41,373 bases of DNA, from IMG/VR virus record IMGVR_UViG_3300028563_000037, positions 1-41,373 of that record; one strand, 5' to 3'. Shown here piece after piece: positions 1 through 41,373 of the stretch; the first letter of the stretch is position 1; each line of letters begins with the position of its first letter. The notes beneath the pieces are model-generated. The model did not search any database. It saw only the letters and a program-made list of their open reading frames with translations, and was not told the DNA's origin. The DNA comes from a virus. The position numbers and the translations under genes were made by a program.

Positions 1-112
1 GTCTAGGCCGCCGCCAACCCTATGTTTTTGCCCCCCCGGGGGGTAGGCATGCCCCTGTGACCGCGCCTCAAGCCACAGGAGCGCATTGCAGAACGGCGAT
101 AGGGGCACGGGC
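1..112. other. Left terminal non-coding region, probable cos-side end
   Basis: No gene is visible here beyond the end of the HNH gene at 113. The stretch holds a C7G6 run at 31-43 and a 6-bp inverted repeat, CCTGTG at 54-59 with CACAGG at 74-79. In the phage's own orientation this is the sequence between the HNH gene and the small terminase gene, once position 1 is joined to 41373. That is where HK97-like phages keep cos. The exact cut and overhang cannot be read from one strand of one sequence. Confidence 0.45.
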
Positions 113-442
113 CTACCCTACCGGCCATCCGCCGTCATCACAGCCGCGTATCTGCTTGCCCCCGCGCTCAAGCCTGGCTTGGTCGGAGTTGTGGCAGTCA
201 GCGCACAGGCTGTTGAACGGGCCTTCCCAGAACTGCTGCTCGGTCTCGCCGGCAGGGTGGCCATTGACGTGGTTGCACACGGTTGCCAGCACCACCAGCC
301 CGCGCCGGTCGCAGAACTTGCACATCGGCTCGCGGTCCAGCTGGGCCTTGCGGGTGCGCTGCCATCTGGCGGTGCCGTACAGTTGCGCGAAGGCGCTACC
401 GCCACGCTGTCTTATTGCTCCAGCTTTGCCATGCACGGGCAC
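113..442 (-). CDS. HNH endonuclease, terminase-associated type
   Basis: This small (about 109 residues) HNH nuclease has two Cys pairs, C41/C44 and C80/C83, that would hold a structural zinc. The HNH core runs through N57-H58 and H84-N85. HK97 gp74 and its relatives are of this kind, lie next to cos, and assist terminase cleavage; that role is inferred here from position. The first start is GTG at 442. A second GTG at 436 has a better-spaced GGAG upstream, so the true start may be two codons later. It overlaps the end of the upstream gene at 412-753. If the window ends are joined, the next gene downstream is the small terminase. Confidence 0.85.
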   Translation of the reverse strand: MPVHGKAGAIRQRGGSAFAQLYGTARWQRTRKAQLDREPMCKFCDRRGLVVLATVCNHVNGHPAGETEQQFWEGPFNSLCADCHNSDQARLERGGKQIRGCDDGGWPVG

Positions 443-753
443 CGCTCCATCGATTCAAAGCGTTCGCGCAGATTGTGGTGTAGCGCCCGCGCGACTGACT
501 CGGGTAGGTCAGCAGTCCCAACCACCACGCGGGCGTCATCCAACGCTATCCGTACATCAGGTAGCCCCAGGGTCAGGTCCAGCGTGGGTAGTTCGTGCAA
601 GGCAAAGCGCACGTTGACACCAAACAGATTCCGAATCGGCACGCCGTCCACTTCTACGCTAACGCGTGTGCCTGTTTGAGATATGACGTAGCCCGGCTTT
701 TGCCGCGGCCCTGGGGGTGGGCCTGGTGGTTTGCTGTCGGGAACTCGTGCCAT
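412..753 (-). CDS. Conserved phage protein of unknown function, 113 aa
   Basis: I do not recognise the family. The N-terminal 20 residues are rich in proline, glycine and lysine and probably disordered. The middle is beta-like (VSVEVDGVPIRNLFGVNVRFALH) and the C-terminal 40 residues look helical. The ATG at 753 has a clear GAGGTG ribosome site four bases upstream. It overlaps the start of the HNH gene, so the two are probably co-translated just before cos. No membrane segment or metal site is visible. Confidence 0.65.
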   Translation of the reverse strand: MARVPDSKPPGPPPGPRQKPGYVISQTGTRVSVEVDGVPIRNLFGVNVRFALHELPTLDLTLGLPDVRIALDDARVVVGTADLPESVARALHHNLRERFESMERCPCMAKLEQ

Positions 754-872
754 GTTTCACCTCGTGAATTTGTGCCGGGTGCCACCAACTGCACACCGCC
801 CGGCGCGATGATCCCTTCCCCGCGCGGCATGCCCAGCGCGCGGCCCTCGGTGGCAAAGGGGAACTCCGAAAC

Positions 873-899
873 TTGGCGGTCAGCCCAGCCGGATATGAT
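873..899 (+). promoter_or_regulatory. Candidate sigma-70 promoter for the gene at 941
   Basis: TTGGCG (873-878) and TATGAT (894-899) match the -35 and -10 consensus at 4/6 and 5/6, with a short 15-bp spacer. It would fire toward the isolated plus-strand gene at 941, which has no upstream neighbour on its strand. Confidence 0.35.
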
Positions 900-940
900 T
901 GGCATTCCTCAACATCAACCGCCACCAAATAGGGCTGACC

Positions 941-1201
941 ATGGAAAACTTGCAGCAGGTCACCGAGAACATTTGCCGATTGAAGGGCGAGCTTTTCGCC
1001 ATGCATGCGTTGCTGGACGCCATGTTTCAAACCATCCCGATGGATCAGCTGCGTGCCTTAGCTCAAGCGCACTCCCATTCGACGGAAGCTGCCCGTGTGG
1101 TGCTGCTCAATAGTGCCACCACAGGTGAGTACGTCATCTCAGCCTTCGATGAGCAGTCGGAGAATATGTCTTCCAGGCTGGGGAATCTCGCCGGCCTATA
1201 G
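941..1201 (+). CDS. Small protein of unknown function, 86 aa
   Basis: This is a lone plus-strand gene inside a minus-strand region. The ATG at 941 has only a weak AGGG ribosome site, and a TTG further upstream (899) is possible but less likely. The product is mainly helical, acidic and Gln-rich at the start (MENLQQVTENICRLKGELFA), without membrane segments. It is followed by a bidirectional terminator at 1347-1381. A lone gene with its own promoter and terminator near the end of a temperate phage genome fits a gene expressed in the lysogen, but its function is unknown. Confidence 0.6.
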   Translation: MENLQQVTENICRLKGELFAMHALLDAMFQTIPMDQLRALAQAHSHSTEAARVVLLNSATTGEYVISAFDEQSENMSSRLGNLAGL

Positions 1202-1331
1202 CCGCTTCGAAAAAGCGCTTCCGGTCTCCGGCATCAATAGTCAATTCCAGCTTTCCAGCCGCAAGACCGTTGTGGCGCATCAGCGCCGGACGAATCAGCC
1301 AGAGAATGAATCGTGCGTAGAGATTGCGCAT
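1134..1331 (-). CDS. Possible small basic protein, 65 aa
   Basis: The ATG at 1331 has a good ribosome site (AGGTG, five bases upstream). The first 20 residues are hydrophobic with basic flanks (MRNLYARFILWLIRPAL), which could be a membrane anchor. The remainder is Arg-rich. The gene overlaps the end of the plus-strand gene at 941-1201 tail to tail, and a terminator lies directly upstream. It is therefore less certain than its neighbours; only one of the two overlapping frames may be translated. Confidence 0.4.
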   Translation of the reverse strand: MRNLYARFILWLIRPALMRHNGLAAGKLELTIDAGDRKRFFEAAIGRRDSPAWKTYSPTAHRRLR

Positions 1332-1346
1332 ATGGACACCTAAATG

Positions 1347-1381
1347 AAAAGCCCCGACCGGAACATCCGTATCGGGGCTTT
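1347..1381. terminator. Bidirectional intrinsic terminator
   Basis: The stem is AAAGCCCCGA (1348-1357) paired with TCGGGGCTTT (1372-1381), with A and T runs on opposite sides so it can act on both strands. It ends the plus-strand gene at 941-1201. On the minus strand it follows the tRNA-Gly. Confidence 0.8.
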
Positions 1382-1389
1382 CGTTTATC

Positions 1390-1463
1390 TGGAGCGGGCT
1401 GCGGGAATCGAACCCACATGGGCGGCTTGGAAGGCCGCAGCCTCACCACTCGGCCAAGCCCGC
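1390..1463 (-). tRNA. tRNA-Gly (anticodon UCC), CCA encoded
   Basis: A full cloverleaf can be drawn on the minus strand. The acceptor stem is GCGGGCT/AGCCCGC and the D stem is GCC/GGC. The anticodon stem GCGGC/GCCGC closes the loop CTTCCAA (anticodon TCC). The variable region has 4 nt and the T stem GTGGG/CCCGC closes the loop TTCGATT. The 3' CCA is encoded. It would read GGA codons. It lies between two terminators, downstream of the Q-like gene, so it is likely made late or from leading readthrough. Confidence 0.92.
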
Positions 1464-1468
1464 AAATG

Positions 1469-1501
1469 AAAAAGCCCGCCGGCTTTCGCTAGGCGGGTTT
1501 T
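1469..1501. terminator. Intrinsic terminator upstream of the tRNA
   Basis: The hairpin is CCCGCC/GGCGGG. On the minus strand it is followed by GCTTTTTC, and on the plus strand by TTTT. It closes the early minus-strand operon after the Q-like gene. Readthrough by a late antiterminator would be needed to reach the tRNA and genes beyond. Confidence 0.7.
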
Positions 1502-1568
1502 GCTGGACGGAATTCTGAGGAAATCCGTTACGGCTGATTATGGCGGTCGTTTCCGCATAAGTCAACGG

Positions 1569-2159
1569 TCAAGGGATAAAGCCCCCATCCTGTAGCAGTT
1601 TCTCAGCCGCGGCATGGGCGGCCTGCTCGACTCCATAGATCGGCTCGGCGCCCTTCTTCTCGCGCGTACCGCGTAGCCAGTCCCCCGCCCTGGCGCTGGC
1701 GCGCTCGACGCTGCGCGCTTTGCACCCGTACTCGTCGGCCAGAGACTGGAGCGTCCGCATGCTGCCCGTGTCGTAATGACGGCGCACCAAGGCATACAGC
1801 AACGCGCTGTGGGCGGTGCGCATCGACAGATACGCGCCCAGCGCCCCCGCCACCCGATGCAGCGCCCCCGACCAATCCATATGGTCGCCTTCGCTGCCGC
1901 AGCACTTGCAATGCGTCTTGCGCTGGCCATAGCGGGCGTACAGCACCGCTAGGTGCAGCGGCTCTAGGCCGCGCTCCAGGAATTGCCGGAGCTTGGCAAT
2001 CTCGGCGGCGCCGTCCATGCCCGACAGTGGCCCAGGATCGCCCAGCCGCGCGTCCGCAGCGCGGGCCATGGCTGGGCGGTTGGCGGTGTGCCGCTCGTCG
2101 CTGAACGCGTAGGCCAGCGCCACCGCAAGGCGGGGAAATGGCGTCGTCCGTTCAGTCAT
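1569..2159 (-). CDS. Putative late-gene regulator in the Q position, 196 aa
   Basis: This is the last gene of the early operon, just before two terminators, the tRNA and the late genes. That is where lambdoid phages keep the antiterminator Q. It has a CKCCG motif that could be part of a zinc site. A helix-turn-helix-like stretch (SLADEYGCKARSVERAS) lies near residues 140-170. The start is ATG at 2159, overlapping the upstream stop as TGATG/ATGA, so it is translationally coupled. The Q role rests on position and the HTH-like segment; I cannot assign it to a named Q family. Confidence 0.5.
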   Translation of the reverse strand: MTERTTPFPRLAVALAYAFSDERHTANRPAMARAADARLGDPGPLSGMDGAAEIAKLRQFLERGLEPLHLAVLYARYGQRKTHCKCCGSEGDHMDWSGALHRVAGALGAYLSMRTAHSALLYALVRRHYDTGSMRTLQSLADEYGCKARSVERASARAGDWLRGTREKKGAEPIYGVEQAAHAAAEKLLQDGGFIP

Positions 2160-2530
2160 GCCGCCCCCGGGGCCATGTAGACCGGATACGTCGGCGCTGG
2201 CTCGACGCTGCCACTCACGATGCGCAGCCATGCGTTCAGCTGCTCGCGGTCGGCCGCGCGGTGCTTCGGCTGTGCCGCCCAGTCTGCCAGCCATTCGCTG
2301 CGGGCGGACTCACTCATCCGCATCAGGTGCTTGGCCAGGATTTTGTCCAACACCGGCCGATCGGCCAGCGCAATCCAGCCCCCCTGGCACCGCCAGCATT
2401 GGCATCCGTAGGCCGCCGGCCGCCCCTCGTCCATGGTCCGCGGCCGCTCGAAGCGAGCGATTGCATGCGCTGCAGCGGGCTGCTGGTGAGAAAGTTCAAT
2501 CCAGGCGTCTTCCATTTGTTGATCGAGCAT
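2156..2530 (-). CDS. Unknown protein with a CxCWxC motif, 124 aa
   Basis: The ATG at 2530 has an AGGAT ribosome site. The central motif YGCQCWRCQGGW could bind zinc or iron. The second half is helical and rich in Trp, Arg and Glu. It lies between the nuclease gene and the Q-like gene with overlapping or nearly touching ends, so it belongs to the replication/regulation operon. I do not recognise the family. Confidence 0.65.
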   Translation of the reverse strand: MLDQQMEDAWIELSHQQPAAAHAIARFERPRTMDEGRPAAYGCQCWRCQGGWIALADRPVLDKILAKHLMRMSESARSEWLADWAAQPKHRAADREQLNAWLRIVSGSVEPAPTYPVYMAPGAA

Positions 2531-2540
2531 GATCCATCCT

Positions 2541-2939
2541 TCAAACGATTCCAGGGTTGTAGGGAGGGACGCGCAGCAAGCGCGCCACAAGCTCAACCGC
2601 GGAACCGTCAAGGACGGCCCCCTCGGTAAAGCGCAACACCTTCCAGCCCGCGAGGGTGGCGGCGTTGTACTTCTCGCAATCAGCGACGAAACCGGATCCA
2701 CGGGTGTGACGCCCGTTCGTCCATACGCCGCCTTCAATCTCAACCGCCACTTTCTCGGCGGGCCATGCAAAATCGATGCGCCACATGCGCGGGGGCGCGA
2801 AGCGGTACTCCCGTTCCGGCGGCAGCACCTTCAGCGCGCGCAGGTCGCGGGCAAATCGCTCTTCCAACTTGCTCGGGGCCTTGGGGGCGCGCTTGACGGT
2901 GGCCTTGGCCGCTGGCAATCGAACGGGCCGGGTCGCCAT
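2541..2939 (-). CDS. PD-(D/E)XK endonuclease, DUF559/Vsr-like
   Basis: After a basic N-terminal tail (residues 1-24) comes a restriction-fold core. E26 is followed by RIDFAWP (D56) and VAVEIEGG (E67, E69), the acid-x-E pattern that binds metal. The C-terminal block GFVADCEKYNAATLAGWKVLRFT is characteristic of the DUF559/Vsr-like group. It may process replication or recombination intermediates, a job RusA or Rap has in other phages; that role is inferred. Its ATG overlaps the stop of the helicase gene (TAATG). Confidence 0.75.
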   Translation of the reverse strand: MATRPVRLPAAKATVKRAPKAPSKLEERFARDLRALKVLPPEREYRFAPPRMWRIDFAWPAEKVAVEIEGGVWTNGRHTRGSGFVADCEKYNAATLAGWKVLRFTEGAVLDGSAVELVARLLRVPPYNPGIV

Positions 2940-4666
2940 TACGCCGCCCCCCGGTTCTGCATCGAATAAATGGGCGCGCGGGTGAAATGCGCGTAGTCCT
3001 GATACCGGCCGGTCACGCGGTCATAGTGCAGTTCGACCATGCCCACCCGGCCGACAAACTTCTTGCGGATCTTCTGGACGTGGATCTCCACCGGCTTGTT
3101 ATCGTCCTTGACGTGCCGGTAGACCGTGATGCAGTTGTCGGCCTTGTTGCGCCAGTGCGCCGAACCCGAAACGTCGTAAGGCGTCGGAATGGGGTAATCA
3201 CCCGAGTCCTTGTCCTTGTAGAGCTTGGCGGGATGCGCCACCACCCAGGCGTGTACGTCGTGCGACCGGCAGAACTTGCGGATCTGCGACAGGGCCAGGG
3301 AGATGTACTCCGTCTCCGTCTGGCCGGCTGCGCGCCCGTGTTCGATCTCGTTCCATGGATCCATGATCAAGCCGCGAATGCCCTTGCGGGTGACAAGGCG
3401 GCTCGCCTGCTCCAGCAGCGCGTCCAGGCTGGGGGCCTCGGGCATCATGAAGGTGAAGTGGTCCTCCAGAAAATCCATGGCGCGGTCAAGATCGGCCACG
3501 CTCATGCGCTCGCTCGGCCCCGGGGCGAACGGCTTGCCGATGAACTTTTCCATCAGCTTTTCGCTGTGGTAGTCGGCGGGGAAGTTCTCGGGAGAGAAGA
3601 CCCCGAAATTCCACCCGTGTTTGTCCGCCAGTTGCACCGCCAGGGCGTCCAGCCACTCAGACTTGCCGTGCCCGGGAATGCCGGTCACAAGGGTCCACTC
3701 GCCAGGCAAGACGGTGTAGTGCCCATCCATGCAACCCCACCCGGTTGGGGTGCCTCGCGTCGTTTCGCCTTCGTAGCGGCGCAGGATTTGCGAGCGGAAG
3801 TCCGTCACCGAGAAGGTGCCCTCGATCGGCACCGGCTTCGCGTCTTCGATGCACTTTTGCAACACGTCCGGGCCGTGCTTGACCAGTACGTCGTTGGAAT
3901 CCTTGCAGCCCTCCGGCCAGGTCACGATCTGGCACTTGTCGCGGCCCAGGCGGCGCACGAGTTCTTCCTGCAGGCGGCGGCCTGGCGCGTCGTTGTCCAC
4001 GGCGATGATGTGTTCTCGCACATTGGCAAGCCGCTCGCTGTCCAGGAAGTCGAACTTGCTGTCGTAGTTCTTGGTGTCCGGGGTCGGGGCGCCATCGGGT
4101 ACAGAGACGCAGTTCTTGAAGCCGCCCTCCTCCACCGACAGCTTGTCCATCTCGCCTTCGACCCAGACCAGAACCGCGTCCACGTCATTCAGACCGTACA
4201 GCACGCGCTGCGCCCCCGAAGCGAGGCGAAACAGCTTGTCGCCGGTGCGGTACTTGACGTTGATCACCTCGTCGCCGTCCAGGTACGGAAACATGACGCA
4301 GGTGCGCTCCTCCTCGACCTGGGGGAAGTACTGCGAGCCGTAGCCGATGCAGTTGCGCAGCAACGTGGCCTGGCTGATGCCGCGGCCGGCGAAGTAGTCC
4401 ACGACGGCCTGAGGCAAGTCCGTCCGGTTCACCACGTACTCGGGCTTGCGGTAGATCTTCGGCGCCTCGGGGCGGCGCTCTTCGCCATGGCCCAACGATC
4501 CGCCCCAGCCGCAGTGATGGCAGTTCCACAGGCCCTTGTCCGTGTTGACCGACAGACAGGGATAGTTCTTTTTCCGACGCGACGGCGAGCATTTTGGGCA
4601 GGTGGTTTTCACCTCCACGCCAGTACGCCCGCGCAGGTCGATGCCGAAGTCGTCGAGGGTCTTCAC
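2939..4666 (-). CDS. Primase-helicase (zinc finger, TOPRIM, RecA-like helicase)
   Basis: This 575-residue replicative primase-helicase is of the T7 gp4/Twinkle layout. A CHC2-like zinc ribbon (C23, C26, C49, C52) leads. A TOPRIM domain follows, with VEGEMD (E170) and DND (224-226). The DnaB-type ATPase has Walker A GIPGHGKS (329-336), Walker B LIMDPWNEIE and a VVAHPAK sensor block. It should unwind the phage fork and prime it. It overlaps the O-like gene by four bases, so initiator and helicase are made together as in lambda O/P. All key motifs look intact. Confidence 0.92.
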   Translation of the reverse strand: MKTLDDFGIDLRGRTGVEVKTTCPKCSPSRRKKNYPCLSVNTDKGLWNCHHCGWGGSLGHGEERRPEAPKIYRKPEYVVNRTDLPQAVVDYFAGRGISQATLLRNCIGYGSQYFPQVEEERTCVMFPYLDGDEVINVKYRTGDKLFRLASGAQRVLYGLNDVDAVLVWVEGEMDKLSVEEGGFKNCVSVPDGAPTPDTKNYDSKFDFLDSERLANVREHIIAVDNDAPGRRLQEELVRRLGRDKCQIVTWPEGCKDSNDVLVKHGPDVLQKCIEDAKPVPIEGTFSVTDFRSQILRRYEGETTRGTPTGWGCMDGHYTVLPGEWTLVTGIPGHGKSEWLDALAVQLADKHGWNFGVFSPENFPADYHSEKLMEKFIGKPFAPGPSERMSVADLDRAMDFLEDHFTFMMPEAPSLDALLEQASRLVTRKGIRGLIMDPWNEIEHGRAAGQTETEYISLALSQIRKFCRSHDVHAWVVAHPAKLYKDKDSGDYPIPTPYDVSGSAHWRNKADNCITVYRHVKDDNKPVEIHVQKIRKKFVGRVGMVELHYDRVTGRYQDYAHFTRAPIYSMQNRGAA

Positions 4667-5766
4667 AGCACAGGCTCCGGGTTGCCGTTGGCGTCGAAGA
4701 AGCGGTTGCCGATGCGATACCGCCCCCCGTCAAGCTGCACCACGCTGGCGCCAGGAAATCGCTCCTGGAGCGCAGATATCACCGACACGCGATCACCCGC
4801 CCCCGGCGTCTCGCCGCCCGTGTCGTTGGCAATGAATCGATCGATTTGGTCGGCAGACCGCAGGATCAGTTCGATCCCGTTGTACTTCTCCCGCCTGTCG
4901 TTCTGGCCCATGTTGTGAGGCGTCTGGCTGCAACCGCGAATCGCCCGCCGCAGGTCCTCGGCGCTGTGTCCCGCTTTGAGCGCGGTTCGAATGACCTTGC
5001 GCCGCTTGTCGTCCAAGACGGAACGCGGCGATTGCATGACCTCCTGCCAGTAGGCGAAGACCTCCTGCACATCGTCAGGTTTCGGCAGCGGCGTCCGTTC
5101 CGAGTGCTCTCCGTCCGCCCCTCGGTCGGCGCAAGCCGACAAAGGGGTTTTATCTTTTGTATTTGGAGATGGAGATGGAGATGGAGATGGAGATGGAGAT
5201 GGGGCACTGCCCAATTCTGCCAGCGGCATGCCACTGGCACATTCTGGCACTGCTCCGGGCATGCCGCTAGCAGCATCGGGCATGCTACCGGCAGGTTCGG
5301 GCACTGCGGTTTGCGTGCCGGCGGCATGCTCCTGGCAGCTTTTGGCATTCTCGTCGCATGCCACGCCGATGCGCTTGGCATATTCGGGCATACGGTCGGC
5401 AGCGCCAGAACGGCCATACCGTTTGCACAGCGCGGCCCACCGCGACTTCTCGCTTCTGGCTTCCGAATCATTCACCCACGGATTGTGTTCTGCCCAACCA
5501 TGGATTTGGCGGCTCAATTCATCGCCATCGAGAAAGCCGACATCGCGCAGCGCCGCAACGAATTCCCCCTCGCCCCCGGCCCAGTCTACGGCGAGTTCGA
5601 TATCTTCATCGGATAGGCCCGCCAAATTCCCATCGGGCCTATTGGCGGCGCACCAGAGGAACAGGCAGACCAGGCGCCATGCGCCGTCACCGCCGAGCCG
5701 GCGGACCAGCTTCTTGGTCTTCGGGTGCGTGGCCAAGCCCACGGCAAGACGTGCATCTGTTGCCAT
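4663..5766 (-). CDS. O-like replication initiator with origin inside its gene
   Basis: The N-terminal 110 residues look like a winged-helix DNA-binding domain of the kind found in phage replication proteins (TKKLVRRLGGDGAWRLVCLFLWC). A low-complexity linker follows, including a (PS)n tract coded by a hexanucleotide repeat. A helical C-terminal part would contact the helicase. I take ATG at 5766, since an in-frame start ten codons earlier overlaps the upstream gene. Iteron-like repeats and an A+T-rich stretch lie within the linker-coding part, as lambda ori lies in O. The assignment rests on layout and position rather than a clear family signature. Confidence 0.7.
   Translation of the reverse strand: MATDARLAVGLATHPKTKKLVRRLGGDGAWRLVCLFLWCAANRPDGNLAGLSDEDIELAVDWAGGEGEFVAALRDVGFLDGDELSRQIHGWAEHNPWVNDSEARSEKSRWAALCKRYGRSGAADRMPEYAKRIGVACDENAKSCQEHAAGTQTAVPEPAGSMPDAASGMPGAVPECASGMPLAELGSAPSPSPSPSPSPSPNTKDKTPLSACADRGADGEHSERTPLPKPDDVQEVFAYWQEVMQSPRSVLDDKRRKVIRTALKAGHSAEDLRRAIRGCSQTPHNMGQNDRREKYNGIELILRSADQIDRFIANDTGGETPGAGDRVSVISALQERFPGASVVQLDGGRYRIGNRFFDANGNPEPVL
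5141..5164. other. A+T-rich stretch, candidate unwinding element
   Basis: About 24 bp with long T runs inside an otherwise GC-rich gene, next to the repeats at 5225-5390. In lambda-type origins an A+T-rich block beside the iterons melts first. The assignment is by analogy. Confidence 0.45.
5165..5200. repeat. Hexanucleotide repeat, six GGAGAT units
   Basis: Six perfect tandem copies of GGAGAT (plus strand) code on the minus strand for a Ser-Pro repeat in the linker of the O-like protein. Unit length is a multiple of three, so slippage would lengthen or shorten the linker without a frameshift. Confidence 0.9.
5225..5390. repeat. Iteron-like array, candidate replication origin
   Basis: 21-bp units beginning GGCATGC occur at 5225-5245, 5258-5278, 5279-5299 and 5323-5343. 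Partial units beginning GGCA lie at 5246, 5300, 5344, 5377 and 5387. Two units are directly abutted. They share the GGCATGCY start and a GGCAG- or GCAGC-type core in the second half. The array lies inside the O-like gene beside an A+T-rich stretch. Repeats that keep to 21 bp also repeat seven residues in the protein, so a coding explanation must be weighed. Confidence 0.55.
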
Positions 5767-5777
5767 TCGATATCCGC

Positions 5778-6071
5778 CTACTCGCTCACACCGCATTTCT
5801 TGGCTGCGGCAAGCAGCGCCTTGCCAAGCAGAAAGGCCTGCTCAGGAGTAAGACTGACGATCACGGCGTCACGCTCAGCAATGTCGGGAATCTCTGATGC
5901 CGGCAAACCATCTACAGTCACGTCGGCCATCCCTACATGAACGTCGATGTCGTTTTCGTTGCTCACGGCTACGTCCAGTTCATCGCCAAGTTGGTAGTGA
6001 TGCGCAACGGTGCCTCGGGTGTCATTCAGCCACCGTTTGGCGTTGTTCCATTTGCTTTCGGGAATCGTCAT
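5778..6071 (-). CDS. Small unknown protein, 97 aa, paralogue-like to 6074-6412
   Basis: The ATG at 6071 has a GAGGT ribosome site. The protein is acidic in the middle. Its C-terminal motif, LTPEQAFLLGKALLAAAKKCG, matches the end of the next gene upstream. It lies 11 bases before the O-like gene and two bases after the neighbour's stop. I do not recognise a function; the shared tail suggests a common partner. Confidence 0.7.
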   Translation of the reverse strand: MTIPESKWNNAKRWLNDTRGTVAHHYQLGDELDVAVSNENDIDVHVGMADVTVDGLPASEIPDIAERDAVIVSLTPEQAFLLGKALLAAAKKCGVSE

Positions 6072-6073
6072 GG

Positions 6074-6412
6074 CTAGACCTCGAATCCGTGAAATTTGGC
6101 GACTTGCATCAAGGCAATGCCGAAGTGAAATGCCTGGGCGGGGGTGATACTCATACGCGTCAGGTCGTCGGATTCCGGAACCAGGTTCATCGCGAGCAGG
6201 GTTACGAGCACGCTTTCTACGCCCACCGCGTCATCGTCACTGGTGGATACCATTCCCAGGTCGCCGACAATGAACTCCACCGTCCTATCTCGACCGCAGA
6301 CCCTGCTTTCCATTGCCTTGCGGCGAAGGTCCGCGTTCTCAGCTCGAAGCTGGCGGTTTTCCTTCAACGTCTCACTCAGCAATTTGGACTGAGTAGTCGG
6401 CCTGTTTTCCAT
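6074..6412 (-). CDS. Small coiled-coil protein with shared C-terminal motif, 112 aa
   Basis: The ATG at 6412 has a strong GGAGGT site. Residues 8-37 look like a coiled coil (SKLLSETLKENRQLRAENAD). The last 24 residues, ITPAQAFHFGIALMQVAKFHG, match the tail of the neighbouring 97-residue protein. The function is unknown. It lies in the early operon between Cro and the replication genes, so it is expressed early. Confidence 0.7.
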   Translation of the reverse strand: MENRPTTQSKLLSETLKENRQLRAENADLRRKAMESRVCGRDRTVEFIVGDLGMVSTSDDDAVGVESVLVTLLAMNLVPESDDLTRMSITPAQAFHFGIALMQVAKFHGFEV

Positions 6413-6509
6413 AAGTACCTCCATCGCTCCACTTGAAGGCACAGCGCCGGGCCGGGTGGAGGAGTCCGGCTTTCGGGAGCTACCCGGGCGCGTGCACACC
6501 GATATCCGC

Positions 6510-6710
6510 CTACGGCCTGAACCGGTGGCGGCGTTGAAAGTCGGCCCGGATGCGCTCTTCGCGCTCCAGGCTGCGATCAAATTCAGCGATCCACTTGTGC
6601 ATCGCGCGGCGGCGCCACAACAGCCAAATGCCGATGCCGCCCCCGATGGCCAAGGCCAGCGCCCAGGTGATCGAGGCAAACAAGATGAGTGCGAGGACGG
6701 CGGTATTCAT
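6510..6710 (-). CDS. Small single-span membrane protein, 66 aa
   Basis: Residues 4-32 are strongly hydrophobic (AVLALILFASITWALALAIG), followed by WRRR and a charged cytoplasmic-type tail. This predicts one inner-membrane span. The ATG at 6710 lies two bases after the upstream stop. Small early membrane proteins of phages often alter host envelope or exclusion, but nothing here proves that. Confidence 0.65.
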   Translation of the reverse strand: MNTAVLALILFASITWALALAIGGGIGIWLLWRRRAMHKWIAEFDRSLEREERIRADFQRRHRFRP

Positions 6711-6712
6711 GG

Positions 6713-6910
6713 CTACACGTCCTCGGGGCCGATTCGAACGGCACCAGGCGCGGGCGGCGTCCGGGTGTCGCCAGGGATGTGTTGAGCGGTCGGCCAGAAC
6801 GGCCGGGGGCGCACGCCGCGGCGCTGCGGCTGCCGCGTCTCGGTGTAGGTCGCCAGCGACACCCCGGCCTCTTCGGCCAGGTCGATCAGGGTGGTGTCGG
6901 CGTTAGGCAT
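6713..6910 (-). CDS. Small unknown protein, 65 aa
   Basis: The ATG at 6910 has GAGGTG four bases upstream. The first 25 residues (TTLIDLAEEAGVSLATYTET) resemble a short helix-turn-helix; the tail is Pro- and Arg-rich. It overlaps the KilA-N gene by eight bases. The overlap sequence is the same as at the next junction upstream (see the repeats at 6900 and 7591). Confidence 0.6.
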   Translation of the reverse strand: MPNADTTLIDLAEEAGVSLATYTETRQPQRRGVRPRPFWPTAQHIPGDTRTPPAPGAVRIGPEDV

Positions 6911-6913
6911 GGG
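6900..6913. repeat. Junction repeat, copy 1 (partner at 7591-7604)
   Basis: GCGTTAGGCATGGG occurs here and at 7591-7604. In both places it forms the stop/start overlap of two minus-strand genes: the TAA of the upstream gene lies inside the first codons (MPN) of the next. Confidence 0.85.
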
Positions 6914-7601
6914 TCACCTCGCGGGTGCGATAAGACCCCAGCACCAACGGTCCGAGGTCGAGTTTGGATTGGGAGGGATGGCCGGTGATGGCGATGCGGT
7001 TGGATTCGAGCTGGCGCCATTGCGCCCCCGAATCCGCACCGGCCAGGATTGCACCGCCGAAGCCACCGGCCTGGGCAATGTGACCGCGCAGCATCGCCTT
7101 GAACGACTCGACGCCGGCGAAATGCGCCAGCGCGCGGTAGATCACCGGCAACGACAAGCCATGCTTGACCATGATCTGGATCGCCAGCAAGTACAGCGGC
7201 TCGCGGTCGGCGACGGTGCTCAGGGCGTTGGGATCGGGCTGGGCGGTGGCGCCGCGGATGATCTTGTCGATCTGTTCGTCGCACCAGATGGCGAAGTCCA
7301 CATCCAGCCATTGAGCGAAACGCACCGCCAGCTTCGGGTGTAGCCACGTCCCAGCCTCCCCGGGCCGCCCACCGCGCCGGGTCAAAACGAACCGGGATTT
7401 CCCCGGTTTGCTCATTTCTTGAGCATTTGATGCGTATCGCCGGCCAAGCGCAGCCAAGTAGGCTTCGGTATCTGGCAGCCGCAGCCATTCGTATGGCTCC
7501 TTGCCGTGCCGCTTTGCCGGGCCGGTGGCGTTGAACCAGCCATCGCCCATGAAGTGCACGGGCTGGCCCTCGTACTGCTCGATGATCAGGGCGTTAGGCA
7601 T
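6903..7601 (-). CDS. KilA-N domain protein, 232 aa
   Basis: Residues 5-100 match the KilA-N DNA-binding domain (GDGWFNATGPAKRHGK, PYEWLRLPDTEAYLAAL, GTWLHPKLAVRFAQWLDVDFAIWCDEQI). Such proteins are common in early regions of temperate phages, where they act as antirepressors or regulators. The C-terminal half is unrecognised and probably gives specificity. The start is ATG at 7601, overlapping the Cro-like stop by eight bases. A longer reading upstream runs over the Cro-like gene and is not credible. Confidence 0.85.
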   Translation of the reverse strand: MPNALIIEQYEGQPVHFMGDGWFNATGPAKRHGKEPYEWLRLPDTEAYLAALGRRYASNAQEMSKPGKSRFVLTRRGGRPGEAGTWLHPKLAVRFAQWLDVDFAIWCDEQIDKIIRGATAQPDPNALSTVADREPLYLLAIQIMVKHGLSLPVIYRALAHFAGVESFKAMLRGHIAQAGGFGGAILAGADSGAQWRQLESNRIAITGHPSQSKLDLGPLVLGSYRTREVTHA

Positions 7602-7604
7602 GGG
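7591..7604. repeat. Junction repeat, copy 2
   Basis: Exact copy of the 14-bp sequence at 6900-6913, again spanning a gene overlap. It may reflect module shuffling between early genes. Confidence 0.85.
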
Positions 7605-7824
7605 CGGCGGCCCGTGCGAGGTGGTTCCAGTCCACATCGGGACGCAGCGCCTGCATGCGGACCTGACGGCCCGATTCACGGTCAATGGCGATGGCCAGGC
7701 CTTCGCCGCAGCGCCGGTTGCCGTATGCCACTTGGCGAAGGTACGCGACTGATGTGCCGCAACGCGCAGCGAACGCGGCTTGGTCTGCCGGGCGCAGACT
7801 ATTGAGGTAGTCCAGTAGTTTCAT
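7594..7824 (-). CDS. Cro-like/YdaS-type HTH regulator, 76 aa
   Basis: The N-terminal helix-turn-helix (LLDYLNSLRPADQAAFAARC, then GTSVAYLRQVAYGNRRCGE) is typical of YdaS/Cro-type proteins that stand divergent to a CI gene. It is the first gene of the minus-strand early operon and reads away from the repressor gene. The ATG at 7824 has AGGGAT upstream. It should bind the intergenic operators and lower repressor synthesis during lytic growth. Confidence 0.85.
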   Translation of the reverse strand: MKLLDYLNSLRPADQAAFAARCGTSVAYLRQVAYGNRRCGEGLAIAIDRESGRQVRMQALRPDVDWNHLARAAAHA

Positions 7825-7850
7825 CAGCTATCCCTAAATCGAATAGCCGA

Positions 7851-7879
7851 ACAATATCAAACGCTATTGATAAAAGCAA
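7851..7879 (-). promoter_or_regulatory. Early promoter for cro operon (pR-like) with operator in the spacer
   Basis: On the minus strand TTGCTT (7879-7874) and TATTGT (7856-7851) are 17 bp apart. The inverted repeat ATCAA-N6-TTGAT (7856-7871, ATCAATAGCGTTTGAT on the minus strand) fills the spacer. The whole promoter aligns without gaps to 9525-9553, identical at 25 of 32 bases when the flank is included. A regulator bound here would block polymerase. Confidence 0.65.
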
Positions 7880-7882
7880 TCT

Positions 7883-7899
7883 AATGATAGTGTATCATT
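7883..7899. promoter_or_regulatory. Perfect palindrome before the repressor gene
   Basis: AATGATA-GTG-TATCATT is a perfect 7-bp inverted repeat between the cro promoter and the repressor start. It is probably a second operator, or part of the repressor's own promoter control. TATCAT within it could serve as a -10. Confidence 0.55.
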
Positions 7900-7925
7900 T
7901 GCTAACTTTCTGGGAGAATTGCTCT

Positions 7926-8594
7926 ATGGACCGATCACAAAACCGCCTGAAGAAAGTTCACCAACTCGTTGAAGCCGCCGGAGGTCAGGCGCGCTTTGCA
8001 GAGATCGTGGGCATTTCCCCTTCTCAAGCCTGGCAGATCGCTGGAAGCTCGCCCGTCCGTGGCATCGGCAGCAAGATGGCCGCCCGTATCGAGCAGGCTT
8101 TTGACAAGCCGGCGGGCTGGTTGGATTGGCCCGACGACACCCCGCCTTTCATTGCAACTCCTAAAGCCGGGGAAGAATCCGCGGCTGTAGGCCGCAGAGT
8201 CCCCGTCATCAATTACGTGCAGGCCGGCAAGCTCACGGACATTGGGGCGCATTTCTGTGGAGAAGCTTTGGAATACCTGCTGACCGATATCCCCTTGTCG
8301 GACCGGGCGTTTGGCCTGGAGATTCGCGGCCTTTCGATGTCCCCCCAATTCGCTCCGGGTGACAAGATCATTGTTGACCAGGAGGTCGCCCCCAAGCCCG
8401 GCTCATACGTGGTCGCGATGAACGGCGGCGACGAGGCGACATTCAAGAAATATCGCCCTCGCGGGTTGGATGCCAACGGCAACGATGTCTTTGAGCTGGT
8501 TCCATTGAACGAAGACTTTCCGTCGTTCTATAGCGACAGACAGGAATTAGTAATCATCGGGACGATGGTTGAGCATCGCCGCTACTATCGTTAG
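7926..8594 (+). CDS. CI-like repressor with S24 self-cleavage domain, 222 aa
   Basis: The N-terminal HTH (about residues 20-45, QARFAEIVGISPSQAWQIAG) binds operators. The C-terminal LexA/CI peptidase domain has an Ala100-Gly101 cleavage bond (YVQAG), the nucleophile S137 (GLSMSP) and the general base K174 (DEATFKKY). It therefore keeps what is needed for RecA-stimulated self-cleavage and SOS induction. I take ATG at 7926 with GGGAGAA upstream; an earlier in-frame start at 7884 falls within the operator palindrome. The next gene follows nine bases on in the same operon. Confidence 0.93.
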   Translation: MDRSQNRLKKVHQLVEAAGGQARFAEIVGISPSQAWQIAGSSPVRGIGSKMAARIEQAFDKPAGWLDWPDDTPPFIATPKAGEESAAVGRRVPVINYVQAGKLTDIGAHFCGEALEYLLTDIPLSDRAFGLEIRGLSMSPQFAPGDKIIVDQEVAPKPGSYVVAMNGGDEATFKKYRPRGLDANGNDVFELVPLNEDFPSFYSDRQELVIIGTMVEHRRYYR

Positions 8595-8603
8595 GACGAG
8601 TTG

Positions 8604-9389
8604 ATGCCATTCCAGTGCTTTGACCCCTACAAAACTTTCTCGGACGCGGCCGGAGTTAAGCGATTTGCGCCCGTGCCGAGTGGCCGCAATATTTGGTCGG
8701 ACCAAGAGAACGATGCCGACGTCCAGGCTTTGTGGCATCTGGGGAAAAAGGTCTATGACTGCTTGGAGGTCACCGACGAAGCGGAGTTCCGCGAGATGGT
8801 GGCGGGTCTACTGATCACCATCGAAGAGCTCCGCGATGTCTTGCTTCAGCGGTCGCTCAGGATTGGGCTGAAGGTCGGCCACACTGTGGTAACGTCGGCT
8901 GAAGACATCCGGAAGCGGGTAGCTGAACTAGAGCGATCAGCAGTGGTAGATGCCTGCTATCAACTCGTTTCCCGCCGGCCGCTGGATGATTCGCTGTGGC
9001 CATTTTTCTCAGGCCTTTACCTCATGGGCGCATTGCTCGAGATCGACTATGCGCTTATCCAAAATGACTTAAAGGACGGCGGGGCAATCCAATCGGCATT
9101 GCTGGCCGCCGAAATGCTGGACCGTGCGCGAGCGTTGATGCCGCACGAAAATAGCTTGCGGTTGGCACGCAGGCAGTTAGCTACTAACGCGGCAGTTGCC
9201 AAGCTCAACAATGACCCAAGACAAGCCGATAAGCGTTTCGTACGCGAGTGTTGGGACGGGTGGCAATGTGAGCCGGAGCGGTATGAGAGCCAAGCGGCGT
9301 TCGCTCGAGACATGATGGCGAAATGCGCCCACCTCACCAGCGTTGCAGTTGTGGAACGTTGGTGCCGAGCCTGGAAGCAGACCCCCTAA
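8604..9389 (+). CDS. Unknown protein co-transcribed with the repressor (rex position), 261 aa
   Basis: Its AGGA ribosome site overlaps the repressor's stop codon, so the two are almost certainly expressed together in the lysogen. The body is mainly helical. The C-terminal 30 residues (AAFARDMMAKCAHLTSVAVVERWCRAWKQ) look like a small helical motif, possibly DNA- or protein-binding. No catalytic site is visible. In lambda the equivalent place between cI and pL holds rexAB, so superinfection exclusion or lysogen fitness is a fair guess, but only a guess. Confidence 0.75.
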   Translation: MPFQCFDPYKTFSDAAGVKRFAPVPSGRNIWSDQENDADVQALWHLGKKVYDCLEVTDEAEFREMVAGLLITIEELRDVLLQRSLRIGLKVGHTVVTSAEDIRKRVAELERSAVVDACYQLVSRRPLDDSLWPFFSGLYLMGALLEIDYALIQNDLKDGGAIQSALLAAEMLDRARALMPHENSLRLARRQLATNAAVAKLNNDPRQADKRFVRECWDGWQCEPERYESQAAFARDMMAKCAHLTSVAVVERWCRAWKQTP

Positions 9390-9392
9390 CCT

Positions 9393-9430
9393 CATCCAGC
9401 CGGTAGAGTCCACCCCAAACCAGCTGGATG
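9393..9430 (+). terminator. Weak hairpin after the repressor operon
   Basis: CATCCAGC (9393-9400) pairs with GCTGGATG (9423-9430) across a 22-nt loop just after the stop codon. There is no T run, so it may act with Rho or merely stabilise the mRNA end. The rest of 9390-9524 shows no gene. Confidence 0.3.
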
Positions 9431-9524
9431 CGTACCGCCCCCGCGTGGTCCGCAGCATACGGCCTGCGTCCCCTAGTTCAGAAGCCCACCCTTTGGCATC
9501 ATGCCGTCAAGGCAAAACAAAAGC

Positions 9525-9553
9525 TTGCCCACATCAATATTATTTGATATTGT
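9525..9553 (+). promoter_or_regulatory. pL-like early promoter with the same operator as the cro promoter
   Basis: TTGCCC (9525-9530) and TATTGT (9548-9553) are 17 bp apart. The spacer holds ATCAATATTATTTGAT (9533-9548), the same ATCAA-N6-TTGAT operator seen at 7856-7871. The segment TTTGATATTGTTCG is identical at both promoters. It would drive the plus-strand operon from 9681 towards integrase under control of the phage repressor. Confidence 0.7.
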
Positions 9554-9590
9554 TCGTCCATACAGCTTTTGATGCACGCCACCAAAAGCA

Positions 9591-9649
9591 AAGCCCCGAA
9601 TCTGTTGACGCAGACCGGGGCTTAGGAAGTACCGCAGTTGACGCTGCGG
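9591..9649 (+). ncRNA. Leader RNA with two hairpins sharing the loop UUGACG
   Basis: Hairpin 1 pairs AAGCCCCG with CGGGGCTT (9591-9623), with an inner TCTG/CAGA stem closing the loop TTGACG. Hairpin 2 pairs CCGCAG with CTGCGG (9632-9649) around the same loop TTGACG. Both lie in the 5' leader between the pL-like promoter and the first gene. Hairpin 1 is not followed by T's on this strand. A nut- or put-like antitermination site or a protein-binding leader is possible. Confidence 0.5.
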
Positions 9650-9680
9650 CCCTCAACTCGGACAGCCGTAGGAGGCAAAC

Positions 9681-10049
9681 ATGTCCAAGAAAGATATCCG
9701 CCCGCAAGGCGCGGAGGGGATTTCTCATCCTCGCAATGTAGCAAATGCGTTGTTGACCGTCAACGATTCGTCAACGGCTCAGCTGTTGCTAGCCGTAGAC
9801 AACGAGCTGGTGCGCTGGGCGGAAACCTCGATGGACACTCTTTATCAGCTGGAAGAGCTGTTCAAGGCCATCAGCGCAGCCGCGGACAACCGGCAGAAAA
9901 TGAATGCAGAAGCCGTCCTCGGGCGCATTGCCAAGCTGGCCGCGTTGGGTGCGTATGTCGCCTCTGACATTGCCAACGGCGTCGATTGCGGCCGGGAACG
10001 CTTCCAGGAACTGGCCAAGCCGTTCCGCGCCGCCCTGGGGGATGCATGA
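9681..10049 (+). CDS. First gene of the pL-like operon, unknown, 122 aa
   Basis: The ATG at 9681 has a strong AGGAGG site. The protein is largely helical with a hydrophobic, Ala/Leu-rich C-terminal half (AEAVLGRIAKLAALGAYVA). It occupies the place of lambda N, but it is longer and lacks the Arg-rich N terminus of N proteins. The function is not recognised. Confidence 0.7.
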   Translation: MSKKDIRPQGAEGISHPRNVANALLTVNDSSTAQLLLAVDNELVRWAETSMDTLYQLEELFKAISAAADNRQKMNAEAVLGRIAKLAALGAYVASDIANGVDCGRERFQELAKPFRAALGDA

Positions 10050-10342
10050 TGACCCTCATCCCCACCGGCACCGACGGGTTCCGCGCCGCAGAGCAATGGC
10101 ACATTGAAGTCTGCGCCGCAGAAGAAGCAGCAGAGGGCTACCTGTTCCCCTCCAACCTGCGGCAGACCTTTGACTCTCTTCCCGACGCCCATCGCGGCGA
10201 CTTCCTTGACGCCATCGGCGAGCCGGTCCCTGGACGCCAAAACCTGCGTGAAGAGTGCCAATTGCATGGCCTGTCGCCGCAACAACAGGACGAATGGGCG
10301 CACGAGCAAGAGCTTGTCGGCGACCAGGGGGTGCAGGCATGA
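10046..10342 (+). CDS. Unknown acidic protein, 98 aa
   Basis: It starts at ATG 10046, four bases before the upstream gene ends (ATGA), so it is coupled to it. It is rich in Glu, Asp and Gln, with no membrane segment and no recognised motif. It is one of ten overlapping small or medium genes of this operon. Confidence 0.6.
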   Translation: MMTLIPTGTDGFRAAEQWHIEVCAAEEAAEGYLFPSNLRQTFDSLPDAHRGDFLDAIGEPVPGRQNLREECQLHGLSPQQQDEWAHEQELVGDQGVQA

Positions 10343-10668
10343 AAGCGCCTTTCATCATTCGTACCGAGGGCCGGGACGTCAGATTCTGCATCGGCGCCGG
10401 GCCGGCAGATCTCGACGCCGCGGATGCGCTCGCCGCTAATCCGCTTGCTCCGGCCGAGGTTTTGGTGTCGGCCGCGGAAGAGCGGATCGACCGCATCAAG
10501 GTGCTCACCGCGCCGTTCGGGTACATCCCGGCCGAAGGCATAGACCCCATCCCTGCATACGTGTTGAGCGATTTCCTGTGCACACTCGGCGCGATCGCCA
10601 ACGAAGCCAACCAGTTGCTGGACCAGGCCGCCACGCTCCGGCACGAAGCCAAGCGGGGTGAAGCATGA
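10339..10668 (+). CDS. Unknown protein, 109 aa
   Basis: It starts with an ATGA overlap at 10339. The N-terminal third is beta-like (FIIRTEGRDVRFCIG) and the remainder helical. No catalytic or metal-binding pattern is visible. It sits in the coupled early operon. Confidence 0.6.
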   Translation: MKAPFIIRTEGRDVRFCIGAGPADLDAADALAANPLAPAEVLVSAAEERIDRIKVLTAPFGYIPAEGIDPIPAYVLSDFLCTLGAIANEANQLLDQAATLRHEAKRGEA

Positions 10669-10907
10669 GCCAGCGCCCGACCTACCAAGAAGCGGCCGAC
10701 GCCCTGCGGCGCGCCCAGGAGACTCTCCTGCAAGTCAACTCGTTGTTGTGCGTGATTCGCTATTCCACCCAGTCCGGCAAGCAGGACCAGTTGAACGTTC
10801 TGGACATGGCCGAGATTGCGATCCACCTTTCCGGCGAAATGGCCGAGATGACCGAGGAATGGGCGGATCTGTTCAAGGCAGCAGTTCAAAAAGGGGGCGC
10901 CAAGTGA
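10665..10907 (+). CDS. Unknown helical protein, 80 aa
   Basis: It is coupled by ATGA to the gene before and by GTGA to the gene after. The protein is almost wholly helical and acidic at the end (GEMAEMTEEWADLFKAA). The family is not recognised. Confidence 0.6.
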   Translation: MSQRPTYQEAADALRRAQETLLQVNSLLCVIRYSTQSGKQDQLNVLDMAEIAIHLSGEMAEMTEEWADLFKAAVQKGGAK

Positions 10908-11152
10908 AATCCGTAAACGCCCCCGAACGCATCGTCCCCGACGTCGTCAGCGCCCGGCTGAACATCGAATGCATGGAGGAGCAGAAAGAGAGCCTACGGG
11001 CCTTGATCTCGGTCCTTCAAGGCCTTCTGGACCGCCCCGACACCGCACCCGACGTACGCACGTTGCTGAACATTGCCGCTCAAACGTGCGAAGACCACCA
11101 ACACTGGTACGGCTTGCGCGAAGCACTTGGCATAGGGGACAACGATGCATAA
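10904..11152 (+). CDS. Unknown protein, 82 aa (GTG start)
   Basis: The GTG at 10904 overlaps the preceding stop as GTGA. The centre (LNIECMEEQKESLRALISVLQGLL) is a likely amphipathic helix pair. It overlaps the next gene by eight bases. The family is not recognised. Confidence 0.6.
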   Translation: MKSVNAPERIVPDVVSARLNIECMEEQKESLRALISVLQGLLDRPDTAPDVRTLLNIAAQTCEDHQHWYGLREALGIGDNDA

Positions 11153-11405
11153 GCCCCGCACTCCTACCGAGCAGTTGGCCGCCGCCGTCCGAGGCCGCGC
11201 GCTGTACACGCGGCTCTACGACGAGGCCAAGCGCGAACTGGAGCAGGTCCGCGAACAGCTGACCAACGAGCGGATCCAACACGCCCAGGCCACCGCGGCA
11301 CTGGGCAACGTGGCCCACGCCCTGGAGACTGGCACGGCGCCGGACGTGGTCCTGGCCATGGTCCGCATCGCGCTGCGCATCACCCCCGGAGGGCAGCCGA
11401 TATGA
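11145..11405 (+). CDS. Unknown helical protein, 86 aa
   Basis: Residues 20-60 form a long charged helix, perhaps a coiled coil (YDEAKRELEQVREQLTNERI). Its start lies inside the end of the upstream gene and its end overlaps the next gene, in keeping with a tight operon. Confidence 0.6.
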   Translation: MHKPRTPTEQLAAAVRGRALYTRLYDEAKRELEQVREQLTNERIQHAQATAALGNVAHALETGTAPDVVLAMVRIALRITPGGQPI

Positions 11406-11617
11406 GCCTCGCTGATGACCTCGGCGACCTGGTGGTGGCTGTCGCCGCCACCGCCTCGGTTGCCTTTGCGCTCTACGTCACCCGCGACGTGACGCCCCCG
11501 GCCATATCGGCGGCCACTCGCTTTGTCGCCGAGTGCCCGACCACTATCCAATACGAAATCTGGCATGTCGGCCCGCAGCGGTCCATGCAGATCACATGCG
11601 AAGGACCCGCACGATGA
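11402..11617 (+). CDS. Small protein with one hydrophobic segment, 71 aa
   Basis: Residues 8-26 (LGDLVVAVAATASVAFALY) could be a membrane anchor or signal sequence. A Cys-containing tail of about 40 residues follows. It is ATGA-coupled on both sides. The function is unknown. Confidence 0.55.
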   Translation: MSLADDLGDLVVAVAATASVAFALYVTRDVTPPAISAATRFVAECPTTIQYEIWHVGPQRSMQITCEGPAR

Positions 11618-12093
11618 AAAATCGCCTGCAAGAATCGCTCGTGGACATTCGGTCTCACATCGCATTGCTCCGCGAACAGCGCGCTGCCCTCGGCAAGGCA
11701 TCGGCCGGTGAAGATGTCCCCCTCGGCGACCTGCCATCAATACTCGGCGTGGGCGCCGACCTGCTCGAGCTGCTGCTCGATGAATGCTTGGCCGCTCGAC
11801 GCGCGGCCACCGGGATCCAGTACCAATCCCTTTCCGAAATCGCCGCCGGCGCCGGCATCAGCGCGGATGAGTGCTTCCACGCCCTGGCGTTCTTGGGCCT
11901 GGCGCGGGGAAACCTCGCCCGCCACCGCGCGACCCTGGTCGGCCAGCGCCTCAGCACCTCGGACGGTCGCTGGGATGCCCGCGTACGCGACATGATCGAG
12001 GCCCAGATCGAGACCTGGCGGGCGTCGACCGATATCGGCCTGTTCCTGCGCACAATCGCCGATGCGGAGTCGTCCATGGGAGACCTCAAATGA
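11614..12093 (+). CDS. Possible winged-helix regulator, 159 aa
   Basis: It starts at the ATGA overlap at 11614. After a helical N-terminal part, SLSEIAAGAGISADECFHALAFLGLARG reads like a winged-helix recognition module, with a helical C terminus. It could regulate the operon or a host gene; no family is certain. Confidence 0.6.
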   Translation: MKNRLQESLVDIRSHIALLREQRAALGKASAGEDVPLGDLPSILGVGADLLELLLDECLAARRAATGIQYQSLSEIAAGAGISADECFHALAFLGLARGNLARHRATLVGQRLSTSDGRWDARVRDMIEAQIETWRASTDIGLFLRTIADAESSMGDLK

Positions 12094-12902
12094 CTGCTCG
12101 CGACAATGAGGCTCTGCGCGCCCTCTTCGCTCTGCCGCCCATTCCGGCCAGCGCCAGTACTGCCGTGGCCGTTGCCGAAGCACCGCGACCCGAGGTCATC
12201 ACGGGCAACCAAGAAGTCGACTCCGTACTGTGGCTGCAGCGCATCGTGGACACCGGAGATCAATCCCTGATCGACAAGGCAATGGAAGCGGTCAAGCGAA
12301 TCACGACGCCCATGGATGAACTCGGTAGGCGCTATGGGGCGCACGTGGCCCGCTCAACGGGAAGCACTATGGTCGGCGCTTTTGCGTCCTTCGGCTTCGG
12401 AGACCTGGAAGACCAAGCCAGGCGCGCGATTGAGAAGGCTGCGCGTCGTCACGAGGCCCTGGCCAGATTTGGCAGCGCAGAGCAGGCCGCCGCCGAAACT
12501 CCGGCAGAAAAGGCTTGCAAGAACGCCCTGCGCGGGCTGAAGCGCGACAAGGACTGGGGCCGCTATGACGACAACGATGCACGCGCGCGGCTTGCCGCCA
12601 GGCCTGAGCTTTCGCCTTCGACCATAGACGACTGCCTTTATGCGCGCGCCTACTGGACCAAACTGTATTGGCTTCGCTCCGCAACCACCGGCCACGGTGA
12701 CGCGCGGCCCGCTGGCAGCGCACACGACGACTTTTGCTACGCGATGCTGGCGCACCTCCAACCACGCAACGGCACAGAGGCTATCTCCGCGTTCGACCAC
12801 CTGGACGCAGACGACGGCACCGACTGGGAGCGTAGTCAACCTATCATTCGCAACCTGATCGCCAGCGGCTGGAAGGATCGCTCCGGGGAGGCCGAAGCAT
12901 GA
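12090..12902 (+). CDS. Unknown protein, 270 aa
   Basis: It is coupled by ATGA to the gene before and to the gene after. A Pro/Ala-rich N-terminal segment is followed by a long helical domain and a Trp- and Asp-rich C-terminal third. No motif is diagnostic. It is one of the two largest proteins of the early plus-strand operon. Confidence 0.6.
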   Translation: MTARDNEALRALFALPPIPASASTAVAVAEAPRPEVITGNQEVDSVLWLQRIVDTGDQSLIDKAMEAVKRITTPMDELGRRYGAHVARSTGSTMVGAFASFGFGDLEDQARRAIEKAARRHEALARFGSAEQAAAETPAEKACKNALRGLKRDKDWGRYDDNDARARLAARPELSPSTIDDCLYARAYWTKLYWLRSATTGHGDARPAGSAHDDFCYAMLAHLQPRNGTEAISAFDHLDADDGTDWERSQPIIRNLIASGWKDRSGEAEA

Positions 12903-14398
12903 AGCGATCCGACCTCAACCACCTGCGCCGCCTGCTGGGCTGGGTCCGCTGCGATATCGGCCAGGCGCCGGCCGAGGTGCAGACAACCATGATCGGAATC
13001 GCCGATAAGCGGGGCAATCCGGAAATCAGCGTGGAAGCGCGCGCCCGCGTCGTGGAAAGCTATCGCCGCGCCGAGGCCGTGCCGGTGTACGTCCGGGATG
13101 CCGTCAAGGCGCTCGAAAAGACGGTTGCGGCCGCCGGGCGCGGCCCTGGTGCTGAAACGGCCCGCGCCACCGCGGAACCCCGCACCAATGCTGGCTTTGA
13201 CCCAGGTGCTGCCACTGGGCGCGAAGCAACCCTGGATGACGTCGAAGTGGAGCGCGGCCTAGCCGAGATTGGCGTCCATGCCTGGGGGCCGCGAGCCGAG
13301 GATTGGCTTGCGGGCGCCGAGTATGCCGCCCGCTGCATGCGCGGCAGCGAGGCATCCCCGACAGCGGAGCCGCCCCAAAGCCTCCCCGACGCGGCAGCCA
13401 AGCCGGTAGCGTGGCGCGATACCCCGGCGGCGCCCCCCACCCTTCGCCAGGATGAGGCCGGGGGCCAAGGCGCGGCCCGACGGCCTACGCCCACGCATGG
13501 GGTGCAGGAGGTGCAGGTCGAGCGAGAAGCCGCAGGACCAGCAGAAAACTGCAGGCCCGCCATAACGCTGCAGGTGATGCAGGAGGCCCTGCGCCTGATG
13601 CCATCCGAGGAGGCCCGCCGGGTCGCGCGCGCCGCGGAGGCGGTATCCAGCCCCGTGACGCCCGAGCAGTATGTCGGCGCCGGGGCCGTCGCTGTCATTG
13701 CCGAGCTGCGCGCCCCTGTCGCCGATGAGCGGGCGGCGTTTGAGGCGGACTATGCGAAAGCCTGGAACGCCACATACGGCAACAAGACGAACCACACCGC
13801 GGCCGATGTGGCGAAGCTGCGCGAGGGCGACGGATACGTCGAGGATATGGGCTGTCTGAAAGGCCGCTGGGACAGGTGGCAGGCCCGCGCCGCCCAGGCC
13901 GGCGCCGACGATGTGCGCAATGCGCTGGAGGAAGCGGCGAAGCTTTGCTTTGACCCGCAGGACGCCGAGCGAATCCGCGCCCTCAAGCAGCCGCGGACGG
14001 GAAATGAAGGCGGCCACCTGGACGCTGAGAACCGCCCGGTAACCCGCGCCAGCATTGGTTTTAGGGGTGGCCACTTGGACGCGAATACCGTGGTGCTGCC
14101 GCCGCTGCCCGAAACCATCGCATGGGCAACCGTAAACACGAGCCTTGCAGCCGCCGTTGACGATCTTCGCCGAGCCGCCGTCCTGGCTGACCGCCAGCAG
14201 CGCGCCGACGCGCCTACAGTTGATCAGGCAAAAATTAACATCGATGTGACCTGGCGCACTGACGATCCCGACCTTATGGTCGCCCTTGGCCGCCAGTTCT
14301 TGGCGCACCCTCAGACAAGGCCGCTTGTCGGGCGGGAAGCCCTGGTGCTGCGCTGCGTTCGGGCGGCCCTGGATGCCCAGGAGGGTGAGGCATGCTAA
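12899..14398 (+). CDS. Ea22-like accessory protein, 499 aa
   Basis: It is ATGA-coupled to the gene before. The protein appears modular: a helical N-terminal part, a Pro/Ala-rich linker around residues 130-210, and a segment ending in EDMGCLKGRWDRWQARAA. That segment resembles the WxxWQAR end block of lambda Ea22/Ead-type proteins. The C-terminal 100 residues are unrecognised. Such proteins are variable, dispensable pL-operon products. The Ea22 likeness covers only a short block. Confidence 0.5.
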   Translation: MKRSDLNHLRRLLGWVRCDIGQAPAEVQTTMIGIADKRGNPEISVEARARVVESYRRAEAVPVYVRDAVKALEKTVAAAGRGPGAETARATAEPRTNAGFDPGAATGREATLDDVEVERGLAEIGVHAWGPRAEDWLAGAEYAARCMRGSEASPTAEPPQSLPDAAAKPVAWRDTPAAPPTLRQDEAGGQGAARRPTPTHGVQEVQVEREAAGPAENCRPAITLQVMQEALRLMPSEEARRVARAAEAVSSPVTPEQYVGAGAVAVIAELRAPVADERAAFEADYAKAWNATYGNKTNHTAADVAKLREGDGYVEDMGCLKGRWDRWQARAAQAGADDVRNALEEAAKLCFDPQDAERIRALKQPRTGNEGGHLDAENRPVTRASIGFRGGHLDANTVVLPPLPETIAWATVNTSLAAAVDDLRRAAVLADRQQRADAPTVDQAKINIDVTWRTDDPDLMVALGRQFLAHPQTRPLVGREALVLRCVRAALDAQEGEAC

Positions 14399-14401
14399 CG
14401 T
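14390..14401. repeat. 12-bp repeat before zinc-finger gene 1 (partner 14825-14836)
   Basis: GCATGCTAACGT occurs 55-66 bases before each of the two ClpX zinc-finger genes, at 14390-14401 and 14825-14836. This suggests that gene and upstream segment were duplicated together. Confidence 0.7.
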
Positions 14402-14455
14402 CCCGCCTTTTCCCACCCAATCAGGCCCAGCCGTCCCGCTGGCCGTTCCCGCCCT

Positions 14456-14788
14456 ATGGACGAACCGAAGAAGCCCCGGCGCAAGAAGGCCGCCCCCAAG
14501 ATTCTGCATTGCTCGTTCTGCGAGAAGTCCCAACACGAGGTGCGCAAGCTCATTGCCAAAGGCAACGACTTTGCCAACCCTTCGTTGCTGATCTGCGACG
14601 AATGCATCGATATGTGCAACGACATCATCGGGGAGGAAGGGTTGCAAGCGGCCAAAGGGAACCCGGCCCTTCTACTCGACTTCCTCAAACACCAGCACGC
14701 GACCACACGCAAGATGTTGGATCGAATCGTGGAGGCCATGCAACTGCAGGCGGAGTTGATCAATCCCAACCACAAGACCAAGCACTGA
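14456..14788 (+). CDS. Stand-alone ClpX-type zinc-finger protein 1, 110 aa
   Basis: After a basic tail (KKPRRKKAA) comes a C4 zinc finger: [15 protein letters not shown], then [13 protein letters not shown]. This is the N-terminal zinc-binding domain of ClpX without any ATPase part. In ClpX that domain dimerises and recruits substrates such as lambda O and the adaptor SspB. A free copy could act as decoy, adaptor or inhibitor of ClpXP; this is inferred. The C-terminal 50 residues are helical. The start is ATG at 14456. Confidence 0.8.
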
Positions 14789-14824
14789 TTGACCTGCTGA
14801 TGCCAGCGTCGGCCGCTGCCGGCA

Positions 14825-14836
14825 GCATGCTAACGT
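14825..14836. repeat. 12-bp repeat before zinc-finger gene 2
   Basis: Exact copy of GCATGCTAACGT at 14390-14401. It lies in the 96-bp gap between the two zinc-finger genes. Confidence 0.7.
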
Positions 14837-14884
14837 TCGCATCACCCCAACTTTCCGCCCTCTTCCTACGTGGGGCCGACGCCG

Positions 14885-15205
14885 ATGGCAAAAAAACCAA
14901 AAGTGACTGCAACCGCCAAGAAAGAAGTATTGACTTGCTCCTTTTGCGGCAAGCACAAGAATCAGGTTCGCAACCTGCTCGCCGGCCCCGGCGTGAGTAT
15001 CTGCAACGAGTGCATCGAGGCAGCCGTAGAGCTGATAGACAACGCCGGGTGGGAAGTGGCCAGGACGCCAACAGACAAGGCGCTCTTTATTGCGGACCAG
15101 GAGCGGCTTGTAGCACGCAAGGCCGCCATGCTTGGCTTGTGGCGGCAGCAGTTAAGCAGCTTGACGGATGGCGCCCCCGCGCGCAGCGACACCGCACTGC
15201 ACTGA
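14885..15205 (+). CDS. Stand-alone ClpX-type zinc-finger protein 2, 106 aa
   Basis: This is a second free ClpX zinc-binding domain: [19 protein letters not shown], then [14 protein letters not shown]. It is closer to the ClpX consensus than its neighbour (Gly after the first CxxC, PG before the second). The C-terminal 55 residues differ from protein 1. The ATG at 14885 lies in a poor ribosome-site context. The tandem pair looks like an old duplication that has diverged. Confidence 0.8.
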
Positions 15206-15213
15206 CCCTATCG

Positions 15214-15486
15214 ATGCAGCGCGACCATAGCCTGGTTGCGTTGCGCTATGATGCCCCCACCACCGAACCAACGGTGGGCGGGCGTGGAAACCCGGATACA
15301 CAAGGCGCACTTGGGCCGCGCCGTGGTTTGTCGCGGCCTCTTCGTGCCCATCGCTTTTGCGCGTCCTCTATGGCGGCGCCAAGCGGGGCCAGCTTCGGCT
15401 GGGCCGGTTCCTTGTGCCCGGTTTTCCACCCCCGTTTGTGCGCCGCCGCCCGCCCCCATGGAGGCCTTTCATGGTTCGATTTGTGA
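15214..15486 (+). CDS. Ash-like small protein, 90 aa (uncertain)
   Basis: The reading frame holds VGGRGNP and, later, MAAPSGASFGWAGSL. This spacing resembles the phage P4 Ash family (VGRGNP, then a Met-Val-Ala-Leu-Val-Gly-Gln-Pro-like block), which is also found next to integrase or AlpA genes. The end overlaps the excisionase start. The ribosome site is weak and the rest of the sequence is not distinctive, so I treat this as a suggestion. Confidence 0.4.
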   Translation: MQRDHSLVALRYDAPTTEPTVGGRGNPDTQGALGPRRGLSRPLRAHRFCASSMAAPSGASFGWAGSLCPVFHPRLCAAARPHGGLSWFDL

Positions 15487-15749
15487 CCATCGAAAAGGCC
15501 GCCGAACTTACCGGCTACTCCCCAGACGCCATCCGTTCAAAAAAACGCGATGGAATATGGCGCGAGGGCCACGAGTGGGTCGAAGCACCGGACGGTCGGA
15601 TTCTCATCGACATGGAGGGGTACGAAAAATGGGTAGAGACGGACGGGGTGTTAAAGCCGCCTCAGAAAGCAGCATTGAAATCACGTTCCAGTACAAGGGC
15701 CGGCGGTGCCGTGAGCGGATCCCTCTCAAGCCCACGCCCGCTAACCTGA
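15471..15749 (+). CDS. xis: Excisionase, 92 aa
   Basis: The winged-helix excisionase pattern is clear: VRFVTIEKAAELTGYSPDA, then IWREGHEWVEAPDGRILIDM and EGYEKWVE. It directs integrase to excise the prophage and suppress reintegration. The ATG at 15471 has GGAGG seven bases upstream. Its 3' end overlaps the integrase start by 121 bases in another frame, so the C-terminal part shares DNA with the integrase arm-binding domain. Confidence 0.88.
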   Translation: MVRFVTIEKAAELTGYSPDAIRSKKRDGIWREGHEWVEAPDGRILIDMEGYEKWVETDGVLKPPQKAALKSRSSTRAGGAVSGSLSSPRPLT

Positions 15750-16870
15750 AGAGGGCGGAGCAGCATCGAGGCGCCGTACTACACGCGATAGCCACTGGCG
15801 TCTTCGATTACGCGGCGACGTTCCCAAACAGTCAGCGCGCCGGTCAGTATGCGGACACACCGGGCCAGGTACTTTCGGTCGAAAAGTACCTGGACGATTG
15901 GCTGGACGCCCGCAAGCCCACACTTAAATCCAGCACCTATCAGGGCTATCGCAGTATCGTGGATGGGCTGCTGATTCCCCAATTCGGGGCCGTAATGCTC
16001 ACTGAACTCAAGTGGCCGTCCATCAAATCATGGCTTGCAGGGTTGGGCGGCGATAAGCCGGTCAGCAACAAACGGTTGTCCAATGTTCAAAGCTGCTTGC
16101 GGTCGGCGCTAAATGACGCCGTTGAGGATGAGATTCTGGACGAGAACTGCATGCGCGGGCGCCACTACAGCCGGCAAGAATTGCCCATAGACGATGGTGA
16201 CGACGATGAAGTTGATCCGTTCACCCCTGACGAGCAAAACCAGATTTTGGCTCATCTGCCCGAGCAAACGCGAAATTACGCACTGTTCGCACTGTGGACG
16301 GGGCTACGCCCAAGCGAACAAATCGCCTTGAACTGGTCAGACGTCGACCTGGCCCGCGGTGTCATCCTGGTACGAAAGGCGATCACGCGCGCAGCCAAGG
16401 GCGTGGCCGAAACGCCAAAGACCAAATCCAGTAGGCGCGAGGTGAAGATACTGGCGCCGGCGCTACAGGCCATCCAGTCACAGAAGGCCCACACCTGGGT
16501 CGGCGCAGAACCCCATGGGGAACTATTCCGGAACCCGGGAACCGGCGAACGCTGGTCAAGCAGCCAGGCCGTGCAAAAAGTCTGGGCGACCGCGCTCAAA
16601 CGGGCTACCGTGCGATATCGCCGCCCGTATCAGATGCGCCACACCTTCGCCAGCATGATGCTGTCAGCCGGTGAGCACCCGATGTGGGTAGCGCAGCAGA
16701 TGGGCCACAAGGACTGGGCCATGATCATCCGCGTATACGGCAAATGGATGCCGTCCGCTGATCCCGATGCCGGCGGCAAGGCCGTCGGCCTGTTCGGGGA
16801 AAAGCTGGCATTAAGTGGTCATTCTGGAGCCAAAACAGCCCCAATTCAGCCAAAAACAATGACAGGGTAA
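15629..16870 (+). CDS. int: Tyrosine integrase, 413 aa
   Basis: An N-terminal arm-type DNA-binding domain (residues 1-40, ITFQYKGRRCRERIPLKPT) and a SAM-like core-binding domain (85-170) lead to the catalytic domain. Catalytic residues are R227 (TGLRPSE), K265 region, R337 (YQMRHTF, with Y in the first His place as in many relatives), H360 (GHKD) and Y370 (RVYGKW). The ATG at 15629 has a strong GGAGGGG site. The gene ends 32 bases before attP. It recombines attP with a tRNA gene of the host. Confidence 0.93.
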   Translation: MGRDGRGVKAASESSIEITFQYKGRRCRERIPLKPTPANLKRAEQHRGAVLHAIATGVFDYAATFPNSQRAGQYADTPGQVLSVEKYLDDWLDARKPTLKSSTYQGYRSIVDGLLIPQFGAVMLTELKWPSIKSWLAGLGGDKPVSNKRLSNVQSCLRSALNDAVEDEILDENCMRGRHYSRQELPIDDGDDDEVDPFTPDEQNQILAHLPEQTRNYALFALWTGLRPSEQIALNWSDVDLARGVILVRKAITRAAKGVAETPKTKSSRREVKILAPALQAIQSQKAHTWVGAEPHGELFRNPGTGERWSSSQAVQKVWATALKRATVRYRRPYQMRHTFASMMLSAGEHPMWVAQQMGHKDWAMIIRVYGKWMPSADPDAGGKAVGLFGEKLALSGHSGAKTAPIQPKTMTG

Positions 16871-16902
16871 AACCCTAAGTCATTGTTTTTGTTGAATAAA
16901 GC

Positions 16903-16930
16903 TGGTGCGAAGGAGGGGACTCGAACCCCT
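16903..16930 (-). other. attP core: 3' end of a tRNA-Leu-like gene
   Basis: On the minus strand this is the T arm AGGGG-TTCGAGT-CCCCT, the acceptor 3' half CCTTCGC, A and CCA. The rest of a tRNA is absent: no GCGAAGG 5' half lies upstream on that strand. It is thus a tRNA tail carried by the phage to restore the target gene on integration. The acceptor sequence is typical of tRNA-Leu. Arm-type sites were not resolved; 16931-17057 is otherwise non-coding. Confidence 0.8.
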
Positions 16931-17057
16931 ACACAACCCAGTGTTCATGCGGGTTTCCAGCCTTATGTTGTCAGTAGGCTGTCATTACGACGGAGCGGTC
17001 TGGGCTGCGCTTCTCTGCCCAGGCCTATACTTGCCCCTAGATCGTGAGGGGGGTTCC

Positions 17058-17723
17058 ATGTGCAGCCATTACCAGACCCTGAAGGACGCCGAGCTGCTGC
17101 TGAAGAAGTTCGGCGCGCCCAACAAGCCGGCCGGCGCCAAATACGACATGTGGCCCGGTTACGACGGCGTCATCGTGCGCAGGCCGCCGGAACATGACTC
17201 GGGCGACGAAGCCGTACCGGAGCGGGAGGCAGTGGTGGGCCGCTGGGGCATGATTCCACCAGGCACGCCAGCGGCGAAGTTACCCAGCGCCTGCAAGGTA
17301 CCCACCTTCAATGCGCGGTCCGAAACGGCGTATAAGCTTTGGACGTTTCGAAATGCATGGGCGAAGGCCCAGCGCTGCATCCTCCCGGCGGACGCCATCT
17401 TCGAACCCGACTGGCGGTCAGGCGCCGCGGTGGCCACCCGGTTCACCCGGGCTGATGGCGCGCCGCTGGGCATTGCAGGCCTGTGGGACCGCTGGCGCGA
17501 TGAAGCCGGCCAGGAGCAGATCAGCTACACCATGCTCACCATCAACGCCGATCAGGATCCACTCTTCCGCGATTACCACCAGGCCGGCAAGGAAAAGCGC
17601 ATGGTCGTGATCCTGCCGGAAGGCGCCTACGGCGAATGGCTGACCGCGCCGGCAGATGCCACACGGGATTTCCTGGTGCCTTTCCCCGCCGACAAGCTTG
17701 TCGCATCGCCTATGGCGAAATAG
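17058..17723 (+). CDS. SRAP (SOS response-associated peptidase, YedK/HMCES family), 221 aa
   Basis: Cys2 (MCSHYQ) becomes the N-terminal catalytic Cys after Met removal. FNARSETA, RCILPADAIFEPDW and the late YHQAGKEKRMVVIL block are family hallmarks. Family members form a thiazolidine crosslink with abasic sites in single-stranded DNA and shield them. A plus-strand accessory gene just beyond attP, it faces the small minus-strand gene at 17727. It differs from most relatives in having SHYQ for GRY/GRF at the start. A phage copy may protect replicating phage DNA. Confidence 0.9.
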   Translation: MCSHYQTLKDAELLLKKFGAPNKPAGAKYDMWPGYDGVIVRRPPEHDSGDEAVPEREAVVGRWGMIPPGTPAAKLPSACKVPTFNARSETAYKLWTFRNAWAKAQRCILPADAIFEPDWRSGAAVATRFTRADGAPLGIAGLWDRWRDEAGQEQISYTMLTINADQDPLFRDYHQAGKEKRMVVILPEGAYGEWLTAPADATRDFLVPFPADKLVASPMAK

Positions 17724-17726
17724 GCG

Positions 17727-17915
17727 TCAGCCCTTCACCTTGTCATAGAGCGAGATCGCGGCGGCCAGAGATGGCTCCATGCCGTGGCGCGTAACGTTCG
17801 CGCCCCACAGCTCGTGCTGCCAGCGGTTGTCCACGAACACCCGACAGATTGTCCAGCCGCCAGGCCCCGCCCAGTAGTATTCGTCCCGCTGTTGCCAGTC
17901 TGCTGCATCGGCCAT
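17727..17915 (-). CDS. Small Trp-rich protein, 62 aa
   Basis: This compact protein has seven Trp/Tyr-rich positions (QQRDEYYWAGPGGWTICRVFVDNRW). The ATG at 17915 has a GGGGAC site. It is divergent from the LexA-box gene and convergent with SRAP, only three bases apart. Its promoter would lie near the LexA box, so it may also be damage-regulated. The function is unknown. Confidence 0.6.
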   Translation of the reverse strand: MADAADWQQRDEYYWAGPGGWTICRVFVDNRWQHELWGANVTRHGMEPSLAAAISLYDKVKG

Positions 17916-17969
17916 GTTCCGTCCCCAAGCGGCCGAAATTGGGGCCGAATTGCGCGAATTCTAGGCGCG

Positions 17970-17997
17970 TTTACACTGTATGTCCATACAGTATTTT
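17970..17997 (+). promoter_or_regulatory. LexA box within a sigma-70 promoter
   Basis: ACTGTATGTCCATACAGT (17975-17992) is a perfect 7-bp palindrome matching CTGT-N8-ACAG. The elements TTTACA (17970-17975) and TATTTT (17992-17997) flank it with a 16-bp spacer, so LexA would block the promoter. It points to the gene at 18010. Confidence 0.85.
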
Positions 17998-18009
17998 TTG
18001 AGCAGTACC

Positions 18010-18324
18010 GTGAACTTCCAGTGCAGCGTCCTGCGGACACATCACCTCGGCGAACGTCGCCGCGACAACGACCCAGGCCAGGCCGTGATTGGCACGGTTA
18101 GGATGTATTCCATGCTCCATCAGGGTCTCAATCGCCACGTCGAGCGCATGACCCTGGACGCATTGGCCAAATTCGGTGCCACGGTACCCAGCGCCATCCC
18201 GGATCTATTCGAACCCCAATTGCTAACCTTCTCGTCCGACCGCGGCATGATGGTCGTAGGCTTCGAAGAAATCGCCGGCTGTAGGTACTACCAGGGGTGG
18301 TGGATGCAGTGGATCCGCGATTAG
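18010..18324 (+). CDS. SOS-controlled protein of unknown function, 104 aa
   Basis: It lies immediately after the LexA-box promoter. An ATG at 17980 lies within the operator and cannot be the start of the main transcript, so I take GTG at 18010 (MNFQCSVLRTHH). ATGs at 18103 and later would give shorter forms. It is rich in His, Arg and Met, with no membrane segment or clear motif. Damage-induced accessory genes of temperate phages are often inhibitors of division or defence, but nothing in the sequence says which. Confidence 0.6.
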   Translation: MNFQCSVLRTHHLGERRRDNDPGQAVIGTVRMYSMLHQGLNRHVERMTLDALAKFGATVPSAIPDLFEPQLLTFSSDRGMMVVGFEEIAGCRYYQGWWMQWIRD

Positions 18325-18402
18325 CCGGTCACGCAATCTCGATCCGAGGTAGCACGTCGGCAAACTGTTATTCTTACTTACTAATTCAAAGAAGAGGCAG
18401 GA

Positions 18403-19692
18403 ATGACTTGCGAGATTATTGTGGCGAATCGCCTGGGAATCGCCTTGGCCGCCGATAGTGCCGTAACGTTTAGCGGCACCAATGGGACCACCTACGCATC
18501 AGGCGCCAACAAGATCTTTCAGCTCGCGTCCAATGAACCCGTCGCAATAATGATCTACAACGGCGCTACGCTGAATACCATTCCGTGGGAAATTTTGATC
18601 AAGGCTTACCGAAGAAAGCTAGCTCAGAAAAGTTTCGAAAATCTTACGGCATATCGCGATGACTTATTGGAATTTCTGAATGACAAGACCAATCCTGCGA
18701 TCCACCGCGAAGTTCGCATGCTCGACGCCCGGACTGCTTACGCCAATTGTGCTGGCTATCTTTACAACTTGATCCAACATCAGGCGCCGGGTTTATTTGA
18801 TCCAACGACACCAGGAGCCACCTGGACCCCGACCTATCTCGCGGTATCCGATACGATCGATGCTGATTTAGCGATGGTGCCGGTGATCTCATGCCTTGAC
18901 CCTGCAGATATGACGCAAGCGTTAGTAGAAGAGAAAATTCCGCTTGCTGAGCAAATCACCTCTTTCGTTGAAGCCCAGGTTCCCCACCTTGTCGGCGTAA
19001 TTGATCCAGAACGCTTGGCTGCCCAAGCTATCGAAACAGCTTTCAAACATGGATTGGAGCTTCTGGACAAACGATACACCGGGCTAGTGATTGCCGGCTT
19101 TGGTAAGGGCGAGTATCTCCCGAGCTATTTGAGCCTGCATTGTTTTGGTTTTGTCGGCAATAGGCTCTTGTGGAAGCCGGAAGCACAGGGCGACATCAAT
19201 CACGGTATCACAGCATCTTTAATCCAAGGATTTGCCCGGCAGGCAATGATCGAAACATTTACGCTAGGAGCAAGCCCCGAAATCTGGCGAAGTATCGGAC
19301 AGGCTTTCAAGCGGCACGCAGCCGAGGCGTGCATGGTTGCCGCACGGCACGGCAACGTGTCAATCAGTGAGCAGGATGTTCAGCGGGCGGTTGACGAAGT
19401 TGCTGCGGCGTTCAACCAACAATGGACATACACAACAATTGATGCGCATCTCAATCCACTACGTGCGATTGTTGCAGGATTGGCTCTTGAAGAGTTGGCA
19501 GAACTAGCGGAAAATCTCGTAATGCTGGAGTCGCTGAAAGAAAAAGTTACAAGTCGGACTCAATCCGTTGGTGGCCCGATCGATCTGGCTGTGATCACCA
19601 AGGAAGAAGGATTGGTCTGGATCAAGCGTAAACACTACTTCGACCCAGCCCTGAACCAGCGATACATCCAACGATTGAAACAAGCGAACTGA
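18403..19692 (+). CDS. Proteasome-like N-terminal-threonine hydrolase, 429 aa
   Basis: The N terminus aligns with proteasome beta subunits, HslV and Anbu. Thr directly follows Met (Thr1 after processing). LGIALAADSAVT puts an Asp at position 17, as in HslV. Lys36 lies in NKIFQL, where the family has Lys33. A later block, GLVIAGFGKGEYLPSYLSLHCFG, resembles the core strand around the beta-subunit GxG turn. At 429 residues it is about twice HslV or Anbu length, with a large helical C-terminal part. The cassette is visibly richer in A+T than its neighbours. It precedes a 73-residue partner gene by ten bases. Substrate and partner ATPase are unknown. Confidence 0.7.
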   Translation: MTCEIIVANRLGIALAADSAVTFSGTNGTTYASGANKIFQLASNEPVAIMIYNGATLNTIPWEILIKAYRRKLAQKSFENLTAYRDDLLEFLNDKTNPAIHREVRMLDARTAYANCAGYLYNLIQHQAPGLFDPTTPGATWTPTYLAVSDTIDADLAMVPVISCLDPADMTQALVEEKIPLAEQITSFVEAQVPHLVGVIDPERLAAQAIETAFKHGLELLDKRYTGLVIAGFGKGEYLPSYLSLHCFGFVGNRLLWKPEAQGDINHGITASLIQGFARQAMIETFTLGASPEIWRSIGQAFKRHAAEACMVAARHGNVSISEQDVQRAVDEVAAAFNQQWTYTTIDAHLNPLRAIVAGLALEELAELAENLVMLESLKEKVTSRTQSVGGPIDLAVITKEEGLVWIKRKHYFDPALNQRYIQRLKQAN

Positions 19693-19702
19693 CGAGGATC
19701 TT

Positions 19703-19924
19703 ATGAGCACCAACTTCATTGTGGGCAATGCTCTCAACCCTAATCTACCCTTGCCGAACTTTGGATTCACTAGCCGTCCTACCGCTTCCAACGAAAGCGC
19801 GCCACAGTCACAGCTGAGTGAAGAAGATATGCGCACATATCTCAACCAGCGCCGTGAGTTTGAGAAGATGGAGCAGTTCACCCAGAACACTCGAACCATG
19901 TTGTTCGCTCCTATGCAGCCGTAA
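19703..19924 (+). CDS. Small partner of the proteasome-like protein, 73 aa
   Basis: It lies ten bases after the hydrolase gene with its own GAGGAT site and is closed by a strong terminator, so the two form one unit. The N-terminal half is Asn/Pro/Phe-rich and probably extended. The C-terminal half is one helix (EEDMRTYLNQRREFEKMEQF) ending MLFAPMQP. It could be a substrate, inhibitor or adaptor; no family is recognised. Confidence 0.65.
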   Translation: MSTNFIVGNALNPNLPLPNFGFTSRPTASNESAPQSQLSEEDMRTYLNQRREFEKMEQFTQNTRTMLFAPMQP

Positions 19925-19939
19925 CAAACAGAGTTCGTG

Positions 19940-19970
19940 AAAAAGGTCGCCAGACGGGCGGCCTTTTTTT
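19940..19970. terminator. Strong bidirectional intrinsic terminator
   Basis: AAAAAGGTCGCC pairs with GGGCGGCCTTTTT (12 bp, one G-T pair), loop AGAC, with seven T's on the plus strand. It separates the accessory cassette from the convergent lysis and tail operon. Confidence 0.88.
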
Positions 19971-19984
19971 CGCCTTCATATCGC

Positions 19985-20212
19985 TCACGGCGCCGCGTGA
20001 CACAACCTCCCCCAGGTCGCATTGCGATCCAGGATTTGTCTCGCAATTGGTCGCGGCGTGCCGTCGACCTGCGCCGCCGAATCAAAGTAGATTGGGCGGG
20101 CGTGGTCGCAGTACTCAACGCCCACCCTTGCCGCTGGGGCCCCGCACCCAGCTAGACTTAAGCTCATCAGCAACAGCATCATCATCCTTGCGGGCCACGT
20201 CGTCCTGCACAT
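19985..20212 (-). CDS. Rz1-like outer-membrane spanin lipoprotein, 75 aa
   Basis: The signal peptide is followed by lipobox SLAGC, with C23 lipidated after cleavage. The mature part is about 53 residues with CDHARPIYFDS. It begins inside the Rz gene in another frame (98-bp overlap), the usual nested Rz/Rz1 arrangement, and has a perfect AGGAGG site. With Rz it fuses inner and outer membranes in the last step of lysis. Confidence 0.85.
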   Translation of the reverse strand: MCRTTWPARMMMLLLMSLSLAGCGAPAARVGVEYCDHARPIYFDSAAQVDGTPRPIARQILDRNATWGRLCHAAP

Positions 20213-20384
20213 CACGCACCTCCTGGCGAGCCTTGGCCGCCTGTTCGTTGACTTGCTCGTTTCGGTCCTGCCGCTCGGCCTGGCGACCCGTTGCTCGGCC
20301 GCGGTAGAACACGCCGACCAGCGTGCCCAGGAATATGCCGGCCAGCAGCAACCAGCCCTGCATTCGCTCAAGCCACATTCGCAT
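20115..20384 (-). CDS. Rz-like inner-membrane spanin, 89 aa
   Basis: A membrane anchor at residues 10-27 (GWLLLAGIFLGTLVGVFY) is followed by a charged periplasmic coiled coil (AERQDRNEQVNEQAAKARQEV). It overlaps the endolysin candidate upstream and holds the start of Rz1. It is shorter than lambda Rz (153 aa) but has the same plan. Confidence 0.82.
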   Translation of the reverse strand: MRMWLERMQGWLLLAGIFLGTLVGVFYRGRATGRQAERQDRNEQVNEQAAKARQEVRDVQDDVARKDDDAVADELKSSWVRGPSGKGGR

Positions 20385-20922
20385 GTCGGCCCCCTACCTC
20401 GATGTAGGCCTGCGTATGGTTGCCGGCCCACTTCTTCCGCAACATCGACCGCACCTCCGGCGTGCCACGGGTGTAGGCGCCAGGGCGCCAAGTGCGCAGG
20501 TACAGCAGCCAAGCTCCTTCCTCGTCGCCAATCGCCGGTAGCCGCCCCGGATCGCTCCAAAGCAGCAGACGTGCCAGCGCTGCCGCCAGCACGTCGTCCT
20601 GCTCGATGGCGTTCCAGATCGCGGCGTTATCGGCGGCCACACCTCGGGCGCGATATACCTGCGCGGCCAAGTCGCGGGTGGCCGTGTGGGTCCGCACGCC
20701 GCTCACCATGCCGCCACCCTGCTCCGCTTGCCAGAAGCTCTTGGCCGGCCCCACGGGCCGCGGCGGACTGCCGACAAGCTGCCGTCGGTCGATGAACCGG
20801 CTTTCCTGCAGGCCGATAGCCAGCAGCATCACGCGCGCCGCAGGCGTGTCCATCTTGGCCGGTAGCAGGGCAAGCGCGGGCGTGACCACCTCATCCGTTA
20901 TTAGCTTCAGGTCCACAATCAC
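20368..20922 (-). CDS. Endolysin candidate, lytic transglycosylase/lysozyme-like, 184 aa
   Basis: The block LLAIGLQESRF, followed by SFWQAEQGGGM, recalls the catalytic-Glu region of transglycosylase-like muramidases; the Glu in QESR would be catalytic. It lies between the holin candidate and the spanins, where lambda has R. There is no signal peptide, so it would need a holin to exit. The GTG at 20922 overlaps the preceding stop (GTGA). A second GTG at 20916 has the better-spaced GGAGG, so either may be used. The enzyme class is inferred. Confidence 0.6.
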   Translation of the reverse strand: MIVDLKLITDEVVTPALALLPAKMDTPAARVMLLAIGLQESRFIDRRQLVGSPPRPVGPAKSFWQAEQGGGMVSGVRTHTATRDLAAQVYRARGVAADNAAIWNAIEQDDVLAAALARLLLWSDPGRLPAIGDEEGAWLLYLRTWRPGAYTRGTPEVRSMLRKKWAGNHTQAYIEVGGRHANVA

Positions 20923-21392
20923 CCCTCCCCGCCAGGACGAATGCTCAGCAACTTGGCCCGCACCTCGACCACCCATTCCAAAAGCCCCTTTTGCCGCATC
21001 GTTGCCATCCAGCGCATATATGCCCCCAGCACCCACCAGGCCGGCAGACCAGCGAGCAGCATGCAAGGACCAAGCACGTAGAACATCGCCAACAGCCCTT
21101 CACTTCCCAACCCAGTCCGCGCCGCGACCCAATGAGCCGAACCCATCAAGCTCGGCATCCATGAGATTGCTGCAATTGCCAGAAGCGGCCCAAAAAGAAA
21201 AGAGCTGACGACCGTGCAAGTGGTGCGCGCGACGAACTCTCGCGGCGTCTTCGGGGGCATCAACAACATGCCGATCAATGCCGCGAGAGCAGCCGGCACC
21301 CCAAATGCAGCCGCCACCTTCAGGGCCGCCCAACCTCCCAGACCAGTAGATCCCGGATCCATATTTGCCCCGCTCCTGTTGACGGTGTGCAT
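20919..21392 (-). CDS. Holin candidate, three membrane segments, 157 aa
   Basis: Hydrophobic segments lie near residues 20-44 (WAALKVAAAFGVPAALAALIGMLLM), 62-78 (SSFLFGPLLAIAAISWM) and 100-122 (FYVLGPCMLLAGLPAWWVLGAYM), followed by a basic C-terminal tail. The ATG at 21392 has a GAGAGG site. It is the first gene of the lysis group, after a terminator. It is larger than S105 of lambda, so a role in holin regulation instead is possible. Confidence 0.7.
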   Translation of the reverse strand: MHTVNRSGANMDPGSTGLGGWAALKVAAAFGVPAALAALIGMLLMPPKTPREFVARTTCTVVSSFLFGPLLAIAAISWMPSLMGSAHWVAARTGLGSEGLLAMFYVLGPCMLLAGLPAWWVLGAYMRWMATMRQKGLLEWVVEVRAKLLSIRPGGEG

Positions 21393-21413
21393 GATTGCCT
21401 CTCCCGTATGGAC

Positions 21414-21437
21414 GAAAAAAAGCCCGCCGGAGCGGGC
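21414..21437 (-). terminator. Intrinsic terminator between tail genes and lysis genes
   Basis: On the minus strand GCCCGC-TCCG-GCGGGC is followed by eight T's. It ends tail-gene transcription just before the holin candidate, so lysis genes depend on readthrough or an own promoter. Confidence 0.85.
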
Positions 21438-21454
21438 AACGAAAATCATGAGAG

Positions 21455-22189
21455 CTAGAACTTGGACACGTCGATAACGACGTAGCGCCAACTGGGTCTC
21501 CGAATGGTCGGCACGTTCATGGACTGCGAGTACGGCCCGGCAACCCGGTTCGGATACGACAGATTCAAGGCCCCCGCTACCTGCCTCACACAAGACTCAC
21601 CGGCGAAAAACATGAAATCGACTCCCGGCCCCACTCCTGTAGGTTGCTCAGTCGTGTAGCTACTCTGGTTCCCCTGGAGCACTGCCGGCACGATTCCATT
21701 GCCGATGAAATACGAGCGCTCGACAGGCGGCAAGTTCACCTGGGTCGTTGGCAGATCGGTATCCAACCCACGAAGCGCGGCCATGTGCGGTAGATAAGCC
21801 ATGCGCGAATCGTAGGTAACGACCCGATTTGCATCCTTCACACATAGCCCATACCCAGGCGCAGGCGCCCCGACTATCGTGGGCCTGTCGAATAAATACC
21901 ACCAGATCGTGACCGCTGACGATCGGCCCGCCGTGTAGGTGCCCCAGGTCGCGACCATGCTCCCGCCGGAAGCCACACATGAGTAAAGGCAGGCAGGGCC
22001 GTCGGCACGCCATGCAAGCGCCCCCGTAGGCGAATACGGTATCACTGCGGAGCCATTGGCCCACGACGAAAAGCCGGTCCCGCTTCCCGCAGTCAGCACC
22101 CCTTTAGTTCTGTATGCCAGATTCTGATAGGTGCTATCGATCTGAAGAATGTTCAGGGTATTGTGTATCTCCAAGCCATAGTCCGCCAT
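21455..22189 (-). CDS. Tail-tip associated protein, 244 aa
   Basis: The opening MADYGLEIHN, followed by LQIDSTYQNLAYRTKG, is typical of a phage virion-associated group encoded just after J. The rest is beta-rich with many Gly, Ser, Thr and Tyr and no enzyme motif. It is probably an exposed tip or host-contact protein. The ATG at 22189 overlaps the previous stop by one base; a GTG one codon earlier is possible. Confidence 0.65.
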   Translation of the reverse strand: MADYGLEIHNTLNILQIDSTYQNLAYRTKGVLTAGSGTGFSSWANGSAVIPYSPTGALAWRADGPACLYSCVASGGSMVATWGTYTAGRSSAVTIWWYLFDRPTIVGAPAPGYGLCVKDANRVVTYDSRMAYLPHMAALRGLDTDLPTTQVNLPPVERSYFIGNGIVPAVLQGNQSSYTTEQPTGVGPGVDFMFFAGESCVRQVAGALNLSYPNRVAGPYSQSMNVPTIRRPSWRYVVIDVSKF

Positions 22190-22479
22190 CACCCAATCCT
22201 CACATACTGCACAATGGCCGCCACTCGATTCGTGTTGTTCACGAACGACCAGCTAATTACTGCACCTGAAATTGACACTTGGGGCATATTCCGCCACACA
22301 GAGCCATCGTCACCATTCAAGATGAAGAAGTCTGTATCGGCTGCGCCAAGCAACCTGTTGTCGACATACGACCCATCCGTGACACCGGTATTTATCGTCC
22401 CAAGAATGCGCAACAACGTGGTCGTTACATCCACCGTAATTGCACCGAACGCATCTTTGCACCTCAATCCATGCGCCAT
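22189..22479 (-). CDS. Small tail-tip associated protein, 96 aa
   Basis: This beta-rich protein (ITVDVTTTLLRILGTI and VSISGAVISWSFVNNTNRVAAIV) lies between J and the 244-residue tip protein. The ATG at 22479 has AGGTGG; a GTG three codons earlier is weaker. It and its neighbour probably work together at the tip. Confidence 0.62.
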   Translation of the reverse strand: MAHGLRCKDAFGAITVDVTTTLLRILGTINTGVTDGSYVDNRLLGAADTDFFILNGDDGSVWRNMPQVSISGAVISWSFVNNTNRVAAIVQYVRIG

Positions 22480-22488
22480 GCCACCCAC

Positions 22489-25400
22489 CTAAGGAAGATA
22501 CCCAAGAGTCACCCGGTCCACGCCGTTCTGATCGAAAACCACAACGTTTTGGCCGTTGATTCGTAAGCGCCCGCCCCCTGGCAACGCGCTATTCATTTCG
22601 AGAACGCCAGCCTTGTCTATCCGCCAACCAGTCACCCCCGGCACATAGTCGTTGGACTGAATGACTTGGCCAATCTTGGCGTTCGTGATGGTCCCGTCTT
22701 GGATGAAGGCCTGGTTGATGAAGGTCTGCCCGCCCTGGATCGCAAACGGCGTGGATATGACGCCGTTGATCAGATTGATGAAGGCGAAGCGGTCGGCCAG
22801 GAAAAGGACCTGCGATTGCATGCCTTCTGGCGTGTTCTCGACGCCCACACCGATGCCTGCGGCGTACAACTTGCCATCCGGACCGGTGGACTGCGCCTTG
22901 ATGCTCACCATCGTGTTCAAGCCGTCTTTGACTTGCTTGATTTCCGTCGCGGCCTCACCCCCAGATTCGATCTCCTTGACCAAATCCTGGCCAAGCATAG
23001 ATTTCTCAATCTTGCCGCCAATCTGTTCCAGAATCGGCCCCGCGTCCGAGCTGGCCTGGCCGCGCACGCCGAGGCCAGAGGCCGCTGGATACCAGGCACC
23101 CGTCACGCCGTTCTTATCCACCAGGCGCGCCCAGAACCAAAGCTCCTTTCCGGCACTCAAGCCGAACAAGGTATGCGTGTTCTGCGGGTAGGCGAAGACG
23201 CCCAGCGGTATCGCAGCGTCGAAGCTCGAATTGGTGGAATATCGAATTTCTGTGCTGGCGATGATGGACGGGCCAGGCGGCAGCCCCCAATCCAGTTGGA
23301 TAGCGAACAGCAAGCCCGTGGCAATCAGGCTTGTGATGACCGGCGGCGGCCCGACGATGCCGTCCAACTGCGTCAAGACCGACGTGGTCCAAATCGAAGC
23401 CACGCCCAGCGCATTCAGCGCCCGCACGCGGAATGTATAGCCCCCGGAGTAAATATTGGGAACCTCCACGCGTGCGTAGCCCGTGCGCGGCAGATTTATC
23501 CAGTCCGAATTGTCGCGGCGCCATTGCACCTCATATGCCACCGCGCTGTCCGCCCCCTTCCATTCGAACACCGCGGTATGGTTGGCCACGCCCTGGCTAA
23601 GGATGTAATACGAACTGATCTTGGGTTCCGTGGGCGGCGCCAGCACGCCAGGAGGGATAACCGAAATCGGCGGCCGATCCAGTCGCGTGCCGAAGTCAAC
23701 ATTGTTGAACTTGCCCGGCTCATGCTGAATGGCGGACACATCCGCCAGCATTGCGCCCTTGCGCTTGATACTCAAGACGCGAAAAGTCTGCGCGGACAGC
23801 GCCTCCGATTCCAGCGTCCATACGCACTCCGACTCCGGCACCTCCGAAAACGGCACCCTGACGTCGATATGCATAGCCGAACCTGGCAGGCCAACAAGGT
23901 CCGCCGTCAGCTTCGTGGAGTCATAGCTGTAAACACCCGAATCCAGGGTAAGCGGCTCGCCCACCGCTGACGAAACAAGCCGGGTTTCAGACTTACCGCT
24001 GGGCAGGTTCACCGTAAGGCGATCACCCGGTCGGATTCCCAGCTCGGCGTCGACCACGATGCGGCTCGCCGTGGCCTCACGGACGCGCCCGCCAATACGT
24101 CGGCCGGCCAGGTGCTGGTCGGCAACCCGGATGATGCTGCCAGGGCGGACCTGGCATTGCTCCAGGCCTACGCTGAAGGTGACGCCGCGGGTCTCCAGAT
24201 TGGAGGTCAGCAAGAGCCACTTTCCGACCCGGTTGGCCTGGCCGCGCGACGTGCATCCGAAGGCGGTAACCTCCAACTGCTTGATGCCGTAGCGGGCAAT
24301 GCCCTCTCGGTTCTCAACGTACTCGACCTTCTGGCGCCCCATGTCCGTCAAATCGCACCAGGACACAAGCGCGACCGTGTATCGGGTATTCAGCGCCGAC
24401 CCGGTGTAAGAGAACCGTCCATCAATGACGTTGGCCGACGAGTACGTATAAACCGGATCACCCGGCATGTCGGCCACGGCGATCACCGAGGAATTCGCCC
24501 AGTACGCCATGCCGCGAAACACCGATGCAAGATCCTGGATCACGCGGTACGCGTCGGCCGTCGTCTGCAGGTAAACGTTGCAGGTGAAGCGCGGTTCCTT
24601 GCCACCGAAGCCATCGTCCACCAATTCATCGCAGTAGCGGCCGATCTGGTACAGGCCCCACTTGTCCAGCCAGCCGGCCGGAACCCGCTCGCCCAGGCCG
24701 TAGCGGTCGTTGCCCACCAGGTCGAAAAACACCCAGGCCGGGTTATCGGTCCACGCTGTCTTGAACGTTCCGTCCCAGGTCCCGATATAGGCGCGTGTCT
24801 CCGGGTCGTAGTTGCTTGGCACCCGGATGATGCGCCCCTTCATGTCGTAGGCACGCGTGGGCACGCTCTGGAACTGCGCTGCGTCGATCTTGATCCCGAC
24901 GACAGCGGACATGGGGTAGCGCAGCTTGGCATCGATCACCTCGGTTACGGCGTCGACGATGGTGCGATCCGCGATCGTGTTGCTGTTCGCGTTGGCCGTC
25001 AGGCGACGAACGCGAACGCTCCACCCCTGCTGCGCACCGGCCGGCAGGTCGATACGGTGGGACCGCGCGTAGCGCTGCGTGGTCTTGCCGTCGAAGGCGC
25101 TGGCCAGCACCTGCTGGTAGGCGCCGCCGTCCCGGCTTACATCGATGGCGTACTCGACACGGTAGCCGTTGATGTCGCCGTTGGACGTGTCGGCGCGGCT
25201 CAAGCCCTCGACAGCCAGTGTCACCCGTACAGCGGACAACTGGCGATTGGTGAACAAGCGGACCCAGGGCTGCGTGGCCTTCAGTTCGGTGTTGACGCCG
25301 ATGGTGTTCTCGGACGCCGGGAAGCCGGGCAACGGGTCCTGCCATTGCGTGCCGGTGCGGAAATCGATCGACACGTTGGAGAAATTGAGCGTGCCGTCCT

Positions 25401-25671
25401 CGTTGGCGACCGGCGTGCCGCTCAGGTAAACGTCACGCAGCGGATTCCCCAGGCCATGCGCCGGGCCGTAGATCTCGCCCTCGCTCAGAAGATCGATGAC
25501 CCGGGCATAGGCGATGCTGTGCAGGCTGTCCGGGGCTTCGCTGGGCCCACGGCCACCGCCGCCGCCTTTGCCGCCTTTATGGCCGACGACAGGCGCGGCT
25601 GCACCCAGACGACGCCCATAAAAAAAGGCACCCGAAGGTGCCTGCCGTTTCATGCGATGCCGCTGTTTCAT
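22489..25671 (-). CDS. J: Tail tip/central fibre host-specificity protein, lambda J type, 1060 aa
   Basis: The N terminus is Gly-rich (GGKGGGGGRG), followed by LHSIAYARVIDLLSEGEIYG, the J signature. The middle holds the tail-hub-like region. Two fibronectin-III-like domains lie near residues 670-850 (STEIRYSTNSSF). The C-terminal part has a DUF1983-like stalk and a receptor-binding end. It forms the tail tip that touches the host receptor. Its ATGA overlap with gene I supports the start at 25671. A terminator-like hairpin lies in codons 9-16. Confidence 0.93.
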   Translation of the reverse strand: MKQRHRMKRQAPSGAFFYGRRLGAAAPVVGHKGGKGGGGGRGPSEAPDSLHSIAYARVIDLLSEGEIYGPAHGLGNPLRDVYLSGTPVANEDGTLNFSNVSIDFRTGTQWQDPLPGFPASENTIGVNTELKATQPWVRLFTNRQLSAVRVTLAVEGLSRADTSNGDINGYRVEYAIDVSRDGGAYQQVLASAFDGKTTQRYARSHRIDLPAGAQQGWSVRVRRLTANANSNTIADRTIVDAVTEVIDAKLRYPMSAVVGIKIDAAQFQSVPTRAYDMKGRIIRVPSNYDPETRAYIGTWDGTFKTAWTDNPAWVFFDLVGNDRYGLGERVPAGWLDKWGLYQIGRYCDELVDDGFGGKEPRFTCNVYLQTTADAYRVIQDLASVFRGMAYWANSSVIAVADMPGDPVYTYSSANVIDGRFSYTGSALNTRYTVALVSWCDLTDMGRQKVEYVENREGIARYGIKQLEVTAFGCTSRGQANRVGKWLLLTSNLETRGVTFSVGLEQCQVRPGSIIRVADQHLAGRRIGGRVREATASRIVVDAELGIRPGDRLTVNLPSGKSETRLVSSAVGEPLTLDSGVYSYDSTKLTADLVGLPGSAMHIDVRVPFSEVPESECVWTLESEALSAQTFRVLSIKRKGAMLADVSAIQHEPGKFNNVDFGTRLDRPPISVIPPGVLAPPTEPKISSYYILSQGVANHTAVFEWKGADSAVAYEVQWRRDNSDWINLPRTGYARVEVPNIYSGGYTFRVRALNALGVASIWTTSVLTQLDGIVGPPPVITSLIATGLLFAIQLDWGLPPGPSIIASTEIRYSTNSSFDAAIPLGVFAYPQNTHTLFGLSAGKELWFWARLVDKNGVTGAWYPAASGLGVRGQASSDAGPILEQIGGKIEKSMLGQDLVKEIESGGEAATEIKQVKDGLNTMVSIKAQSTGPDGKLYAAGIGVGVENTPEGMQSQVLFLADRFAFINLINGVISTPFAIQGGQTFINQAFIQDGTITNAKIGQVIQSNDYVPGVTGWRIDKAGVLEMNSALPGGGRLRINGQNVVVFDQNGVDRVTLGYLP
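25620..25643 (-). terminator. Terminator-like hairpin within the start of J
   Basis: On the minus strand AGGCACC-TTCG-GGTGCCT continues into a run of seven T's (25626-25620). It has all marks of an intrinsic terminator, yet lies within the reading frame and codes for QAPSGAFF. Partial termination here would lower J relative to upstream tail genes. Confidence 0.7.
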
Positions 25672-26282
25672 GCCGTATCTTCCGAGAAAATGCCCGCAGA
25701 TATCGTTGCGCTGCCAATAATCATCCGTCCGTACAACACCGGCACGGGGTTGCCCTGGGCCGACGTATTCACCGGGCCGTTGAAGTTGTAGGAGGCTCCG
25801 TTTTCCGGCCGATCTGCGGCACTCAGCGCCCGCTGTTGAGGTGAGAGCATCTGCACCACGCCACCGAGGGCCAGGGACACACCCATAGAGAGCATCATCG
25901 GAGCCGCGATTGCGCCTTGCGAACCCAGCGCTGCAAAGCCCATTGCGGGCGCAAAATAGACCGCCGCGACGATGAGGGCAGCGCCCAACGCAGTCTGGAA
26001 CAACCCACCGCGTTTGCCACCCGCCGGCATCGGCGCGATGCGGATATCGGCGTCACCGACCGGATGCGAAAGCTGGTCCTCGCTCAGGTTCCGCTTGCCG
26101 ACAAAGCACGCATAGGCCACGCCCAGGCCCGCGCTCGACGCCATCGCGGCCTCAAACCCCGGAACCAGCACGCAAAGCGCCCTGACGGCCTCCGCGGTGC
26201 TGTTGACTGCCAACCTATGCACGCGACCAAATTGCGCGCCCAGGCGCCCGTACAGGCGCACCGTACGTAGTATTTCGTTCAT
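25668..26282 (-). CDS. I: Tail assembly protein, lambda I type, 204 aa
   Basis: A beta-grasp-like N-terminal part is followed by SEDQLSHPVGDADIRIAPMPAGG. Next come a hydrophobic, Gly/Ala-rich segment (LIVAAVYFAPAMGFAALGS) and the NTSAQGNPVPVLYGRMIIGS block, all characteristic of gpI. It lies between K and J and overlaps J by four bases. It is needed for assembling the tip but is not certain to remain in the virion. Confidence 0.9.
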   Translation of the reverse strand: MNEILRTVRLYGRLGAQFGRVHRLAVNSTAEAVRALCVLVPGFEAAMASSAGLGVAYACFVGKRNLSEDQLSHPVGDADIRIAPMPAGGKRGGLFQTALGAALIVAAVYFAPAMGFAALGSQGAIAAPMMLSMGVSLALGGVVQMLSPQQRALSAADRPENGASYNFNGPVNTSAQGNPVPVLYGRMIIGSATISAGIFSEDTA

Positions 26283-26285
26283 GCT

Positions 26286-27059
26286 TTACCCTTGATAGCG
26301 CAGCACCATGCGCGTCGCTTCGCGCCAATAGCCACCGTATACAACCCGCTCAGACTGACGCCCGTAGAGGTGGTGCAACATCGCGTCCGGCACCGAGAAC
26401 AGGCCCGGCACTTCCTTCAACCCCTCGGCGCCCAGGAAGACGCCCGCGTGGTTGGCTCGGTTTGAGCGGACCTGCATCAAGATCACGTCGCCTGGCGCCA
26501 TGTCCTCGCCAGCCTGCAACGGGCGGAATCCCGCTTCGGCATAGTGGTCCATGTACAGATCGCCCTCCCGGCCTGCCTCCCACCAGCCGTCCTGGCGCTG
26601 GAAGTCCGGCAACTCGATACCGCGCTCGCGCTTGTACCAGTCCCGCACCAGACTGTAGCAGTCCAGCACCCCGTGGGCGAACTGGCGGCCCAGCAACGGC
26701 GCTTGAAAGCCCACAGGAGTAAACCCCCGAATCTCGCCCGCCACCACCACGCCCTCGTCGTCCCTCGCCACGGCCACGATGAACCAGGGAAGGCCCGCCG
26801 CCTCGCAGGCAACGCGGTCCGCCTCGCTCGGTGCTGGCGTCTCGTCCGGGTGGGAATGCACGATGGCCACGATTCGGCCAGTATCTTCGGCTGCGGCAAA
26901 GTCGTCAGCGGCAAGCACGAAATGGTCGGCGCTGGCCGCCGTATTGCGGCACGGCAGATACACCTCGCGACGCGCCACCATCACCACCAATCCGCAGCAC
27001 TCGCGCGGGTACTCGGCCACCGCATGGGCGCGGATGGCCTCTATCGTCTTTTTGCGCAT
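26286..27059 (-). CDS. K: Tail assembly protein, lambda K type (JAMM + NlpC/P60), 257 aa
   Basis: Residues 1-120 form a JAB/MPN domain with E20 and the metal motif HSHPDETPAPSEAD (H68, H70, D81). Residues 125-250 form an NlpC/P60 peptidase with C134 (LDCYSLVRDWY) and H204 (ANHAGVFLG). It probably cuts peptidoglycan or processes tip proteins. The ATG at 27059 has GAGGGTG; the reading frame extends upstream, but that part overlaps L. Both active sites look complete. Confidence 0.92.
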   Translation of the reverse strand: MRKKTIEAIRAHAVAEYPRECCGLVVMVARREVYLPCRNTAASADHFVLAADDFAAAEDTGRIVAIVHSHPDETPAPSEADRVACEAAGLPWFIVAVARDDEGVVVAGEIRGFTPVGFQAPLLGRQFAHGVLDCYSLVRDWYKRERGIELPDFQRQDGWWEAGREGDLYMDHYAEAGFRPLQAGEDMAPGDVILMQVRSNRANHAGVFLGAEGLKEVPGLFSVPDAMLHHLYGRQSERVVYGGYWREATRMVLRYQG

Positions 27060-27061
27060 CG

Positions 27062-27790
27062 TCACCCTCTGATCAGGTCGGCAGAGGGAAACCCCCCAAA
27101 GTTGATTACCTCGTACTCGCCGAATCGCTTCTTGCAGTCCGACATGAGGCCCGAGCAACGATCGCGCGCCGGGTCCGTGACAGGGTTTCCGGCCAGGTCG
27201 AACATGCGGCTGCCGGTGTATCCGCAGTATGGGCCGCGATACCCCCCTTTTCGCAGCCAACCGCACACCCCGGCGAGGATCGGACGGCTGGGCAACTGCT
27301 GCCCGTCGAAGTCCAACGCACTCGATAGCTGGAACTCCACCGCCTCGGCGGTCTCGGCCGTCTTCTGCTGCACGATCCAGACTTCCGGCGGCAATTCCTC
27401 GGTGGGGTTCGCGGTGGGGTTGCCCTCCGGGAAATTGCGTGCATCAAGATAACTGCCCAGCGTGCGCCGCACCCGCACCCAGGCGCCCACCATGTCGTCC
27501 AGCGCGATACACACGGAAGAAATCACGCCGGCAATCGGCTTGCCTTCGGCGTCCGCGCCAATGTTCCCCACCGACAAAGTGGGCGTTGGCTGCTGACCTT
27601 CTCCGACCTGTTCGAAGCCTTCCGCCGTAATAGCCCACGGGTCGTACTGGTTGCCTTGCCACCAGATCGGACCGACCTGCGTGTAGCCGTGGAACCGTTG
27701 TAGCGTGCCGCCGATGGGAGTGGCATCCAGTTCATAAAGCTCGACCAGGTCGCCGACCTCCAGCTTTTGCACATCTGCATAGATTCGCAT
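27062..27790 (-). CDS. L: Minor tail protein, lambda L type, 242 aa
   Basis: The C-terminal Cys set (GVCGWLRKGGYRGPYCGYTG, DRCSGLMSDCKKRFG) is the Fe-S or metal-binding mark of gpL. The N-terminal half is the beta-rich hub-binding part (LEVGDLVELYELDAT). It lies directly before K with a two-base gap. Its usual neighbour M is separated from it by two fibre-type genes. Confidence 0.92.
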   Translation of the reverse strand: MRIYADVQKLEVGDLVELYELDATPIGGTLQRFHGYTQVGPIWWQGNQYDPWAITAEGFEQVGEGQQPTPTLSVGNIGADAEGKPIAGVISSVCIALDDMVGAWVRVRRTLGSYLDARNFPEGNPTANPTEELPPEVWIVQQKTAETAEAVEFQLSSALDFDGQQLPSRPILAGVCGWLRKGGYRGPYCGYTGSRMFDLAGNPVTDPARDRCSGLMSDCKKRFGEYEVINFGGFPSADLIRG

Positions 27791-27798
27791 TTCGTCCT

Positions 27799-28221
27799 CT
27801 ACGCTTTGAGCGAGGCCGCAAGGCGAAAGACGTCGTCACGGCGCTGCTGGGTCAGGCCCAGCACATCAGCCGCGGCAGTAAAAACAGCGCCACCGCTATC
27901 AAAACTCAGCAACTCTTCCCAGGCGCGGCGGTAGTAAGGCGGCGTCGTTGAATCGGTCAATAATTCTTCGAACGCGTCGAACAAAGTCCAACCGGGCGAA
28001 CCTTCATTGGAAAATCGAGTAAGGCGCAAGGCTTCGCGCATCTGGTAGCGAGACACCAGGCACGGCGCCGCAAACCCCTCTTCCACCCACTCGCCAGCAG
28101 CCGAGGCTATGAATTCGCCGCTGGGCCGCTCCGCCGGCATTTCAATCCAGCCAGGCGGGCATTCGCCGCCCATTTGCTGCAACGAAGTGCCAGGCTCTGC
28201 ATAAACGCTAGACTCGCTCAT
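27799..28221 (-). CDS. Tail fibre-associated protein, possible assembly chaperone, 140 aa
   Basis: The N-terminal part (GGECPPGWIEMPAERPSGEFIASAAGEWVEE) resembles the opening of tail fibre assembly chaperones. The C-terminal part is helical and acidic. It overlaps the fibre gene by four bases (ATGA), so the pair is expressed together. The chaperone role is inferred from this pairing and the N-terminal likeness. Confidence 0.6.
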   Translation of the reverse strand: MSESSVYAEPGTSLQQMGGECPPGWIEMPAERPSGEFIASAAGEWVEEGFAAPCLVSRYQMREALRLTRFSNEGSPGWTLFDAFEELLTDSTTPPYYRRAWEELLSFDSGGAVFTAAADVLGLTQQRRDDVFRLAASLKA

Positions 28222-29153
28222 CCCTTGATCCTCCAGACCAACACTCGGCACTGCACCGGACTCAGGAGCGTGCCAACGTTCGCCCGCCCCCCTCCGTCCG
28301 GACTTGAATTGATGTTATTGATCCCAGTGCGCACAACAATGCTGCCGCCATCCAGTTGGCTCGCTCGCGTTCCATAAGACTCTGAAGCCTGGGTAAACCA
28401 TCCCGTATTACCCCAGCCATCCGAATACTTAAGCTGTGCCTCACAGATGACAAAGGCGCCAGGAAAGGGGTTGGGCAACACATACCGGGTGTTCACAACA
28501 ACTGGCGCGGGAGCAGCCTCCGTGCCGCCGTTCGGATAGACAATCACGAATGCGACTTTCGAGTCCAGCGCCTGAAGACTTGCAGACACGCCCGAGATAG
28601 CCGTTGGCGCCTGCGCGATTGCATCTGGAATCTGTGGCACCGGAACCTTTCCACCTACGTCGAGCGTCGCCACGCCACCCGCCACACCTTTTTGAGACAG
28701 AGGAATGGCGTCTTCAGACGCAGGTAGATTGGCAGCTGGGACTTTCCCAAGCGCGTCTAGCGGCGCAATCCCATGCGGCGTACTCACAGGCAGACTTGAG
28801 ATCGGCACCTTGCCGCCTGCATTGAGCGGCGCCACGCCGCCCGGCGCACCCACCTGGTCCACCCGAACGTAGTCGGCCAACTCGGGCAAATGCACCGCCG
28901 GAACCCTGCCAGAGGCGTCAAGCGGCGCAACGCCCCCGGCCATGCCCTTCTGCGACTTTGGCACCGCGGCGTCAGCGACAACCTTCGCGGCAATCGCTTG
29001 CTCTTTGGCTTCTACCGCAGTGAGGTCGATCGCATCAACACCGGTCTGCACCTTGGCAAAATTGGCGTTGACCTTGGCCATGCCATTGCGCAACGGGTCA
29101 CCCGTGCCGTCGTTGGCCTGCTGGCCGACTTCGATGTGTTCCAATTCTTGCAT
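28218..29153 (-). CDS. Tail fibre protein with repeats, 311 aa
   Basis: The N-terminal part (GQQANDGTGDPLRNGMAKVNANFAK) is a common attachment segment of tail fibres. Residues 70-175 hold four imperfect copies of a GGVAPLDAxGKVPxxxLP unit, spaced by about 25-30 residues, a shaft-like repeat. The C-terminal 110 residues, with Trp, Tyr and Gly, form the probable receptor-binding tip. It lies between M and L, an uncommon place. The ribosome site before ATG 29153 is weak. Confidence 0.82.
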   Translation of the reverse strand: MQELEHIEVGQQANDGTGDPLRNGMAKVNANFAKVQTGVDAIDLTAVEAKEQAIAAKVVADAAVPKSQKGMAGGVAPLDASGRVPAVHLPELADYVRVDQVGAPGGVAPLNAGGKVPISSLPVSTPHGIAPLDALGKVPAANLPASEDAIPLSQKGVAGGVATLDVGGKVPVPQIPDAIAQAPTAISGVSASLQALDSKVAFVIVYPNGGTEAAPAPVVVNTRYVLPNPFPGAFVICEAQLKYSDGWGNTGWFTQASESYGTRASQLDGGSIVVRTGINNINSSPDGGGRANVGTLLSPVQCRVLVWRIKG

Positions 29154-29158
29154 AGTGT

Positions 29159-29497
29159 CTAGGGCCTGAAAACCTGTTGAAACTTCGCGGACACTGTGTA
29201 GGCGGGTCCGCCCATAGGCATGGGGCTGTACTCGGCGACCTCGTAGTAGCCCTCAACCCCCATGGGCGGCGTCCAAAGGAACGAGCGGTTTCCGGCATGG
29301 CGGTCCAGAAAATCCACGAGTTCCTGCATCTGCGGGCGCGTGCCGGCGAACTGCACCGGCCACGCCTGGACCTTCTTGTTGATGCCGTCGCCGACCACTT
29401 GCCGGTAGCCGTCGCCAAACTGCGCGACAATCCGCCTGAAGGTAACGGTGCCGGCCGGCTGCCCGACGGGCGTCCAGCGAAAGGTCTCTGTCGTCAT
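29159..29497 (-). CDS. M: Minor tail protein, lambda M type, 112 aa
   Basis: FRRIVAQFGDGYRQVVGDGIN and FLDRHAGNRSFLWTPP mark the phage minor tail protein family. It joins the tape measure/tube end to the tip. It overlaps the tape-measure stop by four bases (ATGA). Confidence 0.92.
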   Translation of the reverse strand: MTTETFRWTPVGQPAGTVTFRRIVAQFGDGYRQVVGDGINKKVQAWPVQFAGTRPQMQELVDFLDRHAGNRSFLWTPPMGVEGYYEVAEYSPMPMGGPAYTVSAKFQQVFRP

Positions 29498-32400
29498 GCT
29501 CGATCATTCCTCTTGTTCCAATTTGCCCCACCCGGCCGATTGGCGCGGTCGATTTCACGGCGGACCACTGCGCTGATGCTTTCGGCGAGCCGATCGCCAA
29601 TTTCGCTTTGACCCGCTCCCTTTCGGTCAGCGCCACCGTCCTGCGTGACATTGACCTGGATGGAGATGTTCGGCGCCGCCCCCAAGCCGCCTGCCGCCGG
29701 CGCACCCTGCGCCACCATCGGGCTGACATGCCCCGACTGGGAACCCATCAGCAGGAACGACTTATCCCCGATGCGTGCCACCTCCGGCATGCCGCGCTCG
29801 TTGACCTCGTACATCTGACGCGCAGCCACAGGCCCGCCAATCGCGCGGCGGCCGACCGCGCCCCATGCGCCCGACATGCCGTCGACATTGCCGGTCATCG
29901 AGCCGCCCGCTGAGGCACCCGCCCCGGCGGTAATGCCACCGGCCAACGAGCCAACAATGCTGCCGATGGCCCCGACGATGGCCTGCCGGGCAGCGATCCG
30001 CGCCAGGTCCGCCAAGATCGACGTGGCGAGGTCTTTGAAGCTTGCCTTGCCCGTGGTCACAAACCGGGTCAACGCGTCCTCCATGCCCCGGAAGGCGCCC
30101 GAGAAAACCCCTTGAGCCTGCTGCGCCACATTGGCGGCCGATTCGGCGTAGTCGGAGAACGCTTCGCGCGCGCCGTTACGCCAGTTGCTGTTCAGCTTGT
30201 CGACCTTGTCGTAGTAGTCCTGCTGGTCGGCCAGCGCGGCCTGTAGCGAATCGCGGATCTTGCCTTGCTCTTCCCGGAACCGGTCCGAGCCAAGCTGATC
30301 CTTCGGCGTAGCCTTGGCAAGCTGGTCTTGATAGCGCTTGAACTCCAGGCGAATCGAGTTTTCGGCCTCAACGCGCTGGCGCGCAACCTGGCCAAGGCCT
30401 GCCGATCCGAGTTGCCGGTCGTACTGCTCCTGCCGCGACTCAGCCGACGACGCGATAGCCTGCTGGATCTGCGCCGCCCGCTCGTCCATCTTGAGCATGG
30501 CCTGCTTGGCGGCCAGTTCCTTGGCTATCCCCTCGTTCTTCGTCAATTGGGCGCGGATAGCGTCCTGATTCGCAAGCAGGCTCTTCTGGTCCGCCGTCAG
30601 GATCTTCTTGTCCTTCAGGTCGGCAATTTCTTGCTCGAATTCGGCGCGGGCCTTGCCAACATCCGTTAGCTTCTTTTCCCCGGCCAGCTGCGCGGCTAGG
30701 GAAGCTTCCTGCTGGCGAAGATCAGTCAGTCGGCGCGTTACGCCGTCATCTCTGTAGGCGGCTCCCTTTTGGTCCTTGTATTTCTCATTGACCTTGGCGA
30801 TGCGCTTCTGGAGAGCTTCTTCACTTTCGCCCAACTCTTTCGAAGCTGCTGTGACTTGGGCTACTTCTTGGTCACGGATCTCCTTTCTTGACCGTGTTTC
30901 CCTGTCAATCTGATTTAGCAGCGCTTGCGCTCGAACCTTCCTGTCCTGCCCAGCCTGTGTCTCTGCTCGATCGAGTTCGGCGCCCGCGTTCAGTTGCGTG
31001 GCGGACGCTTCATTGACGAAGCGCCCGAGCTGAGACCGGTAGAAATACCACTCCGAGGAGCCACGGCTAGCCTTTTCTAATGCATCGCTGTAATAGTCGA
31101 TATCCTTCTGGATGTCGCCAATCGAGCGGTCGCTGCCGAGGTTTGCCATTGCTGACCAAGCGCTCTTTGCCTTGGTCTGCAAGTCATCCCACATTTTCTG
31201 CAGGGGACTCATCTGGACGATGATCCTATCCGCTGCATTCTTCACTGCGTCAGCGTAAGTCGCCTGGGCCAAAGCTGCGGCCTGCTGTGTGCGCCCTTGC
31301 TGCTCCAACGCGGCTACTTGCTGGTATATCGCGACGGAAAGGAAGTGATATTGCTCATTCAACTTGAGCAACGTGGCGGTCGGCGCATCGGCCAATCTTC
31401 CAAAATCGGAAGCTAAGTCGTCTACGCTGCGTGCACCCGTTTTGGCCATAACGGCAGTTGCAGTGGCTACCCGCTCAAGCTCGGCGCCGGCAACCTTGCC
31501 TGTATTAACAAGCTGTGCAACCACCTCGGCGGCCTTGCCTTGGCTGACCCCGACACCCGCGATCTCGCGCGACATATCCTTTAGCTGACCGGCCGTCTTA
31601 CCAACAGCATTGCCAGTTAAGGCCAGTGCAGTTTCGAATGCGCGGGACTGGCTGCCCCCCTGATACATGGCCGTGCCCATCAGCGCCAAAGCCGCGCCGA
31701 CACCGCCCACCGCCAGCGAGAACGGCGTCACCATCCCCAGCAGCGACCGGAACATAGGCCCGATGCCGCCGAAGCTGTCCTTCATCTGCCCGCCCTGCTG
31801 GATCATGATCAGGAACGGGTTCTGGCCGCCCGCCAGCTGGGTAACGATGTCGGTCATCTGAGCCGGCACCATGCGCAGGGCCGCGGCGGTCTGCCGAGCC
31901 GAAACGCCTGTGCCGTCCAGATTTTTGTTGACCTGGGCAAGCCGAGCGATGAGCGGGGCTGCACGGTCACCGACGCCAAGCTGGGCGGCGCGGTACTCCA
32001 GCAACTGCCGGGCCGTCATGCCAGCGGTTTCCGCCTGCTCACGCAAGCCGGCGATGAACCGATCACCCTGGGCCGCTGCCTGGGCGCTGGAACGCGCCAA
32101 AGCCGCTTCTGAGGCGTCCAGGCGCTTCACGGCGGCGCCGTACTGGTCCGCCGTGATTCGGCCTTGGTTCCAAAGGGAAACCAGCTTGTCGGTCTGCGCC
32201 TGGATCGCCGATTGCGAGCCGGCCCCACGTTCGATGGCCGCCAACGCGGCGTTGACCTCGTTGATATCGCGCGTCAGTTCCTGGAAACCGCGATTCTGAC
32301 CCGCCAGGACGCCCGCACCTTGCCCCCGCGCACTTCCCGACGAGGCGGCCGACAGTTCCCGTTCCGCGATGGCCGCGGCTCGGGCTTGTTCGACCTGGCG

Positions 32401-32877
32401 CTGCAAGGCGGCAGCGCGCTCCACGGCCGCCTGGCCGATGTCCCGATACCGGGCGGCAGTCTGCGCCTCCGACTGCGCCGCCTGGGCGCCAGTGGCCGCT
32501 ACGGTCCGCTGGCCGGCACTCAGGCCGCCCATTGCCGCTTCCGCCTCGCGGATCTTGGCCACCAGTGGTTCGTACACATCGCGCGGCAATCCCGCAGCCT
32601 GCGCACGATACTCGGCGACCTCGGAGCGAGAGCGGCCCAGAGTGTTCGCCAAACGCTCCAGCGACTGCCGAGCGCGCTGCTGCGACGAACTCAGTTTCTG
32701 GGCGGCGCCCTCGGCCGCCGTTCCGATTCCCTGGAGGCTGCCCGAAGCCTTGACGGCGGCAGCAGCGGCGACAGAGGCCATGCCGTTGACCTCGCGGCCA
32801 ACCTCTTGCACGGCAGTCTTGACTCCACTGTTGTCTGCGCCGAATTCCAGTGTGGCTTTGCCTACAACGTCTGACAT
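29494..32877 (-). CDS. H: Tape measure protein, 1127 aa
   Basis: This is a long, Ala/Gln/Glu-rich, mainly coiled-coil protein. The N terminus (GKATLEFGADNSGVKTAVQEV) and a hydrophobic span near residues 365-405 (FSLAVGGVGAALALMGTAMY) are followed by long coiled coils. A lambda H C-terminal domain completes it (FSGAFRGMEDALTRFVTTGKASF). It sets tail length and helps pass DNA through the host envelope. It follows the G/GT genes by one base. Confidence 0.95.
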   Translation of the reverse strand: MSDVVGKATLEFGADNSGVKTAVQEVGREVNGMASVAAAAAVKASGSLQGIGTAAEGAAQKLSSSQQRARQSLERLANTLGRSRSEVAEYRAQAAGLPRDVYEPLVAKIREAEAAMGGLSAGQRTVAATGAQAAQSEAQTAARYRDIGQAAVERAAALQRQVEQARAAAIAERELSAASSGSARGQGAGVLAGQNRGFQELTRDINEVNAALAAIERGAGSQSAIQAQTDKLVSLWNQGRITADQYGAAVKRLDASEAALARSSAQAAAQGDRFIAGLREQAETAGMTARQLLEYRAAQLGVGDRAAPLIARLAQVNKNLDGTGVSARQTAAALRMVPAQMTDIVTQLAGGQNPFLIMIQQGGQMKDSFGGIGPMFRSLLGMVTPFSLAVGGVGAALALMGTAMYQGGSQSRAFETALALTGNAVGKTAGQLKDMSREIAGVGVSQGKAAEVVAQLVNTGKVAGAELERVATATAVMAKTGARSVDDLASDFGRLADAPTATLLKLNEQYHFLSVAIYQQVAALEQQGRTQQAAALAQATYADAVKNAADRIIVQMSPLQKMWDDLQTKAKSAWSAMANLGSDRSIGDIQKDIDYYSDALEKASRGSSEWYFYRSQLGRFVNEASATQLNAGAELDRAETQAGQDRKVRAQALLNQIDRETRSRKEIRDQEVAQVTAASKELGESEEALQKRIAKVNEKYKDQKGAAYRDDGVTRRLTDLRQQEASLAAQLAGEKKLTDVGKARAEFEQEIADLKDKKILTADQKSLLANQDAIRAQLTKNEGIAKELAAKQAMLKMDERAAQIQQAIASSAESRQEQYDRQLGSAGLGQVARQRVEAENSIRLEFKRYQDQLAKATPKDQLGSDRFREEQGKIRDSLQAALADQQDYYDKVDKLNSNWRNGAREAFSDYAESAANVAQQAQGVFSGAFRGMEDALTRFVTTGKASFKDLATSILADLARIAARQAIVGAIGSIVGSLAGGITAGAGASAGGSMTGNVDGMSGAWGAVGRRAIGGPVAARQMYEVNERGMPEVARIGDKSFLLMGSQSGHVSPMVAQGAPAAGGLGAAPNISIQVNVTQDGGADRKGAGQSEIGDRLAESISAVVRREIDRANRPGGANWNKRNDRA

Positions 32878-32878
32878 G

Positions 32879-33189
32879 TCAATCCTTGTGCATTTCTTCC
32901 AGGGCGGCTCGCTCCATCACGCGCACCGATTCCCACACCCCAGACCATTCGGCCCGTTTGACGCCCGAGAGGCGGAGCACGGTCGGTAGCGCGCCGTAGT
33001 CCAGACCCGTGGCGCCGCCAACGCCCACGCGCCACTGCGTGTCCATGGCGCAAAAAACCTCGAATGCAAGGCGGTTTTCAGGCAGCAGCGCCACCAGCGG
33101 CGGGGCTATGTCCTGGGCCGTCAACCCCAGCCAGGTGTATTCATCGGCGGGCGGCGGCCGCCAGTACCGCCGCCGGGCCGCCGCGATCA
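32879..33189 (-). CDS. T: T part of the G-T tail assembly chaperone, reached by -1 frameshift
   Basis: The DUF1799-type segment (ENRLAFEVFCAMDTQWRVGVGGATGLDYG) has no start of its own at this point. It is in the -1 frame of G. A shift at 33190-33196 joins G residues 1-112 to about 103 residues here, giving a GT protein of about 215. In lambda GT holds the tape measure and recruits tube protein by its T domain. A reading frame upstream of the shift in this frame is only the shadow of G. Confidence 0.85.
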
Positions 33190-33525
33190 GTTTCCCCGTC
33201 GCGTCTCCGTCAGTTCCGCCAGGAACTTGTCCACGATGGCGGTCACGGCCGGCGCGTGGTAGTTGTTGACCAGCTTCGCCAGCGCCTCGACCGAGAACTC
33301 GGCGCTTACGCCTTCCCAGCCTTCCACGATGCCGGCCAGCCACTCGGCATCGTTTTTCGCCTCCTTGGAGCCGGTGAGCCAGGCATTCAGCTGCTCGCCG
33401 GTCAAGTGGCGAAAGACCAGGCGCAGCGGCGCCGAGTCCTTGCCAGGGCGGGGAATGTCCACAACGGCCGCGAACGTCGTCGGCGCATCCAGGGAGAAAA
33501 CTTGCTCTTCGGTCTTTTTCGACAT
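33187..33525 (-). CDS. G: Tail assembly chaperone, lambda G type, 112 aa
   Basis: The acidic/hydrophobic chaperone has LRLVFRHLTGEQLNAWL and helical repeats. It coats the tape measure during tail assembly and is absent from the virion. The ATG at 33525 follows the tail tube gene by nine bases. The last codons hold a slippery heptamer. Confidence 0.9.
   Translation of the reverse strand: MSKKTEEQVFSLDAPTTFAAVVDIPRPGKDSAPLRLVFRHLTGEQLNAWLTGSKEAKNDAEWLAGIVEGWEGVSAEFSVEALAKLVNNYHAPAVTAIVDKFLAELTETRRGN
33190..33196 (-). promoter_or_regulatory. -1 programmed frameshift site, G GGA AAC
   Basis: In the G frame the end reads CGG GGA AAC TGA. The heptamer fits the X XXY YYZ rule, one base from GGGAAAG used in lambda. 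A -1 slip passes the stop and enters the T frame (CTG ATC GCG). Confidence 0.88.
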
Positions 33526-33534
33526 GGCTGGTCC

Positions 33535-34185
33535 TTACGCTGCGTAGCGGGTCGGGGCGCCGGTCAGCGACAGGGTGACCTGCAGCGTCATGGCTTCGTT
33601 CTTGGTGGTGGTGGGCATCTCGCTGAACGAGACGTAGGCGCGGAAGTAGATGACCGAGCCATTGGGCAGCTGGAAGCGGATCGCCCGCGGCTGGCGGTCG
33701 TCGTTGGCGGCCTTCAGCACCGGGTAGTGCGGCAGGGTGTCGTCATCGGCGATCGTCAGGGTGATCGACCGCGCGCTACGCGTGGTCGGGATCTGGCGTT
33801 CGTCGCCGGTGTCTTCCAGGAAGGAATAGTTGTAGAACTGCTGTTCGCCGCCCTGGCTGGCCGATTCCATGACCTGCGAGATCTGCGTCCAGTCTTGGAT
33901 TCGGCGCACGCTGCCACCGCCCGTGCCGGCGGGATAGCGCTTGGTGTCCGTCGTATCGATGCCTTCCAGCTTCAGGCTGTCGGTGGTCACGGCGTCCGCG
34001 CGAGCGATACGGCCATCGAGCGCCGTCCAGCCGGACGCCATTTCCACGATATCGCCGTCGGCTGCGCCATGGGCGGCCGCCGTCACGACGGGCGGCGCTG
34101 CATTCGTCACCGCAGTCGCCACAGCGACCGCGGCATAGGTCTTCGCAACCGAGAAGATTGCGCCGTTGGGAAGTTTCACGCCCAT
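33535..34185 (-). CDS. V: Major tail tube protein, lambda V type, 216 aa
   Basis: This beta-rich tube protein has ARSITLTIADDDTLPHYPVL and a C-terminal FRAYVSFSEMPTTTKNEAMTLQVTLSLTG. It has a perfect GGAGG site six bases upstream, fitting high expression, and lies just after a terminator. It polymerises round the tape measure. Confidence 0.9.
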   Translation of the reverse strand: MGVKLPNGAIFSVAKTYAAVAVATAVTNAAPPVVTAAAHGAADGDIVEMASGWTALDGRIARADAVTTDSLKLEGIDTTDTKRYPAGTGGGSVRRIQDWTQISQVMESASQGGEQQFYNYSFLEDTGDERQIPTTRSARSITLTIADDDTLPHYPVLKAANDDRQPRAIRFQLPNGSVIYFRAYVSFSEMPTTTKNEAMTLQVTLSLTGAPTRYAA

Positions 34186-34199
34186 GTCGGGCCTCCATG

Positions 34200-34222
34200 A
34201 AAAAAGCCGCCCGAAGGCGGCT
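34200..34222 (-). terminator. Terminator between connector genes and the tail tube gene
   Basis: AGCCGCC-TTCG-GGCGGCT with six T's on the minus strand ends just 15 bases before the tube gene's start. Readthrough or processing here would set tube mRNA apart from head mRNA. On the plus strand it also ends in TTTTT. Confidence 0.85.
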
Positions 34223-34242
34223 GAGTTTTTGCCCGGGATGGG

Positions 34243-34593
34243 CTAATCCTTGAACCAGACAGAGAAAGTCTGCTTTCTGGCGTACAGCTTGGTGTCGGGT
34301 TCGTGATCCGACAGCGCGCCGCCTTCGGTTGTGGCGCGCAGCACTGGGCTGAGCCGCAACGCATCCTCGGCCTGGCGGATGATTCGAGCCGCATCCTGGT
34401 CCAGCTGCGCCCATACGTCGATCTGTAGGCGCCCATTGCGCAGGTCGGGAACGCCCTCTAGAAAATTGAGCGCCTTCCCACCCACCCAGTGATAGGTGAT
34501 GCGCGGCTGGCCGGCTTTTTCCGGCGCCACGCCGGGATACACCCTTCCCGCCACAAGAGGGCCAAGGACCGATCGAAGGTCATCTTCCACCAT
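34243..34593 (-). CDS. Tail completion/terminator protein (DUF3168-like), 116 aa
   Basis: The opening MVEDDLRSVLGPLVAGRVYPGVAPE and the block LQIDVWAQLDQDAARIIRQAEDAL fit the lambda U/DUF3168 group that caps the tail tube. The ATG at 34593 has GGAG; a frame upstream to 34620 has no better site. It lies between the gp10-like protein and the tube protein, as expected. Confidence 0.82.
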   Translation of the reverse strand: MVEDDLRSVLGPLVAGRVYPGVAPEKAGQPRITYHWVGGKALNFLEGVPDLRNGRLQIDVWAQLDQDAARIIRQAEDALRLSPVLRATTEGGALSDHEPDTKLYARKQTFSVWFKD

Positions 34594-35014
34594 GCGAATG
34601 CTCCACAACGATTTCAGCAATCAGTGCGCGAGCGCGCTCTCGGGATGCTTCCAGCGCCTTCTCGTAGAAGTCGAACGCCGGCCGGATAAAGGACTTGGGG
34701 CCGTGGCGACTGTTGCCATACTCCATCCAGTGGCCGTGGGGCGCCTTGGTGTGATTCCAGCTAATCTGGTAAATCTTGGAGTCGTCGGTCGATCGGTCTT
34801 CGGAGAACACGCGGTAAATCGCCGCGCGCAGCTGGCCCGGCTTAATGCCGCTCTTAGGCGGCCCGGTGTACTCCGGCGCAAGCTCGCGCGCCCGTTCGTA
34901 GAAGACCAAGGCGCCAGCGTGGGCGGTCGGCCGCACCACACGCTGCTCGACGGCCTCAACGAACCGAGTCAACCCCTCTACCGGGTCGCCGTCCATCTCG
35001 AAAGTGAGTTTCAA
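34580..35014 (-). CDS. HK97 gp10-like head-tail/minor tail protein, 144 aa
   Basis: FVEAVEQRVVRPTAHAGALVFYERARELAPEYTGP and the GHWMEYGN...FIRPAFDFYEKA blocks mark the HK97 gp10 family. It acts in the neck, between connector and tail completion protein. It overlaps its neighbours by 14 and four bases. Confidence 0.88.
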   Translation of the reverse strand: MKLTFEMDGDPVEGLTRFVEAVEQRVVRPTAHAGALVFYERARELAPEYTGPPKSGIKPGQLRAAIYRVFSEDRSTDDSKIYQISWNHTKAPHGHWMEYGNSRHGPKSFIRPAFDFYEKALEASRERARALIAEIVVEHSHGGR

Positions 35015-35343
35015 GGCGTCTCTCCCGGAATGGACTGGCAGACCAAGTCAACGTGCTCGCGGCCGGCCAGGTCCGGCAACACCGCTTTGATGTCGTACAC
35101 CGCCCCCGATACCGCCACACGCATGTCCGACTGGATATCGTCGCGGAAGCGGATACGCATACTGGCTCGAACCAGCGATACGTCGGTATCTGCTTTGATT
35201 GTCCCCAAACCGCTTGGAAACTTCACGTCCGCCCAGACCTTGGCATGCTCGACCCACTGGCCCACGACTTGGCCGCCGCCGGCCTGCACTTCTTCCAGAC
35301 GCAGAATGGATATCAGGGTGTTGAGTTTTCCTGCTCTCAGCAT
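35011..35343 (-). CDS. Head-tail adaptor, SPP1 gp16-like, 110 aa
   Basis: The N-terminal LRAGKLNTLISILRLEE, the middle VWADVKFPSG and MRIRFRDDI belong to the phage head-tail joining family. It forms the stopper ring below the connector. ATGA overlap with the next gene. Confidence 0.88.
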   Translation of the reverse strand: MLRAGKLNTLISILRLEEVQAGGGQVVGQWVEHAKVWADVKFPSGLGTIKADTDVSLVRASMRIRFRDDIQSDMRVAVSGAVYDIKAVLPDLAGREHVDLVCQSIPGETP

Positions 35344-35352
35344 GGCATCCCC

Positions 35353-35655
35353 TTAGAATTGCTTTCGATACCAGAGCAGGCGGTCGACGCCCAGTTGCAC
35401 AGCAGCGGATGCCGCACCGATGACAACGCCTTCGCGGTTGCTGTACCAGTGGCCCACCAGCAGCAGAATGGCCTGCTCCACGTCCTTGGTCATCGCCATT
35501 TCACCCGGCCCGGCCGGCTCGCCCGACACGATCTTCCGGTCGCAATGCTGCTCGACGTGTGCCGTGGCGCTGTCGATGTAGCCCTGGATCAGCGCGTCTT
35601 CAGCGACAAAGGCCGGGTCGATGCGCAGATGGGCCTTCACCCGGCCGATGTCCAT
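35353..35655 (-). CDS. Head-tail connector, HK97 gp6-like, 100 aa
   Basis: VKAHLRIDPAFVAEDALIQGYIDSATAHVEQHC and ILLLVGHWYSNRE are typical of this all-helical family, which forms the ring under the portal. It starts at the last base of the preceding stop codon. Confidence 0.9.
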   Translation of the reverse strand: MDIGRVKAHLRIDPAFVAEDALIQGYIDSATAHVEQHCDRKIVSGEPAGPGEMAMTKDVEQAILLLVGHWYSNREGVVIGAASAAVQLGVDRLLWYRKQF

Positions 35656-35948
35656 TACTGCGCCCCCGCGCCGTCCAGCAGCGCCGCCAGTTGCTCTTTG
35701 GTCGCGCCTTCGGGAATGGCGATGTTCTTCTCGGTCAGCGCCTTCTTCAGCTGCGCCGGCGACATGCCGTCAGACGCCCGTGGCGAAACCTTGGCATCGT
35801 CCAGCGCTTCGACCAGGCCCTTGCCCACCAGCGCGTGGCCATACTCGGGGTCGGCATCGTCGAAAGTATCACCGGCACGAACGCGCCCATCACCCTTGCC
35901 CAGCTTCTTGGCATCGCCACGGAAGCCCCACAGTGCTTTGATCTTCAT
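35655..35948 (-). CDS. Head-associated protein with HeH/LEM-like C terminus, 97 aa
   Basis: Residues 1-50 are a small beta-rich part (FRGDAKKLGKGDGRVRAGDTFDD). Residues 62-94 (MSPAQLKKALTEKNIAIPEGATKEQLAALLDG) form a helix-extended loop-helix like HeH/LEM, a nucleic-acid or protein-binding fold. It lies between capsid and connector genes, where small head decoration or completion proteins are found. The role is unproven. Confidence 0.7.
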   Translation of the reverse strand: MKIKALWGFRGDAKKLGKGDGRVRAGDTFDDADPEYGHALVGKGLVEALDDAKVSPRASDGMSPAQLKKALTEKNIAIPEGATKEQLAALLDGAGAQ

Positions 35949-35965
35949 GATTTCTCCTGAGGTAT

Positions 35966-35992
35966 GGCGGGGTGCAAACCTCGCACCCCGCC
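35966..35992. other. Perfect 10-bp hairpin after the capsid gene
   Basis: GGCGGGGTGC (35966-35975) pairs with GCACCCCGCC (35983-35992) over a 7-nt loop in the gap after the capsid stop. It lacks a T run, so it may protect the 3' end of capsid mRNA or guide processing. Confidence 0.6.
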
Positions 35993-36005
35993 GGCTGCCG
36001 CCTGC

Positions 36006-37208
36006 TTAGACCTTGAAACGGCCCTTGACGAACGCGTAGTTGCGGCGCACGGCCAGGCCCAGGCGCTCTTCGACCAGCAGCGCGCGCTGGTTCTTGATGA
36101 AGTCGTCGTTGATCATGCCGACCTTGAAAAGGAACGACATTCGGTCGTAGATGGTGGCGCCACGTTGGAAGTTGCCGACCAGGAACTCGCCGCCCGTGTC
36201 AGTGCCGTTCCCTTCGTCCATGCTGTCCGACGTGATGACCGGACGGCCCCACAGGATGGGAGTGACGAAGCCCTGCAGGTTGGCGAACAGGTAGCGATTC
36301 TGCGCATCCTTCTGCAGTTCGATATCCATCCAGTCCAGTTCGCTCATGACCGTCGCGTCGGCCGCCAGCTTGGCCTGCTTGCGCACCTGGTAGATGGCCC
36401 GGCGCACCGTGTCGATGGACGTGTCGCCAGCCTTGGACAGCGAAGCCGTGAACGCGGTGGCCTGGGTCATGATGCCGGGCAGGTTATTGCCCGTGCCGTC
36501 GCCCTTGAGAAGCTGCTCTTCTTCTTCCAGCTTCAGGTCGTAGCGCAGCAGCTGTTGCAGATAGCCGAACAGCTGCGGCACGTCGTCCAGGGCTTCGTCG
36601 GACACGGGGATCCAGACAGCGATTTTCTTCACCAGGTCCGTCTTGGATTCGAAGGTGACGTTGCTTTGCGGCTTGGTGCCGCCTTCGGCCACCGGCGCCG
36701 CACCGCGGGTGTGCAGCAGTTCCTTGTAGTAAGTGAAGCTCGAGGTGGTAACAGGCACCGAGGGGATCAGGTCGCGGATGCGCAGTTCCTGGCGCGGAGC
36801 AGCCTGGATCGTCGGATCGAACTGGGGGATGACCAGGCCGGCGCTGGTGACCTTGGTTTCCTGCATGGCGGCCATGTCGCCCTTGGAAACCTCGATCTCG
36901 GCGGCGGCCTTGCCATTTTCGCGCAGGGCTTTGTATTCGCCGTGGTCCCTCACGAAGTCGATGAAGCCCTTCTTCTCGGGCTGGCGGCCGCGCAATTGCA
37001 CGCCCTTTTCTTCCATTTCCAGAACCTTGTCGACGATCTTTTGCAGTTCGCCCTTCTGGTTCTCAATGGCGGCTTTCATTTCGGCCGTGACGGATTCCCC
37101 CTTCTGGATCGATTCCGACGCCTTGTCGTACTTCTGTTGCAGGCCGGCAAAGCCGTCCTTCAGCTGCTTTTCCAGCGAATCACGCAGTTCTTTCACATCG
37201 GTGGTCAT
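36006..37208 (-). CDS. Major capsid protein, HK97 fold, 400 aa
   Basis: Residues 1-95 form a coiled-coil delta domain (LRDSLEKQLKDGFAGLQQKYD), which acts as scaffold and is removed by the protease. The remainder is the HK97-fold shell protein (GLVIPQFDPTIQAAPRQELRIRDLI...YVTPILWGRPV-like FVTPILWGRPVITSD). The C terminus is RRNYAFVKGRFKV. It is ATGA-coupled to the protease gene. Confidence 0.94.
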   Translation of the reverse strand: MTTDVKELRDSLEKQLKDGFAGLQQKYDKASESIQKGESVTAEMKAAIENQKGELQKIVDKVLEMEEKGVQLRGRQPEKKGFIDFVRDHGEYKALRENGKAAAEIEVSKGDMAAMQETKVTSAGLVIPQFDPTIQAAPRQELRIRDLIPSVPVTTSSFTYYKELLHTRGAAPVAEGGTKPQSNVTFESKTDLVKKIAVWIPVSDEALDDVPQLFGYLQQLLRYDLKLEEEEQLLKGDGTGNNLPGIMTQATAFTASLSKAGDTSIDTVRRAIYQVRKQAKLAADATVMSELDWMDIELQKDAQNRYLFANLQGFVTPILWGRPVITSDSMDEGNGTDTGGEFLVGNFQRGATIYDRMSFLFKVGMINDDFIKNQRALLVEERLGLAVRRNYAFVKGRFKV

Positions 37209-37858
37209 TTCGACGCTCCAAATAAGTATTGAAAAGATTGAGAGAGATTTTTCAGCTCGTCCACGATCACCGTGTCCGCCGGTCCACCGTCTCGGTGGAT
37301 AGCGGGAAAGCCGAGAGAGGCGACCGCAGCCGCCTCCTTTTGGGATAGGCCCATGCGATCGCGCAGGGCGGTTTCAAACAGCCGGATATCCGATTTCACG
37401 CTGGTAATCTGGGCTTCCGGATTCATGCCGAACGGCACCAGGGAGGCTTCCCACAGTTCGGCTTCCTTGATCACCCTGACCGTGCGGCCGGAGCGCTCTT
37501 CGTATGCAGCGGTAATGGTGTTGAAGCCAATCGACATGGAGTCGAGCGGCCCGCCATCGCGCATCAGTTCGTAGGCGTCCTTGGCATAGCTGACATTTAG
37601 ATTCACCTGCCCTTTCAGGTGCAGGCCGTGCGAATCCTGGGTATACGCCGCAGTGCCGATGAGCTTGCGCAGGTCATGAAAAAGGGCCAGCTTGAGCTGG
37701 CCCGATCGGGTGGTCCTCACTTTGACGAAGGCCCCAGGAAGAATGATGTCGTCGCCCAGGTCCACGTTGTTAAAGACAGAGGCATATCCCTCGAAATTGC
37801 CCTTGTCATCCACCGCTTTGACTTCGAACGGGCATTCAACTTTGCTGAGCATTTGCAC
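37205..37858 (-). CDS. Prohead protease, HK97 U35 family, 217 aa
   Basis: FEGYASVFNNVDLGDDIILPGAF, H61 (ALFHDL) and the Ser of LDSMSIGF (about 107-109) give the herpes-like serine protease set. It trims the capsid delta domain during maturation. The start lies 23 bases inside the portal gene; M3 at 37852 is an alternative. Confidence 0.93.
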   Translation of the reverse strand: MQMLSKVECPFEVKAVDDKGNFEGYASVFNNVDLGDDIILPGAFVKVRTTRSGQLKLALFHDLRKLIGTAAYTQDSHGLHLKGQVNLNVSYAKDAYELMRDGGPLDSMSIGFNTITAAYEERSGRTVRVIKEAELWEASLVPFGMNPEAQITSVKSDIRLFETALRDRMGLSQKEAAAVASLGFPAIHRDGGPADTVIVDELKNLSQSFQYLFGASK

Positions 37859-39062
37859 TCATCTCCCACCGGGTGACCCGGTCATATTCCTCGCCGACAA
37901 GCGGCTCCATGTTCTCTTTGCGCCGAACTTCGTTAATCGACATCCAGCCCGACCCGTTCGACCCACCAAGGGAGGCCTGGTAGTACTGCGCGCGCGCCGA
38001 GCTATCTGCTCGCAATAGCCCCTCAACCACGAATTCCAGGAAGAGGCCAAGCTTCGAGAGCAACTTCTCGTTGATCTCGTCCTCGATGGCGTCGATGTAC
38101 GGCTTCAGGCCGAACGTGACGAATGCGCTTTTCTGCTGCTCCAGATTCGACCCCATGATCGATGTCTTGCTGGCGCGGTTGGCGAGCCACAAGGGGACAC
38201 CCCAGATACCCGCCAAGGCTTCTTCCTGGAACTGCTGCGATTCGATGAACTGGCTATCCTTCTGGCTCAAGCCCGCAGGCACGATTTTCGGATTGCCCTG
38301 TAGGATCGCCATCTTGCCGATGTCGGCCGCATCGCCCTGGCGCACGTCCGGAAATTTCTCCAAGACCTGGATCTGCTGCTCCTTCGTCAGGAACTGCTCG
38401 TAGATCACGTATCCGCCGGTGAAGCCGCCCTTGCGCATGAAGCGCGCCGACCAGTTCTGACCCGCTTTGGCCAGGCCCATGGACTCGGCTTGAAACTCAA
38501 CGGGCGACAGGCCGCATATGCCATCTGCGCTGAACAGCTTGAAATGCAGCATGTTCTCCGGCGATACCGGGAATCGCTGCCCCTTGAGCGTGACCCAATA
38601 CAACAGGTCTGCCGTCTCGGTATCGATTTCGACGGCATCCCACGGTAGCGGCGTCAACCCGATCCATTCCCCTTGCGCGTTTAACTCGATCAGGTTGTAT
38701 GAGTTGCCGACAAGAGCCATGTTCACGACAGCCGCTTTCAAGAACGTCAGCCGCGTCATGTAGGGATTTGGCTTGCGCAGCAGCCGCAGGACGCGGCGCT
38801 CGGCCGCGGTTGCCCCGGTCGCCTTCAGTCCAGTCTGATCAACGTACAGTGGCGCAGGGAGGCCGCCCACAGATTCGCTCAGGATCTTGGCGCAGGTCCA
38901 AATGATGGGAACCGTCATCGCCTTCTTGGGCGTTATGCGCTCTCCGGACTGCGTCCGCTTGCCGCCCACCGACATATCCACTTCCACGTAATCGCCCGTC
39001 TTCGGGTCCGTGTAGCCGAACATGCGCCAGGTCAGCGGGTTGTACCAACGAAAAGTAGCCAT
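37836..39062 (-). CDS. Portal protein, HK97 type, 408 aa
   Basis: AMTVPIIWTCAKILSESVGGLPAPLY, PYMTRLTFLKAAVVNMALVGNSY and the IWGVPLWLANRASKTSIMGSNLEQQ block are portal signatures. It forms the dodecameric DNA channel at the capsid vertex. Its ATG overlaps the terminase stop by one base (TAATG). Confidence 0.95.
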   Translation of the reverse strand: MATFRWYNPLTWRMFGYTDPKTGDYVEVDMSVGGKRTQSGERITPKKAMTVPIIWTCAKILSESVGGLPAPLYVDQTGLKATGATAAERRVLRLLRKPNPYMTRLTFLKAAVVNMALVGNSYNLIELNAQGEWIGLTPLPWDAVEIDTETADLLYWVTLKGQRFPVSPENMLHFKLFSADGICGLSPVEFQAESMGLAKAGQNWSARFMRKGGFTGGYVIYEQFLTKEQQIQVLEKFPDVRQGDAADIGKMAILQGNPKIVPAGLSQKDSQFIESQQFQEEALAGIWGVPLWLANRASKTSIMGSNLEQQKSAFVTFGLKPYIDAIEDEINEKLLSKLGLFLEFVVEGLLRADSSARAQYYQASLGGSNGSGWMSINEVRRKENMEPLVGEEYDRVTRWEMSANAQQS

Positions 39063-40963
39063 TAGCCGATCAGCCCAAAAAATCCGTTTTCAAGGTAGTC
39101 ATCCAGGCCTGCGGTATCCTCCACAAGCGAATTTGCCGCCCCCAGCGCCATTGCCAGGGCCACGGCGGCGTCGATCTTGTTGACCGAGCGCAGCTTGGAC
39201 AGCCAGTGATTGCCCCATTTGTCCTCTTCGGCGACGGCCGACATGATCGCGGAGACAAGCACGGGACTTTTACGCAACCGAATTCGACCTTCTAGCAATG
39301 CCTCTTCCAGCATTCGAACGGACCCCGGCATCCACATTCCTTCTGGAACAGGATCGCCGTTGCGCTCGGCTGCCTTGACTGCCGACTCCAGCGGCTTGCC
39401 TTTTTTCAAACCGCCCTGCGGATGCTCCGCAAAGGTGATGGCCAGACCCAGCGCTGCCACATCCTCTTCAAATTTCTTGAACGCGTAGCGGTCATATCCG
39501 ACCAACTGGATGCTGTAGTCCCGGTCATACTCGGCCAGCGTCTGCGCCACATGGCGGTAGCTGATCGTTTGCCCCGGCGGAGCGTGCAAATGCCCTTGCC
39601 GAACCCAGACGCCGTAGGGCAACTTGTCCCGCAATTCGCGCGCCGCGACCGTGTCGCCAGGCGTCCATGCCTCAACCCAGGCGTCATAGGTGGGCTTGCT
39701 GACTGTCCGCCGTTCTCCGTCCACCGTCACTTCCATATCTACGGTGCCAGTTTTAACCACGGCGCCCAGGGCAGTGATGTCGCGATTCTGTGACAGGTCC
39801 AGGCCAAGGTACACGCGCTCTCCGTGATGCTCCACAGGGTCAAAGTCACAGAGCGCCGGTTCCAACGTCTCACGGGTCATCCATGCTGTCTCGGCATCCG
39901 TCCATACGCAGAAGTGCAGCCGCTGGATGCCGTTCAGCGCCCCCGGCAGCGCTTTTGCCTGGGCAACCACGTCGGCCAAGTACTGCTCCGTGATCGTCAC
40001 GCCCAAAAGCGGGTTTGCCTTGATCCAGCAGCTCGGGTCATTGAGGGGGTCATCGCCCTTGTCCAGGGCGCAGACGTAGCTGAATGTCCGATCATCAATC
40101 ACGCCGCCCACGAAAGTCGGGTCGTTGACCGCTTCAGTATGGCCGGCAGCGACCTTCACCGCGTGCTCATGCTCTTCCCAGCAGACCGACGTGCGGTCAC
40201 TGCCCGAGTTCGTGATCATGAATAGCAGAGGCGCGCGACGGAACTTGAAGCCGCGCTCCAGCACTTCAATGATCTTGCGGTCCGGCAGTTCGTGAACCTC
40301 ATCTACCAGCACGAAGTATGGTCGCGGTCCCGAGCCGGTCTTGCCGGTGTCACGCGATACGGGGCGGAAGAAACTTCCGCTCGCGTGGTGCGCCATGTTG
40401 AATTCGCGTCCCTCTCCGCCAGCGAAGGCAATACGCTTCGCCAGCGCGGGCGACTGCTTCACCATCTTCACTGCGTCGGCAAACAGAATGCCGGCCTGAT
40501 CCTTCTTTGCCGCGGCGGAGTAAATCTGCGCGCCGGCCTCGCTATCTGCGGTCATCCCCAGCAGGCCGAGGCCGCCGGCTAACGGACTTTTGCCGTTGCC
40601 CTTCCCCTGCTCGACGTATGCGCGCCGAAACCGCCGTGTCCCGTCCTCCTGGAGCCAGCCGAAGATCGATCCGACAATGAAAGCCTGCGAGGGCTCCAAT
40701 GTGAATTTCTGGCCGTCGAACTGCCCCTCGGACAGCCGCAGGACGTTTTCATAGAAGTCGAACGCGTACTGGGCGGCGTCCAGGTCGAAATGCAAACCGC
40801 GTTCGTGAGCCTTTTCCAGATCCAACAGGTGACGACGGCACGCATTGCGCACATGCGGCCCGGCGACAATCTCACCGGCAACTACCGCCTCGGCGTATGC
40901 TGTGGTCCGGTCATTTGCGCTGGAAGAACGCTTCGTCCGGGTCTTCTTCTCCACCTGGGTCAT
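39062..40963 (-). CDS. terL: Terminase large subunit, 633 aa
   Basis: ATPase domain: Walker A-like EQGKGNGKS (118-126) and Walker B FVLVDEVHE (217-225, D221/E222). The nuclease domain has GLDLSQNRDIT for the first metal Asp and, later, KIDAAVALAMALGA. It is of the YmfN/HK97-like class that cuts cos and pumps DNA. Its start overlaps the small subunit by 53 bases. Confidence 0.95.
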   Translation of the reverse strand: MTQVEKKTRTKRSSSANDRTTAYAEAVVAGEIVAGPHVRNACRRHLLDLEKAHERGLHFDLDAAQYAFDFYENVLRLSEGQFDGQKFTLEPSQAFIVGSIFGWLQEDGTRRFRRAYVEQGKGNGKSPLAGGLGLLGMTADSEAGAQIYSAAAKKDQAGILFADAVKMVKQSPALAKRIAFAGGEGREFNMAHHASGSFFRPVSRDTGKTGSGPRPYFVLVDEVHELPDRKIIEVLERGFKFRRAPLLFMITNSGSDRTSVCWEEHEHAVKVAAGHTEAVNDPTFVGGVIDDRTFSYVCALDKGDDPLNDPSCWIKANPLLGVTITEQYLADVVAQAKALPGALNGIQRLHFCVWTDAETAWMTRETLEPALCDFDPVEHHGERVYLGLDLSQNRDITALGAVVKTGTVDMEVTVDGERRTVSKPTYDAWVEAWTPGDTVAARELRDKLPYGVWVRQGHLHAPPGQTISYRHVAQTLAEYDRDYSIQLVGYDRYAFKKFEEDVAALGLAITFAEHPQGGLKKGKPLESAVKAAERNGDPVPEGMWMPGSVRMLEEALLEGRIRLRKSPVLVSAIMSAVAEEDKWGNHWLSKLRSVNKIDAAVALAMALGAANSLVEDTAGLDDYLENGFFGLIG

Positions 40964-41300
40964 GCGCTACCTTGGATTCGTCAACCGGGGTCGCCCCCAA
41001 CTTAGAGAGGATCGAACTCAGGGCCTGGGTTGCCGATACGCCGAACTCCGCCTCTGGATCGTCCATGCGGGCCACCCAGATGCAGGCCAGGCGCAGCAAT
41101 ACACGGTGCGATGAGTTCAGCCACGACATCTCCGCAGCAAATTCTTTCCACGCCTTTTTCTCGGCCACCGTCATTTGCTTGTACGGCAAGCCCAACGGGC
41201 GCGTGTTCTTCGGCTTGGTCCGGCCCGCATGGCGGCCAGGATTTTTCATGGCGGCGCCAGAAGCTGCCGCCTTGTCGACAGGAAGTCGGGGACGGGCCAT
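40911..41300 (-). CDS. terS: Terminase small subunit, 129 aa
   Basis: The basic N-terminal part (MARPRLPVDKA...GRTKPKN) would bind cos DNA. A helical oligomerising core follows (TVAEKKAWKEFAAEMSWLN...LRLACIWVARM) with an acidic tail (DPGGEEDPDEAFFQRK) to contact TerL. It is the first late gene in phage orientation. The ATG at 41300 has only a weak ribosome site. Confidence 0.88.
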   Translation of the reverse strand: MARPRLPVDKAAASGAAMKNPGRHAGRTKPKNTRPLGLPYKQMTVAEKKAWKEFAAEMSWLNSSHRVLLRLACIWVARMDDPEAEFGVSATQALSSILSKLGATPVDESKVAHDPGGEEDPDEAFFQRK

Positions 41301-41325
41301 TTATCTGCTCATTTATTGATCAAAA

Positions 41326-41348
41326 CCGGACCTTTGGGGGTCGTCCGG
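41326..41348. other. Inverted repeat upstream of terS, cos-proximal
   Basis: CCGGAC (41326-41331) and GTCCGG (41343-41348) form a perfect 6-bp inverted repeat 26 bp before the terS start. On the minus strand it is followed by TTTT. It could be a weak terminator or a terminase-binding element of cos. The remaining 41349-41373 holds nothing I can name. Confidence 0.4.
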
Positions 41349-41373
41349 CCAATTGTGGATACGCGCGTTTTCG

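Follow-up and report, generated by a model that had tools for sequence, protein, structure and literature searches.

The window, a 41,373-nucleotide stretch from IMG/VR record IMGVR_UViG_3300028563_000037, is a lambda-like prophage or phage, with a CI-like repressor at 7884, an integrase at 15236, a spanin at 20115, and portal and terminase genes at its right end. A two-gene cassette separates the integrase side from the lysis genes and runs on the opposite strand to the latter. The first gene (18403–19692, + strand) encodes a 429-residue predicted proteasome-like Ntn hydrolase of the PMI-4 type (phrog_5990) that starts with Met-Thr. The second (19703–19924, + strand) encodes a small partner of 73 residues and begins 10 bases past the hydrolase stop codon, just as the initial annotation had placed it. 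The strong terminator described after the pair is borne out by a terminator-like hairpin ending in a T run (19939–19969, + strand), whose 13-bp stem pairs 19939–19951 with 19957–19969. The folded stretch has a dG of −23.1 kcal/mol (z = −3.9). A simple terminator scan overlooked the hairpin at 19939–19969; the presumed reason is that its stem includes the T run. Consistent with the described A+T richness, the GC content of the window is lowest at the cassette, 51.0% versus 62.3% for the rest, and no dedicated ATPase was seen nearby, again as first described.

Two other genes of the window lie near the integrase. A small protein encoded just upstream of it (14870–15205) carries a putative ClpX-like four-cysteine zinc finger. 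Beside the integrase, a phrog_1599 protein (16905–17723), read from an internal Met and with an MCSHY start, resembles what we take to be an SOS-response-associated peptidase of the SRAP/HMCES type.

The cassette DNA (18361–19911, + strand) is shared at 72% identity with a locus (L098) that encodes a 79%-identical relative of the hydrolase. The immediate flanks of that locus have no match, and its other shared segments lie elsewhere, indicating that the pair travels as a single unit. Bordetella phage PHB09, which is partly colinear with the window over the lysis and tail genes, has other genes in the cassette slot. We read the pair as a GC-poor moron that occupies a variable slot next to the lysis genes, and both comparisons agree with its earlier description as a self-contained moron.

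Fold and family of the hydrolase

The hydrolase matches phrog_5990 in PHROGs over its full length (E = 6.5e-75), but phrog_5990 is itself a cluster of unknown function whose mechanism is not known. Searches of Pfam, NCBIfam and PADLOC returned nothing significant. The A1 profile recovered 490 relatives from the GTDB genomes and 175 from IMG/VR. We examined conservation in 129 non-redundant relatives, clustered at 80% identity, counting the rows that have the residue. The predicted nucleophile Thr2 (codon 18406–18408, + strand), which becomes Thr1 once Met is removed, is invariant (124/124), as are Asp18 (18454–18456, + strand; 127/127) and Lys37 (18511–18513, + strand; 127/127), the counterparts of proteasome Asp17 and Lys33. 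Ser19 also shows no variation where present, and further invariant positions include Gly232, Gly234, Trp406, Lys410, Phe413 and Asn418. Because the loci of the collection were gathered through C-terminal peptide patterns, the search does not account for the invariance of the N-terminal catalytic set, whereas it partly accounts for the conservation of the C-terminal motifs.

Methionine aminopeptidase removes Met before Thr. Family relatives that have the N-terminal end begin with Met-Thr, and no propeptide is therefore predicted. The oxyanion-hole Gly47 of the proteasome likely corresponds to position 53, which is occupied by Gly in 87 of the 129 relatives, by Asn in 29 and by Asp in 9; the window reads Asn53-Gly54 there. 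Proteasome Ser169 aligns with a near-invariant Val389, so that second-shell chemistry may differ from that of classical subunits. A family profile searched against PDB sequences placed Thermoplasma proteasome beta at the top (E = 0.005), aligned in two collinear stretches, Thr1–Lys33 and the strand GG-IDVAVI. HHalign set Thr1, Asp17 and Lys33 in register with HslV and proteasome chains, on shallow templates. The catalytic set named in the initial annotation (Thr1/Asp17/Lys36, numbered after Met removal) thus lines up with that of HslV, and in homologues, where variation would have spoken against it, Thr2, Asp18 and Lys37 vary nowhere.

An AlphaFold2 model built with 107 family sequences (pLDDT 93.8, pTM 0.90) predicts a proteasome-type alpha-beta-beta-alpha sandwich. 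Each of the best 50 PDB matches listed by Foldseek was a chain of a proteasome or of Anbu (best E = 2.3e-4), and the second match in a viral library was a phage protein that bears the name 'Proteasome beta type-2 subunit'. Structure prediction and fold search therefore agree on the Ntn sandwich that had been anticipated. In the model, strands (residues 3–54) lead into helices (62–93), an insertion (102–220), strands (226–278), a helix (281–288), another insertion (292–358), a helix (362–383) and strands (393–408), with final core strands at 393–399 and 403–408. The helices taken as H1/H2 span residues 62–73 and 81–93, and the strands that we assign as S3 and S4 are joined by a loop of about 2 residues. 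By model secondary structure, the first helical insertion (about residues 102–220; 18706–19062, + strand) follows H1/H2, a site that we compared with the published survey of proteasome homologues (PMC8665760), and the second (about residues 292–358; 19276–19476, + strand) separates the helices assigned as H3 and H4. The length of 429 residues and the extra helices noted at the outset hold, but the helices had been assigned to a C-terminal part; in the model they are internal, at two sites in the sandwich that reach, in their widest delimitation, over about residues 95–222 and 290–358.

That survey, by Fuchs, Alva and Lupas (2021), describes 22 proteasome-like families (PMC8665760), among them PMI-4, or Proteasome homolog with Multiple Insertions 4, whose reference sequence is HDY66466.1. 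Of the PMI families, PMI-3 and PMI-4 have long insertions at both sites, after H1/H2 and between H3/H4; PMI-4 occurs in most bacterial phyla and Euryarchaeota and is the sole PMI family listed in phages and in so many phyla (PMC8665760). The modelled hydrolase carries a long insertion after H1/H2 (102–220) and another between H3 and H4 (292–358), and the relatives found extend across many bacterial phyla, Euryarchaeota and phages. By these features, insertion sites and distribution, the hydrolase probably belongs to PMI-4, with which it also shares the proteasome-like core and Thr1/Asp17/Lys33. It would add a new member to a family already described but still uncharacterised. The survey's authors found no genomic context or co-occurrence pattern pointing to function, and PMI-4 as published comes without description of a near-constant small partner gene (PMC8665760). 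A literature search covering few subscription journals found no later functional paper on PMI-4.

Other proteasome relatives match less well. HslV and proteasome beta subunits have the same fold and catalytic Thr1/Asp17/Lys33, but the window hydrolase differs from them in about 190 residues of helical insertions, the lack of a propeptide, Val389 in place of Ser169, and no ATPase gene seen beside it. HslV itself, compact, free of insertions and partnered by HslU, was rejected: the protein has 429 residues with insertions, and neither HslU nor another ATPase partner is found among the most frequent neighbour families of its relatives. Connectase, a proteasome homologue from archaea that acts as a monomeric, sequence-specific protein ligase (PMC8665760), is likewise a Thr1 enzyme with a helical insertion and works without a ring or AAA+ partner. 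Its H1/H2 are absent, however, and its two-helix insertion sits between S3 and S4, whereas the modelled hydrolase has H1/H2 and a short S3–S4 loop; this identity was rejected too. PPH, also a phage-borne proteasome homologue, is a protein of only some 140 residues that has no H2 and falls in the HslV/BPH group, and was rejected in view of the 429 residues and the presence of helix 81–93.

Distribution and genomic neighbours

The family is patchy, found in about 1.5–2.8% of genomes per sampled group. Carriers numbered 11 of 397 Hyphomicrobiales, 4 of 199 genomes in the family of G002, 5 of 197 in the phylum of G003 and 3 of 198 in the order of G005, each count including the centre genome, itself chosen as a carrier. 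E. coli has the family gene in 9 of 5426 genomes, with the H3 copy inside a prophage region. This copy, like those in Pantoea and in Stenotrophomonas phage BUCT708, runs on the strand opposite to its neighbours, a setting seen at 9 of 33 viral loci versus 42 of 390 other genes (p = 0.01). With tblastn, the family gene was present in phages, streptococcal satellite phages and plasmids; it is last or second-last in 3 of the 4 satellite records read. Broken hydrolase copies occur in archaea and several Alphaproteobacteria (G003:C1:608309–608934; L011; L017; L193/L204; L221/L223), which fits an accessory, losable gene. One contig (L199) bears two family copies of the same length and equal score, 2.8 kb apart (7631–9055 and 10434–11858), either a tandem duplication or an assembly artefact.

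No third gene is common to the family loci. At five alphaproteobacterial loci (L012, L016, L017, L015 and L021), carried by three plasmids of Rhizobium, one of Mesorhizobium and a Phenylobacterium contig, a cluster for ubiquitin-like conjugation is found near the hydrolase. Its genes encode multiubiquitin or Ubl and a ThiF-type E1, joined by a DUF6527-annotated or DUF6527-like gene in 4/5 and a ClpP-like gene in three. Genes for a helix-turn-helix protein and an ImmA/IrrE-like peptidase stand directly between the hydrolase and the Ubl cluster at L021. Since such neighbours were found at 0/10 further Hyphomicrobiales loci, we rejected a ubiquitin-like link as a family trait. At four Flavobacteriaceae loci (L038, L043, L049 and L074), the module occupies a conserved chromosomal position just downstream of hemB (ALAD), and a beta-lactamase-family gene is probably next in some of them.

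These settings bear on what the pair does. It could be an anti-phage or superinfection-exclusion moron, in which the partner would restrain the hydrolase and infection would release it to cut a host or phage protein. Such a role would suit the occurrence in phages, satellite phages and plasmids, the last or second-last place in satellite records, the moron position with its opposite-strand setting, the patchy presence, and the conjugation genes near five alphaproteobacterial loci. The fixed position beside hemB in Flavobacteriaceae argues the other way, as do the absence of a PADLOC model match and the Ubl-free further Hyphomicrobiales loci. Around chromosomal relatives, moreover, an informal comparison gave similar PADLOC hits for near and far genes, with no clear enrichment of defence genes. 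We regard a defence role as possible but tentative.

The breadth of the family, many bacterial and archaeal phyla in diverse and often housekeeping surroundings and with no toxin-like context, would instead suit a general protein-quality peptidase, its partner serving as an assembly or docking subunit and phages having merely acquired the pair. Yet the low frequency per sampled group and the broken copies are unlike core proteostasis genes, and a separate HslV or proteasome match was present in 5 of 6 carriers checked. A general quality-control role is, on this evidence, doubtful.

A near-constant small partner

Searches of Pfam, PHROGs, NCBIfam and PADLOC gave no match for the window partner. 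We counted as a partner any ATG ORF of 40–80 aa with its start between −25 and +40 relative to the hydrolase stop. This rule was positive at 103 of 122 non-redundant family loci and, applied to other genes of these loci as controls, for 64 of 712; with a ribosome-binding site required, the counts were 78/122 versus 23/712 (Fisher p = 1.7e-56). Because the rule had been set after a first look at the same loci, it was repeated on a separately drawn sample of 15 loci obtained by genome sampling, a few of them close relatives of first-set loci, and 11 were positive. Differences between related partners (51 pairs) were distributed 734/618/1426 over codon positions 1/2/3, and by this sequence measure the partner ORF is under protein-coding selection. 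The initial annotation had asked whether the small gene always travels along; the two samples and the coding selection indicate that it generally does, and hydrolase and partner probably form one unit. In searchable papers, with few subscription journals covered, this near-universal PMI-4 partner appears unreported.

Partners are 41–78 aa long (median 59), mostly basic and Lys-rich, highly divergent, and predicted to be disordered. Family-wide, they matched seven PHROGs and three Pfam models, one member each and mostly weakly. The 49-aa partner ORF of E. coli H3 was left unannotated, so annotation can miss partners. An aromatic pair with Pro, [FYW][FYLN]x0-2P, is found in 47 of 115 partners versus 9 in shuffles, a pattern chosen post hoc among relatives that are not independent; the window partner has no clear copy. 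The partner is absent at a few loci (L217, L084, L054 and L094). Partnerless loci sometimes have a long hydrolase C-terminal tail (42 aa in L080, 60 aa in L015, 43 in L189 and 37 in L194), a hint that the tail can replace the partner; in L188, a doubtful case, tail and partner are both present. The L119 hydrolase, modelled with its stop read through into the partner (translation table 6), gave a partner pLDDT of about 50 falling to 28 and, judged by pLDDT, no sign of docking.

A small, Lys-rich, predicted disordered chain encoded together with a Thr1 enzyme raises the idea of Connectase- or Pup-like ligation, in which an acyl bond would form at Thr1 with the partner, and the partner or another peptide would then be transferred to a target. 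Connectase sets a precedent as a monomeric, sequence-specific ligase among proteasome homologues (PMC8665760). The partners, however, have no shared C-terminal or internal ligation motif, a Pup-type GG, GGE or GGQ end occurs in 0 of 115, and the modelled hydrolase shares neither the connectase insertion site nor its helix loss, which leaves ligation an unlikely function. That the hydrolase works wholly on its own, the small ORF being no more than a chance reading frame, is hardly credible: partner sequences do align poorly across the family and match nearly no family models, but the excess over control genes, its recurrence in the second sample and the third-codon-position excess speak against it.

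Proposed mechanism and significance

We favor, as probable though well short of certain, a reading in which the cassette is a mobile two-gene unit that encodes a selective, ATPase-independent Thr1 peptidase or acyl-transferase of the PMI-4 type together with its cognate small partner. This reading builds on the computed fold, catalytic set, insertions and Met-Thr start of the hydrolase, on the conservation and coding selection of the partner, and on the mobility of the unit and its patchy distribution. Methionine aminopeptidase would expose Thr1, which would then, like its counterpart in proteasome subunits, attack a peptide or amide bond; this activity we infer. The helical insertions would limit access to the enzyme and probably keep it from forming ordinary stacked rings. 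Such restriction points to a selective peptidase, or acyl-transferase, that would act without an AAA+ unfoldase rather than as a general shredder. For the partner, we infer a role as regulator or substrate: the disordered small protein would be cognate to the enzyme, most simply as an inhibitor- or propeptide-like chain supplied in trans. In this prophage, the pair would be a moron that has a terminator to itself, runs opposite to the lysis genes and is probably expressed in the lysogen.

Some observations fit the selective Thr1 enzyme less well. The partner stays disordered in the L119 read-through model, Ser169 is replaced by Val389 in the alignment, and a few loci are missing the partner. 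A selective peptidase and a use in defence are not mutually exclusive. More speculatively, the pair may belong to a new two-component system of bacteria, archaea and viruses, in which a Thr1 enzyme would be controlled by, or would covalently process, a disordered mini-protein, serving as an immunity or conflict module of prophages and satellites.

Many proteasome-like families are without a function, and a fixed partner gene offers a first handle on that of PMI-4. In phages and their satellites, a relative of the proteasome is carried within a mobile unit of two genes, a finding that bears on the role of such enzymes before ring-shaped proteasomes and their ATPases.
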